Below, one piece after another: positions 1-64,000 of a stretch of 64,000 bases of DNA. The position numbers and the translations under genes were made by a program. The notes beneath the pieces were generated by a model that searched no databases, was not told the origin of the DNA, and saw nothing but the letters and a program-made list of their open reading frames with translations. The stretch's first letter is position 1. Each line of letters opens with the position of its first letter. Source of the DNA: Methanocaldococcus bathoardescens (GTDB lineage: Archaea; AGJL01; Methanococci; Methanococcales; Methanocaldococcaceae). The stretch lies in assembly GCF_000739065.1 (NCBI RefSeq), contig NZ_CP009149.1, positions 1,054,001-1,118,000 on the forward strand. The letters are read 5' to 3'.

Positions 1-28
1 CCCCGAGGGCAATTAGTGTTGCATCCAT
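1..28 (-). CDS. mtrE: MtrE N-terminus (partial): tetrahydromethanopterin S-methyltransferase subunit E
   Basis: The minus strand reads Met-Asp-Ala-Thr-Leu-Ile-Ala-Leu-Gly from an ATG at 26-28, with a GGTGAT ribosome binding site just upstream (33-38), and then leaves the window. This matches the start of MtrE, a membrane subunit of the sodium-pumping methyl-H4MPT:CoM methyltransferase, the step before MCR. The mtr operon follows mcrA directly in Methanocaldococcus, which supports the call. Only nine residues are visible, so the identification rests on that short match plus context. Confidence 0.75.
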
Positions 29-72
29 TCCTATCACCTCATTTTACATAAAAGTTAGTTTTTATGGAGGTT

Positions 73-83
73 AATATATAAGG
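73..83 (-). promoter_or_regulatory. TATA box for the mtr operon
   Basis: The minus strand carries CCTTATATATT about 45-55 bases before the mtrE start codon, in an A+T-rich 220-bp gap after mcrA. The spacing is nearly that of the mcrB promoter in this window. It suggests that mtr has its own start in addition to any read-through from mcr. The rest of the gap (84-248) shows only A/T runs and no gene. Confidence 0.55.
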
Positions 84-248
84 TTTTCTATTTAGTTCTG
101 TTAAAATTCACTTAATTTTTATTTAACTTTCTTTTAGTTATGAAAAACATTCTAAATATCTAAAAACTAATCAAATCTTAATTTTTTGAATTTTATGTTT
201 TAATACTCTTAACAATGCCAACATAATAAAAAAATAAAAAATTTAGAT

Positions 249-1910
249 TTAGTGAGCTGGAATGATTGGGTCTCTCTCTCCAGCAGGTTCGAACTCTCTT
301 AAAGCACCTCTTGCGAACTCTTTTCTTGGATATCTGAAGTCGAATATCAATGATGGGTCTGCAAATGCAACTTTAATTAATGGGTTCAATGCGAATGCAT
401 CTCCTCTTGCTGAGTGTGCTGCTTGTGTAATTCCAGCATACTCTCCTTGGTGACCGACGTTCATTGCATAGTTTGGATAGTTTGGACCTCTTAACTCTAA
501 TGGTGAACCTTCGTCGTTTCTGAATGACAATGAGTTAGCAGCTCCACACTGGTCTTGCAAGTCGTATCCGTAGAATCCTAATCTACTGTGGTACTCTTTA
601 TGCAATATCTGGCTTAAGTACCATCCGTTAACTCCAGCGTTTGAGTTTCCAGTAGCTAATGCTACTGAAATACCTGATGCAGCAGCTGTAACTGCAGCTC
701 TTTGTGAACCTCCGAAGTGGTCTTCTAATAATGCTGGGAAGCTGTCGTATTGCTCTAATGCGTATAAGGTAACTTCTGTTGCAATGTCTTCAACAACATC
801 CATTGTAGCCTTTACACTGTTGCATCCACCATATTTCTTGGTTACATAGTCGTATCCGTAGTATGAGAAGTCATCTAAGATATCATCTGTATATGCTGCA
901 GTAGCGTACTGTGTAAATCCAACCCCTCCAGACATGTAACTTCCTAACCAGATTTGGTCATATAACATTGCCCCAGCAGCAACAACTTCTAATGACTGCT
1001 CAACAGGGTCGTCTGAAACTCTTGTTGTTTGAACAACGTCAGCTAAGATACCGAAGAACATTCCTCCTGGTTCATTTGGCCCTCTTGCTCTTCTTGCTGG
1101 TAAGAATGAAGCCATTTGAATGACATCTGCGTGCTTAGCTGCGTATGAGAAGTCAGCGATAGCAGCTTCCCCAGCACAGAGCTTGTATGCTGTAATGAAT
1201 GACATTCCAATCTGCATTGCACTCCATCTTGCGATTGTACCTCCATCACAAACTCTACCAACTAATGTTGGAACTCTTGAAACTTGGTATGTTCTCTTAC
1301 CAATTGCTTTCTTGATTTGCTCTGCTTGCTCTTCTGGGAATAACTTGTTGATGTCAATTAAGAATCTCTTGTCGATTTCATCTGCCAATTCGTCATCTCC
1401 AGTGAATATCTTAGCATAACAGTCCCAAACTAAACCAGGATGAACCTCAACCATGTGCTCTTGGACAACAGCCCCTCCTGGTAAAGCGTGGTTGATTGTC
1501 TCCATGTATTCGTTAATTGTTTCTGGTGTAACCTCTACCCCTAACCTTTTCTCTAATACAGCGTGAGCTGTATCCATCCCTACAATAACTGTTCTTCTTA
1601 TATCGTCCCAGAATTGCTGCATTGCAGCGTTGTTCATGAAGTGTAAATCGTCTCCTTCAACAATTGCATCTGTATTTGAAACTTTGTAAGGCATTAATTT
1701 TCTCTGACCTAATGGAACCCCAATATCCGGGTTGTAGAATGGAATTCCTCCTCTCTTTTCAATTAATTTTTGTGCTGCCTCAACGAATTCTCTCTTTCTT
1801 GCTGACTGTTTCCATCCACCGAAGATGTAGAACTTAGTGTATTTTTCTTTTGGGTCTTCTTCGAACTTCTCCTTTAATGCTTTTAAGAACAATCTTTTTT
1901 CAGCATCCAT
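249..1910 (-). CDS. mcrA: Methyl-coenzyme M reductase alpha subunit
   Basis: McrA (553 aa) forms the alpha2beta2gamma2 MCR with McrB and McrG. The enzyme makes methane from methyl-CoM and CoB in the cytoplasm using nickel cofactor F430. The axial nickel ligand Gln150 lies in GGAVVQ. The sites that carry modifications in other methanogens are present: His260 (KHADVI), Arg274 (PARRARG), Gln403 (GSQRAA), Gly448 (FYGYDLQ, the thioglycine) and Cys455 (LQDQC). All are offset by +3 from the M. marburgensis numbering. I chose the ATG at 1908-1910 rather than the in-frame GTG nine bases upstream, because that GTG is part of the AGGTGAG ribosome binding site. It is the last gene of mcrBDCGA, 134 bp after mcrG. 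Confidence 0.98.
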
Positions 1911-2044
1911 CGGGCTCACCTCTGTGAGGACGTTTTATTTTTATTTTATTTTTGGTTTTATTTAAGATTTTCTTAAGATTTTAAGTTTTTTGGTTTTTAA
2001 TTAGGAAAGAAAGTTTAATAGTTAAATAGGCATAGCCCCAAAGC

Positions 2045-2827
2045 TTAGAGTTTCTCGAAGACATCTTCAACTGGTAAGAATCCTCCCAAGGTTCTTGCTC
2101 TGTGGATTCTCTTAACGACTGTCAATAATTCTTCATCGTCTCTCATTGGAACTCCATCAATTCTGTAGATTGTTGTAATTTCTTTTAATTTCTCTTCTGG
2201 TAATGGTTCTCCAACATCTACTGGTTCATCTAATGGTCTTCCAACCTGGTCTTTAACATAGACAACGTGTCCTGTTTTCTCATCATAGACGTATCTCTGG
2301 AGAGCATCGAACATTAAACCGTTTTCATCTAATCTTAATGAGTGCCCGTGAACTGTAGCTCCTCTGATACCAATTCTTGCTGGGTCGAAGAATGCTGTAT
2401 CAATTAAGAAGTTCTTTGATAACGCTTCTAAGTCACTTTCCCTCATTTCAATAACTTGTCTTCCTGATAATGTACCGGTATCTACTCCTCTAAATCTCCA
2501 CATGTATGTTCTTGCTCTGTCGTATGGTTGAGCTGGAGCGAAGTACATTGAATCTGCGAACTGGATGTATCTAATTCTGTGTCCTTCTTTAGCTCCGTTG
2601 ATTGGCTCAACTAAATCTCTTACATAGTCCTCTGGCAAGTCCATCTCTTCTAATGGTGGGTGAACTGTTTTGTAATCTTCTCCTGGCTGTCTGTGACCCA
2701 TTATTTTAACAACATCATCATCTGGAATATCTCTTAACTTTTCTAACTGAACATCTGGGTTCATGTGGTCTCTTCTATTTTGAGCAATTTTTGTTTGACC
2801 TGGGTAGAACTGTGGCTTGTATGCCAT
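2045..2827 (-). CDS. mcrG: Methyl-coenzyme M reductase gamma subunit
   Basis: McrG (260 aa) is the small structural subunit of MCR and contributes to the F430 and substrate channel. The N-terminus MAYKPQFYPGQTKIAQNRR and the segment GRQVIEMRESDLEALSKNF are typical, and the length is normal for the family. A GAGGTGAT ribosome binding site sits five bases before the ATG. It starts ten bases after the mcrC stop and is clearly co-transcribed with it. Confidence 0.98.
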   Translation of the reverse strand: MAYKPQFYPGQTKIAQNRRDHMNPDVQLEKLRDIPDDDVVKIMGHRQPGEDYKTVHPPLEEMDLPEDYVRDLVEPINGAKEGHRIRYIQFADSMYFAPAQPYDRARTYMWRFRGVDTGTLSGRQVIEMRESDLEALSKNFLIDTAFFDPARIGIRGATVHGHSLRLDENGLMFDALQRYVYDEKTGHVVYVKDQVGRPLDEPVDVGEPLPEEKLKEITTIYRIDGVPMRDDEELLTVVKRIHRARTLGGFLPVEDVFEKL

Positions 2828-2836
2828 ACAATCACC

Positions 2837-3439
2837 TCAATTTAAGTTTAAATGAAGTTTTATTTTTCTTATTATCTCATCAATCTTACTTTGAGGACAA
2901 GATTCTCCTCTAATCACCCCAGTTACAATATCAACAACTGTCCCTTCAGTTTTAGGTTCCAAAGGCATAACATCTCTTGTCTTTATTCCATATTTAGCAA
3001 GATCTTCCATATCTACAGGAGCTTGACAGACAATAATTGTTGGAATTTTTACATATTTTAAGAGAAGACCAGCTTTATAGACGACATGACTAATAACGTT
3101 TCCGAAATGGACAACACAGAGCTTGTGTCTATTTATTTGCTCTGCTTCTTCTGGTTTAATACCAAAGGTAGAGCCTAAAGCTCCTCTTGGAGCATCGTGT
3201 GGAATTCCTGAACCAGCATTTAATACAAGAACACTTGTTTGAATCCCTGCCTCTCTTATTCCATAAGTTATCTCACATACAGGTTTTGTTATATGCCTCC
3301 TCCCTGGTGACATCGCTACAACTACTACATCATTTTTTAACGCCTCTGCAAATGTCCCTCTCTGCGCTAATCCTCCCCCCTCTCCTAAACCCATCACTGA
3401 TCTACAATCCACAATTTGCTCTCTTCTTCCTACTGGCAT
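2837..3439 (-). CDS. mcrC: MCR operon protein C (MCR activation component McrC)
   Basis: McrC (200 aa) is not a subunit of mature MCR. In other methanogens it has been found in the ATP-dependent complex that reductively activates F430 nickel. The sequence [29 protein letters not shown] opens the protein and is a recognisable McrC N-terminus; [23 protein letters not shown] follows. A GAGGA ribosome binding site precedes the ATG. The gene begins one base after the mcrD stop, which implies translational coupling. Confidence 0.95.
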
Positions 3440-3440
3440 A

Positions 3441-3932
3441 TTATTCCTCTTTTTCTTCTTCTTTTTCTACAACTGTAACAGAGTTAGCCATTCTACTTCT
3501 TGAGTCAACCATTCCTATCAATCTTCTATCCATCTCATTTATTAGGAAGACTCCATCTTCACCATATTTAATGTAATCAGTAACTGTTGGCCTATCTTTC
3601 AAGAATTTGCCAACTCTCAAATTATATCCAAATGGAAACATTTCTTTGCATATAGCATCTAACTTATCCAACTCACTGTCATCACTGAGAGTTATCCAAA
3701 ATCTCCCTACCATCACTGTAAGCTCTACTGGGACCCCTTTAACGTTTATTATCTTTCTCTCTGTGTGATTCACTGGCAAACCTCTTGCTGGTCCATAAGT
3801 GATAACTTTAGGGAGGGACTGACCGTGGATTACTACCCTCTCCACGGTCTTTAAGTCATATATTTTGTTAAGAAATTTTTCAGTAGTAGAAGCTTTTAAA
3901 TACCTATGTGGGAAGATTTCAACTTCAATCAT
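3441..3932 (-). CDS. mcrD: MCR operon protein D
   Basis: McrD (163 aa) is thought to bind apo-MCR and help F430 delivery or assembly; it is absent from the mature enzyme. The start [20 protein letters not shown] is typical. I use the ATG at 3930-3932, because an upstream GTG in frame is part of the AAGTGAT ribosome binding site. The C-terminus is a run of Glu/Lys. It lies 30 bp after mcrB and one base before mcrC. Confidence 0.95.
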
Positions 3933-3962
3933 TACAATCACTTAAAATTTTACTTATAAAAT

Positions 3963-5297
3963 TTAGATTTTATCTTTAACTTCTAATGCTCCTTTTATGA
4001 CATATTTCAATGGTTCTCTGAATTCATCAATTGCACTGAAGACAGTTCCTACTAATGCTGATGTTCTTTCAACTGAGAACATCTGGGTTCCAGCATCTAA
4101 ACACATTGCAGCTACAGCACATGGGATAGCAAATCCTTTTGAGTGTCTTGTAACGATGTGGTTTCCGTTGAAGATACCTGGCCCTCCTCCTCCGTAGATT
4201 GAGTGACTAAAGAATGAGAATCCAACTGCTGTACCTTCACATCTACCGAAGTCAACTCCTGGTAATCCAGTTTCGTATTCTAAGATATCGTTGTAGTAGA
4301 GAACTGTTGATGCAACGTTTTGTGCTGCTCTTGCAGCTCCAACGTTAACAATAACTGCAGCAATTAAACCAGCAGCTGCGTAAGCGTTCCACTTAGCAAC
4401 ATCAACTGGTTTATACATTGTGAATCCTGATGGTAATTTCTTGTCTTCTTTAATAACTCCATCTTCTAAAGCTCTCTCAACAACTGAAGCTACTACTGTA
4501 CCAACAGTTCCATTCTTACCGTTTGCTTTTACTAAGTCAATTACTAAGTTGTCTGCGTTTAATCCTTGGTAAGCTAAACCTAATAAGTGTAATCTTTCGA
4601 ATAATCCGACTGCATCTCCCATTTCAAACATTGCTGTTTGTTCCATAATTGAAGCGAATGCAACAGCGTTCATAACATTTTTCTTTGTACATGCAGCGAA
4701 GTGGTTTGCCATAATGTTTCTTAATGCATAACCCGGACATTCTAATGATAATGGGCTACCTAATAAAGCGGCGATGTTTGAACCTTTCATTGTAACTTCG
4801 TGTGGGTATCCACCTAAAACAGCTGCGTGAACCATTGGAGCATCGAACATATCAACATCAAATGTTCTGATGATAGCTTCTTTTAATGCCTGACCTGTGA
4901 CTAAAACAGAAACTGAATACTCTGCAGCAACATCTAATCTTCTTGTTGGAATTTGAACAGCCATCTGTTTTCCATCGTTGATTAATTTGACTGATGTATC
5001 GTCATCTTCTGAAACTCTAACAACTTTTTCAACATATTCAGCGATTGTTTCAGCGTTTTCAACAATTGGTAAATCTAACTCTCTTCCTTTAATCATACAA
5101 CCTTTTCCACCAACTTGCCCAGTTCTTAAAGCGTTTTCTATACCTGCTAAGTTAACTGCTACTGTCCTCTTAACGTCTTTAACTAACTTCTGAATTGTTG
5201 GGTTGTGCAATGGGCTAATAGCTTCTAATGGAACGTTTTCTTCTACTAAGTTACCTTTCTCGTCATACAAGTTTATTGTGTCTTTATACTTTACCAT
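3963..5297 (-). CDS. mcrB: Methyl-coenzyme M reductase beta subunit
   Basis: McrB (444 aa) is the beta subunit of MCR and forms part of the CoB/CoM channel and F430 pocket. The segments [20 protein letters not shown] and [14 protein letters not shown] near residues 360-395 are hallmarks of the family. The ATG at 5295-5297 follows a GGAGTGAT ribosome binding site; a longer in-frame start would include that site. It is the promoter-proximal gene of the mcr operon and has a clear TATA element 42-53 bases upstream. Confidence 0.98.
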
Positions 5298-5338
5298 AGG
5301 AATCACTCCCACATATTGGTTCGTTATTAGTTATTACA

Positions 5339-5350
5339 TTTTATATATAT
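5339..5350 (-). promoter_or_regulatory. mcr operon promoter (TATA box)
   Basis: The minus strand reads GGATATATATAAAATG across this site, a strong archaeal TATA element. At about 45 bases from the mcrB start it implies a 20-25 base leader. It lies only 30 bp from a second TATA box facing the opposite way (5381-5390), so the two promoters may influence each other. Confidence 0.7.
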
Positions 5351-5380
5351 CCAATTTTTCATTTGAATAAAATCGTAAGG

Positions 5381-5390
5381 TTTATATAGT
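5381..5390 (+). promoter_or_regulatory. TATA box facing mmp10
   Basis: The plus strand reads CGTAAGG then TTTATATAGT. The nearest plus-strand gene is mmp10 at 5556, so a transcript starting about 25 bases downstream would have a leader of roughly 150 bases. The surrounding sequence is almost the same as the S-layer promoter at 28356-28376 (TCGTAAG, one base, TTTATATAGTAG). Confidence 0.6.
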
Positions 5391-5426
5391 AGATAGATTT
5401 GGAATTTACAGACAAAGTTTAAAATT

Positions 5427-5462
5427 ATAGGATAAAATTATAGGATAATATAAAATAGGATA
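5427..5462 (+). repeat. Three ATAGGATA repeats in the mmp10 leader
   Basis: ATAGGATA occurs at 5427-5434, 5440-5447 and 5455-5462, spaced 13 and 15 bases apart, each followed by an A/T-rich stretch. The repeats lie between the plus-strand TATA box and mmp10. They could be a protein-binding array or simply slippage in A+T-rich DNA. Confidence 0.6.
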
Positions 5463-5555
5463 ATATAAAAATTCAATAATTTTTTGGTGAAAAACTTATT
5501 ATAAAATTTTCTATCTGAAATTTTTTATTAAAAATAATCACTATAGTGTGGAATT

Positions 5556-6803
5556 ATGAAAGAAGCTAATTTATTAATAGATTTGAAAGGAGAGCCGGGA
5601 ATTAATTGTAATGGATTTTGTAAGTTCTGTTATTTTAGAAAAGTCAATAAAAACAATCCACAGCCATTTGGATGTAGATATTGCCAATTTACAGTTGGTT
5701 GTGATTACTGCACATACTCAGTTAGAGAAATAAATGGTGATTTCATTCCATTACCGTTTGCATTAATGGAAGTGCAGAGCAATCTACTATTTAAAAGATA
5801 CAATAAAGTCAACATTACTGGAGGAGGAGATGTTAGCTGTTATCCTCAATTAGAAGAGCTCTGCAAATTTATAAGCAATATGGGATTAAAGATTCATCTT
5901 GGCTATACCTCAGGAAAGGGTTTTGATAATGTAGAGATAGCAAAAAATTTAGTTGATTATGGTGTTGATGAAGTCACATTTTCGGTTTTTTCAACAAATC
6001 CCAAGCTTAGGAAAGAATGGATGAATGATAAAAACGCTGAAACTGCCTTAAAATGTTTAAAATATTTTTGTGAGCATTGTGAGGTTCATTGTGCAATAAT
6101 TGTTATTCCAGGAGTTAATGATGGTGAAGAATTAAAGAAAACAGTTTCTGATTTAGTTGATTGGGGAGCTAAGGCAGTTATATTAATGAGATTTGCAAAT
6201 AGTGAAGAGCAGGGTCTTATTTTAGGAAATTCTCCATTAATTGAAGGAATAAAAACTCATTCAGTTGAAGAATTTAAAAATATAGTTGATGAAGTCCATA
6301 ATGAGTTTGGGGATTATATTAGAGTTACTGGAACTCCCCTTCACGACCCAGTTGCTGGAACCCCATTTGCATTAGCTAAAGAGGAAAATAGAAACATCTT
6401 AGAGAAGTTAAAAAATAAAATAAATGGGGAAGCAACAATAATAACTGGAAATGTTGCATATCCATTCTTAAAAAAGATTTTTGATGAAACATATGTAAAT
6501 GTTGTTAAGGTTAATAAAGATATTGCCGACTTAATAACAGCTAAAGATTTAGAAAAATTAAATTTAAAAGATGTTAAAGAAACAGTTTTTATTCCTCCAA
6601 AGGCGTTTGTGCATGATAAAGTTGCTGAAAATATTTTAAGTAGGGATGGGATAGATAGAATAGTTGTTAGGGGAGTAGAGCAATTAACATTAGATGGGGA
6701 AGTTAGTGGAATATATAGCAAAGAAGAAGCATTAAAATTTGAGATTGAAGCATTTGAGGAATTAATTGGCATGATTAATTTCTTTGGAATAAAAAAACAA
6801 TAA
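5556..6803 (+). CDS. mmp10: Mmp10: cobalamin-dependent radical SAM arginine methyltransferase for McrA
   Basis: The 415-aa protein opens with the radical SAM motif Cys18-x3-Cys22-x2-Cys25 (CNGFCKFC). Four further cysteines (40, 43, 49, 52) match the mononuclear-iron loop described for Mmp10, and GGGDVSCYP follows. Mmp10 C-methylates the MCR arginine that corresponds to Arg274 of the McrA encoded here, using SAM and a corrinoid. Length and cysteine layout fit characterised Mmp10 proteins. It is divergent from mcrB and convergent with mfnF (10-bp gap). Function is inferred from homology and from its position beside its substrate's operon. Confidence 0.9.
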
Positions 6804-6813
6804 AAATATTATT

Positions 6814-7797
6814 TTACTTATTTAATTGTTTTTGCAATAATTTAGCTACAGCAAAACTTGGAGTTGCTAAGGAAACATCTTTACCATAGGTTTCTTTTAT
6901 TGATATTATGTTATATCCTTCTAAGGCATCTTTCAATATTTCTTCACCTAAACCAGTTATAACAATATCATTTAAATTAAATCTTTTTGAGATAGCATCA
7001 ACATTCTCCCTAATTAAGTTTAAGAGATTATTATAAAGTTTATTGGCAAAATCTATTAGTTCACTATCACTAACCATTTCTCTATCAGCACATAAAACTC
7101 TCGCCAATCTTGTTAAGCAGCTTTCAAAATCTTTTCCAGCTCCATCTGGAGTGTCGCAGGTATAATCTTCTTCTGTAATTTTATTTAAAATTAAAGAAAT
7201 ATCAGCTGTAATAGCAAAGTATTCTGAAGATAAATTAGTCAATTTTCCTCTAAAATCTATTTTGTTAGCTAAAAAACTAACTGGAGTTCTTAAAGTTCCT
7301 ACATAAACAAGCTGGTTATTCATCATCCTATCCAAATCTGTTTTTTCAGCTAAAACATTCTTATTTTTTATTGGAATTATATCTGTGGTTGTAGAACCCA
7401 TATCAACTAAAATACAACTTTCATTTATAAATTCTGAAACTAATTTGGCAGTAGCCATCCAATTTGATGCTGAAACATCTAAATAGTTTTTCTTAGCTTC
7501 TTCTGATGTCAAAAAATTTCCATTAACATCAAACACATAAATTGGACAGTCAAAGGAACTTTCAACTTTATTTATTATATCTTCAACGCCTTCTTTTTTT
7601 GTTTTGTAGCAGTCAGCTAATTCAGCAGTCATAACTAAGGCAACATAATCAACATTATTATTATAGTTTTTTAATAAATTCACCAGTTCATCTTTTTTCT
7701 TCCACATAGGGAAATAGATGTGATGAATTTTGTAATTATCCCCTTCAATCTCTGTGATTTTTGTATTAGCTCCGCCAATATCTATTCCCAAAATCAT
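6814..7797 (-). CDS. mfnF: MfnF: methanofuran biosynthesis condensing enzyme
   Basis: This 327-aa ASKHA/hydantoinase-like protein starts MILGIDIGGANTKITE (phosphate-binding loop) and has a second loop ILVDMGSTTTDIIP near residue 125. The family was first annotated as an H4MPT-linked C1-transfer protein. The M. jannaschii orthologue joins the aminomethylfuran phosphate to gamma-glutamyltyramine to form the methanofuran core (recalled). The ATG at 7795-7797 is preferred because GGTGAAAATT directly precedes it. mfnD lies elsewhere in this window (33813). Confidence 0.85.
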   Translation of the reverse strand: MILGIDIGGANTKITEIEGDNYKIHHIYFPMWKKKDELVNLLKNYNNNVDYVALVMTAELADCYKTKKEGVEDIINKVESSFDCPIYVFDVNGNFLTSEEAKKNYLDVSASNWMATAKLVSEFINESCILVDMGSTTTDIIPIKNKNVLAEKTDLDRMMNNQLVYVGTLRTPVSFLANKIDFRGKLTNLSSEYFAITADISLILNKITEEDYTCDTPDGAGKDFESCLTRLARVLCADREMVSDSELIDFANKLYNNLLNLIRENVDAISKRFNLNDIVITGLGEEILKDALEGYNIISIKETYGKDVSLATPSFAVAKLLQKQLNK

Positions 7798-7878
7798 AAT
7801 TTTCACCATGAAAAATTTATTAACTCAAAATGGTTATTCTAATTTCTAAGCTAATACTAAAAGTTGAGGGATAGGTAT

Positions 7879-8940
7879 ATGAATACTTTTGCTGAGATTC
7901 AAAAGTTGTATAGGGAATACTATAGCTTTGCAATAAAAAACAATATCCTTGAAATTCCTGAAGGTATTGAATATAGAGAATTTGGATACGGTTATTTAAA
8001 AAAAGTTGATAATAGAAACCTATCTTTTAAAAATGAAAGAGAATATAAAGATTGGGTATTAAAAAACGCTCCCCTGCACTTTTACAAATCCTTAGCTTAT
8101 ATGCTATATCCAAACAAATCAGGCGGAGCGGCTAAAAAAGGTATATTTAAGAGAGAATTAGCGTTTGACATAGATGTACATAAAACAAAAAGATGTAAGC
8201 ACGATGAAGATTGGATTTGTAAATATTGTTTAGAAGAAGCAAAAAATCAAGCTATTTACTTAATTGAAGAATTTTTAATTCCTGATTTTGGTTTAAATGA
8301 AGAAGATTTAAAGATTGTGTTTAGTGGAAATAGGGGATATCACATCTATATAAAACCAAAAGATGAAAAAATTAGAGACATTATTGAAAACTACTCAAAA
8401 GAGGATAGGAGATTTTTAATAGACTATATATTAGGAGAAAATTTAAATCTAAATTCAGTTGGTAGCGGTTGGAGAAGAAGATTGATAAAAGTAATTAAAG
8501 AAAGAGATAAAAGGATATCAACAAAAAAACTTGAAAAAGAAAAAAATTGGAAAAAAGTTATTGATAATTTAAAGAGCAAAAATAAAATTTACAATATTAT
8601 CGAAGAAACTAAAAATAAACTTGAATTGGATGAAAAAGTTATGGATGATGATATAAGGCTTTTGAGGGTTATAAATTCTCTACATGGCTATACTGGCTTT
8701 ATTGTTAAGCCATTGAATAGCTTAGATAAGTTAAAAAAATTCAATCCATTAAAAGATGCCGTATTTAAAAATTTTGAAAATAAATTGTATGAGATTAATA
8801 TATTTGATGATAGAAAATTCGAAATTGAAATATGTGGAAAAAAATACAACAATAAAAGTAAAAAAATTACCGGCTCTGCTTTGCTATATTTATTTGGGCA
8901 TAATATTAAATTTGAATTACTTGAATCCTATAGGATTTAA
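7879..8940 (+). CDS. priS: DNA primase small (catalytic) subunit
   Basis: PriS (353 aa) makes primers for replication together with PriL. The catalytic aspartates are in ELAFDIDVH (Asp97, Asp99). A Cys106/His108/Cys114/Cys117 cluster (CKHDEDWICKYC) is the family's zinc knuckle, and SGNRGYHIYI is the conserved nucleotide-binding motif. I chose the ATG at 7879 after GGGATAGGTAT instead of a TTG five codons upstream. It is divergent from mfnF and convergent with the DUF166 gene. Confidence 0.95.
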   Translation: MNTFAEIQKLYREYYSFAIKNNILEIPEGIEYREFGYGYLKKVDNRNLSFKNEREYKDWVLKNAPLHFYKSLAYMLYPNKSGGAAKKGIFKRELAFDIDVHKTKRCKHDEDWICKYCLEEAKNQAIYLIEEFLIPDFGLNEEDLKIVFSGNRGYHIYIKPKDEKIRDIIENYSKEDRRFLIDYILGENLNLNSVGSGWRRRLIKVIKERDKRISTKKLEKEKNWKKVIDNLKSKNKIYNIIEETKNKLELDEKVMDDDIRLLRVINSLHGYTGFIVKPLNSLDKLKKFNPLKDAVFKNFENKLYEINIFDDRKFEIEICGKKYNNKSKKITGSALLYLFGHNIKFELLESYRI

Positions 8941-8992
8941 CGCACTAATGGTATAAAACTTTAAGAAAAAGTTAATCAAAAATTAGGGTATA

Positions 8993-9015
8993 CCAATAGG
9001 GCGTAGCCCCTATGG
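8993..9015. terminator. Hairpin between convergent priS and DUF166 genes
   Basis: CCAATAGGGC, a GTA loop and GCCCCTATGG form an imperfect hairpin with a GGGC/GCCC core. It overlaps the stop codon of the minus-strand gene and lies 53 bp beyond priS. A role as a bidirectional terminator or transcript-end stabiliser is a guess; no T-run follows it immediately. Confidence 0.4.
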
Positions 9016-9672
9016 AATTTGAATTACTTCAATGCCTTTAACTAAAATCTTTCCAGCTTTTGTTTTCTTTCCCTCTTTCTCTACAAAAAGCCTTATTTTT
9101 CCAGCCCTACAAAAGTGTTGAACTCTCAAACCAATATCTATTAAAGTTTTGTCATTAAACTCTCTTCCAATAAATTCTTTTAGTGTTTCAGAAGTTGAAC
9201 CACATGGAGCCTCTCTTAAAACATCAATTTTTTCAATTTTATTATTTTTAATGTATAATTTTACTTTTGGTCTTCCAAAATATTTTAGAAATTCTTTTAA
9301 TTGAGGATAATTATCTAAATAATCTTTTAGTTCATCTTTGTCGATATCACACATTAAATATGGACAGAAAGCATTTCCAAAACTCTCTACCTGTTTTTTA
9401 AATCCTTCTCCTTTCCAAGCTCCAACAAGAACAAAAGCTTTATTGTTGAGCTCTTTTATCTTTCTAACAAGTTCATAGGTTAGGTCAGGATTTAGAGTGT
9501 AAGTTATAAATAAATCATAATTTTTTAATTTTTCAATTGTATCTTCACTTATTGTTATTTCATCAAAATCTCCATAATATTTAACAGTTATAAAATCATA
9601 TGGAAATTTTGATTTAATTGTTTTATAAGCCCTTTCTCCATAAGTTCCATCGGTTAAAATAGCAACCTTCAC
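9010..9672 (-). CDS. DUF166 family protein
   Basis: This 220-aa cytoplasmic protein begins VKVAILTDGTYGERAYKTI from a GTG with a GGTGA site upstream. It looks like the archaeal DUF166 family, sometimes loosely annotated as thymidylate-synthase-like without proof. Conserved Cys-containing segments appear at the C-terminal half: EAPCGSTSETLKEF and LRVQHFCRAGKIRLF. The Rossmann-like N-terminus and these cysteines suggest a redox or metal-binding protein, but I do not know its function. Confidence 0.75.
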   Translation of the reverse strand: MKVAILTDGTYGERAYKTIKSKFPYDFITVKYYGDFDEITISEDTIEKLKNYDLFITYTLNPDLTYELVRKIKELNNKAFVLVGAWKGEGFKKQVESFGNAFCPYLMCDIDKDELKDYLDNYPQLKEFLKYFGRPKVKLYIKNNKIEKIDVLREAPCGSTSETLKEFIGREFNDKTLIDIGLRVQHFCRAGKIRLFVEKEGKKTKAGKILVKGIEVIQIP

Positions 9673-9722
9673 ACTTTCACCATATATTTAAATTAATAAA
9701 TATATTATGCTAAAAATAAAAA

Positions 9723-9798
9723 TGGTAGCCCGGCGCGGATTCGAACCGCGGTCCCGGGGTCCAAAGCCCCGGATGATAGGCCACTACACCACCGGGCT
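9723..9798 (-). tRNA. tRNA-Gln (TTG anticodon)
   Basis: The minus strand folds into a cloverleaf. The acceptor stem is AGCCCGG/CCGGGCT and the anticodon loop CTTTGGA is closed by CCGGGG/CCCCGG. The T loop is GGTTCGAATCC. The encoded 3' CCA occupies 9723-9725, and a T-rich stretch follows on the transcribed strand. No intron is present. Confidence 0.97.
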
Positions 9799-9837
9799 AC
9801 ACCAGACGTAAGCAATTTAATAAATACTAAGAAGGGG

Positions 9838-9870
9838 TATATATACTTTTCGGCGTAATGTTTATATATA
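9838..9870. promoter_or_regulatory. Back-to-back promoters of the two tRNA genes
   Basis: On the minus strand CCGAAAAG followed by TATATATAC gives a near-ideal BRE plus TATA box for tRNA-Gln. On the plus strand TTTATATATAAG at 9861-9872 is placed about 30 bases before tRNA-Thr. The two TATA boxes are about 10 bp apart, so TBP/TFB could hardly occupy both at once. Confidence 0.75.
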
Positions 9871-9898
9871 AGTGATAGTAATTTAACTATGCTAAGGT

Positions 9899-9975
9899 GC
9901 CTCGGTAGCTCAGCCTGGCGGAGCGCCTGCTTGGTAAGCAGGAGGTCGCGGGTTCAAACCCCGCCCGAGGCTCCA
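9899..9975 (+). tRNA. tRNA-Thr (GGT anticodon)
   Basis: The acceptor stem is GCCTCGG/CCGAGGC and the anticodon loop TTGGTAA is closed by CCTGC/GCAGG. The T arm is GCGGG-TTCAAAC-CCCGC, and the 3' CCA at 9973-9975 is encoded. A T-run begins immediately after the CCA and is a likely terminator. No intron is seen. Confidence 0.97.
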
Positions 9976-10021
9976 TTTTTTATTTTTGGAATATTATATC
10001 AATAAAATTAAATATATAAAT

Positions 10022-10771
10022 CTAATTAGATTCCTTATTCTCTAAACTTTCATTATTTTCCTCTTTTTTCTCATCTTCAGAAATTATTCCAATAGATTTC
10101 AAGATATCTTTTAAAAATTCTATAGTTTTCATTTTTCCTTCTCTACTTCTAACTTCATAAACCTTCAAAGGATTAACCGCTTTATATATTTCTTGCTCAG
10201 AAACTCCCAAATCTCTACTTCTTGCCTGACAAACTCTCACAGCTACATCGTTAATCTTTGAATCTGCCTCATCAGCATAATGTACTATATAAGCCTCTAT
10301 AGATCCCGGTCTTGTTGGAGAATGGTCTCCATGGTGAGAGGCTACTATTTTAATAACTTCAATTGGAAAATCTCTTTTGTAGAGCTCAGCAACAGCTAAT
10401 GTTAGATGGTCTAAATTAAACATATCATAGTGGTCAAAAGTACCATCTTCCTTTCTTATATAATTGTATGGCTTCATTATATCATGTAATAGAGCTCCAG
10501 CGATTATATAATCTCTATTAACCTCAACACCATAAACTTCTTCCAAAATATCTGCCATCTTTAAAGCCATCTTTGTTACCGATAATGTGTGTTCTATCAA
10601 ACCACCCTCATATCTATGATGCCAATTTATGCTCGCAGGAGATTCTTCAACACTAATTCCTGTATCCACAATACCCGGGTGTGTTGCTTTAGGATTTTTT
10701 AAAAATTCAATAACCTTTTTTCTTAACTCTTCATCCTTTATTTGCTCTGCAAGTTTTATTAACCTTTCCAT
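10022..10771 (-). CDS. mptB: MptB: HD-domain 7,8-dihydroneopterin 2',3'-cyclic phosphate phosphodiesterase
   Basis: This 249-aa protein has the HD-domain signature: HHRYEGGLIEHTLSV, then LLHDIMKP, then ASHHGDHSP and YADEADSK. These supply the His and Asp ligands of a divalent metal, Fe(II) in the characterised enzyme. MptB opens the cyclic phosphate of dihydroneopterin in methanopterin biosynthesis. The last 25 residues are an acidic, low-complexity tail. It is divergent from the small cysteine-rich gene at 10844. Confidence 0.85.
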   Translation of the reverse strand: MERLIKLAEQIKDEELRKKVIEFLKNPKATHPGIVDTGISVEESPASINWHHRYEGGLIEHTLSVTKMALKMADILEEVYGVEVNRDYIIAGALLHDIMKPYNYIRKEDGTFDHYDMFNLDHLTLAVAELYKRDFPIEVIKIVASHHGDHSPTRPGSIEAYIVHYADEADSKINDVAVRVCQARSRDLGVSEQEIYKAVNPLKVYEVRSREGKMKTIEFLKDILKSIGIISEDEKKEENNESLENKESN

Positions 10772-10843
10772 TAAAATCCCTCCTAAATTTTAAATACATC
10801 TAAAAGTAGAGATAATATTTAATCTATTTAAAGGTGTTGTATA

Positions 10844-11203
10844 ATGATAGAATTGGCTAAAAACCATCTAAAGAAGGTTTTGGAAGTTTGTGGAGCTAAC
10901 AGAAATTGTGAATATTATCCCTGCCACTTTGATGGGCAAATTTGTTTGTGGTGTTACTGCCCTTTCTACCCATGTGAAGATGAAGAGTTGGGAGAATACA
11001 TTGAAAGAAAAGATGGAACAAAAATTTGGAGTTGTATGAAGTGTTTTTGGATTCATAGGGAAGATGTTGCAACTGAAATACTAAGAGAAATTTTAAATTT
11101 AACTAAAGATAAAAGCATAGATGAAGCTCTAAAACTCTTAGATAATCATGAGTTAATGTTAAAAATAAAAGAGAAAGTTAAATCTAAATATCCGAATAGG
11201 TGA
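10844..11203 (+). CDS. Small cysteine-rich metal-binding protein
   Basis: This 119-aa protein resembles the archaeal 'cysteine-rich small domain' family (PF04071 as I recall). The core ANRNCEYYPCHFDGQICLW is followed by CYCPFYPC and WSCMKCFW, giving nine cysteines within about 65 residues. This suggests a zinc or iron-sulfur site. The C-terminal half is helical and charged. The next gene starts four bases after its stop, so it may be co-transcribed with the prepilin peptidase. Function unknown. Confidence 0.75.
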   Translation: MIELAKNHLKKVLEVCGANRNCEYYPCHFDGQICLWCYCPFYPCEDEELGEYIERKDGTKIWSCMKCFWIHREDVATEILREILNLTKDKSIDEALKLLDNHELMLKIKEKVKSKYPNR

Positions 11204-11207
11204 AATT

Positions 11208-12227
11208 GTGGATTTGTTAAATATAGTTTATATTGTTAACTTTATTTTACTTATTTTGGCATCAATAACAGATATTAAGGAGAGAATTATCCCACACAAA
11301 TACACAATTGCCATGATTATAATGAACTTAACTGTTGGTTATTACTATTTTGGACTTGATGTAATTATTGCGTTTTTCTCTACGTTAATATTATGTTTAA
11401 TATTAAGTGTTGGAATGGGAGGAGGAGATGTTAAGCTATTTACAGCCTTAGCCCCTATTTTTGCATATCCTGATTCTTTTGTATTTTATATTCCAAAATA
11501 TATTCTCTACTTAATAGCAATCAGCATGCTTATTGCTGCAGTTTTTCCAATGTTTAAAATTTTAATAAGATATTGGAAAGACATTTTACCCTCAGCTTGT
11601 TATTTGACTATGATTCTTGGTGTATTATACTATTTTATACATATTTATAAAATTCCATACGCTTCAATAATTATATGGGCTTATATCATCCTCTCCATAT
11701 TTATTTCAAGAAAAATTCCAAAATATAAAGAATATACAAAAAAATTAGGTTATTTATTCCCTGTTTATTTGTTATTTCTCTATATTGTTGATAAATCCTA
11801 TTTTATTAAATACAACGTACTAATAACGTCCATAATATACCTCTGCGAAATAATACTAATATCTATAGTTATTTATGCCCTCACAGGTGTAGAAATTTCC
11901 GATAAAAAACATGTTAAAGAGTTAAAAGAAGGAGATATTTTAAGAGACGTAATAATTATAGACAAAGATGGTGTTGAAGTAAAAAACTTAAATATTATAA
12001 AAAGAATAAAACTCCTATTAGAACATGAAATTAAAAAAGATGGAAAAGAAATAATATTAACTGATGGAGAAGGGCTGTCCAATGAAGACATCCAAAAAAT
12101 AAAAAAACTCTACATGGAAGGAAAAATTCCAGATAAATTAAATATTATAAAGACCTATCCATTTGTTCCATTTGTCGTTGTTGGTTATTTAATTACTCTA
12201 ATGTTAATGTTCTCATCTATAATCTAA
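11208..12227 (+). CDS. eppA: Type IV prepilin (class III signal) peptidase, EppA-like
   Basis: This 339-aa multi-span membrane protein has the two aspartates of GxGD prepilin peptidases, in ITDIKERIIP (about residue 23) and VGMGGGDVKLF (about residue 73). EppA cleaves QxSxEF-type pilin precursors before the hydrophobic segment. Two such pilins are encoded just downstream. The start is GTG, and the AGGTGA site overlaps the previous gene's stop. A soluble 80-residue region near the C-terminus precedes a last membrane segment, an extension beyond short FlaK-type enzymes. Confidence 0.85.
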   Translation: MDLLNIVYIVNFILLILASITDIKERIIPHKYTIAMIIMNLTVGYYYFGLDVIIAFFSTLILCLILSVGMGGGDVKLFTALAPIFAYPDSFVFYIPKYILYLIAISMLIAAVFPMFKILIRYWKDILPSACYLTMILGVLYYFIHIYKIPYASIIIWAYIILSIFISRKIPKYKEYTKKLGYLFPVYLLFLYIVDKSYFIKYNVLITSIIYLCEIILISIVIYALTGVEISDKKHVKELKEGDILRDVIIIDKDGVEVKNLNIIKRIKLLLEHEIKKDGKEIILTDGEGLSNEDIQKIKKLYMEGKIPDKLNIIKTYPFVPFVVVGYLITLMLMFSSII

Positions 12228-12239
12228 AGTGTGAGTATC

Positions 12240-12644
12240 ATGAAAAATAAAACTAAAATAACAAGTTTAAAAAAAGCTCAAATATCTCTTGAATTTTCAT
12301 TTTTATTCTTTGCTATACTGTTAGCATCTCTTGTAACAGTTAGTCACTTTCTCTCACAGAATTTCTCAAAGGATGATAGGGTTATAAATGATGTTGAAAA
12401 TGCAGCAAAAACTGCAGTAATATTGGCGAATTCAGGATATAATGGAATCTCTCCAAATACAACTCTAATCTATGGAGGAATTTCGTGGTCAGAAGATAAA
12501 AAAAATATATACATTTACATTTCACCTAGAAACACATCTTACGTCACGCCAGAAATAAAGGATTTTATTATAAGCTATATCTACAATACCACAAAAATAA
12601 ATCAAAGTGAATATAATATAACAATAAACCCTTCTACTACATAA
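12240..12644 (+). CDS. Class III signal peptide pilin-like protein
   Basis: This 134-aa protein starts MKNKTKITSLKKAQISLEFS and then has a 20-residue hydrophobic helix. The QISLEF motif is the archaeal QxSxEF pilin signature, with cleavage expected before Gln. The remainder is a small, polar, Asn/Thr-rich domain with several N-glycosylation sequons. I chose the ATG at 12240 because GTGAG lies immediately upstream. It is probably processed by the peptidase encoded 12 bp upstream. Confidence 0.8.
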   Translation: MKNKTKITSLKKAQISLEFSFLFFAILLASLVTVSHFLSQNFSKDDRVINDVENAAKTAVILANSGYNGISPNTTLIYGGISWSEDKKNIYIYISPRNTSYVTPEIKDFIISYIYNTTKINQSEYNITINPSTT

Positions 12645-12690
12645 CAGAGTAATTTATTTATTATTATTACTTAATATTTAGGGTGATTAT

Positions 12691-13821
12691 ATGGTCGATA
12701 CTTCAAAAATTAAAGCATTAAAAGAAAAAAGTAAAAAAACAATAAGACCTAATCCACTAAAATTTGTTTTAGTATTACTTGTCGTTGTAATCATTGGAAT
12801 GTTAGCATTTATTGTATATAATGAAATTAGTATTATGCACTTTCAAGAAAAGATAAAACTTGAAAATCAGAAAAAAACTGCTATAGAATCTATAAATCAG
12901 ATATTTGCTAAATTCCCAAACGACCCTCAAAAACTAGTATATATAAACAAAATTCAAATGGCAGATAACGTAGATGATATTAATAAAGTATTGGAGGAAG
13001 CTAAGAGTTACATAAGCTTTAAAAACTACAAGATTGAAACTATAAACCAAATAAAAAGTATATATGGAGATTATTATTCCTTAAGCCCCTATGCTCAAGA
13101 TTTAGTACATAAAATAAGTTTGGCAGAATCTCCTGAAGAGATTAAAAACTTATTAAAAACTGCAGATATAGAGAGAGACCTTAGAAATATTATTGAAAAA
13201 CAAATAAATTATGCTTTATCATCAGGAGATAAATACTACTATGTAGAAGTTGGTGAAAAATCTCAATTTATGACAAGGGATGAAATCATTAGATACAAAA
13301 ATTTCTGGACATTATCTGAACTTAAATCTCTAAAAATAACCCCGATATCACAATTAAATAAAGTTGCAATTGAAATATCTGCAAAACAATGTGGTAAATT
13401 ACCACACAAAGGAGATATAGTATCAATATATAGCAAAGACGGTTCATTCATCACTTATGCAATTATAGATTCATCTTATGTGATTATATCATCAATAAGT
13501 TACAGTGAAAGTAAATCAACATCAAGTAATATAAATGAGCTTGGAGATTCTTATTCCTCATCATCCTCTTCAAGTATATCATATTCATTAAATAATATTC
13601 CAGGCATATTGCATGCAACAGTTATTGATAAGTTGGATTACAATAAGATAAAAGAAATGTTTGGAGAGTATGGAAAAAAATTGAATGAAATTGAGGATGA
13701 TACCCAAATATTCGATGAAAACGTTAATTACTTCCTAATTATCTCAATTCCTGATGATAAGATTCCAGATATTATAAAGTTAAATTCTAAAGATATAACC
13801 ATTGTAGTAAAATCAAAATAA
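12691..13821 (+). CDS. DUF515 membrane protein of the pilus locus
   Basis: This 376-aa protein has one N-terminal membrane segment (about residues 25-45, FVLVLLVVVIIGMLAFIVYN) after a basic cytoplasmic leader. A long helical, probably coiled outer region follows, then a Ser-rich stretch (SYSSSSSSSISYS, about residues 289-301) and a final alpha/beta part. It resembles the methanococcal DUF515 family. A GGGTGAT site supports the start. Its place between two pilin genes suggests a pilus assembly or alignment component, comparable to PilN/PilO in topology only. This is inference. Confidence 0.7.
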   Translation: MVDTSKIKALKEKSKKTIRPNPLKFVLVLLVVVIIGMLAFIVYNEISIMHFQEKIKLENQKKTAIESINQIFAKFPNDPQKLVYINKIQMADNVDDINKVLEEAKSYISFKNYKIETINQIKSIYGDYYSLSPYAQDLVHKISLAESPEEIKNLLKTADIERDLRNIIEKQINYALSSGDKYYYVEVGEKSQFMTRDEIIRYKNFWTLSELKSLKITPISQLNKVAIEISAKQCGKLPHKGDIVSIYSKDGSFITYAIIDSSYVIISSISYSESKSTSSNINELGDSYSSSSSSSISYSLNNIPGILHATVIDKLDYNKIKEMFGEYGKKLNEIEDDTQIFDENVNYFLIISIPDDKIPDIIKLNSKDITIVVKSK

Positions 13822-13887
13822 CAATCCCAAGGCTTATTTAATCTAAACCTAATTCAAACTTAGATAATTACATAGCGGTGATTAATT

Positions 13888-14712
13888 ATGAAAATATTTC
13901 CAAAACTACTAATGTTAACTATCTTATTTTTACTATTTTTACATTTAAATTTTGGTGAAAGAACTATTGCACAGATGAGTGTAACATACAAGCTTACTGG
14001 AGAAATAACCAACACTAATCCATACTCAATATTTGTTGCTGTTCCTTCAGATATAACATTTGAAGAGAAAACATTATTAAAACCAGAAGATTTTTTAGAT
14101 GTTACTATTGAAAAGACAGAATCTTCTGGAATTGTTTTTTATGATACAGTATTTAATGGAAAAGAAGGTTTTTGGATTCCACCCTATACAACAGTAAAAA
14201 TCCAGATATATCAACCACTTCCAATAATTTATAATATAAAAATCGACGAGTCTCAGGAAAATTATGATGTTATTGGACCTGTTGTAGTTAATAAAGTAAA
14301 TGTTATCGATTTAAATAAACTTTTCCCTGATGCAAAATATAAGGGGATAAAAATTGGAAAATTCAGACTTTATGTTAGAGGATATATTGTAAAAGGAAAT
14401 GACACAGAATCACTAAGTATTATTGTGCCTATTCCATGGATTATAGACAATTATGACGAGTTTCACAATCTTGGAGATGATAAAGTTAATATTTGGATTT
14501 CATCATACAATAAATGGTATAAAAATCAAATGAAGAGAAAGAATATTTATATAGACAATAACGATCCGCTAATTCCAAAAATGGATGATGGTTTATTGTC
14601 AGGTGGTGATACAAACTTTAACTTTAGAGTATTAGATGTCCCTGCCATGGCTTTCACAACTTCGTCAAATCAACCAATAAAGTTTTATTATACAATCTAT
14701 AAGTATAATTAA
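13888..14712 (+). CDS. Secreted protein of the pilus locus
   Basis: This 274-aa protein has a typical signal peptide (MKIFPKLLMLTILFLLFLHL, then NFGERTIAQ) and a beta-rich remainder with no cysteines or further membrane spans that I can see. I do not recognise the family. Its location between the DUF515 gene and the second pilin, all on one strand, suggests a surface or pseudoperiplasmic partner of the pilus. The start follows GGTGATT. Confidence 0.7.
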   Translation: MKIFPKLLMLTILFLLFLHLNFGERTIAQMSVTYKLTGEITNTNPYSIFVAVPSDITFEEKTLLKPEDFLDVTIEKTESSGIVFYDTVFNGKEGFWIPPYTTVKIQIYQPLPIIYNIKIDESQENYDVIGPVVVNKVNVIDLNKLFPDAKYKGIKIGKFRLYVRGYIVKGNDTESLSIIVPIPWIIDNYDEFHNLGDDKVNIWISSYNKWYKNQMKRKNIYIDNNDPLIPKMDDGLLSGGDTNFNFRVLDVPAMAFTTSSNQPIKFYYTIYKYN

Positions 14713-14736
14713 TTTTATAAACATTTGGGGATTTCT

Positions 14737-15165
14737 ATGCTTAAATTTAGAAAAAGAGGTCAGATATCCTTAGAGTTTTCTTTATTATTTTTGGCTGTTT
14801 TACTTGCCATTATTATTGCCGTTGGTTATCCAGGAATGTTTGGATTTAAAAAAACAGTTACTATATCCTCTATGAGCTTAGCCCATGCGGCAGTATCTAA
14901 GATGAAACAAAACATTGAATTAGTAGCTGCAGCAGGTGAAGGAACTACGAAAATTGTTTATATAAAATGTCCTCCAGGCCATTGGGAAGCCAATAAGAAT
15001 ATTCTATATTTCTACCGTGATGGAGACATTAAATTCAACATTACGGCAAACTGTAATACCAATATAAATCTAAATGGAAACAAAACAGTTTCCAAAGCTA
15101 AGATAATTATAGTTGAAATTCAGAAAATTAATGAATCCCATGTAAATGTTACTATAATATCATAA
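14737..15165 (+). CDS. Second class III signal peptide pilin-like protein
   Basis: This 142-aa protein begins MLKFRKRGQISLEFSLLFL, a canonical basic leader plus QISLEF, then a hydrophobic helix and a small globular domain with two cysteines (KCPPGHW and ANCNTN) that could form a disulfide. The ATG at 14737 is chosen because GGGGATTTCT precedes it; a TTG four codons upstream overlaps this site. It closes the pilus locus and is convergent with nrdD. Confidence 0.8.
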   Translation: MLKFRKRGQISLEFSLLFLAVLLAIIIAVGYPGMFGFKKTVTISSMSLAHAAVSKMKQNIELVAAAGEGTTKIVYIKCPPGHWEANKNILYFYRDGDIKFNITANCNTNINLNGNKTVSKAKIIIVEIQKINESHVNVTIIS

Positions 15166-15204
15166 ATAGTTAAAATAAAAAAGAAATAATAAAAATAAGA
15201 TTTT

Positions 15205-18200
15205 TTAAATCTTTGGAAGCCTTCTATCCTCCAACTCTTTTTGTTTTGCTCTATTCCAGTTTGAAATATTTTGTAAATATCCAGTTATTCTACTAAACTT
15301 AGCTACATCCTCAGAACCACAATTTATACATTTATCTATTAATCCTCCAGCACTTGCTCCACAGTTATTACAAACACTTAGATTTTTTGTATAGGTCCAG
15401 AAACCTATATCTGTTTTTGTTATCTTTCTTGTTATATCTATTAACACATCTGGGTCTGCAGCACTCTCAATATTCCAAACATGCATTATATGTCCTCCAT
15501 TACATAAAGGATGGAACTTCTCCTCTATTTTAACTTTTTCTCCTAACGTTATTGGAGCATCTACCCTAACATGGGATGAGTTTGTATAGTATAATGTTTC
15601 TATATCGCTTAAATCTCCTCTAACCACACTCTGAGTTTCTTCTTTATAGTATTTGTAATCTAACCTTGCAAATCTTCCAGCGGTATTATGTAAGCAGATG
15701 AATCCATCTCCACCAATAAAGTTTTCTGTTCCTTCAACTGAAATATCATAAACATACTTTGGAATTTCATCCAATACTCTTATTGATTTTATTTTTTCAA
15801 ATAGCAAGTCATTATTTAGTAACTGCTCTATCTTATTTAACAACTTACCATATTTTTCTTTAATCTCATTAATTCCTCCCAATATATTCAAAACTTTCTT
15901 AGCTCTATATCTACTCATATATCCTTTCTTTACATCTTCCCATATATGCAAACTTTTAACATCACTGCCAAATCTTTCTTTCCACTCTCTTTGTGAATAT
16001 TGATTAATTATTTCTTTAAACTTATCAGCAACTTTTGGAATTACTTCTTTTCTTCCATTGTTTTCAATTTTAATGTTTGATAACTTTTCAATATTCTCTT
16101 TTCCAGTAATTTTTATGACATAACAATCTCTCCATTTCTCATTTATTTTTGATTTTTTGTCTATACTTAGTTTATAATCAATTCCAAGCATTTTTAAAGC
16201 TAAACATAAGGTATCTCTTAATTTTTCTGAAGTGGTGTATAGTCTTATACTATAATCTCCTTTTGATTCATTTATGTATATATTTCCATCTCCGTCTATA
16301 AAGCCTTTAATTAATCCCTTTAAGAATGACTTATTTGCCAATAATATTGATGGAATTTCTTTATTTGAGCTTAATTTATCTAACTCTAAGCTCTTAAATA
16401 CCATAGAGACAGTTTTATTCAACCCAATTACATATAAATCCTTATATCTTCTATTATCACTTTTAACTGTTATGTAATATGCATCTTTTCCAAATACTTC
16501 TTCAACAATCTCTGCTAAGTTTTCAATGAACTCTTTATTGGTGTTTGATATTTCAACACACTTATCATTCCAGTGTCCTTCTGATAAAAATGCTCCAATT
16601 AGATAACCAAACTTCTCATCAAGATTTATTTTATTTTTAATGTAGTTTGCATGTCCATAGCTTATCTCTTCAATTTGCTCTTTATCAACCAAGCTCTCGA
16701 TTATATCTAATCTGAAAGCGTTTTTCTTCTTTAATACCGGTTTTAAATCTTTCCATTTAGTTTTATATTTTTCATATCTTTCCTTTAAGGTCTCTTCATT
16801 TTCTTCAATGAATTTGATGTGGTCTTTTATTTTTACATAGTATTTATCTTTTTCATAGACAATTTCATTTAAATAAATCTCATCTTTGCCTATAGTTGGA
16901 ATAACTTTTGGAGTTATTATAAAGTCCCCAACTTTTAAATCAGATGCCTTTACTTCAACAACATCCAAATTGTTATTTAGGGTGAATACACTATGGTCTC
17001 CCGTAACTCTAACTTTTTTACCACTCTCCAATTCTATCTCATAGATTTCCTTACCTTTATGTCTAATGGCATGAGTAATTGGCTTTAAGACAATATTTCC
17101 ATCCTTATCAAATGATGGTGCGTAGATATTTTCATCTTTTATATATACCTCAATATTATTATCCCCATAAGTTATAGCTCTATCTTTATATTTGTTTAAA
17201 TATTCCTCAACGAACTCACCAATTTTGACTAATTTGTAGTTTCCATTTTCAAATATCAATATTTTCTCATCATAAGGTAATGAGCTTTCAGCTGGAGTTT
17301 GAGTTACTGTCCATCTCATTCCTGTTTCTTCTTTCAATTTATCAGCATAATCCCTAATATATCCAATAACTTTCTCACCAAACTTAACAGCATCTTTTGA
17401 CTCATGCAATTCTTCTCCTAAATGATATTTAAGCATCTCATTCAATCCAACAAATCCAAATGTCTTTGTTGTGTTCTCATATCTATAATATGGTTCTCCA
17501 TCAAATTCCTGAGTTAAGAAAGGCATTAAGTTGTCAGTATATAACCTTTCTTTGGTAACTTCATGTTTTATCAATAAAGCTTCTTTTAATAGTTCCAATT
17601 TTTCATTTAAAATTTCAAATAATTTAGTATCATCCCCATTTGCTTCATAAGCTATTCTTGGTAAATTTAAAGAATACCACTGCATATTTCCAGTTCTTAA
17701 TGTGTCAATTTCAGCATCTCCAGTCCAATTTCCACTTAATCTTGTTCTACAACCCATAGCATTTGTATTAGTTACTTGCCAATCTGGGAGCATATTTATA
17801 AAGTAAGGAATTCCAAATTTAGCAGATAATTGATGGATTTTATACATAAGCTCTCTATTCTCATCCTTAAAGGCATTTTCTCTTAACTTAATTATAAAGT
17901 TTGGGAATAAGAAAGGTTTTCCCATTGCATCTCCTTCCATCATTACATCAACTAACGCCTCTAATATTAACTTTGCCTCTTCTTCATAATCTCCATAAGT
18001 TCCTCTTGTAGTTCCTGCTATCACTGCCGGCTTATCTTTTAGAAACTCTGGAATTTCCAATTCAAGGTTTATACTGCTAAATATAGTCTGGCCTCCACGA
18101 GCCACGTACATTTGATTTAATTCATAAATAAACATTTGCATTAACTGCTTTATTTTTTCATAACTAAGCCCTCTAACATAGGGAGCGAGCCAAATATTAA

Positions 18201-19098
18201 ATTCATCAATACTCTGCCCCCCACTCATGTTAGTTTGAGCAGCCATCATAACCTTAGCTGCATGTTGAATAGCAACCTCTGGATGTTTAGCAGGTTTTGA
18301 AACGCTTGTATGCAATCCAGTTCCATCTACTCTTAAACCATATTTAAAGAAGGGTCTTAAATCATGTTGCAAACAAACAGGTCTTGTTGCAGCATATTCC
18401 AAATCATGTAAGTGAATATCCCCTTTTATGTGAGCATCAGCTATGTGTTTTGGAAAGATAGCTAATAAAGCATATTGCTTCATTGTTTCATCAGCAACCC
18501 ATTTATGGATTGATTCTGGATTATACATTAAATTGGCATTCTCTCTTGAACCACTCTTTATTAATTTGGTTATGTCATAGACAGGCATTCCTAACCTTGT
18601 GTGCTTATGCCTTAAATCTTCAAATCCATACTCTATTAATTTGTAATTGACTATTTCTCTAATCATTGGGGCAGTTAAGTATTTAACTTTTAATTTTTTT
18701 AACTCCCTCTCAACTTCATCAGCTATCTTTTTAGCTGTTTCTTTATCTGCTCCTGTTTCTCTAATCAATGCTTTAACTATTTTTTCTTTATCAAACGGCT
18801 CAAACTCTTTTTCTGATGTTCTAACTTTTAATATAGTTCCATTTCTATAATTTTCAGCTACATTTTTGTCTATTTTCTTTAGAACATTATAAACAATATC
18901 TTTTAACTCATCGGTTGTTATTCCATTATAAACTTTAGTGCAAACTTCAGATATTATCTGGTCTAAATCACCATAATTTACCCCACTGTTTATTAGGGAT
19001 TTAGCTAATTTATTTATATTGAATCTCTCCTTTTTTTTGTCTCTTTTTATTACATAAAATTCCATAACTCTCTCAGTAAAATCTTTAACACTTATCAT
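15205..19098 (-). CDS. nrdD: Anaerobic ribonucleoside-triphosphate reductase with an in-frame intein
   Basis: This 1297-aa precursor contains a 764-residue NrdD interrupted by a 533-residue intein (residues 606-1138). NrdD reduces ribonucleotides to deoxyribonucleotides with a glycyl radical. Two ATP-cone regions occupy about residues 14-90 and 92-180. Cys450 (AMGCRTR) is a candidate thiyl-radical residue. Cys1243/1246/1257/1260 form the C-terminal zinc site, and Gly1273 in RITGYL is the radical glycine. The ATG at 19098 follows GGGTGAT. I see no nrdG activase gene beside it. Confidence 0.95.
15685..17283 (-). other. NrdD intein with LAGLIDADG endonuclease
   Basis: The intein begins SLPYDEKIL after the extein motif TPAES and ends FICLHN before TAGRFARL; removing it restores TPAESTAGRF, a conserved NrdD junction. 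The first residue is Ser, the last two His-Asn, and the next extein residue Thr. Block B is RVTGDHSVF (Thr699, His702 of the precursor). Homing endonuclease motifs [13 protein letters not shown] and [13 protein letters not shown] keep acidic residues, so the nuclease may be active. Its 533-residue length equals that of one M. jannaschii NrdD intein as I remember it. Confidence 0.95.
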
Positions 19099-19153
19099 TT
19101 AATCACCCAAAAAATAGAATGAATAGTATTTATTTACAAATTTTAATTAATTG

Positions 19154-19164
19154 TTTTTATACCC
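19154..19164 (-). promoter_or_regulatory. Candidate nrdD promoter
   Basis: GGGTATAAAAA on the minus strand lies about 60 bases before the nrdD start codon. A second TATA-like site (TTTATATG) lies about 45 bases further upstream. Between nrdD and the RecJ-like gene (19099-19368) there is also a short hairpin, CGGAA/TTCCG with a five-base loop at 19214-19228. I see no gene in this gap. Confidence 0.4.
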
Positions 19165-19368
19165 TATCTCTGAAATTTGTAAGTAGTTTTTCAGTAATAA
19201 CATATAAAGATAACGGAATGAATTTCCGCTTAAATAGTTTAAATAGGTGCGATAATCTGTTAAAATAGTATATAAATGGTGGAAATTTCTTTATTAAACT
19301 AAACAGCAATTTATATCAATTTATTATGTTGGGGTATTGATAACAATCAATTTAGTTAATTTATCCTT

Positions 19369-20667
19369 TTATCTCCTTAACTGCTCTCCAATAATCTCAT
19401 CCACTCTCTTTAAAAATTCTTTCACTTTATCTTTTGGAACTACTGCTCCAGAGGCTACATCATGTCCTCCTCCACTACCACCAAATTTTTTTGCAATAGA
19501 CATAGCAACACTTAAATTTAAGCCCTTATTTACAAGCTCTCTATTCCCCCTCGCAGAGAATTTTGCTATATCCCCTTCAATATGATAACCAACAACTGGT
19601 TTATCATCAACCAATATAGAGGCAATAACTCCAATCATCCCTTTTTTACCTTCAAAATAACAAATGTTATCTAATTTTTTTAGTTTAACATTTTTAAGCT
19701 CATTAATTAGATTCTTTTTATATTCCCATAAAATTTCATTACCTATTTTTATACACTCATTATCTTCTAAGCATATACCAATACCTACAGCAAATAACCC
19801 ATTTCTACCAACAGCATTTAACATCTCTGATAATAAAAAAGCGTCTCTAATTTTATGCTCAATTAAATACCTATCAATCATCAAGTTTTCAATTTTAGGA
19901 TATTTGAAGACTATTGCCGATAAAAGCTTTTTTCTATCAGAATCATCTAATTCTTTTTTATTTGGGTCTATACCAATGTCTTTTAAAAACTTAAATGCTT
20001 TTACTTCAGAAGCTAACTCTGGGATATATGGTTTAGTGCAATATGCAATTGCCTTATGCATCTCTACGTTGTATATGTTGTAAATTATATCACTCATTAT
20101 CTTAACGTATCTATACTCTCTCGCCTCATTCACTATAAACTTGTTTAATCCTAAAAGAGGGTTGTATTGCATATCTCCAATAATTCCAGCTATTGCTAAG
20201 ACGCTTAAATCATAATAGCCAAATTCTCTCGCCACTAAATAACAAACTCCACTTGCTGTTATTTCCCTCGCTCCATCTACTCCAAAAATGTGTGGGTTTA
20301 GTTGAATAATATTTTCATTGACAAAACTCTCTTCTATAATTGGTGGATGATGGTCTAAGATTATTGCATTAAAGTTGTGTTTTATTATATCCTCTATCTG
20401 CCCACTACCCATATCTGCAAATATAAAAAGTGGTTTATTTACTTCATTTTCCTTAGTTAATTTTTCAATAACCTCCTTAGATAGATGTTCAACAACAGTT
20501 AAATGAAATAATTTGTTTGTCCTCATCAGCATCTTAGCCAATATTCCTCCACTACTCAATCCATCCGTATCGTGATGAGTTATAACTCTAATATATCCGT
20601 AGTGGTTCAATATCTTCTCTTTAATGGCTTTAGTTACTTTTTCTATTTCTTTAACTTTTTCAATCAT
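19369..20667 (-). CDS. RecJ-like DHH/DHHA1 phosphoesterase (single-strand nuclease)
   Basis: This 432-aa protein has the DHH-family motifs: VITHHDTDGLSSGG (about residue 30), FADMGSG, ILDHHPP (about residue 105) and a C-terminal DHHA1 motif KFGGSGGGHDVASGA. Archaeal relatives are RecJ/GAN exonucleases that associate with GINS and the replicative helicase, and the M. jannaschii copy is known as a second RecJ (recalled). Metal-binding Asp/His residues appear intact, so activity is expected. It is transcribed alone, upstream of nrdD on the same strand. Confidence 0.85.
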   Translation of the reverse strand: MIEKVKEIEKVTKAIKEKILNHYGYIRVITHHDTDGLSSGGILAKMLMRTNKLFHLTVVEHLSKEVIEKLTKENEVNKPLFIFADMGSGQIEDIIKHNFNAIILDHHPPIIEESFVNENIIQLNPHIFGVDGAREITASGVCYLVAREFGYYDLSVLAIAGIIGDMQYNPLLGLNKFIVNEAREYRYVKIMSDIIYNIYNVEMHKAIAYCTKPYIPELASEVKAFKFLKDIGIDPNKKELDDSDRKKLLSAIVFKYPKIENLMIDRYLIEHKIRDAFLLSEMLNAVGRNGLFAVGIGICLEDNECIKIGNEILWEYKKNLINELKNVKLKKLDNICYFEGKKGMIGVIASILVDDKPVVGYHIEGDIAKFSARGNRELVNKGLNLSVAMSIAKKFGGSGGGHDVASGAVVPKDKVKEFLKRVDEIIGEQLRR

Positions 20668-20796
20668 GTTTTCCCTCTATTTCTTTAACTTATATATTAT
20701 AAATGCGTTGTAAATAATATAGAGAAATGCACTATTTTTATTAAGATAGAACAATATATTTAAGAATTTCTAAAAAATTGTTTAACGGTGGTATTT

Positions 20797-21546
20797 TTGG
20801 AAAAACTAAAGAAATTGAAAAATAATCTTAAAGAAAAATTTGAAAATAAAAAAGTTATTATTGCTTATTCTGGTGGGATAGACAGTTTGCTTTTATCCAT
20901 ACTACTATCAGAGATTACTGAAACTTTATGTGTTTTTATAAAAACCCCTTACATTTCAGCATGGTCTTTAAATAATGCAATTCTCAATGCAAAAAAATAT
21001 AACCTAAATTTAAAAGTTATTAAAGTTGATAAGATTATTGAAAATGTTCCAGAGAGATGTTATTTGTGCAAAAAAATGTTTTTTGAAATCTTAACTAAAG
21101 AGAAAGAAAAATATAATTACGATGTTGTTGTTGATGGAACCCATTATGATGATTTATTTGAAGATAGGCCTGGATTAAAAGCTAAAGAAGAATTTAATAT
21201 AGTTTCTCCATTTGCAGATTTTAAGATTGGTAAAAAAGATATCTTAGAGATAGCTAAAGAGCTAAATATAAATATTCCTCCAAAAGAAACGTGTTTATTA
21301 ACAAGATTTGAGTTCAATAGAGAAATTTCAATAGAATATTTAAAGAAGATAGAAAGATTAGAAGAATTTTTAAGAAATTATGTAAAAGGGGCTATAAGGG
21401 TTAGAGATTATAAAAATTTGGCTGTTATTGAGATTGAAGATGATTTAAATAATATAATTAACAAAAAAGAAGAAATTATCAAAAAATTTAAAGATTATGG
21501 ATTTAAAAAGGTTTGTATAAATTTAGAAGAGTATAAAGGTTATTGA
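20797..21546 (+). CDS. LarE-like ATP-dependent sulfur-transfer (PP-loop) protein
   Basis: This protein of about 249 aa has the PP-loop motif IIAYSGGIDSLLL and the LarE-type NVPERCYLCKKMFF, whose cysteine supplies sulfur in the sacrificial type of LarE. DGTHYDD and FADFKIGKKDI also fit the family. LarE in lactobacilli builds a nickel-pincer nucleotide; no LarB or LarC gene is visible here, so the target in this methanogen is unknown. A TTG start at 20797 fits the GGTGGT site; the alternative is a GTG at 20788. Its end overlaps the aRF1 stop by 7 bp, tail to tail. Confidence 0.75.
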   Translation: MEKLKKLKNNLKEKFENKKVIIAYSGGIDSLLLSILLSEITETLCVFIKTPYISAWSLNNAILNAKKYNLNLKVIKVDKIIENVPERCYLCKKMFFEILTKEKEKYNYDVVVDGTHYDDLFEDRPGLKAKEEFNIVSPFADFKIGKKDILEIAKELNINIPPKETCLLTRFEFNREISIEYLKKIERLEEFLRNYVKGAIRVRDYKNLAVIEIEDDLNNIINKKEEIIKKFKDYGFKKVCINLEEYKGY

Positions 21547-22805
21547 TGAATCTTGTATCTCAATATAGCAGCTATTCCCTTAAATGCATTTAAAATCATA
21601 GCTCCTTCTTCTGTTTCTGAAGAGACAGTTATAAGTTTAGCCCCGCTCTGCTCACATAACTCTGAAAGATATTCAATATAATCTTTTTCTTCAACAATAC
21701 TTAAAGCTCCTCCACATTTTGGACATTGTGCATTTTTAAGCTCCTCTTCCAATTTAATAAGTTCAAGTTTTGTAACTGTTTTTTCTTCTAAGTAATCACA
21801 GTTATTACATGCTATCTTTACCTTATATTTCTCTAATTCTTCAGAAACAATTAAAGTATCAACAGCTCCCATCATTAAAGCTTCTAAAACCTCTTTTTCA
21901 CCATAGCATGCCAATCCTCCATCCTCTTTAATTAATTCCTTTAAAAATCTCTGAACAGCTTCTCTCTCTTTCATCAACTCAACATCTTTCAATAATGGGG
22001 CTGCTTTCTCTAAAAGCTCCCTTATACCAAACTCTTCTGTATAGCATAAATCAAATGTATCCAATACAATCTTTTTAAGTTCATGATGTAAGTAATCTCC
22101 TTCAACAAACTCGTTTTTAGTATGGCCAGGTCCTCCAACTAAAATTCCCCTAAGTTTTTTCTCTTGTAATAATGGAAGGAATTGCTCATTTGCTTTCTGC
22201 CCTACTCTCTGCAAGAACTCATGAGCGGCTAAATCTATAAGCCTTTCTAATCTTCTTGCTGACTGTCCTCCTGCTTTAAACTTTCCAGGTACTCCACTTG
22301 TTAGTTTTTTTAAGATATTTATGTTTCTACCTTTAACTAACGCTATTGTTGCCTCGTTTCTATCAACCAATATAACTCCATACGCATCTTTATCTTCTAA
22401 AAACTCTTCTAATGGTTCTAAGTAAAATTCTGAATCACACCTATAGATGTATGTTTTTATTGGTTCTGGTGGTTCTATAACATAAGTTTCCATTTTTTCT
22501 GTTCCTGGCCCATTTCTTGGAACCATTCCAGCAAATATAACAACTCCTTTCTCTAAAGGTTCTTTCAATAGCTTTAATCTCTGCAAAATTGCTTCTATTG
22601 CTGATTGAACATTTTTTCTTGTACTTTTACTTTTAATGTTTGATGCCTGTGACATCTCTTCCCTTAAATGCTGAGCTACATCAGATATTCTTCTACCTGC
22701 TGGAATATAAAGGCTAATAAGTTCAGTCCCCTTACCTTTTTTTGTTTTTAGTTCTTTTAACATCTTTTTAAATAAATATAATTGTTTTGAATCATTTGAT
22801 GCCAT
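21540..22805 (-). CDS. prf1: Peptide chain release factor aRF1
   Basis: This 421-aa protein is the archaeal class I release factor. It has NIKS (residues 56-59, stop-codon reading) and GGQ (residues 179-181, peptidyl-tRNA hydrolysis). The C-terminal domain carries a four-cysteine zinc ribbon (CNNC and CPKC, about residues 338-369). The ATG at 22803-22805 is chosen because GGTGATAGTT precedes it. A TATA-like element (GGATATAAAA on the minus strand near 22845) lies upstream. Confidence 0.95.
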   Translation of the reverse strand: MASNDSKQLYLFKKMLKELKTKKGKGTELISLYIPAGRRISDVAQHLREEMSQASNIKSKSTRKNVQSAIEAILQRLKLLKEPLEKGVVIFAGMVPRNGPGTEKMETYVIEPPEPIKTYIYRCDSEFYLEPLEEFLEDKDAYGVILVDRNEATIALVKGRNINILKKLTSGVPGKFKAGGQSARRLERLIDLAAHEFLQRVGQKANEQFLPLLQEKKLRGILVGGPGHTKNEFVEGDYLHHELKKIVLDTFDLCYTEEFGIRELLEKAAPLLKDVELMKEREAVQRFLKELIKEDGGLACYGEKEVLEALMMGAVDTLIVSEELEKYKVKIACNNCDYLEEKTVTKLELIKLEEELKNAQCPKCGGALSIVEEKDYIEYLSELCEQSGAKLITVSSETEEGAMILNAFKGIAAILRYKIHQ

Positions 22806-22972
22806 AACTATCACCATAAATCTTTATTTTTAAATTTTGTTTTATATCCAATTTTTAAAATCGTAAAATCAGATATTGTGTTTTTATTGCTTATTTCATT
22901 AATGATTTATAAAAATGAGACATTAAGTGTGAGCGTAAAATATTATAAAATAAAGATTTATATATAATTTTG

Positions 22973-23788
22973 CTAAGCTGATTTATCCTTTTTAATGAAA
23001 TTTTTAACAACATCCAATACATTTTCTGAGATAACGTATTTTGCATTATCTTTTAACACATTATTAGCCACTTCTAAAGCCTTATACAATTGAGCTTCAT
23101 CTTTAAAGTATTGTCTTGCCGCTTCTGCCACTATTTGTATTGCCTTTGCTTGCCCCTCTGCCTCAATTCTCAAACTCTCAGCAATACCTTGAGCTCTCAA
23201 TATCCTACTCTGCTTCTCTCCCTCTGCCTCCAATATAGCGGCTCTTTTTAATCTCTCTGCTTTCATCTGCTGAGCCATTGCATTTTTAATATCTTCTGGC
23301 GGGTCTATTTCTTTAACTTCAACCTTTTCAATCCTAACTCCCCAAGCATCTGTTTCTCTGTCCAAAATTTCTAATAACTTTGAGTTTATATACTCTCTTT
23401 TATTTAAAACCTCATCCAATTCCATACTACCAATTATAGCCCTTAATGTTGTTTGTGCTAAGTTTATTATGGCATATTCATAATTCTCTACTTCTAAAAT
23501 AGCCTTTTCAACGTCTATAACTCTATAATAAACAACTGCATCTACTTTTACAACTGCATTATCCTTTGTAATCATTTCTTGTGGTGGAATGTCAGTAACT
23601 CTCGTCCTCATATCAACCTTAACAGGCACATCTAAGAATGGAATAATTATATTTATTCCTGGCTTTAATCTCCCAATAACCCTACCCAATCTAAAAATTA
23701 ACCCTCCTTCATATTGATTGACAATAACTATTGCTTTAACAATTATAAACAATGCTATAATTCCCAATAATAGCCAAAACCAAAACAT
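22973..23788 (-). CDS. Stomatin/prohibitin-like (SPFH) membrane protein
   Basis: This 271-aa protein starts [23 protein letters not shown], one membrane segment, then the SPFH domain ([40 protein letters not shown]). An Ala/Glu-rich coiled-coil follows ([20 protein letters not shown]). It is paired with the NfeD gene, whose stop codon lies just upstream. SPFH-NfeD pairs form membrane microdomain complexes, and in archaea a related pair has a partner membrane protease. The ATG at 23788 follows AAGGTGA. Confidence 0.9.
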
Positions 23789-23789
23789 A

Positions 23790-24206
23790 TTATTCACCTT
23801 CAAACTTTTTGACTATTAGTGAGACCCCTTCAACCCCAACAATTTCAACTTTATCTCCATTCTTTATTTTATCTTCAGATTTTGCTAACCATATTTGATT
23901 TTCTATCTCAACCCTCCCATAGCCATTTTCTTCAAAATCCCCTATTGCTATCCCAATCTTTCCAACAAACCTTTCAGCCCCCACTTTTATTTCTTTTCCT
24001 ACGCCATAGACAAATTTGTGTAGGATAATTATAGTTAAAATTCCAGCAATTATTGAAGAAATAAATGCATATTGTGGAATTATTAACAAAAATATCCCAT
24101 ATATTAATAGAGCCACCCCCCACGCAGGAAAATACAGCCCTGGAATCACAGCTTCTAATGCCATTACCAAAAACCCTGCCAATATAAAGATATAACCAAT
24201 ATCCAT
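23790..24206 (-). CDS. NfeD-like membrane protein
   Basis: This 138-aa protein has three hydrophobic segments within the first 70 residues ([49 protein letters not shown]). An OB-fold-like C-terminal domain follows ([37 protein letters not shown]). This is the short NfeD form without the protease domain. It directly precedes the stomatin gene and is translationally coupled to it. Confidence 0.85.
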
Positions 24207-24292
24207 TTACATCCCACATTACCCTCTCTCAGTTTCTTAATTAATTATAATTTATTGTAATATTTAAAATTTTTTGTTCTTTGTCAGTTATG

Positions 24293-24300
24293 TTTATATA
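24293..24300 (+). promoter_or_regulatory. TATA box for the FKBP gene
   Basis: TTTATATA lies about 80 bases before the FKBP start and is followed by another TATA-like stretch (GGTTTATATT). The gap between nfeD and the FKBP gene contains nothing else that I recognise. Confidence 0.45.
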
Positions 24301-24379
24301 TGGTTTATATTAAAATTATGAAAGATTTTTAAACTCATCAAATCATTGAACTTTTGCTAAATTAAAAGAGGTGGAAGAT

Positions 24380-25090
24380 ATGGTAGAAAAAGGAAAAATG
24401 GTAAAGATTAGCTATGACGGATACGTTGATGGAAAACTCTTTGATACAACTAATGAAGAATTGGCTAAAAAAGAAGGCATTTATAATCCTGCAATAGTTT
24501 ATGGTCCTGTTGCTATTTTTGCCGGGGAAGGGCAAGTATTGCCAGGATTAGATGAAGTTATATTAGAGATGGATGTTGGAGAAGAGAGGGAAGTTGTTTT
24601 ACCTCCAGAAAAAGCATTTGGTAAGAGAGATCCATCAAAAATAAAATTAGTTCCATTATCAGAATTTAAAAAGAGAGGAATTAAGCCAATAAAAGGATTA
24701 CCTATAACCATAGATGGAATGCCAGGAAAAATTGTTAGTATAAACAGTGGAAGAGTTTTAGTTGATTTTAACCATGAATTAGCTGGAAAAGAAGTAAAAT
24801 ATAGAATAAAAATAGAGGAAATTATTGAAGATAAAAAGGATATAGTAAAAGAAATTGTAAAGATGTATGTTCCAAGATTGGGTGATGTAAAAGTAACTAT
24901 TAGAAATGGAACAGTTAAAATAGAATTGCCAGAATTTGCTCCATTCATCCCAAACATCCAAACAGCTAAGATGGCTATTGCCAATGAAATATTGAAGAGA
25001 TTAGAAGATGCTGAAAAAGTTAACTTTGTTGAAACATTTGAAAGAAAAAAAGAGAATAAAGAAGAAAAAACTGAAGAAAAGAATGAATAA
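24380..25090 (+). CDS. Long-type FKBP peptidyl-prolyl cis-trans isomerase
   Basis: This 236-aa cytoplasmic protein begins [20 protein letters not shown] and has a SlyD-like insert-in-flap arrangement with [20 protein letters not shown] and [15 protein letters not shown] roughly 90-residue C-terminal domain follows, as in the archaeal 26-kDa FKBPs, and the protein ends in a Lys/Glu tail. It should act as a prolyl isomerase and chaperone. The ATG at 24380 follows GAGGTGGA. Confidence 0.92.
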
Positions 25091-25191
25091 ATTTATATAT
25101 TCTAATTAATTTAAAATCATTACGTAGCTTTTTTATAATTAATCTCTTAATATCTATTTTTAAAAACCCAAATTTTTAGTAGTGGATAGTT

Positions 25192-26085
25192 ATGAGAGAT
25201 AGATTTGGTAGAGAAATTAGGTCTTTTAGAATTTCTGTAACCAATAAATGCAATTTACAGTGCTTTTATTGCCATAAAGAGGGACATAATTCAGATAATA
25301 ACAGATACATGACAGCTGAAGAAATTGGAATTATAGCTAAGACATCAACAAAATTTGGTGTTAGAAAGATAAAAATTTCTGGTGGTGAGCCGTTATTAAG
25401 GAAAGATATTTGTGAAATCATTGAAAATATTAGAGATGAAAAAATAAAAGATATTTCTTTAACAACTAATGGAATCCTTTTAGAACATTTAGCTGATAAA
25501 CTTAAAGATGCTGGATTAAATAGAGTTAATGTGAGCTTAGATACTTTAAATCCTGAATTATATAAAAAAATTACAAAATTTGAAGATGTTGAGAGAGTAA
25601 TAAATGGGATAAAGAAAGCAATAGATGTTGGATTAACTCCATTAAAGGTCAATTTTTTAGCTATGAGTTTGAATATTAAAGATTTACAAAATATTATGGA
25701 ATTCTGCAGAGATGTTGGGGCTATTTTACAAATTATTGAGTTTATTCCCTTAAAAGAGACACTTAAAAAATATTATTATGACATCTCCTCAATAGAAAAT
25801 GAAATTAAAGAAAAAGCTGATAAAGTTATTACAAGAAAATTCATGCAGAATAGGAAAAAATACATTGTCGATGGATTAGAAATTGAGTTTGTAAGACCTA
25901 TGGACAATAGTGAGTTTTGCATGCACTGCACAAGGATAAGATTAACTTATGACGGCTACTTAAAGCCATGTTTGTTGAGGGATGACAACTTAGTTGATAT
26001 ATTAACTCCATTAAGAAAAGGTGAAAACTTAGAGTCGTATTTTGTTGAATGTATAAATAGAAGAGAACCATATTTTAAATTGTAG
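25192..26085 (+). CDS. moaA: MoaA: GTP 3',8-cyclase (molybdopterin biosynthesis)
   Basis: This 297-aa radical SAM enzyme has the N-terminal cluster motif Cys-x3-Cys-x2-Cys (NKCNLQCFYCHKEG), SGGEPLLR and TTNGILL. The second cluster motif is near residue 245 (EFCMHCTRIRLTYDGYLKPC). The C-terminal GG typical of bacterial MoaA is not seen. It makes the pterin precursor of molybdopterin/tungstopterin, needed for formylmethanofuran and formate dehydrogenases. Its 3' end overlaps the CooC-like gene by 11 bp, tail to tail. Confidence 0.92.
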   Translation: MRDRFGREIRSFRISVTNKCNLQCFYCHKEGHNSDNNRYMTAEEIGIIAKTSTKFGVRKIKISGGEPLLRKDICEIIENIRDEKIKDISLTTNGILLEHLADKLKDAGLNRVNVSLDTLNPELYKKITKFEDVERVINGIKKAIDVGLTPLKVNFLAMSLNIKDLQNIMEFCRDVGAILQIIEFIPLKETLKKYYYDISSIENEIKEKADKVITRKFMQNRKKYIVDGLEIEFVRPMDNSEFCMHCTRIRLTYDGYLKPCLLRDDNLVDILTPLRKGENLESYFVECINRREPYFKL

Positions 26086-26851
26086 AGTTTTTTAATTTTA
26101 GAATGTAATTAAATACTTTCTCTATCTCTTTTGCAGCTTTTGAGTTTAAATCAGCTGGTCTTCCTACAAATTCACTTTTTATAACCTCTTCATCGTAAGG
26201 AATAAATCCAACAACATCTAACCCAAGTTCTTTTTGAATGACATCCTTTAATAATTCTTTATTTTCGTCTCTCACTTTATTAACAATAACTCCCAAATTT
26301 TTTATTCCCAAATCGTTAGCTAATTTTTTCATTCTTTTTGCAGTTATTAAAGATTTTTTTGTTGGCTCTACAACAATAAGCATTAAATCAACATCTTCTA
26401 TTGTTTTCCTCCCAAAGTGTTCAATCCCTGCTTCCATGTCCAATATAACAACTTCATCTCTCTTTAAAATTAAATGTCTTAATAATCTTCTCAATAAAAC
26501 AGAAGCAGGGCAAACACAGCCTTCTCCTCCTTCCTCTATAGTCCCCATAACTAAGATAGTTATATTCCCTATTTTATAACCAACTTTGTCTATTAAATCA
26601 TCAACTTTAGGATTTATTCTAAAAATACTTCCATAAGTTCCGGGTTTAGCTCCTGTTCTTTCTTCTATTATATCATGTCTTTTTGATAATGGAACTATCT
26701 CTTCCTCAATCCCAAAAGCCAATGCTAATGTAGGATTTGGGTCACAATCAACTCCAATGACTTTAAAGCCATTTCTCTCAAATAATCTCATTAATGTTGA
26801 GGCTATGAATGTTTTTCCTACTCCTCCTTTTCCAGTTATTGCTATTTTCAT
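26075..26851 (-). CDS. CooC/MinD-like P-loop ATPase
   Basis: This 258-aa protein has the deviant Walker A motif KGGVGKTFIA at residues 8-17, VDCDPNPTLALA, and VILDMEAGIEHFG. The CVCPASVLLRRLL segment holds the Cys-x-Cys that binds metal at the dimer interface in CooC proteins. CooC-type ATPases insert nickel into CO dehydrogenase clusters; here the client is not next to the gene. A maturation role is inferred from family only. Confidence 0.88.
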   Translation of the reverse strand: MKIAITGKGGVGKTFIASTLMRLFERNGFKVIGVDCDPNPTLALAFGIEEEIVPLSKRHDIIEERTGAKPGTYGSIFRINPKVDDLIDKVGYKIGNITILVMGTIEEGGEGCVCPASVLLRRLLRHLILKRDEVVILDMEAGIEHFGRKTIEDVDLMLIVVEPTKKSLITAKRMKKLANDLGIKNLGVIVNKVRDENKELLKDVIQKELGLDVVGFIPYDEEVIKSEFVGRPADLNSKAAKEIEKVFNYILKLKNSTI

Positions 26852-26876
26852 TTTATCGCCATTAAATTATTGCTAA

Positions 26877-26913
26877 GATATCTAATAGAGGGGCGTAACC
26901 TTACATAGATATC
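26877..26913. repeat. Hairpin between the CooC-like and ATPase genes
   Basis: GATATCTA (26877-26884) pairs with TAGATATC (26906-26913), and AGG/CCT pair inside around GGCGTAA. It lies in the 77-bp gap between two minus-strand genes and could mark the end of the ATPase transcript. Confidence 0.5.
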
Positions 26914-26928
26914 CAATATCCATTTATT

Positions 26929-28008
26929 TTATAACAACTTCTTTATCGCGTTCCACACTAAATAACTCTGCGGTTTTAGAATTCCTTCAATAGGGTTTAA
27001 GAATAAAATGTTTCTTTTAATTAAATAAATATAAACTGGCTCTGATATGTCATCATCACTAATCTCATAATTATCTTTAAATAATTTTAACGCTTCAATG
27101 ATATCCTCTTTTTTAATCTCTATAACTTCTTCCCCAATAACAACTTTTGGTTTTATATAATTTAACTCTTTCAAAAAATATTTTAATTTTTGTTGTTCAT
27201 CCATTAGTAAAGTTTCTAAAATCTCTTTTAAATCCTTATTTTTTAATTTATCAATAACATAGATTATATCTGCCGGCTTCCCACCAACATAGCTATAAAT
27301 TAACTCTTTATTATCATCAGAGAGTTTTTTATTTAAAATATTTTCTGATAGAAAATCAATAAATCTTAAGGCAGTTTCTTTATCAAAGTCATCCACTAAA
27401 ATGTAATCTACTCTACCTTTTAACATTGCCTCATTATAAACTCTCTCAATAAATAAACTATCTGAACTTAGGCAGATGATATGACATAAATGCCTTTCTT
27501 TTGTTAAATCTACAAAGAAATTAAAAAGTTCATATATTAAAAATCCGTTAATCTTCATATCTCCTATCTTTTGTAGTTCATCTATAATTAATATTGGTTG
27601 TTTTCCATCCTTTTTAATATTTTCAAACACTTCAATTATGTATTTGAAAATATTTTTACTTCTTTTTTTGTTTAATAATTCATTTAAAGTGTTTTTAGGG
27701 ATTGGAATGCCATACAAAGAAGGCATATCTTTTATTAAACTTTTTATTATATCCAATGGGCTTTTGTCATTTTCATACTCTTCAAATAAAACTTCTATAA
27801 AATCATCATATTTTGATAAAAACATTGCCCTAAGATTTATATAAAACACAACATGCTTATCTTTATCTAATCTGTTGTTTATTATCTCATTTATTAAGGC
27901 AGTTTTTCCTGAATTTATAGAGCCAAAAATAAAATTAATTCTTTGTGGCTCAGATTCTATGATTGAGAGAATTTCTTTAATCTCTTTTTCTCTATTAAAA
28001 AATTTCAT
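26929..28008 (-). CDS. Archaeal AAA/STAND-type ATPase (ATPase_2 family), copy 1
   Basis: This 359-aa protein starts [19 protein letters not shown]. It has Walker A at residues 29-36 (GSINSGKT), Walker [32 protein letters not shown] and [15 protein letters not shown] helical C-terminal winged-helix-like region ends the protein. It belongs to a family expanded in Methanocaldococcus and not assigned a function. A paralogue (30166-31191) sits on the other side of the S-layer gene facing away. The nucleotide-binding residues look intact. Confidence 0.85.
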
Positions 28009-28056
28009 AAATATTCACCAATATTTCAATCTTAATTTTTTGTCTTTTTTAACATT

Positions 28057-28163
28057 TATAGTTTTTTGCAAAATATCTTGGGATGAATAAGGAAAATGTG
28101 AAGCTCTTGAAGAGCTTCAAATATATGCCTTATATAATTTAATAAGTTTTGCAAAAAACTATA
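28057..28163. mobile_element. MITE-like element, copy 1
   Basis: TATAGTTTTTTGCAAAA at 28057-28073 is repeated in inverted form at 28147-28163, a perfect 17-bp pair. ATAAGG/CCTTAT (28087-28092, 28128-28133) pair inside it, and the centre is a perfect hairpin GAAGCTCT-TGA-AGAGCTTC (28100-28118). A second element with the same 17-bp ends lies at 38987-39098. There is no coding capacity. Here it lies between divergent genes, so it is not simply a terminator. Confidence 0.65.
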
Positions 28164-28320
28164 TTTCTTGCGAGATTTTTATAAATTTCTGTTGAATATT
28201 TGAATATATCAAAATTCATTTTTAGCTATTTAAAAAAGTTGCAAAAGTTTGTAACTTTTTTTATTTTAAAATTAAGAAATATATTATCTCAAATTTAGAA
28301 TATCTAAAGTATAATAAAAA

Positions 28321-28373
28321 TTCACATCGTAAAACTATTGTTATAACCGTTTCATATCGTAAGATTTATATAG
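28321..28373 (+). promoter_or_regulatory. S-layer promoter with duplicated upstream motif
   Basis: TTTATATAG at 28365-28373, preceded by TCGTAAGA, is the likely TATA box, about 65 bases before the S-layer start codon. TTCACATCGTAA at 28321 and TTCATATCGTAA at 28351 are direct repeats 30 bp apart. The downstream copy abuts the TATA box. The rest of the gap (28164-28320) is A+T-rich with no visible gene. Confidence 0.7.
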
Positions 28374-28434
28374 TAGTTTGTCGAAGGTATATACCGTCAA
28401 TCAAAATAACAATATAAAACTTAGGTGATAAAGT

Positions 28435-30090
28435 ATGGCAATGAGCTTAAAGAAAATTGGTGCTATTGCAGTTGGAGGGGCAATGGTTGCTACAGCTTTA
28501 GCAAGCGGAGTCGCTGCTGAAGTAACAGTTATTGGAGATGTTTCAAAAGACTTATTCGTTAAAGATGGACAGCCAAATTGTTACGTTGTTGTAGGTGCTG
28601 ATGCTCCATCAACAATGGATGTTGTTTCAGCTGCTGATATCGCTGCTAAAATAGGAAGCTTATGCTACAAAGAAGGAACAGTCGAAGATGGAAGTGCTGA
28701 CATAAAAATTCACGCAGTTGCAAATTCTGATGATTGGGATATATTAAAGAATGAAATTCCAAACGGTAATTATACAGTATTTGTTGCAGCTTCTGACAGC
28801 GATTATTCAGATTCATTTGATAATGCAGGAGCAGACAATTATGGTTTAGATGCTAATGCTTTAGATTTAAATACCAATAACGTTAGTAAGACTGTTTCTT
28901 TAGGAGATGTAGCAACAATGTTAAAAGTTGAAGATATTGACCCATCAGACTGGTATAATTCAGATGGAGATGCAGGAGAAATTGTTGCTGTTGCTGTTAA
29001 AAACGATTCAGATAGCTTAACTATTGACAAAAAAGCAGCAATTTATATGACATTAGCTTATACAGATGGTGGAGAAACATTTGCTGACCATGTTGCATTG
29101 AAACCAGGTATGAGAATTCCATTCTTAGGACAAGAACAAGCAGTAGTTAAAATTGATGCTGATGATGATGTAATATATCTTGGAACCTCAGTATACGATG
29201 GAGTTTTAAAAGAAGGCGAAACTTATGATGTAGGAAATGGATACGAAGTTAAAGTAAAATCAGTATTAAAGTCAACAAACCAAGGAGAATACAAAGTAAC
29301 TATCGATATATTAAAAGATGGTAAAGTTGTTGCTGAGAAATCAGATACAGTAACAAGCACACAATCAATGAAAGTAATTTATGGTGACAAAGTAGGAGTT
29401 GTTGTACACGGTGCATGGATGGACGTTGGAGAGAACTACGGATATGCAGAATTGTTAATCTGCAAAGATGTTAAAGAATTAGAATTAGGTAAAAAATACG
29501 TTGGAGATTGGAAAGTGTATGCAATTACAAATGACACCAATGATAAAATAGAATTAAAATCAAGTATAGATAGTGATACTCCAGTTTTCGGTATTGCATT
29601 AAGATATGACGGAGATAAGTTAGATGATTTAGACAGTGGTGATGAATTAGATATATTAGATTACGTTACATTTAAATTTGATGACAAAGACAAGACAGAT
29701 AAACTATACGTCTACTTCTCAATGGATAAATCTGTTGATGCTACATTAGACATTGGACAGAAAGTTAGTGCATTAAACGCAGATGTCACATTAAAAGGAA
29801 TCAAAGCTGACGCTGTTACACCAGTTGCATTAACAGCACCAATCGCTAAGTTAGATACAGAAGTTAGCTTAGACACAGCTGACAAGAACTTAGTCTTAGT
29901 TGGAGGACCAGTTGCAAACAAATTAACAAAAGCATTAGTTGATGCAGGTAAATTAACATTAGACAACGACAGTCCAGCAACAATCGCTGTCTTACCAGGA
30001 GAAGCAAACGGACACGATGTTGTAGTTGTAGCTGGTGGAGACAGAGAGAAAACAAGAGAAGCTGCTTTAGAGTTAATCAAAATGATTTAA
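28435..30090 (+). CDS. slp: S-layer surface protein
   Basis: This 551-aa protein begins MAMSLKKIGAIAVGGAMVAT, a signal peptide expected to be cut after Ala28 (SGVAA before EVTVIGD). The mature part is acidic and rich in Asp, Thr and Val with Asn-x-Ser/Thr sequons. It ends with the methanococcal S-layer C-terminal motif (LVLVGGPVANKLTKALVDAG, then VVVVAGGDREKTREAALELI). It forms the crystalline cell wall and should be one of the most abundant proteins. GGTGAT lies five bases before the ATG. Codon choice (many AAC, GTC, GGA) differs from the neighbouring ATPases, as expected for high expression. Confidence 0.97.
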   Translation: MAMSLKKIGAIAVGGAMVATALASGVAAEVTVIGDVSKDLFVKDGQPNCYVVVGADAPSTMDVVSAADIAAKIGSLCYKEGTVEDGSADIKIHAVANSDDWDILKNEIPNGNYTVFVAASDSDYSDSFDNAGADNYGLDANALDLNTNNVSKTVSLGDVATMLKVEDIDPSDWYNSDGDAGEIVAVAVKNDSDSLTIDKKAAIYMTLAYTDGGETFADHVALKPGMRIPFLGQEQAVVKIDADDDVIYLGTSVYDGVLKEGETYDVGNGYEVKVKSVLKSTNQGEYKVTIDILKDGKVVAEKSDTVTSTQSMKVIYGDKVGVVVHGAWMDVGENYGYAELLICKDVKELELGKKYVGDWKVYAITNDTNDKIELKSSIDSDTPVFGIALRYDGDKLDDLDSGDELDILDYVTFKFDDKDKTDKLYVYFSMDKSVDATLDIGQKVSALNADVTLKGIKADAVTPVALTAPIAKLDTEVSLDTADKNLVLVGGPVANKLTKALVDAGKLTLDNDSPATIAVLPGEANGHDVVVVAGGDREKTREAALELIKMI

Positions 30091-30092
30091 AT

Positions 30093-30126
30093 TTTTTAAA
30101 TCTTTTTTTTCTTTTTATTTTTTTAG
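30093..30126 (+). terminator. T-rich terminator after the S-layer gene
   Basis: Directly after the stop codon come T-runs of 6, 7, 5 and 7 separated by one to four other bases. Oligo-T tracts terminate archaeal RNA polymerase without a hairpin, and this tract is the densest I noticed in the window. Confidence 0.7.
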
Positions 30127-30165
30127 ATAACTTAATTTATAGATTTAAATTAATTTGGTGATAGA

Positions 30166-31191
30166 ATGAGATTTTTTGATAGAGAGAAAGAACTTAACTA
30201 TTTAAAAACCTACTGCCAATTAGAGCCTAATTCTATTTTATTTGTTTATGGTCCTAAGTCATCTGGTAAAACAACAGTAATGCTTAGAGTTATTGAGGAA
30301 TTATCAAAGGAGAATGATATTATCTTTTTCTATTATGATTTGAGGGAGTATGCTACACCAACAAAAGAAGAGTTTTTAGAAATATTTTTTGAGAAAGGAG
30401 ATAAAAAGTATTTGCTAAATAAATTTGAAATTAACTTAAAGATATTTAAGTTTGGGATTGAAGAAAAGTTTGATTTTAACAGTATAAAATTAAATGATGT
30501 ATTTGGCAAGATGAAAGAGAGTATTAAAGCAGTTATAAAAGATGGGAAGAAGCCAGTTTTAATAATTGATGAATTACAGAAATTGAAGCATATTTATTTT
30601 AACGGAGAAGGCAAAGGAGATAAATCACTATTAAATGAGTTATTTAATCTCTTTGTTCATTTGACTAAAGTAAGACATCTATGCCATGTTATTTGTCTAA
30701 CTTCTGATACCTTATTTATTGAAGAGATATATCAAAACTCTACCTTAGAAAATACCTCTGAATATTATCTAATTGATTGGTTAAGAAAAGGAACTATAAG
30801 AAATATTTTAAAAGAAGAGGGATTTAGTGAGGAGGAGGTAAATTATTGTTCGAAGTATTTATCATTACCTTATGAAATCTCTCAGTTGATAAATAATAAA
30901 AAATTAGGTTTATCTGTTGAAGAGACTATAAAGCAGTGGATTAATATCGAGAAGGATAAGATAAAATATTTAATTGATACAACCGATTTAGATGAAGAGG
31001 AAATTTATAAAGTTCTATCCAAGTTTAAGGATAAGATAAAAATCTCTTATGATAAAGAAGTTAAAAAAGAAGAAATGAAGTATATAAAATTTTTAATTGA
31101 GAATGAAATTTTGTTTTATGATGTGATAAATGGAATAATTAAGCCAACGTCTATAAAGAAGTGGTATGCTATAAGAGAGGTTCTAAAATAA
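30166..31191 (+). CDS. Archaeal AAA/STAND-type ATPase (ATPase_2 family), copy 2
   Basis: This 341-aa paralogue of the 26929-28008 protein starts MRFFDREKELNYLKTY. It has Walker A at residues 29-36 (GPKSSGKT), Walker [12 protein letters not shown] and RHLCHVICLTSDTLFIEEIY. The C-terminal helical region ends WYAIREVLK, comparable to WNAIKKLL in copy 1. The two differ at many positions, so the duplication is not recent. It follows the S-layer gene by 75 bp beyond a terminator. Function unknown. Confidence 0.85.
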   Translation: MRFFDREKELNYLKTYCQLEPNSILFVYGPKSSGKTTVMLRVIEELSKENDIIFFYYDLREYATPTKEEFLEIFFEKGDKKYLLNKFEINLKIFKFGIEEKFDFNSIKLNDVFGKMKESIKAVIKDGKKPVLIIDELQKLKHIYFNGEGKGDKSLLNELFNLFVHLTKVRHLCHVICLTSDTLFIEEIYQNSTLENTSEYYLIDWLRKGTIRNILKEEGFSEEEVNYCSKYLSLPYEISQLINNKKLGLSVEETIKQWINIEKDKIKYLIDTTDLDEEEIYKVLSKFKDKIKISYDKEVKKEEMKYIKFLIENEILFYDVINGIIKPTSIKKWYAIREVLK

Positions 31192-31263
31192 ATTAATGGT
31201 TAAAATGAAGTTTTTAATTTTTATAATATTTTAATTTAAAAAAAGATTCCTATAAGGGATAGA

Positions 31264-31876
31264 ATGAAAACTAACTGAGAAAAACATTACATTATTTGCT
31301 CTAACTTGTTTTGTAATTATATCTACTACTTGGCTATTTTTAAATCCAATTCAACCAAAAGAAAAATACATAGCTGAGATTAAAGAAGGGGATTATGTTG
31401 TTATAAAAGGATACATCCAAGAGATGTATGTTAAAAGGGACAAATATAGGCATGTTATTAATATTTCAAGAATAGTTATAAATGATGGCACTGGAAATTT
31501 GGATATTGTTGCCTTTGGTAAGACAAGGGAAGAGCTTTTAAATTACATATTAAGCTATTATCCAATGATTAAAGAAGGAGATTATGTTGAAGTTAAAGGA
31601 AAAATCTCAGTATATAATGGAAAGTATGAAATAATTTTAAATGATATTGAAGATTTTAAGCTAATAGAAAAGAGAAACTTTGAGAGGGACATTTATCTAT
31701 CCTCCACACCAACAAATATCTATGCCTCAAAATATGGTAAAAAGTATCATACATCAAAAAACTGCCCTTATGGAAAAAGATTAAAAGAAGAAAATATAAT
31801 ATATTTTTATTCTGAAGATGATGCAAAGGTTCTTGGTTATGAAAAATGCAAATGGTGTGAAGAACATGGTGAATGA
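31264..31876 (+). pseudogene. OB-fold protein with N-terminal anchor; frameshift near the start codon
   Basis: The open frame from 31424 gives only the C-terminal 150 residues, but coding continues upstream in frame to 31268 with no ATG, GTG or TTG start. An ATG at 31264 with AAGGGAT before it is followed by four A's; reading three would join it to that frame. The protein would then start MKLTEKNITLFALTCFVIIS, a membrane anchor. An OB-fold-like region follows (DGTGNLDIVAFGKTREEL, EVKGKISVYNGKYEI), then an Ada-like metal site (HTSKNCPY, GYEKCKWCEEH). It is either a one-base insertion, a sequencing error or a slippage site. Function unknown. Confidence 0.75.
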
Positions 31877-31905
31877 TTATGGGAAAATAATAAAAAATTC
31901 TTTGC

Positions 31906-31926
31906 GAAACTTTTAGTAAAAGTTTC
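31906..31926. repeat. Perfect hairpin GAAACTTTT-AGT-AAAAGTTTC
   Basis: A nine-base perfect stem with a three-base loop, 30 bp after the OB-fold gene. It is the first of three inverted repeats packed into the gap before the decarboxylase gene. Confidence 0.65.
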
Positions 31927-31943
31927 ATCAAAACCCGTCCATT

Positions 31944-32046
31944 TAACCAATTATCAAAGTTTTTAATTGTTATAAGGCAGTTATAGAAGCCCCTTTGGGG
32001 CTTCTAAATATTCCTTAATAGACAATATTCCTTTGATAATTGGTTA
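31944..32046. repeat. 103-bp nested inverted repeat
   Basis: A 16-base arm (TAACCAATTATCAAAG at 31944-31959) pairs exactly with 32031-32046. Inside lie ATTGT/ACAAT, TAAGG/CCTTA and a perfect central hairpin GAAGCCCC-TTT-GGGGCTTC. The layout matches the MITE-like elements at 28057 and 38987, but the arm sequence is different. The whole could form one long imperfect stem in RNA or a cruciform in DNA. Confidence 0.65.
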
Positions 32047-32050
32047 TAAG

Positions 32051-32069
32051 TTAGGGCTTTCAGCCCTAA
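32051..32069. repeat. Perfect hairpin TTAGGGCT-TTC-AGCCCTAA
   Basis: An eight-base perfect stem with a three-base loop, five bases beyond the 103-bp inverted repeat and 48 bp before the decarboxylase gene. Confidence 0.65.
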
Positions 32070-32116
32070 TTAATGTCCCAAAATCTAAATTAAGTTAAGA
32101 AATACGGTGATTAATT

Positions 32117-32737
32117 ATGGGAAAATATAAGAAATTTTTTGCTATAGCTGTTTGTTCTCTACTGTTATTTACTGTTTATTTTTATAGAGACCCAGATAGG
32201 GATATAACAAAAGGAAATAACATCATCTTATCCCCAGCCGATGGAACTGTAGAGTATATAAAATTCTACAAAAATGGAGAAGCAGAAGTTTTTAAAGATG
32301 GAAATTACTATGTTCTAAATGTTTCAAAATACTTTCCAAATGGTTGTTATGTTATAGGCATTTTTATGTCTCCATTAGATGTGCATGTCAATAGAGCCCC
32401 AATAAGTGGAAAAGTTGTATATACAAAGCATATAGATGGGAGTTTCTATCCAGCATTTTTAAAAGATGTAGAAAAAATAAATGAAAGAAATGTAGTAATA
32501 ATAAAAAATGGTTCTGATTATATTGGAGTTGCCCAAATAGCTGGTTTTGTTGCAAGAAGATGCGTTCTCAATATAAAAGAAGGAGATTATGTTGAGATGG
32601 GAGAAAGAATTGGTAAAATAAAGCTTGGCTCACAAACAGCAGTTATAATCCCATCTAATTACAATATAACAATTAAAGTGGGAGAGAAGGTCTATGCAGG
32701 ACAGACAATCGTTGCAGTCAAAAATACAGCTAATTAA
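32117..32737 (+). CDS. asd: Archaetidylserine decarboxylase (small PSD type)
   Basis: This 206-aa protein has an N-terminal membrane segment ([17 protein letters not shown]) and the PSD core: [44 protein letters not shown] and GYVARRC-like [11 protein letters not shown]. The self-cleavage site is [10 protein letters not shown]; its Ser becomes the pyruvoyl group of the alpha chain. It should convert archaetidylserine to archaetidylethanolamine in the membrane. GGTGATT precedes the ATG. The next gene overlaps its 3' end by 44 bp. Confidence 0.88.
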
Positions 32738-33590
32738 TGAGATAAAAGAGAGGGTTTCAAGAATTAGAGAGAATTTAGGGTTAAGTAAAGCGTTATTTGA
32801 TATAGTAGATATTAAAGTAGATGGGAAAATACTAACCATTTACACAAAAAACAGAAGTGATAAATCTACAATTATAGGGCCTGGAGGTTGGGTGGTTGGA
32901 AAATTAAGGGAGGAGATGAAAGATAGATTTGAAATTATAAGAGTTGAGGATTATACTGACAAAGTTTTATTTGAAAAAAGGGTAGAGACAATTAAATCTC
33001 TATTTAATGATGATATTTTTCAAGATATCTGTAACTATTTTTTATATGGAGAAATTCCAAAAAAGAAGAGAGATGTTATCTGCTTAGTCCAATGTCAGTA
33101 TGATTTATATGTTGTTGATATTTTATCAAATATTTTTAATGTTAAAGCATTAACTTATGATTTCCCAGCTTTAGTTCCACAAAAAACAAAAGAAAAGATT
33201 TTAGATTTTTTAAATAAAAGGAATATAGAGCATGAGTTTTTAAAAATAAACTTTACAAAAGATGAAATAAAAAATCTTATAAATTCATTCCCTTGTGGAT
33301 TTTTAAAAGATAAAATTATAAAAGATGGATTAAAAGGAGAGATATTTACAAGCTGTTTAAATTGTGGGATTTTTAAATATGACAACGGAATAATTATAAA
33401 CTTTTTTGAGCTATTTCCAATAAAAATTAAAAAGGATGAAAATTATTTAAATTACTGTCCTTTATGCATCCAAAGCTGTAAAATTGAGAAAAATAAAGAG
33501 AAATTTATAAAAAAGGTTGTTAAAGATGTTTACAGAGGATTTAAAGAGCCAACAGATGCTTCTGAAGAGATATTATCAATAATAAAGTAA
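32694..33590 (+). CDS. KH-domain protein with cysteine-rich C-terminal region
   Basis: This 298-aa protein has a KH-type RNA-binding motif near residue 65 ([18 protein letters not shown]). A middle alpha/beta domain follows ([38 protein letters not shown]) that resembles a PP-loop fold lacking the SGG loop. The end holds CLNCGIF and CPLCIQSCK, a possible metal site. RNA modification or sulfur chemistry would fit this build, but that is inference. The ATG at 32694, inside asd, follows GAGAAGGT; the overlap implies coupling. Confidence 0.7.
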
Positions 33591-33626
33591 TTTGTGGCGG
33601 TATTAATTATTCTATTTTCCGAATGA

Positions 33627-33785
33627 AACTTTTTAAGAAAGTTGAACAAAATCCTTAACGGATTTAGTTGAATAATCGTAGATTATTCAACTTCCCTGCA
33701 ACCATAGGTTGCAGTGAATGTAGCTGGAAAGCAGAGCTTTCCATTTCATAAAAACTAACACTTCTGAGCATAAGCAAGGAAGTGT
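33627..33785. repeat. Array of six consecutive hairpins
   Basis: Six perfect stems follow one another: AACTTT/AAAGTT (33627-33643), AAATCC/GGATTT (33649-33665), a 12-base stem around GTA (33666-33692), CTGCAACC/GGTTGCAG around ATA (33696-33714), TGGAAAGC/GCTTTCCA around AGA (33725-33743), and ACACTTC/GAAGTGT around 14 bases (33758-33785). They fill most of the 222-bp gap between the KH gene and mfnD. There is no coding capacity in this gap. Each stem has a different sequence, so this is not a simple repeat. Confidence 0.7.
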
Positions 33786-33812
33786 AAATTAAAAGATTCC
33801 TACGGTGATAAA

Positions 33813-35718
<1,906 letters not shown>

Positions 35719-35760
35719 TTAAATATTAAATTATTAAATCATTTTTTAATGGTTGAAAAT

Positions 35761-36510
35761 ATGTTATTTGTTGTAGGTATAGGTAGTGGTAGTGAAAGGC
35801 ATTTTACAAAAGAAGCTGAAGAGGTATTAAATAACGTAGATTTAATTGTATGCTATAAAAATTACAAAAGATTTGTTGAGAGATTTAATAAGCCAATATA
35901 CACAACAGGTATGACAAAAGAGATTGATAGAGTTGATTATGCTTTAAAAGAGGCAAAAGATAAAGATGTTGCTTTAGTTTCAAGTGGTGATGCAACAATT
36001 TATGGATTAGCTTCATTAGCTTATGAGATAAATGCTGTTAAAGGCTACAATGTGGATATAAAAGTTATTCCAGGAATAACAGCTGCTTCATTAGCTTCAG
36101 CAATCTTAGGAAGTCCATTAAATCATGATTTTGTTGTTATAAGTTTTAGCGATTTATTAACACCATTAGAAACAATACTAAAAAGATTTAAGTGTGCATT
36201 AGAAGGAGATTTTGTTATTTGCATATACAACCCACTAAGTAAAAGAAGAAGAGAGCCGTTTTTAAAAGCTATGGAAATATTAAATGACTTTGCAAAAGAT
36301 AAAGATTATGTAATTGGAATAGTTAAAAATGCTGGAAGAGATAAAGAGAATATTGTAATTACAAACTTTAAAGAGCTTTATAACAACTTAGACAGCTATT
36401 TAGAGTTCATAGATATGAATACAATATTAATTATTGGAAATTCTTCAACAAAAATTATCAATAACAAGATGATAACTCCAAGGGGCTATTTAGATAAGTA
36501 TAAGATTTAG
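35761..36510 (+). CDS. cbiH: CbiH: cobalt-precorrin-3B C17-methyltransferase
   Basis: This SAM-dependent tetrapyrrole methylase (249 aa) starts MLFVVGIGSGSERHFTKEAE and has VALVSSGDATIYGLASLAYE, VIPGITAASLASAILGSPL and IYNPLSKRRREPF, all typical of CbiH/CobJ. It contracts the corrin ring during anaerobic cobalamin synthesis. Corrinoid is needed by Mtr and by Mmp10. The ATG at 35761 follows GGTTGA; an ATG four codons upstream contains that site. Confidence 0.93.
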   Translation: MLFVVGIGSGSERHFTKEAEEVLNNVDLIVCYKNYKRFVERFNKPIYTTGMTKEIDRVDYALKEAKDKDVALVSSGDATIYGLASLAYEINAVKGYNVDIKVIPGITAASLASAILGSPLNHDFVVISFSDLLTPLETILKRFKCALEGDFVICIYNPLSKRRREPFLKAMEILNDFAKDKDYVIGIVKNAGRDKENIVITNFKELYNNLDSYLEFIDMNTILIIGNSSTKIINNKMITPRGYLDKYKI

Positions 36511-36518
36511 GTGGAAAT

Positions 36519-37640
36519 ATGCTTGAAAAAATCAAACAAGAGCTAAATTCTTATTTCTTAGAAAGAAGGGAAGAAATAGATATAGCATTAACTTCAATCT
36601 TAGCTAATGAGCATACTGTATTCTTAGGAAATCCAGGAGTTGCAAAATCACAATTAATTAGAGCTATAGCATCCCACATAAACGCTAACTACTTCGAAAA
36701 ACTTATAACAAGATTTACTACCGAAGATGAGTTATTCGGCCCTCTAAGTATTAAAGAGTTAAAGGATAATGATAGATTCGTTAGAAAAACTAACGGTTAT
36801 CTGCCGAGTGCTGAAATTGCCTTCTTGGATGAGGTTTTTAAAGCTAATAGCTCTATATTAAACGCTTTGCTTTCGATAATCAATGAAAGAATTTATCATA
36901 ATGGGGATAAGATAGAGAAAGTTCCATTAATTAGTTTGTTCGGAGCTTCAAATGAACTACCAGAAGAGAATGAGTTATTAGCTTTCTATGATAGGTTTTT
37001 GTTTAGGAAGGTAGTTAGAGGAATAAGAAGCTATGAAAATCTATCAAAGCTGATTGATTTAGAGGAAGAATATAAGCCAAAAACCGTTATTGACATTGAA
37101 GATGTTAAAGAATTACAGAAAGAAGCCTTAAAGGTTGATATATCAAATATAAAAGAAGATTTAATTAAAATAAAGTTATCATTGGAAAGTGAAGGAATAA
37201 AAATCTCTGATAGAAGATTTAAAAAATCAGTTAAGGCAGTTAAATGCTTCGCTTATCTAAATGAAAAAGAAAAAGCGGATGAGAATGATTTAGATATTTT
37301 AAGGCATATATACTGGAATGAGCCAGATGAGTTTTATAGAGTTTCAGTTGAAATTTTTAAATTATCCAATCACTTTGCTGGCTTTGCATTGGAGCAGAGA
37401 GAAATCTTGGATAGCTTAATGAATGAAATAAAGAAAATTAATAAAGATAGAATACAGTTGGGAGGAATAGAGTATAGAAAATGCCTTGAAATATTAGGAA
37501 AGCTAAATAGCATGACTATAACCTTAAAAGATGTTAAAAATAAAGCAATTGAAGCAAACAAACCTTATGAACTTGTTGATGATGTTTTAAAAGAAGTTGA
37601 AGGGTTTAAAAAATATGTTGAAGAGTTATTGAAGGGATAA
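36519..37640 (+). CDS. MoxR/RavA-type AAA+ ATPase
   Basis: This 373-aa AAA+ protein has Walker A FLGNPGVAKSQLIRAI (about residue 38), Walker B EIAFLDEVFKANSSILNALL, FGASNELPEENELLAFYDRF (sensor and arginine region), and a helical lid. MoxR-family ATPases act with VWA-domain proteins as chaperones for metallo-complexes. Its VWA partner starts three bases after its stop, a RavA-ViaA-like arrangement. The client is unknown. Confidence 0.9.
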   Translation: MLEKIKQELNSYFLERREEIDIALTSILANEHTVFLGNPGVAKSQLIRAIASHINANYFEKLITRFTTEDELFGPLSIKELKDNDRFVRKTNGYLPSAEIAFLDEVFKANSSILNALLSIINERIYHNGDKIEKVPLISLFGASNELPEENELLAFYDRFLFRKVVRGIRSYENLSKLIDLEEEYKPKTVIDIEDVKELQKEALKVDISNIKEDLIKIKLSLESEGIKISDRRFKKSVKAVKCFAYLNEKEKADENDLDILRHIYWNEPDEFYRVSVEIFKLSNHFAGFALEQREILDSLMNEIKKINKDRIQLGGIEYRKCLEILGKLNSMTITLKDVKNKAIEANKPYELVDDVLKEVEGFKKYVEELLKG

Positions 37641-37643
37641 TTT

Positions 37644-38963
37644 ATGAAAAATGTCATAAAACATGATGCTTATGACAAAAAGGCATTTGAAAGATTTTTA
37701 AAGAATAGCAAATATTTACAAAAACTTCTTAGCTATTATTCTCAATTTCATCCAATTCATGAAAAATTGGCTGAAGATACCTTTTATGCATTCTTTAAGT
37801 ATGTTGTTGAATTTAATGAGCATGTTGAAGAAAAATTTAAGATAAATAAGGCAATATTGGAAGGAGCTATAAAAAATATTGAATATGAAAAAAGTAAGCT
37901 TTTAACTGAATTAGATGAAGTAAATGCTGGAACTGCTACAATAATGTTCTGTGAGAAATTTTTTGAAAATCTAAAACTTAAAAAGCTAAATAAAGAGCTA
38001 AAAAAATTTATATCTGAAGGAAAAGTTGAAGGATTTGAAGAGAAATTAAAAGATATTGCTAAAAATACAATGAAAGATATATCAGAAGAAATTTCTGAAG
38101 TTATACAGGGATTTAATGCTGCTGAGAATTTTGGTAAAGGGGAAGGAGATAAAAAGCTGTTATCACCAGAAGATAGAATAAAATTGGTAGATAAAATTTT
38201 GCAGAATAAAAAGATTAGAGAGATTGTGAAAAAACTTGGTAAATTAAGATTGTTGGCTATAAATGAATACAAATCAAAGATTAAACACTACTCTGGAGAG
38301 ATATACTCTACAAAAATTGGCAGGGATTTAAAGCATTTACTACCAAAAGAGGTCGTTAATCTTTCAGATGAGATTTTATATTATGATTTCCTTAGGAAAT
38401 TCGTTGATAAAAAGCTCTTAATTTATGATATTCAGAATAAATTGGAAAAGCAAAAAGGGCCGATTGTAGTTTTATTAGACCACAGTGGTTCAATGTATGG
38501 AGATAGAGAAATTTGGGGAAAGGCGGTTGCTTTATCTTTAATAGAAATTGCTAAGAGAGAAAATAGAGATATATATTACATTGCCTTTGATGATGGAGTT
38601 AGATTTGAGAAAAAAATAAATCCTAAAAATATAACCATAGATGAAATAATCGAAATTGCTTCCTTATATTTTGGTGGGGGAACAAATTTCATAGAGCCGT
38701 TAAATAGAGCCATAGAAATAATAAACGAAAATGAAGGCTTTAAAAATGCAGACATATTGTTAATAACTGATGGCTATGCTGAAGTAAATGATGTCTTTTT
38801 AAAAGAATTTGACAAGTTAAAAAATGAACATAATGTTAAATTAATCTCTGTGTTTGTTGAAGTCTTTCCAACAGAAACTTTGAAAATGATTTCTGATGAA
38901 GTTATAAAGGTTTATGATTTGGTAGATGAAGAAGCAAGAAAAATATATAGGGCAGTGTCTTAA
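37644..38963 (+). CDS. VWA-domain (ViaA-like) partner of the MoxR ATPase
   Basis: This 439-aa protein has a helical N-terminal region and a C-terminal von Willebrand A domain. The MIDAS residues are present: DHSGSMYG (about residue 277), the Thr in FGGGTNFIEPL and the Asp in LLITDGYAEV. ViaA-type proteins regulate a MoxR ATPase and bind client proteins. The gene pair sits between cbiH and AMMECR1 and is followed by a MITE-like inverted repeat. Confidence 0.88.
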   Translation: MKNVIKHDAYDKKAFERFLKNSKYLQKLLSYYSQFHPIHEKLAEDTFYAFFKYVVEFNEHVEEKFKINKAILEGAIKNIEYEKSKLLTELDEVNAGTATIMFCEKFFENLKLKKLNKELKKFISEGKVEGFEEKLKDIAKNTMKDISEEISEVIQGFNAAENFGKGEGDKKLLSPEDRIKLVDKILQNKKIREIVKKLGKLRLLAINEYKSKIKHYSGEIYSTKIGRDLKHLLPKEVVNLSDEILYYDFLRKFVDKKLLIYDIQNKLEKQKGPIVVLLDHSGSMYGDREIWGKAVALSLIEIAKRENRDIYYIAFDDGVRFEKKINPKNITIDEIIEIASLYFGGGTNFIEPLNRAIEIINENEGFKNADILLITDGYAEVNDVFLKEFDKLKNEHNVKLISVFVEVFPTETLKMISDEVIKVYDLVDEEARKIYRAVS

Positions 38964-38986
38964 TAAATAAATTATCAAAGTTATAT

Positions 38987-39098
38987 TATAGTTTTTTGCA
39001 AAAGTTATTAAAATTAATATGGAAGATTTGAACGCCTTCCCAAAGGAAGGCGTTCATAAATACCTTATTCATTCCAAAATGTTTTGCAAAAAACTATA
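38987..39098. mobile_element. MITE-like element, copy 2
   Basis: The same 17-bp end as copy 1, TATAGTTTTTTGCAAAA, lies at 38987-39003 and in inverted form at 39082-39098. The centre is a perfect 12-bp hairpin with a CAAA loop (39029-39056), different in sequence from copy 1. Both copies have an AAATA...CCTTAT stretch right of the hairpin. The right end supplies the last codons and stop of the AMMECR1 gene. It lies between convergent genes, where it could also stop transcription. Confidence 0.65.
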
Positions 39099-39696
39099 GT
39101 TTTTTCTCAACAATTTCCCCCCTTGGCTCAACTTCTTCAAATATCTGTGCTTCAAACCTATAAATTTTAACACCTTCAGCTAACCACATATCTGGTGGCA
39201 ATCCAGCTTTTAAACATAAATGAGCCAAATATTCTTCAACATCCCATCCATACTCAACAGGGACTTGTGGTAATAAAAGCCCTCTATAAAATCCATATTC
39301 AATAATTAATCCATCTCTACCAATTTTTATTTTTTCCAAATATTCTTTTGGATGACTAACTTTAATAAGCTCTGGAGGAGTTAAAATACTTACTTCAACC
39401 ACAATACTATCCATCTCTTCCAATGTTACTGGTGAGAACCTTGGATCTTTTGTAGCTGCACTTATCGCCGCTTCTTCTAAAGCTTCAATTAATGGCATTA
39501 TTGGTTCTGGAATCCCAATACATCCCCTCAATTCCTTATCTGGATAAGTATGTAAAGTGCAAAAACACCCTCTTTTCTCATTAAATATTTCTGGATAATT
39601 TTCTATAACTATTTTTCTACCAGCTAAATAGTTTTCTATAACTGCTCTTGCATATTTTACTGCAAATTTTCCTTCTTCTAAGGTTAGTAATCTCAT
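39094..39696 (-). CDS. AMMECR1 domain protein
   Basis: This 200-aa protein has the AMMECR1 signature KRGCFCTLHTYPDKELRGCI followed by GIPEPIMPLIEAL, and VEVSILTPPELI. AMMECR1 proteins occur with Memo and a radical SAM enzyme (AmmeMemoRadiSam); the radical SAM partner is directly upstream, while Memo is not in the window. Function is unresolved. The real start is the ATG at 39694-39696 after GGTGGAAT. The open frame extends 39 codons further upstream only because it runs through a guide RNA gene. Confidence 0.92.
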   Translation of the reverse strand: MRLLTLEEGKFAVKYARAVIENYLAGRKIVIENYPEIFNEKRGCFCTLHTYPDKELRGCIGIPEPIMPLIEALEEAAISAATKDPRFSPVTLEEMDSIVVEVSILTPPELIKVSHPKEYLEKIKIGRDGLIIEYGFYRGLLLPQVPVEYGWDVEEYLAHLCLKAGLPPDMWLAEGVKIYRFEAQIFEEVEPRGEIVEKKL

Positions 39697-39737
39697 TATT
39701 CCACCAATAAAAATTGATAAAAACAAAAAGAAATAGT

Positions 39738-39798
39738 AACGCTCAGCTGTCCCAGGTTTCATCATATTATCAGTGAAGTCGGCACTCATCATCGCGTT
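39738..39798 (-). ncRNA. C/D box sRNA (rRNA/tRNA 2'-O-methylation guide)
   Basis: In minus-strand order: terminal stem AACGC, C box GATGATGA, 12-base guide GTGCCGACTTCA, D' box CTGA, spacer, C' box ATGATGA, 12-base guide AACCTGGGACAG, D box CTGA, and closing stem GCGTT. All four boxes, both 12-nt guides and the 5-bp stem are exact. By the 'D plus five' rule the guides would methylate the G of UGAAG in UGAAGUCGGCAC and the fifth-position C of CUGUCCCAGGUU. It lies between amrS and AMMECR1 and is probably processed from their transcript. Confidence 0.9.
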
Positions 39799-39815
39799 AA
39801 ACATAAACTTCAATT

Positions 39816-40817
39816 TTATAAGATTATGTCAATCTTCTCCCCACAAATTTTACATCTTCCTGTTTCTACATCTAAATTAATTATCTTGGCGTTGAATATA
39901 TACCTTTCTATTAACAAAGCCCCACAATTTGGACAATATGTGTTTTCACCTTCATGCCCTGGAACATTTCCAATATAAACATACTTAAGTCCCTCTTCAA
40001 TAGCCAAATTTCTTGCCATCTCTAAGGTTTCTATAGGTGTTGATAGGATATCAGTTAATTTATAGTCAGGATGAAACCTTGAAAAATGCAAAGGAGTATC
40101 TTTTCCTAACTCATCTCTTACAAAGTGTATTATAAATAACAAGTCATCTATATTGTCATTATAACCTGGAACAATTAAATTTGTTATTTCTACATGTATT
40201 CCCAATTTTTTTGCTAATTTACATGTTTCTAATACTGGCTCTATCGTAGCTTTACAAACTTTCTTATAAAAATCAGCATTTCCTTTAATATCTATATTCA
40301 TTGCATCCACTGGAAGAGCTTTTAATGGCTCTTTCTCTATATAACCATTGGTAATCATTACATTAAATAACCCTTTCTCTCTTGCTACAACTGAAGTATC
40401 ATACATGAACTCATAATATACTGTTGGTTCAGTATAAGTGTATGATATTCCTGGACAGTTGTATCTTATAGCAACTTCAACAATCTCTTCTGGTGTCATC
40501 TCCCTATAAGGAATTTCATCTGGTGGAAATTGAGAAATTGTCCAATTTTGACAATGCAAGCATCTAAAATTACAGCCACCAGTAGCTAAAGAAACTACTT
40601 GAGATGTTGGATAGAAATGAAATAATGGCTTTTTTTCTATTGGGTCTATCGCTAATGAGCAAATTTTTCCATATCCAACAGCATATAAAGTTCCATTTAT
40701 ATTTTCTCTATTCCAACAAAAACCCCTCTCCCCCTCTTTTATAATACAACGCCTTGGACAAATATTGCACCTAACTTTATTGTCATCTAATTTTTCATAA
40801 AACATTGCTTCTCTCAT
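39816..40817 (-). CDS. amrS: AmmeMemoRadiSam-system radical SAM enzyme
   Basis: This 333-aa protein has the radical SAM motif GGCNFRCLHCQNWTISQ (Cys-x3-Cys-x2-Cys, about residue 81) and an N-terminal Cys cluster (VRCNICPRRCIIKEGERGFC). C-terminal cysteines (YCPNCG, RCKICG) suggest an extra metal site. It resembles pyruvate formate-lyase activases and always occurs with AMMECR1 and Memo; the substrate is unknown. GGTGAAATT precedes the ATG. The sRNA and AMMECR1 follow on the same strand. Confidence 0.9.
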   Translation of the reverse strand: MREAMFYEKLDDNKVRCNICPRRCIIKEGERGFCWNRENINGTLYAVGYGKICSLAIDPIEKKPLFHFYPTSQVVSLATGGCNFRCLHCQNWTISQFPPDEIPYREMTPEEIVEVAIRYNCPGISYTYTEPTVYYEFMYDTSVVAREKGLFNVMITNGYIEKEPLKALPVDAMNIDIKGNADFYKKVCKATIEPVLETCKLAKKLGIHVEITNLIVPGYNDNIDDLLFIIHFVRDELGKDTPLHFSRFHPDYKLTDILSTPIETLEMARNLAIEEGLKYVYIGNVPGHEGENTYCPNCGALLIERYIFNAKIINLDVETGRCKICGEKIDIIL

Positions 40818-40885
40818 AATTTCACCTGAAACTTTTAGAAAAAATTAATGGAAAGATTTGGTGAGTTGTATGAAAGTATTCCATT

Positions 40886-40894
40886 CTATATAAA
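40886..40894 (-). promoter_or_regulatory. TATA box for amrS-sRNA-AMMECR1
   Basis: The minus strand reads GGGGTTTATATAGAATGG about 70 bases before the amrS start. The TTTATATAG core is the same as in the S-layer promoter. TATGAAAG/CTTTCATA flank it as weak inverted arms. Confidence 0.5.
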
Positions 40895-40914
40895 CCCCTT
40901 CCTAAAGAGTTCTT

Positions 40915-41415
40915 TCATAATTTTCCTCTAATAGCAAAAATTTCAGTAATTTCCATCAATATTTTATTTTTGTATATTATATTATATGTTCTTTTTGGTA
41001 ATTGGTTGTAGTTTGTTTTTAAAAGGGTTTTTAATCTTTCATCAACTTCAGCGATTCCTATAGATTTAATTTCTCTTCTGGTTTCTAAGTTGTATTTTCT
41101 TATAATCTTACCTATTGGAATATCCGCAGAGAGTAAATCCTTTTTTATTTCTTCCCTAAGATTTTCTTCCTCAATATTTTTAAAAGGTGTTTTTGATATA
41201 GCATAAACTAATGGAATATCATTAACTTTAAGAATAACTTCCCTATAGTTTGTATTATCAACAATCTTTTGATTAATTGTCTCAACTTTACAAATATCCT
41301 CAAATAATATCTCTAAAATATTTGTTACGCTTCCATCAGTCCCTAAAAGTATTTTTTCTTCATTCAGCAAACGAAATTTTTTATTTAGTTTTGATATTTC
41401 CTTATAAATAATCAT
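40915..41415 (-). CDS. Chorismate pyruvate-lyase-like protein
   Basis: This 166-aa protein fits the UbiC-like family that includes Rv2949c: an N-terminal LLGTDGSVTNILEILF, a central YREVILKVNDIPLVYAIS, and ADIPIGKIIRKYNLETRREI. In methanogens such a lyase would give the 4-hydroxybenzoate for methanopterin. The catalytic-site residues cannot be confirmed without alignment. It is divergent from the M24 peptidase, and GTGAT precedes the ATG. Confidence 0.7.
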   Translation of the reverse strand: MIIYKEISKLNKKFRLLNEEKILLGTDGSVTNILEILFEDICKVETINQKIVDNTNYREVILKVNDIPLVYAISKTPFKNIEEENLREEIKKDLLSADIPIGKIIRKYNLETRREIKSIGIAEVDERLKTLLKTNYNQLPKRTYNIIYKNKILMEITEIFAIRGKL

Positions 41416-41457
41416 AATATCACGTGTTTAATTTATCAATAAAATGAGGCGATAATA

Positions 41458-42477
41458 ATGAATAATAGAATTAAGAGATTTTTAAAATATATGGAAAGTG
41501 AAGGTATAAAAAAGGCAGTGGTTTTAAAGAAAGAGAACATAAACTACTTCTTAGGAAAATATTTTATGAGTTTCTCTGTCTTAGTTTTTGAAGAACAGCC
41601 TTACTTATATGTTGGAAAACTTGATAAAGATTATGCTGAAGAAGTTTTTAATTTTTTAGAAATTAAAGAGTTTAAAAGCTGGGAAGAGATATTTAAAGGA
41701 TGTGATGGAATTGAAAGAGAATTACCAATTGGTTATTTAAAATATATTGATAAAGATTATAAAATAATATCCGACAAAATTAAAGAGCTGAGAATGATTA
41801 AAGATAAAGAAGAAATAGAATTAATTAAAAAGGCCGCTGAGATTAGTGATAAAGCCATAACTTGGGTTTATAATAATTTAGATAACGTTAAAAATTTAAA
41901 TGAATATGAATTAGTGGCTGAGATAGAATATATTATGAAAAAACATGGTTCAATAAAACCTGCATTTGATTCCATTGTAGTTTCTGGTAAAAAAACTTCT
42001 TTCCCTCATGCTTTGCCTACAAAAGATAAGATAAAGGATGTTTTATTAATTGACATTGGGGCAGTTTATGATGGCTATTGTTCAGATATAACAAGAACAT
42101 TTTTATTAAAAGATGATGAAGAGATGAGAAAAATCTATAATTTAGTTTATGAAGCAAAAAAAATTGCTGAAGAGCATTTAAAAGAGGGAATATCAGCTAA
42201 ACAAATTGATAACATAGTTAGAGAGTTCTTTGGTGATTATAAAGAGCTATTTATCCACTCTTTAGGGCATGGTGTTGGATTAGAAGTTCATGAAGAGCCA
42301 AGATTATCAAATAAATTAAAAGACGATGAAGATGTTATTTTAAAAGAAGGGATGGTTGTAACTATTGAGCCAGGATTGTATTTAAAAAATAAATTTGGTG
42401 TAAGGATAGAAGATTTATATTTAATTAAAAAGAATGGATTTGAAAAATTAAGCAAAGCGGAAATTCCTGAATATTAA
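41458..42477 (+). CDS. M24 family Xaa-Pro aminopeptidase/dipeptidase
   Basis: This 339-aa protein has the pita-bread dimetal ligands: LLIDIGAVYDGYCSDITRTF (two Asp), HSLGHGVGLEVHE (His), VTIEPGLY (Glu) and RIEDLYLI (Glu). The N-terminal creatinase-like domain spans about residues 1-115. It should remove N-terminal residues before proline in the cytoplasm. GAGGCGAT lies before the ATG. Confidence 0.93.
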   Translation: MNNRIKRFLKYMESEGIKKAVVLKKENINYFLGKYFMSFSVLVFEEQPYLYVGKLDKDYAEEVFNFLEIKEFKSWEEIFKGCDGIERELPIGYLKYIDKDYKIISDKIKELRMIKDKEEIELIKKAAEISDKAITWVYNNLDNVKNLNEYELVAEIEYIMKKHGSIKPAFDSIVVSGKKTSFPHALPTKDKIKDVLLIDIGAVYDGYCSDITRTFLLKDDEEMRKIYNLVYEAKKIAEEHLKEGISAKQIDNIVREFFGDYKELFIHSLGHGVGLEVHEEPRLSNKLKDDEDVILKEGMVVTIEPGLYLKNKFGVRIEDLYLIKKNGFEKLSKAEIPEY

Positions 42478-42478
42478 A

Positions 42479-43474
42479 TTATTTTTTCCATTGTTTAATT
42501 AAATGATAAATTATTAAGATAAGAAGAATAAGTGCAAATATCTCACTTATATGTAAATGATGAGGTGTAATAATAGCTGTTTTAACACCTATATCTCCTA
42601 TAAGATAATCAAATAAAAATGCAAATAAAAAACTACCAATAATTATGCTGGATAAATAAATTGCTAATGCCTTTTTTCCAAATATTTCATAAATTGTTGT
42701 CATAGTTACAATATTCGTTGCCGGCCCAGTAGTTAAAAATATCAAAGCTGAGCCTGGCGAGAAACCAATTGAGATGAGAGATAGAGCTATAGGGATTGAA
42801 GATATTGAACAAACATAAATTGGAACTGATAATAATAAAACCAAAATATACTGCAGAAACAAATTATCTACATAGGATGAGATATCTATAGGAATTAGAG
42901 AGATTATAGCCCCAAGAATAATCCCATATAATAATGGCTTTGCTAATGGTGAAAAAAGCTCGTTAAATGAGTAGTTAATAATCTCTTTAATCGCATTTTT
43001 TAAATTTTTCTTTTTTATTTTTCTTTTTACCTTTCTTTTTTCTTTTACTTCTTCATTCTCTTTGATAAAAATATTCCCTAAAATTCCAGCAAATAGGGAT
43101 ATAAAAACAGATGATAAAACTCTAAAAGCTGTAAAAATTCCCCCAAAGACAGCATAAGTTACAAATATGGAATCAATTCCAGTTACAGGAGTTGCTATTA
43201 GAAAAGATAAAACAGAGGCAGAGCTTGCTCCACTCTTTTTTAAAGAAACGCCTATTGGAATAACTGAACAGGAACAGATAGGTAAAGGAATACCAAATAA
43301 AACACTTTTTATAACTGATAATGAAGTAGAACTTCCAAGATGTTTTCTAATAAAATCATCTGGTAAAAAATATTTAAGAATTCCAGCTATTAACAGCCCA
43401 ATTATTATATAAACTGCCAATTCATTTAAGAAATTCCAAAAGTTTAAAAGAAATTTATAAACTATTTGTAGCAT
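42479..43474 (-). CDS. DUF318/SO_0444-type permease
   Basis: This 331-aa protein has about eight hydrophobic segments in two halves linked by a very basic loop (KEKRKVKRKIKKKNLKN). The motif GIPLPICSCSVIPIGVSLKK contains the CSC that marks this family, and the second half has SVPIYVCSISSIPIALSLI. Relatives include ArsP and metal-efflux permeases. The substrate here is unknown, with a metal or metalloid a reasonable guess. It is convergent with the M24 gene, with one base between them. Confidence 0.85.
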   Translation of the reverse strand: MLQIVYKFLLNFWNFLNELAVYIIIGLLIAGILKYFLPDDFIRKHLGSSTSLSVIKSVLFGIPLPICSCSVIPIGVSLKKSGASSASVLSFLIATPVTGIDSIFVTYAVFGGIFTAFRVLSSVFISLFAGILGNIFIKENEEVKEKRKVKRKIKKKNLKNAIKEIINYSFNELFSPLAKPLLYGIILGAIISLIPIDISSYVDNLFLQYILVLLLSVPIYVCSISSIPIALSLISIGFSPGSALIFLTTGPATNIVTMTTIYEIFGKKALAIYLSSIIIGSFLFAFLFDYLIGDIGVKTAIITPHHLHISEIFALILLILIIYHLIKQWKK

Positions 43475-43497
43475 TTAAATCTCCTATTAAATTTTAG

Positions 43498-44100
43498 TTA
43501 TATTAATGGAAGCGTCTTTCTCAAATCTCTCTCAATCTTATCTATTTCTTCAGCATATTTAATTGCTATCTTTCTCATAACTTCATCAACATTTTTTACC
43601 CCTAAATCTTCCAATCCAACAATTTTAACATGCTCTGCTCCTTTTGATTTGACATTTATCCCCAAATGTATTTTTGCTGAAACAGTTCCTTTACATGCAA
43701 TACAAACAGATAATTTTTTATCCTCAAAATATAAATCATCTCCATCTCTTTTTAGCTTTACATTATAACTTTCAATAACCTCTTTTGCTATAAAAACCAA
43801 TAATCTCTGCCTTAAATATATTGTCTTTAAATCAATGGCATCAAAATGCTCTACAACAAAATTTATAGCATCTTCTGATTTTATTGGGACTTTTATTTCT
43901 TTTTCTCTCTTAATATCTTTCAAATCCTTCATATTTTTTGCAGAAACTTCCATCTTTCCTCTAAAAACTACAACATTATCTTTCTGAACATCAAAGGTTT
44001 TAAATGCCCATAATGGCTCTATCTCTTTTCCAGTATAATCCAATTTGTCTTTAACAAAGATTATAGACATGTATTCAGTATCATAAACTTCAAAATCCAT
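43498..44100 (-). CDS. DUF366 family protein
   Basis: This 200-aa protein is a conserved archaeal family without known function. It includes SVCIACKGTVSAKIHLGINV (two cysteines in CIAC) and GAEHVKIVGLEDLG. The start is the ATG at 44098-44100 behind GGTGATTTT; the longer frame overlaps the radical SAM gene by about 60 bases and lacks a site. It starts four bases after that gene's stop, so the two are probably functionally linked. Confidence 0.8.
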   Translation of the reverse strand: MDFEVYDTEYMSIIFVKDKLDYTGKEIEPLWAFKTFDVQKDNVVVFRGKMEVSAKNMKDLKDIKREKEIKVPIKSEDAINFVVEHFDAIDLKTIYLRQRLLVFIAKEVIESYNVKLKRDGDDLYFEDKKLSVCIACKGTVSAKIHLGINVKSKGAEHVKIVGLEDLGVKNVDEVMRKIAIKYAEEIDKIERDLRKTLPLI

Positions 44101-44104
44101 AAAA

Positions 44105-44965
44105 TCACCATGGTAAAGGACTATATTCTCTTTTAATATCTGGAACTTCAGAGAATACATCATAAGTTATATTGTTTAATATAAAACCATCCATTTCCTT
44201 TAATTGAACCAATAGGCATCCTTTAATAGTAACATTAATTTTAGGTGCATTTTTTTGCATTTCATCAACTATTAAAAGTAAATCTCTGATTCTTCCCAAA
44301 TTATTCAAATCTATTCCAGCATTTTTTAAAAGATTTTCGTTCTCTTTGTATGAAATAAGCTGATGAACCATAATCTCATCAGCATAGCCGTTAAGCTCTT
44401 TAGCTAAATTTAAGAGTTCATTATCATTAAATCCTGGAATATAAATTGCTCTAACAATTGTATGCAAATACTTGGAAGCAATTTTTATATTATTTAAAAC
44501 TCTATCAAAATAATCTTTTCCAGTCAATAATTTATACTTTTCATTACTAAAAGAGCTTAAACTAATCATTATCAAATCTAAACCTAAATCTTTAAACTCT
44601 TTTATCATCTCTTCATTTAATAAAATTCCATTTGTCTGTAAATCAACTCTCAGCCCCAAATCTTTACAAAACTCTATTCCCTTTTTTACTCCTTCCAAAT
44701 CTAATAGAGGTTCTCCATACTGAGATATAGTAACTGCCTCTGCCTCTTCTAAATTTCCATAAATTCCTCTTTTTACATTTTTCAGCCTTGAATAACAATA
44801 AATACAGTTTAAATTACACTTTTGTGTTAATTCTATTGATGGATGATGATAGGGATTTTCTATTTCTAAGTTTATTCCCTCACAGCCAATGCAGTGTTTA
44901 ACTATCTTTAAATTCTTAACTATTTCTTCCAATTTATCGCAAATCTCATTTCTTAAAATTATCAT
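44105..44965 (-). CDS. Radical SAM protein
   Basis: This 286-aa enzyme has Cys-x3-Cys-x2-Cys in IELTQKCNLNCIYCYSRLK (about residue 50). TISQYGEPLLD follows in place of the usual GGEP, then VDLQTNGILL. Two N-terminal cysteines (HCIGCEG) precede the motif. No C-terminal Cys cluster is visible apart from one Cys. The substrate is unknown; it is grouped with methanogenesis-marker genes and with DUF366. The ATG at 44965 follows GGTGCCT. Confidence 0.85.
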   Translation of the reverse strand: MIILRNEICDKLEEIVKNLKIVKHCIGCEGINLEIENPYHHPSIELTQKCNLNCIYCYSRLKNVKRGIYGNLEEAEAVTISQYGEPLLDLEGVKKGIEFCKDLGLRVDLQTNGILLNEEMIKEFKDLGLDLIMISLSSFSNEKYKLLTGKDYFDRVLNNIKIASKYLHTIVRAIYIPGFNDNELLNLAKELNGYADEIMVHQLISYKENENLLKNAGIDLNNLGRIRDLLLIVDEMQKNAPKINVTIKGCLLVQLKEMDGFILNNITYDVFSEVPDIKREYSPLPW

Positions 44966-44995
44966 AGGCACCACAAAAATTAAATTTTTTAATTT

Positions 44996-45562
44996 TTAGT
45001 AGTATCCAGCAATATTCATCGTCTCCAATTTTTCCTTTAATTTTAAAGCTTCTTCATCTTCTTCAGGTTTTAAAGGTCTTTCTGAAGCTACAGAAACTAT
45101 GGCTCTCCCTACATAAGTGTTTCTAACTCTCATTCCTTCTGGAAATACCCTATTCATAAAATCCATTACTTTATCTATAAAATCTTTGCTTGTATCATAA
45201 ACTTCCATATCTAAGTCAATATCCGAATCTGTAATAATTTCAAACCTTGACGGCTGGTCTATAACATGTATCTTTCTTAATAAGTGTGGAACATAAGTTT
45301 CATCAGTAATTTTTAGCTTGTATATTATTTTATCATTTTCTTTTTTTTGCTCTACAATTTCAGCAAAATCTCTCAGTTTAATAATTTTTCTTGTTGGTTT
45401 TGGCAGAACCCCCAATATAAAATATGGTTCTTTTTCTTTAGCAATAAATTCAACTCTAATTATTGATTTTCCTAACAGTAAATCTTCCAACGCTGTTTGT
45501 ATAACTTTTGTATAAATCTCTTTCCCAGCTTTATCTTCACAATGAACAATTATCTCAGCCAT
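44996..45562 (-). CDS. Probable methanogenesis marker protein 17
   Basis: This 188-aa protein begins MAEIIVHCEDKAGKEIYTKV and contains YVPHLLRKIHVIDQPSRFEI and GMRVRNTYVGRAIVSVASER. I assign it to the marker-17 family from its size, its sequence style and its neighbour, a BcrA/D-type ATPase of the marker-15 type. Mmp17 has been reported in MCR activation complexes. The family call is from memory and could be another methanogen-specific family. Confidence 0.6.
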   Translation of the reverse strand: MAEIIVHCEDKAGKEIYTKVIQTALEDLLLGKSIIRVEFIAKEKEPYFILGVLPKPTRKIIKLRDFAEIVEQKKENDKIIYKLKITDETYVPHLLRKIHVIDQPSRFEIITDSDIDLDMEVYDTSKDFIDKVMDFMNRVFPEGMRVRNTYVGRAIVSVASERPLKPEEDEEALKLKEKLETMNIAGYY

Positions 45563-45603
45563 ACTCTCTCCTCACTAAAAAAGTTAAATGTTAAATTAAA
45601 TTA

Positions 45604-46842
45604 TTATGCCTTTATCTTCTTATATCTGAATCCTGAAGATAATAAAGCGGCTCCAACAGCTCCAATTAGCTGGGAATATCTTGGAACAATAACCTTTCTT
45701 CCCAAAACTTCTTCCATAGCTATAACTAAACCCTTCAGCAAACTACTTCCTCCAACTAATATAACTGGGTCCCTAACATCAACTTCCTGTAATTGTTGCT
45801 CAAACACTTGCTCAGCAACTGAGTGAGCTGCTGCAGCTGCTACATCTTCAGCTTTAGCCCCTTCAGCTAATGCAGTAACTAAATCCTGAATACCAAAGAC
45901 GATACAGTAGCTGTTCATATTTATCTTTCTCCAATCTCCCTTAGCCGCTAATTCTCCAAGCTCTTGTAAAGAAACTCCTAATCTTCTTGCAGTAATTTCA
46001 AAGAATCTACCACTTGCCCCAGCACAGATTCCTCCCATTGTAAAACCATCTGGAATGGCATCATATAGAGAGATAGCTTTGTTATCCATCCCTCCAATGT
46101 CAATAACAGTTGCTTCCCCTTCCTGTTTATCAGCTAAATATGCAGCTCCTTTTGAGTTAACTGTTAGCTCTTCTTGTATTAAATCAGCGTTAAAGTATTT
46201 TCCAACTGTATATCTTCCATATCCTGTAGTCCCTATAGTTTCAACTTGGTCTAATGATATGCCAGCTTCTTTTAGTGCATTATCAACTGCTTCTTTAGCA
46301 GACTCAATAACATCCTTTGTGTAAATCCATCCTGTCCCTGCAACTTCATCATCTATCATAACAACTGCCTTTGTTGTTGTAGAACCACTATCAATACCTA
46401 AACTTATTCCTTCCTGCTTCTTTCTTGCTAATAAAGATTTTCTCTCAACAATTGTAGTTAATGCCTCCATTCTTGTTAATAACTCAGATGCCTTTGTTCT
46501 TTCAGTGAATGAATACATAACTACTGGCAAATTTGTGTTTTGTTGGATAAGTTTTCTTACCTCATTCCTAACCAAAGCTCCTTCAGCACATCTAAAACAT
46601 GTAGCTATAAATACTGCTTCAGCATCTGTATTTCCTTCAATAATTGACATTGCTCTTGCAAACATCAATTTTAAATTAGCTGAGCCAACTTTAAACCCCA
46701 ATCTCTCTTCAACTTCATCGATATATGATAAATCAACTTCAGGGAAAATAAGTTCTCCACCAACCTTTTGTGCTGCTTTTTCAATTTCGTGATAAACACC
46801 GCTCCACTCTGCTCCACATGTTAATAAGGCAATCTTTACCAT
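45604..46842 (-). CDS. Methanogenesis marker protein 15 (BcrA/BadF-type ATPase)
   Basis: This 412-aa protein has an N-terminal domain ([20 protein letters not shown]) and an ASKHA ATPase domain: [45 protein letters not shown] and [20 protein letters not shown]. In CoA-dehydratase activators the Cys of GICAGASG binds a [4Fe-4S] cluster between subunits. ATP-driven low-potential electron transfer, perhaps to MCR nickel, is inferred. The ATG at 46842 follows GGTGA. Confidence 0.8.
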
Positions 46843-46857
46843 TAACTTCACCCAAAT

Positions 46858-47742
46858 TTAATATTTATATGGAAATTTTTTTATTAATTCTAACATTTTA
46901 TTTTCAGATATATATTCCTTTGTGCCTATAATCAGCTTTGGTTTTTCTAATATTCTACCAAACAATACTACTGGACATTTATTTTTTAATGCGATATCCA
47001 CTACTTTATTATATTCTTTCTCTGGAATTGCCAATATATAAGTTCCCAAATACCTTGTAGCTCTTGGATATGGAAGAGATTTTATCTCAGCCCCTTTCTT
47101 TGCCTTAATTAACATCTCTAATAGATTTCCTAACCACCCTCCCCTCGATGCATCCTTACATGCGTTTATTTTTATTCCATTCTCTAAGATTTCTAAATAT
47201 GTATCAAATTTTTTCTTTGCTTTATAAATTCTTTCCCCAATATCTCCTTCTACAGGGTCTCCGAGCATAATTAATAAATCTCCTTCCTTAGCCCCTCCAT
47301 CTCTTATTATCAAATTTTCATCAATCAACTCTCCAAAAACAGCTACTGAAATACATGATTTTAACTCTTCAACTGTTTGAGTGTTTCCTCCAATTATTGG
47401 AATCTCTAAACCTATGCTTTGTTTTCTTAAACCATCAACTGCTAATTTTATCTCATCTTCGTTCTTTGCTTGAATAGCATTTAATGCAAATTTTGGCTTA
47501 GCCCCCATTGCCACTACATCACATGCTGTATGAATTAAAGCTGTTTTAGCCCCCAATTTTAAGGGATATGGGCCTTCTATATTAATGACCATATTTTTTA
47601 TAACTACTGCATCATCTCCAGCTTTAATTCCACTTTTTAAATCATCAATTAAATCATCAAAGTGCCAAAATGCCTTTCTTGGATAGTTTGTTTCCAATAT
47701 ATGCTCTATAGCCATTTTTAGCTCGTATTCAAAATTTTCCAT
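46858..47742 (-). CDS. AIR synthase-related (PurM/SelD-like) protein
   Basis: This 294-aa protein has the PurM-type layout: GIKAGDDAVVIKNMVINIEG, KTALIHTACDVVAMGAKPKF, IPIIGGNTQTVEE and NACKDASRGGWLGNLLEML. Members bind ATP and make acyl- or seleno-phosphate intermediates. It lacks the Cys/Sec loop of selenophosphate synthase at the N-terminus. Its place upstream of marker 15 suggests a methanogenesis-related role, possibly as marker protein 2, but I am not sure. The ATG at 47742 follows GGGTG. Confidence 0.75.
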   Translation of the reverse strand: MENFEYELKMAIEHILETNYPRKAFWHFDDLIDDLKSGIKAGDDAVVIKNMVINIEGPYPLKLGAKTALIHTACDVVAMGAKPKFALNAIQAKNEDEIKLAVDGLRKQSIGLEIPIIGGNTQTVEELKSCISVAVFGELIDENLIIRDGGAKEGDLLIMLGDPVEGDIGERIYKAKKKFDTYLEILENGIKINACKDASRGGWLGNLLEMLIKAKKGAEIKSLPYPRATRYLGTYILAIPEKEYNKVVDIALKNKCPVVLFGRILEKPKLIIGTKEYISENKMLELIKKFPYKY

Positions 47743-47848
47743 GCTTACACCCAAAGCAAAGTATCTTATTAAAACTCAAACTATATATTTAATTTAAATA
47801 TCAATTAACCAAATAATCATTATCATTGCAAATGTGTTTGGTGAAAAC

Positions 47849-49303
47849 ATGAACATTTTAAGAAGGGGAAGGTTAGGAAATTCAATAAAAGAAGATGTAG
47901 CAAAATACACAACAAGCTTAGATTTTGACAAAGAAATTTTTGAGGCAGATATCTTATGCGATATTGCTCATGTAATAATGCTTTATGAGCAGGGAATAAT
48001 AAAAAAAGAAGATGCAAAAAAGATTATTGAAGGTTTAAAAGAAATTTATAAAAAAGGTATGGAAAATCTTAATTTAGACCCTTCCTTGGATGATATACAC
48101 ATGGTTATTGAAAGTGAATTAATTAAAAAACTTGGGGAAGATGTAGCAGGAAGAATGCACACTGGAAGAAGTAGAAATGATGAAGTAGCAACAGATTTAA
48201 GAATTGCTTTAAGAGAAAAGGTTTTAATAATAGTTAAATCATTGATTGAAATGCTAAAGGATATATTAGAATTAGCTGAGAAACATAAAGAGACATTAAC
48301 TGTTGGCTACACCCATTTACAGCACGCTCAGCCAGTAACTTTTGCTCACCATTTATTAAGCTATGTCTCAGCAATTGAGAGAGATATTTTAAGGTTGTTA
48401 GATGCCTACAAAAGAATAAATATCTCTCCATTAGGTTGTGGGGCGATGGCAACAACTGGATTTAAGATAAATAGAGAGAGAACTAAAGAACTTCTTGGAT
48501 TTGATGCTATAATAGAAAATTCAATGGATGGTGTTTCAGCAAGAGATTTTATATTAGAAACAATGGCAGATTTAGCAATATTGGGGACAAACTTATCAAA
48601 GATTTGTGAAGAGTTAGTTTTATTCTCAACTTACGAATTTGGAACTATTGAGATTGCTAACGAGTTCTGCTCAACCTCTTCAATAATGCCTCAAAAGAAA
48701 AATCCTGATGTTGCTGAAATAGCAAGGGCTAAGCTTTCAACATTAAATGGAAATTTAGTTACTGTATTAACAATATTAAAAGCTCTACCAAATACTTACA
48801 ATAGAGATTTGCAAGAAATAAGCCCACATTTATGGAATAGTGTTTATACAACAATAGACACAATAAAAATGGTTCATGGAATGTTAAAAACAATAAAAGT
48901 GAATAAAGAGAGGATGGAAGAATTAGCTAACGCAAATTACTCAACTGCAACAGAATTGGCTGATACATTAGTTAGAGAGACAGGAATTCCATTTAGAACA
49001 GCACATGGCATCGTTGGGGAAGTTGTTAGAAGAAGTATAGAAGAAAAAAAGGATATGATTGAAGTTATCTATGAGGTTTTAGAAAAATACAATTTGAACG
49101 TTGATGAAGAAAAGATAAGAAAAGCATTAGACCCTTATGAAAACGTTAAGATGAGAGATGTTGTTGGAGGGCCTGCTCCAGAAGAAGTTGAAAAAAGGAT
49201 AAAGGCATTTAAAGAGAGATTGAACAAATATGAAAAAGAAGTTAATGAAAAAATGCAAAAGATAAACAAAGTTAAAGAAACTCTGCTATCTTATGAGATT
49301 TAA
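47849..49303 (+). CDS. argH: Argininosuccinate lyase
   Basis: This 484-aa fumarase-superfamily enzyme starts MNILRRGRLGNSIKEDVAKY. It has MHTGRSRNDEVATDLR, GYTHLQHAQPVTFAHHLL and the signature TSSIMPQKKNPDVAEIARAK with the catalytic Ser. It makes arginine and fumarate in the last step of arginine synthesis. I use the ATG at 47849 because GGTGA lies seven bases upstream, inside a longer GTG-started frame. Confidence 0.97.
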   Translation: MNILRRGRLGNSIKEDVAKYTTSLDFDKEIFEADILCDIAHVIMLYEQGIIKKEDAKKIIEGLKEIYKKGMENLNLDPSLDDIHMVIESELIKKLGEDVAGRMHTGRSRNDEVATDLRIALREKVLIIVKSLIEMLKDILELAEKHKETLTVGYTHLQHAQPVTFAHHLLSYVSAIERDILRLLDAYKRINISPLGCGAMATTGFKINRERTKELLGFDAIIENSMDGVSARDFILETMADLAILGTNLSKICEELVLFSTYEFGTIEIANEFCSTSSIMPQKKNPDVAEIARAKLSTLNGNLVTVLTILKALPNTYNRDLQEISPHLWNSVYTTIDTIKMVHGMLKTIKVNKERMEELANANYSTATELADTLVRETGIPFRTAHGIVGEVVRRSIEEKKDMIEVIYEVLEKYNLNVDEEKIRKALDPYENVKMRDVVGGPAPEEVEKRIKAFKERLNKYEKEVNEKMQKINKVKETLLSYEI

Positions 49304-49312
49304 TTTATTTTA

Positions 49313-49993
49313 TCAAAAAATCATATCTTTCCAAACATAAACTGCCATTATTATCCATATTGCCGCTAAAATATATCCCTCTTTTTTTCTTAATTTATAG
49401 TTAGATATTGGATAAAAAGCCCTAACTCCAGCTGGTGTCATTGAATCTCCAACTAAATGAGATAAATATCCAGCAATTATTGGTAATATGTAATGCAAAG
49501 TTCCATCAATTCCTGGATTTAATTTTATAATATCCAAAATAGCCCAAGCAAAGATGGCAAAAATCATCACTCTACCGAGTAAAATTTCATTAGTAACCAT
49601 TAATAAAGATATCAACCCAGCAAAAACTGCTGAAATAAATGAGAGTTTGTAAGATAAATATCCCAAAATAAAAGATACAAATAACAAAGACCAAAATGTG
49701 TGAGTTAAAGTTCTATGCTCTGAAAAATAAGGAATTAAATATATCAAAAGAACTGAAACTCCTAAAATAAACAAATCAATATTAAACAAACTTTTATCAA
49801 AAAAGTAAAGTAAAATATTTATAAAAACAATCCCTCCAGATATTAAAATTCCTCTTTTAACAATATCTTCCTTAACATCATGGTCTAAATCTGGATACAA
49901 AGCCCCAGCTAATGCCAAAAATATCTGTTCTGGTGAAGAAATAAATGGCAATCCAAAGATAATCCCTAAGATTGTATGTCCCTTCCAATTCAT
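49313..49993 (-). CDS. DUF457 membrane-bound metal-dependent hydrolase
   Basis: This 226-aa membrane protein has the YdjM-type motifs: [38 protein letters not shown] and [20 protein letters not shown], whose His and Asp residues form a metal site. Six or so hydrophobic segments place it in the membrane. Family members are predicted hydrolases with unproven substrates. It is convergent with argH. Confidence 0.82.
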
Positions 49994-50014
49994 AGAATCC
50001 CTTAAAAAATTTTA

Positions 50015-51226
50015 TTAAAATGGAAAACATCTCCCCCATGGGCATAAACATTTGGGAGTTGATTTTATTGATATTATTATATCTCCCTCTTCTAAAGTAG
50101 ATAGATAATTTTCTGAAATTTTTTTAAATTTTGGAATATTTTTTTCAAACTTATCTTTATATTTTTCTCCATTTGAAGAGATTGCGTATATGCATTCAAT
50201 ATCTTTTAGCTTATAACCCCATCGTGTCCCATGATGTGGAGTTATCAACACATAAAAGAATTTCCTATTTTTACTGTTTAATTCTTTTATTATTTTATTT
50301 ATCTCATACGGTTTCAGATCCCCCATAAATAACAATTCATTATCACAACAAAACACTAAACTTAAACGATCAGTAATACCCCTAAATTTTTCGTCAAGAT
50401 CTTCAATTTTCTTTTTAAAATTTTCTTTTTCACTAATTCTATCTTTTAAATTTTTTAATTTTTCTAAAATTTCATATGTTTCCTCATGTTTTTTTCCATT
50501 AAATTTTTCATATTTCATGTTTTTTTGGACGACTATATTATATAACGGACTATATCTTTCAACAAATTTAACGATCTCCTCAAATTCACGGTAATCCTTC
50601 ATAAATTGTTTAAATTCTTTTATCACTTTTTTCACACTTTCTACAACCTCATCATCTTTGATAATTCTTGGTGGATGCAATATTTCAAAGGTTTTCCCCC
50701 TAATTTTTATAAAATCCCCTTTAAAACATGGATTAAGTTTGCATTTATCATTTATTTTGAATATTAAATCTAAAAAATCAATATTGACTATACCATAATT
50801 ATTATAAATCTGAAAAAATTCAAATGATAACATATACAAAATAAATTCATTTGAAATATCCTTACCATTATCATAAATCTTTGGAATTCCCGGAAAATAT
50901 ACTTCATCAAACCATCCCTTCCAATGATTTCCTTTATCTGCTACACAAAAAATACCATTGTAATGGTCAGAATGAAAGTGGGATAATATAAAATATTTCG
51001 GTGTATATCTTGATATATATGAAGATACTCTGTGTAAAGCATAAAATGCTTTTTCTTTACCATTATAACTACCACAATCAACTAACGCATGTTCTGCATA
51101 TTCTATGGAAATCTTACCAAAGATACCCCATCTCTTTTCCGTAAAAACCTCTATTTTCTTAAAATCTGCACTAACACAGATAGGCATACATAATCCGTGT
51201 CCCACGTCCATTACACAAATTTTCAT
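50015..51226 (-). CDS. ComEC-like metallo-beta-lactamase-fold hydrolase
   Basis: This 403-aa protein has MBL motifs: MDVGHGLCMPI, LVDCGSYNG, LSHFHSDHYNGIF (HxHxDH), DRLSLVFCCDNELLFMGDLK and TPHHGTRWGYK. This order resembles the detached MBL domain of ComEC/Rec2. A charged coiled region of about 120 residues is inserted before the DRLS motif. The C-terminus (CLCPWGRC) has three cysteines. I see no nucleic-acid channel partner nearby. The gene breaks the otherwise housekeeping neighbourhood, so it may be accessory or defence-related; that is a guess. The ATG at 51226 follows GGGGGAG. Confidence 0.75.
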   Translation of the reverse strand: MKICVMDVGHGLCMPICVSADFKKIEVFTEKRWGIFGKISIEYAEHALVDCGSYNGKEKAFYALHRVSSYISRYTPKYFILSHFHSDHYNGIFCVADKGNHWKGWFDEVYFPGIPKIYDNGKDISNEFILYMLSFEFFQIYNNYGIVNIDFLDLIFKINDKCKLNPCFKGDFIKIRGKTFEILHPPRIIKDDEVVESVKKVIKEFKQFMKDYREFEEIVKFVERYSPLYNIVVQKNMKYEKFNGKKHEETYEILEKLKNLKDRISEKENFKKKIEDLDEKFRGITDRLSLVFCCDNELLFMGDLKPYEINKIIKELNSKNRKFFYVLITPHHGTRWGYKLKDIECIYAISSNGEKYKDKFEKNIPKFKKISENYLSTLEEGDIIISIKSTPKCLCPWGRCFPF

Positions 51227-51339
51227 TAGTCTCCCCCACATTAATTTGTGTTTATACAAAAATTTATTTCTTCAAACATAGTATAAAAATATTTTGTTTA
51301 TTAAATTAAAGTTTTGTAGTTTTATAAAATAGAGCCAAT

Positions 51340-51498
51340 TTATCCAATAACAACCTCTCCCTCTTTTATTCCAATAGTATTTAACCACTTAACAGTTGAT
51401 TCTTTAACAATTTCCTTTTTCTTTCTTAATATCCACAATTTTAGTTCTAAAGTTATCAAATTCTTTGTAATTTTGCCAATTACTTCAAATTTAACCAA
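51340..51498 (-). CDS. Possible small protein overlapping the membrane-protein gene
   Basis: A 52-codon frame from a TTG at 51496-51498 reads VKFEVIGKITKNLITLEL and ends STVKWLNTIGIKEGEVVIG before a TAA at 51340. It overlaps the 3' end of the 51480-51884 gene by 19 bases. Composition looks like a real small, basic protein, and the IGIKEGEVVI end resembles beta-strand DNA- or RNA-binding domains. No good ribosome binding site is visible, so coding is uncertain. The remaining gap to 51227 shows no gene. Confidence 0.35.
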   Translation of the reverse strand: MVKFEVIGKITKNLITLELKLWILRKKKEIVKESTVKWLNTIGIKEGEVVIG

Positions 51499-51884
51499 AT
51501 TTTTAAGTAAATTTCAACTTTCGATTTTTTCATAAATTTCATTATCAATTGCTTTCCTATGAATACAATTATTGTTGGGATTATTAAAGCTAATAATATG
51601 GAATCTGTATAAGTCCAAATCACTGCTGAAATACATGCAGTTGCAAAAAGTCCATAACAATCCGGAATTCTGCCATCAAAATCCAACCTTATATAATCCT
51701 CTTCTCTAATGAACCTTAAGCCGTATAAAACACTTAATACTATATCCCAAAAGATTGTTGCAAATAACGCCAATATTATGCTAATTTCTGTGTTATGGAT
51801 GATTTCACAGAACATAATGGTAAATAACAAGATAAAATAGACACCACTTAAATGCAACATTCCAAATGGAGTTATCCATTTCAT
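51480..51884 (-). CDS. Small membrane protein, unknown function
   Basis: This 134-aa protein has four hydrophobic segments (MLHLSGVYFILLFTIMFCEI, ISIILALFATIFWDIVLSVL, LFATACISAVIWTY, LLALIIPTIIVFIGKQLI). A polar loop (RFIREEDYIRLDFDGRIPDC) lies between the second and third, and the tail is basic. I do not recognise the family. It starts 19 bp after hcgG on the same strand, so it may belong to the hcg cluster. Confidence 0.7.
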   Translation of the reverse strand: MKWITPFGMLHLSGVYFILLFTIMFCEIIHNTEISIILALFATIFWDIVLSVLYGLRFIREEDYIRLDFDGRIPDCYGLFATACISAVIWTYTDSILLALIIPTIIVFIGKQLIMKFMKKSKVEIYLKIWLNLK

Positions 51885-51903
51885 AATCTCCCAAAGTAAA
51901 AAT

Positions 51904-53421
51904 TTAAATTAAAAGCTCAACTTTATTATCCTTAATCTTATTAAGTATTTTCAAAGCAATATTTGGGATAAAGGTTGTTATATATGCTTTTTCTGAACTC
52001 TCTACAGCTTTTTTATCATCTCCATTGCATGGATAGGCATTGATGCCAGCATCATTTAAAATCTTAATAGTAGCTTTCTCTACCCAACTATCCGTATCTG
52101 AAATATAAACCTCCTCTGCCTTTTCAGCAATTGCCCAACTTATATATCTTCCCCCAATTAATCCAATTTTATCAGTAGAGATGTCATCAATTGTCTTATT
52201 TACTTTTAATTTTCTACATAGATTACTCTCCTTTATAGATGCCCAGTGTGCATCTCCTAAATAAAACCCTCCAATGCTGTAAGGATAGATATTTCCTTTT
52301 AAAAAGTTGTTTCCTAAGGCAATTGCTTTAACTATATCCTTATCTATAAAACTTGCATTAACATTTCCTGCTTTTATTTCCTCTCTAATTATTCTTATAA
52401 CTCTTCTTAAACCAAAATTTCCTCTCTTTGCTGTTTCTGGGCTATAGCCGCACATATACCCATGGTGATTTAATGGAAACCCAGTTATTATAGCATTTAA
52501 ACCACTTCTTAATCCAATTCTACATTCATCCTCATAAGCTCCATTTGTTGCCACAACCCCTCCTTTAACTAAAATTCTTGAAACAGCTATTGCCTTAGCA
52601 AAAGCTTTCAATCTATCTTTAGCCCTGTTAAATGGTGCTCCTTCAACAACAAATACATCAACATCTAAGTCAATACATGCCTTAATTCCAGTTATTAAAT
52701 CATCATATCCATCTCCAATGTGGAAAATGCCTTCCAAACCCTTGCCATATTTTTTTGCTGTTTTTGCAACAACTTCCATCTCCTCTAACGGGGCTGCATG
52801 CTCCTCTCCACCTTGCTCCTCAACCACATTTATACATACAGTAGAAGCTAACCTAACCCATTCCTCAAACTCATCGGCATGTTCCTTCTCTTTCTCTATC
52901 AATCTCTTATGAATCCTATCTCTTGGACAGCCCTTAAATGGTGGGCCTTTAAAATAACAATCTCCATAACAATGAGTTATTTCCTTTGGAAACCTCATAG
53001 CTCCATACATTCCAAAGTGGTCTATATCTATTGGCACATCAACATTTTCTAAAACCATTTTTAAAACATCTATAGGATTTAATCCTTCTTTTTCAGCAAT
53101 ATCTGCCACTGCATAACTGCAGATATGAATTGGAAATCCTATATAATCAGTTAATATGCAATTTTCAATAAATTGAGTTAATGTTAATGATGATGAACAC
53201 GGCCCTACAGCAATTTCTATTAAATCACAGCCCATTGGAAATTTTCTTAAATTACTTCCAAGCTTTTGAATCTCTTCCAAAGATAAATCATCAACCACAT
53301 CAACAACCTCAATTATATCGCTTTCTTTTAATTTTTTCTCATTTAATTTTTTTATTACTATTTTTCTTAATTCTAATGCTGAATCTAAATTATTTACGGC
53401 TTCTTTAATGAGTTCTCTCAT
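51904..53421 (-). CDS. hcgG: HcgG (DUF2193): Fe-guanylylpyridinol cofactor biosynthesis
   Basis: This 505-aa protein matches the hmd co-occurring HcgG family by length and position. Cysteine-rich stretches include PMGCDLIEIAVGPCSSSLTL, HCYGDCYFKGPPFKGC and HGYMCGYSPETAKRG. IGDGYDDLITGIKACIDLDV and a Rossmann-like end (KIGLIGGRYISWAIAEKAEE) follow. Its step in making the Hmd cofactor is not firmly known; a role with iron or the acyl/CO ligands is proposed. Its start overlaps the previous gene by 17 bp. Confidence 0.8.
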   Translation of the reverse strand: MRELIKEAVNNLDSALELRKIVIKKLNEKKLKESDIIEVVDVVDDLSLEEIQKLGSNLRKFPMGCDLIEIAVGPCSSSLTLTQFIENCILTDYIGFPIHICSYAVADIAEKEGLNPIDVLKMVLENVDVPIDIDHFGMYGAMRFPKEITHCYGDCYFKGPPFKGCPRDRIHKRLIEKEKEHADEFEEWVRLASTVCINVVEEQGGEEHAAPLEEMEVVAKTAKKYGKGLEGIFHIGDGYDDLITGIKACIDLDVDVFVVEGAPFNRAKDRLKAFAKAIAVSRILVKGGVVATNGAYEDECRIGLRSGLNAIITGFPLNHHGYMCGYSPETAKRGNFGLRRVIRIIREEIKAGNVNASFIDKDIVKAIALGNNFLKGNIYPYSIGGFYLGDAHWASIKESNLCRKLKVNKTIDDISTDKIGLIGGRYISWAIAEKAEEVYISDTDSWVEKATIKILNDAGINAYPCNGDDKKAVESSEKAYITTFIPNIALKILNKIKDNKVELLI

Positions 53422-53956
53422 AAAAATCCCTCAGTCCATTTATAATCTGCAAATACCTATCTTCAATTCTCTCAACCAATCCTAAATCATAATTGTGTGT
53501 TTTTAAGATTATAACATTTTCTATATCTTTTCCATTAAACAAATAGTCTGGAATTATTAAAATACCGTCATCAGAAATTTTTAGACCTAAATCTTCAACA
53601 ACTTTTTTAACAAACTCTGTTTTTGGATTAACCTTTACATTTAAATCTTTAGTCAATTTTTTTATCTCTCTTTCTTTATTTTTTAGAAATTCTATTGAAT
53701 TATTTATTTTTTCTTCATCCCCAATACCTAATTTTTTTAATTCCTCTAAACTTTCAATTAAATCCTTAAAAGTTACTGACTTAACTTCAAAAATCTCTGC
53801 ATTTGGGTTTAGTTTTTTCACTCTCTCTTTATACCCCTTAGATATAATTAAAAAATCACAATTAACTTTATTATCATAAGGATTAACTATTTCATAATCT
53901 TCCAATCCAATTAAATCAGCGATTTCTTTATACATTTTAGTTATTCCTATTTTCAT
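53405..53956 (-). CDS. Uncharacterised protein of the hmd/hcg cluster
   Basis: This 183-aa protein begins MKIGITKMYKEIADLIGLED and contains INNSIEFLKNKEREIKKLTK (coiled), DGILIIPDYLFNG and NVIILKTHNYDLGLVERIED. Only one cysteine is seen. I cannot match it to a numbered Hcg protein: HcgF, for instance, uses an N-terminal Cys that is absent here. Overlap with hcgG and 26-bp spacing from hcgA make a role in cofactor synthesis likely. Confidence 0.75.
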   Translation of the reverse strand: MKIGITKMYKEIADLIGLEDYEIVNPYDNKVNCDFLIISKGYKERVKKLNPNAEIFEVKSVTFKDLIESLEELKKLGIGDEEKINNSIEFLKNKEREIKKLTKDLNVKVNPKTEFVKKVVEDLGLKISDDGILIIPDYLFNGKDIENVIILKTHNYDLGLVERIEDRYLQIINGLRDFYERTH

Positions 53957-53982
53957 ATTTTCCCAATAATTTTTTTAGTTAT

Positions 53983-55053
53983 TTATTTTCCATAAGCTTT
54001 TAAATAGTTTTCAAACTTCTTCCAATCCAATTTTGGTTTTAATCCTAAATCCATAATCATATTAACTACTTCTTCCAAATTTCCTGTTTTTGGATTTCCT
54101 ACTCCTTTTACATTTATTGGGTGATTTTTTGGAATAACTGTTGCTACATTACTCGCTCCACCTAACAAAGCAAATTGCACTAACTCTGCACCAATTGTTG
54201 GTGTTGGTGATGTTATTCTTATATTTGGGAATAACAGCCTTGTTATAGCTATTGTTTTTGCCTGCTCTAAGGCAGAACATTTTGGATGGTTTTCCATCGG
54301 TGTTCCTTTATAGGGATTGAATCCCATTATAGGAATTTCTCCAACATCCAACTCGTTTTTTAAATAAAATAAATGCTCTACTCTATCCTCATAACTCTCC
54401 CCAATACCAATTAACAAACCAGAAGATAGCTCAATATCATATTTATTAACTAATTTACAAACCCTTATCCTATCTTCCAACTCTTCCCCTGGCTTAACCT
54501 TTTTAAATAACTCTTCATTTACAGTTTCTAAATTACAGCAAATTGTATTAATCCCATATTTTTTGAGCTCCTTTACTGATTCTTCTGTTAAATCAGCTCC
54601 AGCATTAACTAAAACCTCCAAGTTTGTATTTTCCTTAACTATTTTTAAAGCTCTTACCACTTCTTTTCCTTGATAACCATGTGCAGAAGAGCAACTAACT
54701 CTTTTTATTCCACTTTCTTCAATTGCTATTGCTGATTTTTTTATTTCCTCGTCATTTAATCTAAATGGTTTATAATATCCCTCTTTTGAAGTTCCAGCGG
54801 CAAAGCCACAATATAGGCATTTTGGATTAATCTTACAAATATTGGTTATATGTATAGTAGAAGTTATTTCAATCTCTTTCTTAAAAAAGTCCCTAACTTC
54901 TGAAGCTAATCTAAATAATTCTAAATAATCTCTCCATTTATCTATTTTAAATAGTTTTAACGCTTCATCTTCATCTATAAGTCCATTTTTTATAAATTCT
55001 TTATTTCCTTCTTTTAATTCTTTAAAATTCTCCTCTATTTTTTCAAATATCAT
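53983..55053 (-). CDS. hcgA: HcgA: radical SAM enzyme of Hmd cofactor biosynthesis
   Basis: This 356-aa BioB/ThiH-like protein carries the unusual radical SAM motif Cys-x5-Cys-x2-Cys (ITNICKINPKCLYCGFAAG), the hallmark of HcgA. RVSCSSAHGYQGKEVVRALK, VLVNAGADLTEESVKEL and SSGLLIGIGESYEDRVEHL also fit the family. It is believed to act early in assembling the guanylylpyridinol of [Fe]-hydrogenase. The ATG at 55053 follows GGTGATGTA. Confidence 0.92.
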   Translation of the reverse strand: MIFEKIEENFKELKEGNKEFIKNGLIDEDEALKLFKIDKWRDYLELFRLASEVRDFFKKEIEITSTIHITNICKINPKCLYCGFAAGTSKEGYYKPFRLNDEEIKKSAIAIEESGIKRVSCSSAHGYQGKEVVRALKIVKENTNLEVLVNAGADLTEESVKELKKYGINTICCNLETVNEELFKKVKPGEELEDRIRVCKLVNKYDIELSSGLLIGIGESYEDRVEHLFYLKNELDVGEIPIMGFNPYKGTPMENHPKCSALEQAKTIAITRLLFPNIRITSPTPTIGAELVQFALLGGASNVATVIPKNHPINVKGVGNPKTGNLEEVVNMIMDLGLKPKLDWKKFENYLKAYGK

Positions 55054-55171
55054 TACATCACCAATCATCATGATTAAAAAGTATCTTACAATTAAAAAAG
55101 ATTAAAAAGTTTTCGATTTTTCTATAAATTAAACTAAAAATAAAAAATAAAAAAGTAATTTAAAAAGATAT

Positions 55172-56203
55172 TTATTCTTTTTTGTGTTTCTCTAATACCT
55201 TCAATGCTGTTGGTAAGATATCTGCTAATGGACCGAAGCACATACTGTCTGCTGTTCCTAATAATGCAGCTGGGTCTAATGCTTCTTCCATGTTAGCAAT
55301 TCCTTTCTCTTTCATTAAGTTGTGTATTTGTGTTAAAGCTTCATCAGCCATCATTTGAGCGAAGTCAGCAGGTGCTCCTAAGATTTTTGTAACTGCATCT
55401 CTGTAAGCTAATAAACCAGCATAGACAGTTGCTGTAACTGCTGAACACATGTCACAAACTGGACCAATTAAGTTAGCAGGCATCTTAAATGCATTTCCTC
55501 TTGCAATCTTAGCGATTTCATATAATTTGTTAACTGCTTCTTCACTTGCATAACCTTCAGCAATGTAAACTTGTCCTTTCATCTCTGGAACACATCCTGG
55601 GTGGTATGAGGTTATGTTTAAGTCATCTCTTCCTAAATCTTTGAAGATTTTTGCGAATTTTGTTGTTGGAATTGTACATGCGTGGGTTACAATAGCTCCT
55701 TCTGGAATTGCATCTGCAAATTTCTTAATAATGTCTGGCTGTTTGTTTCCTTTTGGTAACCATGTTAAAATAATATCTGCATCTGCAACTGCCTCTTTAT
55801 CATCTGATGTAACTTTTAAACCAACATCTTCTGGGTGGACAAAGTGTATACATGCTTTTGGTGGTTTTGGTAACTCTTTTGCTTTTGCCTTAACAACTTC
55901 TCTAATTTTTGGCATTATACTTTCTGGATTTCCATTTAAATGAGCTTCCATAACTTCTTTTGGGTCAAATTCATCAATAACAACTAATCCTGGCTCTTCA
56001 GCAAAACATGGGTCTGAAACAATAACTTCTTTAACATCAGGAACTAAGTGTAAAAGCTCAGCTCCCATTGTGATTGTTGAGTGTGTTAAAGCAATTTCTG
56101 GTTTTCCGACTTCATTAGCAACTTGTGATGCTCTCATGAAGTTTGTAATCCCTGCAGCTGCGTGTGTTCTGTAACATCCAGCCCCTAAGATTGCTATTTT
56201 CAC
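55172..56203 (-). CDS. hmd: H2-forming methylene-H4MPT dehydrogenase ([Fe]-hydrogenase)
   Basis: Hmd (343 aa) reversibly reduces methenyl-H4MPT with H2 in the cytoplasm. Cys176 in IVTHACTIPT is the iron ligand and His14 in GAGCYRTH the catalytic base. AILGAGC opens the Rossmann domain that holds the cofactor. It lies at the head of the hcgA-x-hcgG cluster, 118 bp upstream of hcgA. A TATA box about 65 bases upstream suggests its own start. Codon use is biased as in mcr, which suggests high expression. Confidence 0.98.
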   Translation of the reverse strand: MKIAILGAGCYRTHAAAGITNFMRASQVANEVGKPEIALTHSTITMGAELLHLVPDVKEVIVSDPCFAEEPGLVVIDEFDPKEVMEAHLNGNPESIMPKIREVVKAKAKELPKPPKACIHFVHPEDVGLKVTSDDKEAVADADIILTWLPKGNKQPDIIKKFADAIPEGAIVTHACTIPTTKFAKIFKDLGRDDLNITSYHPGCVPEMKGQVYIAEGYASEEAVNKLYEIAKIARGNAFKMPANLIGPVCDMCSAVTATVYAGLLAYRDAVTKILGAPADFAQMMADEALTQIHNLMKEKGIANMEEALDPAALLGTADSMCFGPLADILPTALKVLEKHKKE

Positions 56204-56263
56204 ACTATCACCTTTTTGTTAAATGTTTCAAATAATTCCGATAATATTATTGTTATATTTGGT

Positions 56264-56274
56264 AATATATAAAA
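56264..56274 (-). promoter_or_regulatory. hmd promoter (TATA box)
   Basis: TTTTATATATT on the minus strand, with an expected start about 25 bases downstream and a leader of about 35-40 bases to the hmd ATG. The 165-bp gap between hmd and the upstream cyclase gene has no other recognisable feature. Confidence 0.6.
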
Positions 56275-56368
56275 TTATCTATTTGGTTCTAAGTAGTAAA
56301 TAGCCATAAATAAGTATTATCTATGATACTACATTTTCTAATAGCCAATATAAAAAATTAAATATGGT

Positions 56369-56938
56369 CTAAAAGAAATCTAAAATAGCAATACATCTGA
56401 TAGGCGAGGCATCAATATCAAATATCTTTAACGGCAATCCTAAAAAATAGAAGCTTTTTCCAACTAAATTTTTCAAATTTTCATTTAGATTTTCAATAAT
56501 TAAAATATTTTTTGATAATAGCTTTTTATGCTCCTCAAATCCACCAATTGTGCATGCATCTATGCCAATACATTTTATGTTGCTTTTAATAATATCATCT
56601 AAAAATGGTATTTCTGGAATTTCCTCAAAATATTCCTTTCTCTTCCAATATTTAGAAAATCCTGTATAAATTAGTAATATATCACAAACAGGCAATTTAT
56701 TCATCTCAAAATCATTCAAAGATATACAATATCCTTTTCCCTCAATTATCCCACCTTTAAACGGAATTTTATTTTCCAATCCTACATGTTTTGGATAATC
56801 TATGTGTGTGCATAGATGAGAGCCCATAACAATTTCTGATACTATAAATCCATCTATCTCTTTTTCAGTGATTTTTAGCTCTGGGTCTCCGGGATAGGGA
56901 AAGTTAATTAGAGTTTGAGTTAAATCTAAGATTTTCAT
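56369..56938 (-). CDS. Cyclase/kynurenine formamidase-like metal hydrolase
   Basis: This 189-aa protein has the family's metal motif as GSHLCTHIDYPKHVG (His-x3-His-x-Asp-x3-His pattern) near residue 40, DLTQTL at the N-terminus and IGIDACTIGGFEEHKKL. PF04199 proteins include kynurenine formamidases and other amide hydrolases. The substrate in a methanogen without kynurenine metabolism is unknown. It is divergent from gar1-tfb. A TATA site (GGTATATATAC, 56982-56992) lies about 45 bases before its start. Confidence 0.83.
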   Translation of the reverse strand: MKILDLTQTLINFPYPGDPELKITEKEIDGFIVSEIVMGSHLCTHIDYPKHVGLENKIPFKGGIIEGKGYCISLNDFEMNKLPVCDILLIYTGFSKYWKRKEYFEEIPEIPFLDDIIKSNIKCIGIDACTIGGFEEHKKLLSKNILIIENLNENLKNLVGKSFYFLGLPLKIFDIDASPIRCIAILDFF

Positions 56939-57020
56939 GTTTTCACTTTAGTTTTTATATATTTAAATGTATTTTCATTAAGTATATATACCTCTTCAAA
57001 ACACATATATATAAAGTTTT

Positions 57021-57035
57021 CGAAAATTATATATA
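57021..57035 (+). promoter_or_regulatory. gar1-tfb promoter (BRE plus TATA)
   Basis: CGAAAATTATATATA combines a BRE-like CGAAA with a TATA box, about 45 bases before the gar1 TTG start. Two further TATA-like runs lie within 45 bp upstream (CATATATATAAAG at 57003-57015 and the divergent GTATATATAC), an unusual density for one gap. Confidence 0.65.
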
Positions 57036-57079
57036 CCAGTTTTCAATAAAAATAAATCAGCATATATAGAGGGAGCAAT

Positions 57080-57325
57080 TTGAAAATAGAAATACTTCAC
57101 AAAACGCCAAAGGGTTTCTTGATAGGTAGAGGAAAGAGAGAGATAAAGATTGGTTCAGTTGTTATTTTTAAAAATAAGAAAATTGGCAAGGTAGTTGATA
57201 TTTTTGGACCTGTAGCTAAACCGTATATAAAAATACTCCCTATTAACAAAGACATAGACGTTTCTGGGATTGCATATATTAAAAACGATAAATCCAAATA
57301 TAAAAATTCTAAGAAGAAAAATTAA
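57080..57325 (+). CDS. gar1: Gar1: H/ACA ribonucleoprotein component
   Basis: This 81-aa protein begins MKIEILHKTPKGFLIGRGKR and continues with GSVVIFKNKKIGKVVDIFG and PVAKPYIKILPINK, the small beta-barrel of archaeal Gar1. A basic tail follows. It works with Cbf5, Nop10 and L7Ae in RNA-guided pseudouridylation. The start is TTG behind GAGGGAG. tfb follows 18 bp downstream; the gar1-tfb pair is common in archaea. Confidence 0.9.
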   Translation: MKIEILHKTPKGFLIGRGKREIKIGSVVIFKNKKIGKVVDIFGPVAKPYIKILPINKDIDVSGIAYIKNDKSKYKNSKKKN

Positions 57326-57343
57326 ACTTTAATGGTGTAGCCT

Positions 57344-59788
57344 ATGGAAGCTCTCAAAACTAAAGAAGAGAAAAACACAAAAGAAAAGAAAATTATAACA
57401 AAAGCTGAAAAATCTGAAAAAAAAGAAGGAAATATTGGAGAAGAAGAAATTATTTGTCCAATTTGTGGTAGCAAAGAAGTTGTTAAAGATTATGAAAGGG
57501 CTGAAATCGTCTGTGCTAAATGTGGATGTGTTATTAAAGAAAAATTATTCGATATTGGGCCAGAGTGGAGAGCATTTGACCATGAACAAAAGATTAAGAG
57601 ATGTAGAGTTGGAGCTCCAATGACTTATAGTGTTGATTACAGTGAGCCAATAATAATTAGAGAGAATGGAGAAATAAAAGTTATTAAGATTGGAGAACTT
57701 ATAGATAGAATTATTGAAAATGCAGAGAATGTCAGAAGAGAAGGTATCTTAGAAATAGCTAAATGTGAGAGTATTGAAGTTATTGCCTTCGACAGCAATT
57801 ACAAATTTAAATTTATGCCGGTTTCAGAGGTTTCAAGACATCCAGTAAGTGAAATGTTCGAAATAGTTGTTGAAGGAAATAAAAAGGTTAGAGTTACTGG
57901 AAGCCATAGCGTCTTTACCATAAAAGATAATGAAGTTGTTCCAATAAGGGTTGATGAGCTAAAAGTTGGAGATATATTAGTTTTAGCAAAAGAGTTGCCA
58001 TATATTGAAGAAGATATTGAAATTAACCTAATCGATATTGTAAAAGATTTAGAAAATGTTTATATCCAGTTTGACTATCCTTATAAGAATAAAGATTGGA
58101 GGAGAAGAAAATCTGCTCCATTGAAATATGTCTTAGAAAATAACATTCCAATTCCAGACAACGCCACAATTAGATGTAGAAGTGGCAAATCCCTCCCAGT
58201 AAAAATAAAAGTAGATGAAAAATTTGCCAAGATATTGGGATATTTCATTGCAGAAGGACATTATGATGATAAAAAAATTGTATTTTCCTTTGGTTCTCAT
58301 GAAAAAGAATACATAAATGAGGTTGTTGGTTACTTCAAATCCTTAAACTTAAATCCAATTGTTTATGAGAAGCGTTCAAGTGTCCAAATTGAGATAAACA
58401 GCAAAATATTAGTTGAGTTATTCAAAAAGTTAAATATAAGAAGTGGAGCAAAGAACAAGAGAGTGCCATCAATTGTATTCAAATTCCCAGCAAAGTTAAA
58501 GAAAGCATTTTTAATTGGATACTTCAATGGAGATGGTAACTTATACATAAATAAAAAGTATTCAACAGTTCAGTTAAAGGCGGTTTCTGCATCAAAAGAA
58601 CTTATTGAAGATTTATCCTTCTTACTATTGCAGTTAGGAATTAATGCAAACTATGGAGAAGAGTTTATTAAAGGACATGTAATTGAAAAAACTGGGCAGT
58701 ATGTTAAAGATAGCCATTCCTATATATTAACAATAACAAATCCTGAAGATATAGAAAAATTGGGATACATAAGCAATTATCAGAAAGAAAACAAAAAACC
58801 ACCAATTTCTGAGTTAATCCCAGCCCCTTATGAGTATAGAAAAGAATGGAAATGTAGAGATAGGGATAAAATTGGAAGAGACCTTGCATTAAAAATTGCT
58901 AAAAAATACAACGATAGAAAACTCGAAAAACTTATCAACTCTGACTTCATATTCCTAAAAATTAAAGAAATTAACAAGATAAAACCAACTAACGGATATG
59001 CTTATGATTTAACAGTGCCTAATGCTGAAAACTTCGTTGCTGGATTTGGAGGATTTGTATTGCATAACACTATCCATGATAAGGGGTTATCAACAGTTAT
59101 TGATTGGAGAAATAAAGATAGTTATGGAAAAGATTTATCTGCAAATAAAAGAGCTCAACTTTACAGATTAAGAAAATGGCAGAGGAGAATTAGAGTTAGT
59201 GACGCTGCAGAAAGAAACTTAGCATTTGCTTTATCGGAATTAGATAGAATTACATCAAAACTCGGATTACCAAGACACGTTAGGGAAAATGCAGCTATAA
59301 TTTACAGAGGGGCTGTTGAGAAAGGATTAATAAGAGGTAGAAGTATTGAGGGAGTTGTTGCAGCTGCTATTTATGCTGCTTGTAGAAGATGTAGAGTGCC
59401 AAGAACTTTAGATGAAATTGCTGAGGCTTCAAGAGTGGATAGAAAAGAAATTGGAAGAACTTATAGATTTTTAGCAAGAGAATTAGGTATAAAATTAACT
59501 CCAACAAATCCTATCGATTATGTGCCAAGATTTGCATCTGAACTTGGATTACCTGGAGAAGTTGAGTCTAAAGCTATACAGATATTACAACAAGCTGCTG
59601 AAAAAGGATTAACAAGTGGTAGAGGACCTACAGGGGTTGCTGCTGCAGCAATATATATAGCAAGTGTCCTTCTTGGCTGTAGAAGAACTCAGAGAGAAGT
59701 TGCTGAAGTTGCAGGAGTAACAGAAGTAACAATAAGAAACAGATACAAGGAGCTAACAGAACACTTGGATATTGATGTAACTTTGTAA
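57344..59788 (+). CDS. tfb: Transcription initiation factor TFB with an in-frame intein
   Basis: This 814-aa precursor gives a 334-aa TFB after removal of a 480-aa intein (residues 96-575). TFB bridges TBP-DNA and RNA polymerase. The N-terminal zinc ribbon uses Cys38, Cys41, Cys57 and Cys60. The spliced B-reader/linker reads RVGAPMTY then [13 protein letters not shown]. Two cyclin repeats follow ([35 protein letters not shown]) with the DNA-reading helix [13 protein letters not shown] at the end. The first 33 residues are an acidic/basic leader. Confidence 0.97.
57629..59068 (+). other. TFB intein with LAGLIDADG endonuclease
   Basis: The 480-residue intein starts SVDYSEPII after APMTY and ends GFVLHN before TIHDKG. 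Block B is RVTGSHSVF (Thr185, His188 of the precursor). Endonuclease motifs [13 protein letters not shown] and [13 protein letters not shown] retain one acidic residue each at the expected site. The M. jannaschii TFB intein is, as I remember, about 335 residues, so this one is larger and may carry a fuller endonuclease. Self-splicing is needed for any functional TFB. Confidence 0.93.
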
Positions 59789-59865
59789 GTTAAAAATATA
59801 GAGAAGAAATTATTTAAAAATTTTTGAACTAAATAAGATTTATCATTTTTTAAGGTGATAATATA

Positions 59866-62055
59866 GTGGGATTGTTTGATAAAATTCAAAAAAAGACTGA
59901 AAAAAGCCTTAGAGAATCTACAACAGCAAGCTCTAAAAAAGATGATATTCTAACCCCAACAATAAAAAACGACATTACATTAAAAAAAGAGAATTTTGGA
60001 GTTAATGGGATATTAGACTCTTATACTGTTACTATTGATGAAATAAGTGTTGATATTGTAATAAAAAAAGAAGGAGGTTTTATATATTATCTAATTCCTG
60101 AAATTGAAAAAATTAACACTGCTTTATCAAAGCTCTCAAAAGATAACATAAACTTAATAAAAATGCAGATTGGAGATTTAGGATTGATAGAATACAGCCA
60201 AATAAAAAATTACTTATCAGATTTCTCTACAAAATATAATCTAAACATTCCATATATCGATTCATTAGCAAAATATTTCTACCTAATATCGGGTAGGTTA
60301 GGTTTATTAGAAATTCCAATAAATGACGATAGATTAGAAGAAATAATGGTTAATGGTTACAATCTTCCAGTTTTTGTATTTCACAGGAAACATCAGATGT
60401 GTGAAACAAATATAGTATTAGATAGAAATGAAGTAGATAGGATTATTGAAAGTATTGCAAATTTGGTTAATAGGCCAATAGATTCAAGATTTCCAATGCT
60501 CGATGCATTTTTACCAGATGGAAGTAGGGTTAATGCTACAACAGCAGATATTACAATGAATGGAGCTACACTAACTATAAGAAAGTTCTCAAAAAATCCA
60601 TTAACTGTTATAGATTTAATAAACTTTGGAACTTTAGATATAGATACTGCAGCTTTTTTATGGCAGGCAGTTGAGGGCTATTTTGGAGCAAAACCAGCTA
60701 ATACATTAATAGTCGGTGGGACAGGTTCTGGAAAAACCACTCTACTAAATGTTTTATCTCTATTTTCAATGTATAATGAAAGAATTATTACCATAGAAGA
60801 CACTCCAGAATTGCAAATTCCTCATAAACACGTTATAAAAATGGTTACAAGACCTGCAAGACCTGGAATGCCTGAATATGAAATTACCATGGATGATTTA
60901 ATTAAAAATGCTCTAAGAATGAGGCCAGATAGAATATTTGTCGGAGAAGTTAGAGGGGAAGAAGCTCATTCACTGCTTGTTGCTATGAATACGGGGCATG
61001 ATGGGGCTTTGGCTTATGATGAACCTATTTATCTATCAGATGGAAATGTTGTTAAAATTGGGGACTTTGTTGATAAGTTTTTCAATAATAGAAAAGGTAA
61101 AAAAGAAAGGAATGGATTCGAATGGATAAATATTGAAGATGAAAATATCTTTATTAAAAGTTTTAATAAATCAACATTAAAAATTGAAGATAAAAGAATA
61201 ACAAGGGTCTGGAGGAAAAGATACAGAGGAAAGCTATTAAAAATAAAAACTAAGAGCGGAAAAGAAATAACATTAACTCATGACCATCCAATATACAAGA
61301 TGAACAACAAAATATTTGAGATTAATGCAGAAATGGCTAAAGTTGGAGATTATATTGCACTTCCAAGAGAATTAAAAATTAATGGGAAAGAAAATATAGA
61401 AAATCCATCATCAAAAAACGAATTATACAAAATTAATACTCTAAACTCTAACGAATTAAAAATTTTAGCAAATTCAGATATATATTGGGATGAGATAGTT
61501 GATATTCAAGAAATTTATTATGATGGATACATTTATGACTTAACAGTTGAAGATAACCACACCTATATTGCTGGAAAATATGGAGGAATTATTGTTTCAA
61601 ACTGCTCAGGGACATTACATGCCAATAGTGCTGACGAAGCTATTTTAAGATTAACAAGCCCACCAATGAATGTTCCAAAGATTATGCTAACAGCGTTAGA
61701 TTTTATTATAAACCAGCAGAGAATTAGAAGAGCTGGAAAAACTGTAAGAAGAATTTTGGGAATTGTAGAGATTGTTAAAGGTGGTGGAGAAGGTCATAAA
61801 ATTGCCAAAACTACACTTTATGAATACAATGGTCTAAAAGACCGTTTAGAAAGAAAAGGAATATGTATGTGGGAAGAGGAAGTTTGTGAAATTGCTGGAA
61901 TTTCAAGAGAGGAATTATTAAGAGATAGAGAAAATAGAAAAAGAGTTATAAGCTATCTATATAAAAATAATATTAGGCAGTTAGAAGACGTTGCTAAATA
62001 TATAATGAACTATCAGACAGACCCGGAAAAACTCTTAAAATCAATATCAATTTAA
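59866..62055 (+). CDS. klbA: KlbA-type secretion/pilus assembly ATPase with a mini-intein
   Basis: This 729-aa precursor yields a 530-aa TadA/GspE-like ATPase. Walker A is VGGTGSGKTTLLN (about residue 283), IEDTPELQ and RMRPDRIFVGEVRGEEA follow, and the C-terminal part begins CSGTLHANSADEAI after splicing. It powers archaeal type IV pilus assembly with the TadC-like proteins encoded next. The start is GTG behind GGTGAT. The intein splits the Walker-B/His box region between GHDG and CSGT, a conserved active-site position. Confidence 0.93.
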   Translation: MGLFDKIQKKTEKSLRESTTASSKKDDILTPTIKNDITLKKENFGVNGILDSYTVTIDEISVDIVIKKEGGFIYYLIPEIEKINTALSKLSKDNINLIKMQIGDLGLIEYSQIKNYLSDFSTKYNLNIPYIDSLAKYFYLISGRLGLLEIPINDDRLEEIMVNGYNLPVFVFHRKHQMCETNIVLDRNEVDRIIESIANLVNRPIDSRFPMLDAFLPDGSRVNATTADITMNGATLTIRKFSKNPLTVIDLINFGTLDIDTAAFLWQAVEGYFGAKPANTLIVGGTGSGKTTLLNVLSLFSMYNERIITIEDTPELQIPHKHVIKMVTRPARPGMPEYEITMDDLIKNALRMRPDRIFVGEVRGEEAHSLLVAMNTGHDGALAYDEPIYLSDGNVVKIGDFVDKFFNNRKGKKERNGFEWINIEDENIFIKSFNKSTLKIEDKRITRVWRKRYRGKLLKIKTKSGKEITLTHDHPIYKMNNKIFEINAEMAKVGDYIALPRELKINGKENIENPSSKNELYKINTLNSNELKILANSDIYWDEIVDIQEIYYDGYIYDLTVEDNHTYIAGKYGGIIVSNCSGTLHANSADEAILRLTSPPMNVPKIMLTALDFIINQQRIRRAGKTVRRILGIVEIVKGGGEGHKIAKTTLYEYNGLKDRLERKGICMWEEEVCEIAGISREELLRDRENRKRVISYLYKNNIRQLEDVAKYIMNYQTDPEKLLKSISI
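61006..61602 (+). other. KlbA mini-intein starting with alanine
   Basis: The 199-residue intein starts ALAYDEPIYL after GHDG and ends GGIIVSN before Cys. The first residue is Ala instead of Cys/Ser, as in the atypical KlbA class where the downstream Cys attacks directly. Block B is LTHDHPIY (Thr471, His474) and block F is IYDLTVEDNHTYIAG. No LAGLIDADG motif is seen, so it is a mini-intein. It has more linker between blocks B and F than the 168-residue M. jannaschii version as I recall it. Confidence 0.93.
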
Positions 62056-62093
62056 TCAATTTAATTTAATACTATATTATTTTGGGGATTTGA

Positions 62094-63125
62094 ATGGATG
62101 AAAATTTGAAAGAGAAAATTAAAAGAATTAAAATAAAGATTGATATACTTTTATATAAATGGGGTCTTAAGGCATTAGATGCCAAACTAATGTCTGAAAT
62201 GAAAAAAATGGGTGAAGAGTTAGGAATGAAAATTTCTGAGTTCTATGGCATATATATTGAACCTGAAGACATGTTAACTCTTGAAAAGTACAAAAAATAT
62301 GAATTTTTGTTATATGAGGAGGAATTTATTAAAAAACCTGCAGAATCTCTATCAAATATTTTCAAAAACGTGAAAATTCTATCAAGAAACCAACTCAAAT
62401 ATATAGGATTTGAAAATGAAATAGAATATTTTAAAAAAGTAATTATTTATATGGCACTTGTTTTCATTGTTTTGTTATTTATGGGAATTTTAGATGAAAA
62501 TATTATTGGTGGATTAATAAATGGAATCATTGGCTCAATTATTGTGTTAATATTGTCAATATTTTATCCAAAACTTAGGTTGATATTGTTTAGAGGAGAA
62601 ATAAAGTTGCAGGTGCTATTTGCTCTACTGTATATGATATCCATACTTAGGGCAGGAGCTTCCCTTCCTGAAGTTCTTGAAAGGATATCCAAAAGTAATG
62701 AATACGGTATTGTAGCGTTTGAAACAAGAACCATAATTAAAGATAATATTTCTGGTTATAGTTTGGCTGAAGCGCTTGAAAGAGCTAAACTAAGAACTGA
62801 AATACCACTACTAAAAAAGTTATATGACCAAATGATTATAGGATATAATAAAGGTAATCTACCATTACTATTAGAAAAACTATATGAAGATATCGTTAGA
62901 GAATCTATGGTCAAATTAGATTCGTCTAAATTTATGATACAAAACTTAGGAAACTTGGTGTTCGGTGTAGGATTAATTCTTCCATTTAGTGGGATGATTT
63001 TATCAACCATGATAGCAAATCAAGGATTTACTGGGATATTAAATACATTAGACCTTCTATTAACAAAAATTGGTCCATTATTAACATTAATATTTGGAAT
63101 CTTTGTTAAATTAAAGGTCGAATAA
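62094..63125 (+). CDS. TadC/GspF-like pilus platform membrane protein 1
   Basis: This 343-aa protein has a soluble N-terminal half of about 115 residues and membrane segments near 118-135 (IIYMALVFIVLLFMGIL), 140-160 and at the C-terminus. The T2SSF-type cytoplasmic domain lies between (LLYMISILRAGASLPEVLER, GYSLAEALERAK, MIIGYNKGNLPLLLEKLYED). It should form the inner-membrane platform for the KlbA ATPase. It starts 38 bp after klbA. Confidence 0.85.
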   Translation: MDENLKEKIKRIKIKIDILLYKWGLKALDAKLMSEMKKMGEELGMKISEFYGIYIEPEDMLTLEKYKKYEFLLYEEEFIKKPAESLSNIFKNVKILSRNQLKYIGFENEIEYFKKVIIYMALVFIVLLFMGILDENIIGGLINGIIGSIIVLILSIFYPKLRLILFRGEIKLQVLFALLYMISILRAGASLPEVLERISKSNEYGIVAFETRTIIKDNISGYSLAEALERAKLRTEIPLLKKLYDQMIIGYNKGNLPLLLEKLYEDIVRESMVKLDSSKFMIQNLGNLVFGVGLILPFSGMILSTMIANQGFTGILNTLDLLLTKIGPLLTLIFGIFVKLKVE

Positions 63126-63135
63126 AGTGATACCT

Positions 63136-64000
63136 ATGAAAAAATATCTCGAACTCATATATTATCATACCATTAAGAAAAATACTATAATTTTAAAAAA
63201 ACTTGGAAGAAATATTGATGATAAAAAATTCATATTGTTTCTAATATTTATAAGTGTATTATCCGTTATAATTGGATATTATTTGAATTTAACTCTAAAG
63301 GGAATTATAATTTTAACCACTATATATATTGGAGCAGCAATATCTCTACCTTCAATACTCTACGAAAACAAAATAGAAAAACTTGAAAATAATATTCCAC
63401 AAGCCCTCTATATTATGATATTAACTCTTGAATCTGGAAGGTCTATAAATGAGGCGTTAGATGAGGTTGTAAAAAGCAATATAAAAGAAGTCAGCAATAT
63501 TTTTAGGAAAGTTCTCTATTTAATGGAAAAACAAAAAATAAGTTTTGAAGAATCTATGACAGTTGTATCTAATTTATATGATTCTAAAGTTTTAAGGATG
63601 TTAACAAGAATTATGATTGAGAATAGAAAATATGGAGGAGATTTAGCAGATTCCTTAAAAATTTTAGCTAAGACTCTTGAAGATTTTAAACTGTATAAAA
63701 GGCAGTTATTGAGTGTTACAGCTGGAGGTTTGGCAGTTGGTTTTATTATATTATGTGGTGTCATCCCAGCTGTCGCTGGATTGTTGGGAGCTTATCTAAT
63801 AACCATATCAAATATGCTAAGTGGAATGACCCCACTACCTCCAGTTAAACCAGAAGACATATCAAGAGGTTTAGAGATTATACAAACAGGGACAGCAATC
63901 ATAGGGGCTCTATTTGCAATTCCAATATTTGGACTAAAAATTGGAAGGATGTTCTTAATCTCAGCTATAACTATGACTATTGGTATTTTAGCGTATTACT
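63136..64000 (+). CDS. TadC/GspF-like pilus platform membrane protein 2 (3' end outside the window)
   Basis: The frame opens with an ATG at 63136 after GTGATACCT and stays open to the window edge. It begins MKKYLELIYYHTIKKNTIIL. It has hydrophobic segments near residues 34-55 and 57-75, then a T2SSF domain (LYIMILTLESGRSINEALDE, MIENRKYGGDLADSLKILAK) and C-terminal membrane segments. The paired TadB/TadC-like arrangement after a KlbA ATPase matches archaeal pilus operons. At least 288 codons are visible. Confidence 0.83.
   Translation, partial: MKKYLELIYYHTIKKNTIILKKLGRNIDDKKFILFLIFISVLSVIIGYYLNLTLKGIIILTTIYIGAAISLPSILYENKIEKLENNIPQALYIMILTLESGRSINEALDEVVKSNIKEVSNIFRKVLYLMEKQKISFEESMTVVSNLYDSKVLRMLTRIMIENRKYGGDLADSLKILAKTLEDFKLYKRQLLSVTAGGLAVGFIILCGVIPAVAGLLGAYLITISNMLSGMTPLPPVKPEDISRGLEIIQTGTAIIGALFAIPIFGLKIGRMFLISAITMTIGILAYY

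Follow-up and report, generated by a model that had tools for sequence, protein, structure and literature searches.

What the dense row of hairpins between a KH-protein gene and mfnD of Methanocaldococcus bathoardescens represents, and how it came to lie there, is the question raised by this locus. The window, meaning the whole 64-kb stretch of DNA analysed, corresponds to G000:C1:1054001-1118000 of the 1,607,556-bp M. bathoardescens genome (G000). The upstream gene, which has its KH-protein name from the first reading, lies at 32694-33590 and encodes 298 aa without a Pfam match. The downstream mfnD-like ATP-grasp gene lies at 33813-34688 and encodes 291 aa (PF02655, 5e-43). Both genes and all parts of the locus described below are on the + strand. 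The feature between them is probably a nest, three levels deep, of small mobile DNA hairpin elements that are non-autonomous, and most likely selfish rather than a functional RNA.

The hairpin row and its nested parts

In a Watson-Crick hairpin scan, H1 (33627-33643) and H2 (33649-33665) each have a perfect stem of 6 bp with a loop of 5 nt. H3 (33666-33692) has a perfect stem of 12 bp, and H4 (33696-33714) and H5 (33725-33743) have perfect stems of 8 bp, all three with a loop of 3 nt. The six-hairpin row at 33627-33785 reported in the initial annotation was thus recovered, as five perfect stems and a sixth hairpin, H6 (33758-33785), with a stem of 7 bp and a loop of 14 nt. The shuffle check proposed for hairpin density also came out in its favour, with 40 perfect non-overlapping pairs in 164 bp versus a mean of 2.2 and a maximum of 27 in dinucleotide shuffles (n = 5000; 0/5000 reached it). 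The row is the densest 164-bp stretch of perfect stems in the window, the next unrelated stretch having 22, and shuffled 64-kb windows peak at 19-29. RNA folding of 33627-33790 gave -56.6 kcal/mol on the + strand versus -27.7 ± 3.5 kcal/mol in shuffles (z = -8.25), and the fold of the - strand is 7.6 standard deviations below shuffles.

What the earlier reading missed is the pairing of the six hairpins as three nested mobile repeats, H1/H6, H2/H5, and H3/H4, set as brackets within brackets. The outermost unit, the core, has the structure TGAAACTTT-AAG-AAAGTTTCA, a linker, ACACCTCC-loop-GGAGGTGT, and AAATTAA. In the window, it begins with H1 as its first hairpin (33625-33643, GAAACTTTTTAAGAAAGTT), the outer TC foot of which is moved to 33746, while bare cores (L024, L030-L032, L124, L132, and others) have an uninterrupted GAAACTTTAAGAAAGTTTC. 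The remainder of the core (33746-33792) consists of this TC foot, the linker, H6, and the AAATTAA end. The second unit, the module, is about 45 bp long and is composed of RA, h1 (8-10 bp), AGC, h2 (7-8 bp), and RTT. Its first part in the window (33644-33665) comprises GA, the H2 5' arm ACAAAATCC (33646-33654), a loop, and the 3' arm GGATTT (33660-33665), at which element B interrupts. Its remainder (33719-33745) comprises the TGT foot of H2, the AGC spacer, H5, and TT, and carries an R1 covariance-model match at 33716-33744. Element B is built of h1 (9-12 bp), TCC, h2 (7-8 bp), and TGGA; the 53-bp copy in the window (33666-33718) reads H3, TCC, H4, and TGAA.

The claim that what is repeated here is the architecture held up, as the units have in common two hairpins with a 3-nt spacer, and the stems covary. 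Unrelatedness of the arms is correct within the locus, where they differ, but each piece is a dispersed multicopy repeat in the genome or in relatives. With 33591-33812 as query, 17 matches were obtained in G000 and further ones in 13 of 40 relatives. The congener matches cover 32-75 and 129-208 of the query; these parts directly adjoin in several copies (e.g., G000:768691-768806), where the middle 53 bp are absent. The query middle alone (75-129) matches dozens of copies in the sister-family genomes G024, G028, and G016. Since congeners match the outer parts and the sister family only the middle, the row is a Methanocaldococcus repeat with a foreign repeat inside. Core matches number 27 in G000 and 26 in G008, and module matches 21 and 22, respectively. 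With a covariance model, module copies were found in 19 of 61 genomes, all Methanococcales (up to 55 copies in G028), and none in the 25 genomes outside this order. Double-hairpin copies are numerous in G015, G024, G028, and G030, whereas G011, G014, and G017 yielded none. Element B is single-copy in G000, was not found by sequence search in 13 other congeners, and has dispersed copies up to 93% identical in G024, G028, and G016; its presence in G000 would be best explained by transfer from a sister-family donor. Exact-pattern scans for B, run on species genomes and on IMG/VR viral contigs, gave one Planctomycetota contig and twelve scattered viral contigs, which were judged as chance matches, the pattern being short.

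Comparisons of loci (L numbers) rest on sampled genome regions. In these, bare cores, cores with modules, and modules with B were each seen as separate dispersed copies, and each outer level occurs elsewhere without the inner ones, the orthologous locus included. Cores carry one module, two (L028, L039, L164, L165), or three in tandem (L026, L027). The three-level nest is also present in G024, where L045 and L050 consist of a core, two modules, and B within the second module.

Insertion sites and flanking duplications

The window copy of B interrupts the 3' arm of H2 at 3 nt from the foot (ACAAAATCC..GGATTT^TGT). Other B sites in the h1 3' arm of modules are GCGAAATC..GATTT^CGC and ACGAAAACC..GGTTT^TCGT, and a second repeat of G024 hosts B too (TATAGTYGTGTGCGGAAT^TTTTTAAAC). 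Exact excision of the window copy leaves a perfect 9-bp H2 stem and no target duplication. Among 30 distinct copies, 12 have flanks that join into a perfect hairpin once B is removed, with a stem of 8 bp or more that extends 3 nt or more beyond the junction. When left and right flanks were mismatched in 1000 trials, 1.2 copies on average and never more than 5 did so, and excision one further base off on either side restored none. This stricter test replaced an earlier one with a lenient threshold (14 versus a control mean of 8), which was too weak. As exact excision restores the hairpin, B inserted without duplicating its target, which in those copies is the 3' foot of a hairpin. Sixteen of the 30 copies are not within a perfectly restored hairpin, and most of those sit in another repeat. 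In G024, the B copies at L046, L049, L054, L055, and L185-L190 all occupy the same position in another repeat (TATAGTYGTGTGCGGAAT^TTTTTAAACTTATTTAT) and were probably amplified as a composite.

The module obeys the same placement rule in the core, where its site is between AAAGTT and TC in the 3' arm of the first hairpin, 2 nt from the foot (AAAGTT^TC). A concrete rule can thus be given, by which a unit inserts within a hairpin's 3' arm at a distance of 2-4 nt from the foot.

The orthologous KH-mfnD gap is 15 nt long in G007 and 79 nt in G008, both without the element, holds a core with one module but no B in G001, and holds the core, module, and B in the window. These states suggest the order of insertion, although relatives could in principle have lost inner units precisely. 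No positive evidence was found for the multi-protein DNA platform or transcript-stability cassette considered in the initial annotation, and the gap exists in G007 and G008 without any element. The H2 stem differs by paired changes between G001 (AAACTC/GAGTTT) and the window (AAATCC/GGATTT), so exchange or conversion of the module is possible. The H6 loop of the window is inverted with respect to the usual core and the G001 ortholog (score 10 inverted versus 4 direct); one other core (L150) has an inverted loop of this type, versus 50 direct. An inversion of this sort would be the expected outcome if a DNA hairpin were re-copied or resolved. The gap of G006 (L062) has different palindromic elements beginning at the KH stop codon, and given these the gap may be an insertion hot spot.

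The core at the KH-mfnD border lies between the two copies of a direct duplication, roughly 27-38 bp in length. The mfnD start region is present twice around the element in the window and in G001, and once in G007. The left copy (33598-33624) is a decayed mfnD start region with KH-mfnD intergenic bases, which aligns with the right copy and with the single-copy empty site of G007. The right copy (33804-33831; GGTGATAAAGTG... to mfnD codon 7) has the intact mfnD start inside. The two copies are diverged, and their similarity alone has p = 0.014. The KH gene retains its stop, and in mfnD the start codon is preserved together with the GGTGAT motif upstream. A bare core at gatB of G008 has a duplication of about 53 bp on its two sides, in which the start codon is contained, and the empty site with one copy is found in five congeners (G000, G001, G004, G006, and G007). 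Duplications were detected at 28 of 60 core loci (p < 0.02 each versus mismatched flanks; about 1 expected), in a comparison that is conservative because the control includes orthologous pairs. They are mostly 27-60 bp long, some at 3' ends of tRNAs or genes. As the duplications copy the gene end, both neighbouring genes survive, and the present insertion was most likely tolerated for the reason that its duplication preserved both of them.

Some further core sites were recorded. Bare cores lie directly after tRNA genes at L031 (G000) and at L131 and L133 (both G008); at L133, the 3' end of the tRNA recurs beyond the core. Many cores (L111-L117, L127, L134-L138, L147, L148) are bracketed by a further palindrome (CCATAGGGC..GCCCTATTGGTAT at left, ATACCAATAGGG..CCCTATGG at right), which is an outer nesting level, the direct duplication then being outside that palindrome. 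Also, a second, degenerate member of this group of repeats is present in the window at 8908-9040, with AAAACTTTAAGAAAAAGTT, a linker, and a CCAATAGGGCG..CCCTATGG hairpin, and is flanked by a direct duplication of about 25 bp (AATTTGAATTACTTGAATCC; score exceeded in about 1% of random pairs).

Folding as DNA or as RNA

Covariation was computed from 35 module sequences, nearly all extracted by core position and not by pairing. In the module stems, 98.1% of cells are paired, versus 79.5% after shuffling and no more than 49% after sliding. Both-sided changes number 75, versus only 6 G-U cells. Selection on RNA usually leaves more G-U pairs, and their scarcity would fit either DNA hairpins or arm-to-arm correction. 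Cores have no preferred orientation to the flanking genes (6 same, 9 opposite, 4 mixed rows, one locus being counted twice). An Rfam search of the 64-kb window at gathering cut-offs returned only two tRNAs and no family match at the hairpins. The few G-U pairs, the occurrence in both orientations, and the inverted H6 loop together argue for DNA hairpins rather than for a functional RNA.

The structured RNA put forward in the initial annotation would be a repeat-built one, now under selection in the KH-mfnD transcript for stability, processing, or translational control. The fold is indeed very stable, and the distance of 15 nt between the genes in G007 implies probable co-transcription, with the hairpins in the mRNA. 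However, besides the few G-U pairs, the copies in both orientations, and the lack of an Rfam match, the gap lacks the element in G007 and G008 and has other contents in G001 and G006, and such a function is very unlikely. A stack of terminators is not supported by the bases themselves, as no T-run follows any of the hairpins and the only run of five T is inside H1.

Arm-to-arm correction in palindromes that do not move could also produce G-U-free covariation. In that case, the inner units never transposed; the palindromes would grow in place by template switching and arm correction, with loci kept alike through gene conversion. The inverted loop and the paired changes of the stem seen in the orthologous comparison, the few G-U pairs, and the failure to find a mobilising enzyme (see below) are all in line with this. 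Growth in place cannot, however, import B, a unit of 53 bp with exact junctions that is so close to copies of another family and went undetected in the 13 congeners searched, and single-copy empty sites exist for the core. It is therefore regarded as improbable, and nested insertion of mobile DNA hairpins is the preferred explanation.

Mobility and related repeats

The mobile form of the elements may be DNA that adopts hairpin folds while single-stranded, as could happen at a replication fork. The core would enter unique DNA via widely staggered or re-copied ends, with long and variable duplications as the product, and double-hairpin units would then take as target a position after TT or TTT at the foot of a hairpin already present. 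With such targeting, palindromes would accumulate within palindromes.

No mobilising enzyme was identified, neither Y1 transposase nor reverse transcriptase is present in G000, and movement inside a single species was not seen. Y1_Tnp (PF01797) is absent from G000 and from the B-rich G024 and G028, and was found in only 5 of 36 relatives. RVT_1 (PF00078) was found in 1 of 36 relatives (G028) and in none of the genus. A retroelement moved by a resident reverse transcriptase was rejected, RVT_1 missing where it is needed.

Mobilisation by a Y1 (HUH) transposase or RAYT was considered as well, the elements then being PATE-like derivatives of IS200/IS605 or of the REP/BIME type. The hairpin ends and the duplication-free insertion of B resemble this class, in which insertion occurs without target duplication, but the core does not share this trait and its insertions bear long duplications. 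To our knowledge, Y1 elements do not make long target duplications. With Y1_Tnp absent from G000, G024, and G028 in addition, this origin is very unlikely. Like REP, BIME, and REPIN, the elements are short intergenic palindromes in mosaic clusters, and M. bathoardescens is listed in a REP survey (PMC12306157); they differ from these in being nested and not side by side, and in the lack of a RAYT/Y1 enzyme in G000. With DDE MITEs they share small size, A+T-richness, absence of coding capacity, and target duplications. In contrast to MITEs, the core is without terminal inverted repeats (ends TGAAAC.../...AAATTAA), and its duplications of about 27-60 bp are variable, neither short nor fixed.

The repeat groups of M. 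jannaschii are reportedly MJRE1-3. Of the known kinds, these palindromic repetitive elements (Suyama, Lathe, Bork 2005, FEBS Lett 579:5281, as cited in PMC2229807 and PMC2996958) come closest, likewise being dispersed palindromes in Methanocaldococcus, as the copies in G000 and G008 are. The likeness is judged by their description in the citing papers, and element B differs in coming from the sister family. The double-hairpin elements of Allomyces and sponge mitochondria (Paquin 2000, as cited in PMC2800124) appear analogous, with two adjacent short hairpins, dispersed multicopy and often tandem occurrence, complementary stem changes, and, for Allomyces, no report of a flanking duplication. 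The organisms are unrelated, and here there is nesting inside hairpin arms and long duplications around the core. The similar anatomy in fungal mitochondria is of interest, mobility being likewise unexplained there.

No description of the nesting and the insertion rule was found in the literature searched, outside which most subscription papers lay. The repeats may, though we hold this only tentatively, represent an undescribed system of Methanococcales, in which double-hairpin units insert without duplication into the 3' foot of hairpins, giving recursive nests, and the outermost unit inserts with exceptionally long and variable duplications. If true, a hairpin-targeting transposition activity would exist that is distinct from Y1 transposases, DDE MITEs, and reverse transcriptases. 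The gene-sparing duplications of 27-60 bp and the loop inverted between orthologs suggest the formation of DNA hairpins in living cells of a hyperthermophile, where some enzyme would handle them. With the rule and the natural before-and-after sites, the palindromic repeats of these particular archaea become open to direct test.

At least one copy lies within a gene. At about 1501-1580 of L205 (G000:356875-359951), a core with module is in frame inside an intact ORF of 412 aa, which we take to be LarC-like, and adds the peptide SFDEMESEAFQLQIRRICSTFSKSFM. This agrees with the in-gene copies for which Suyama 2005 is cited in PMC2229807 and PMC2996958.
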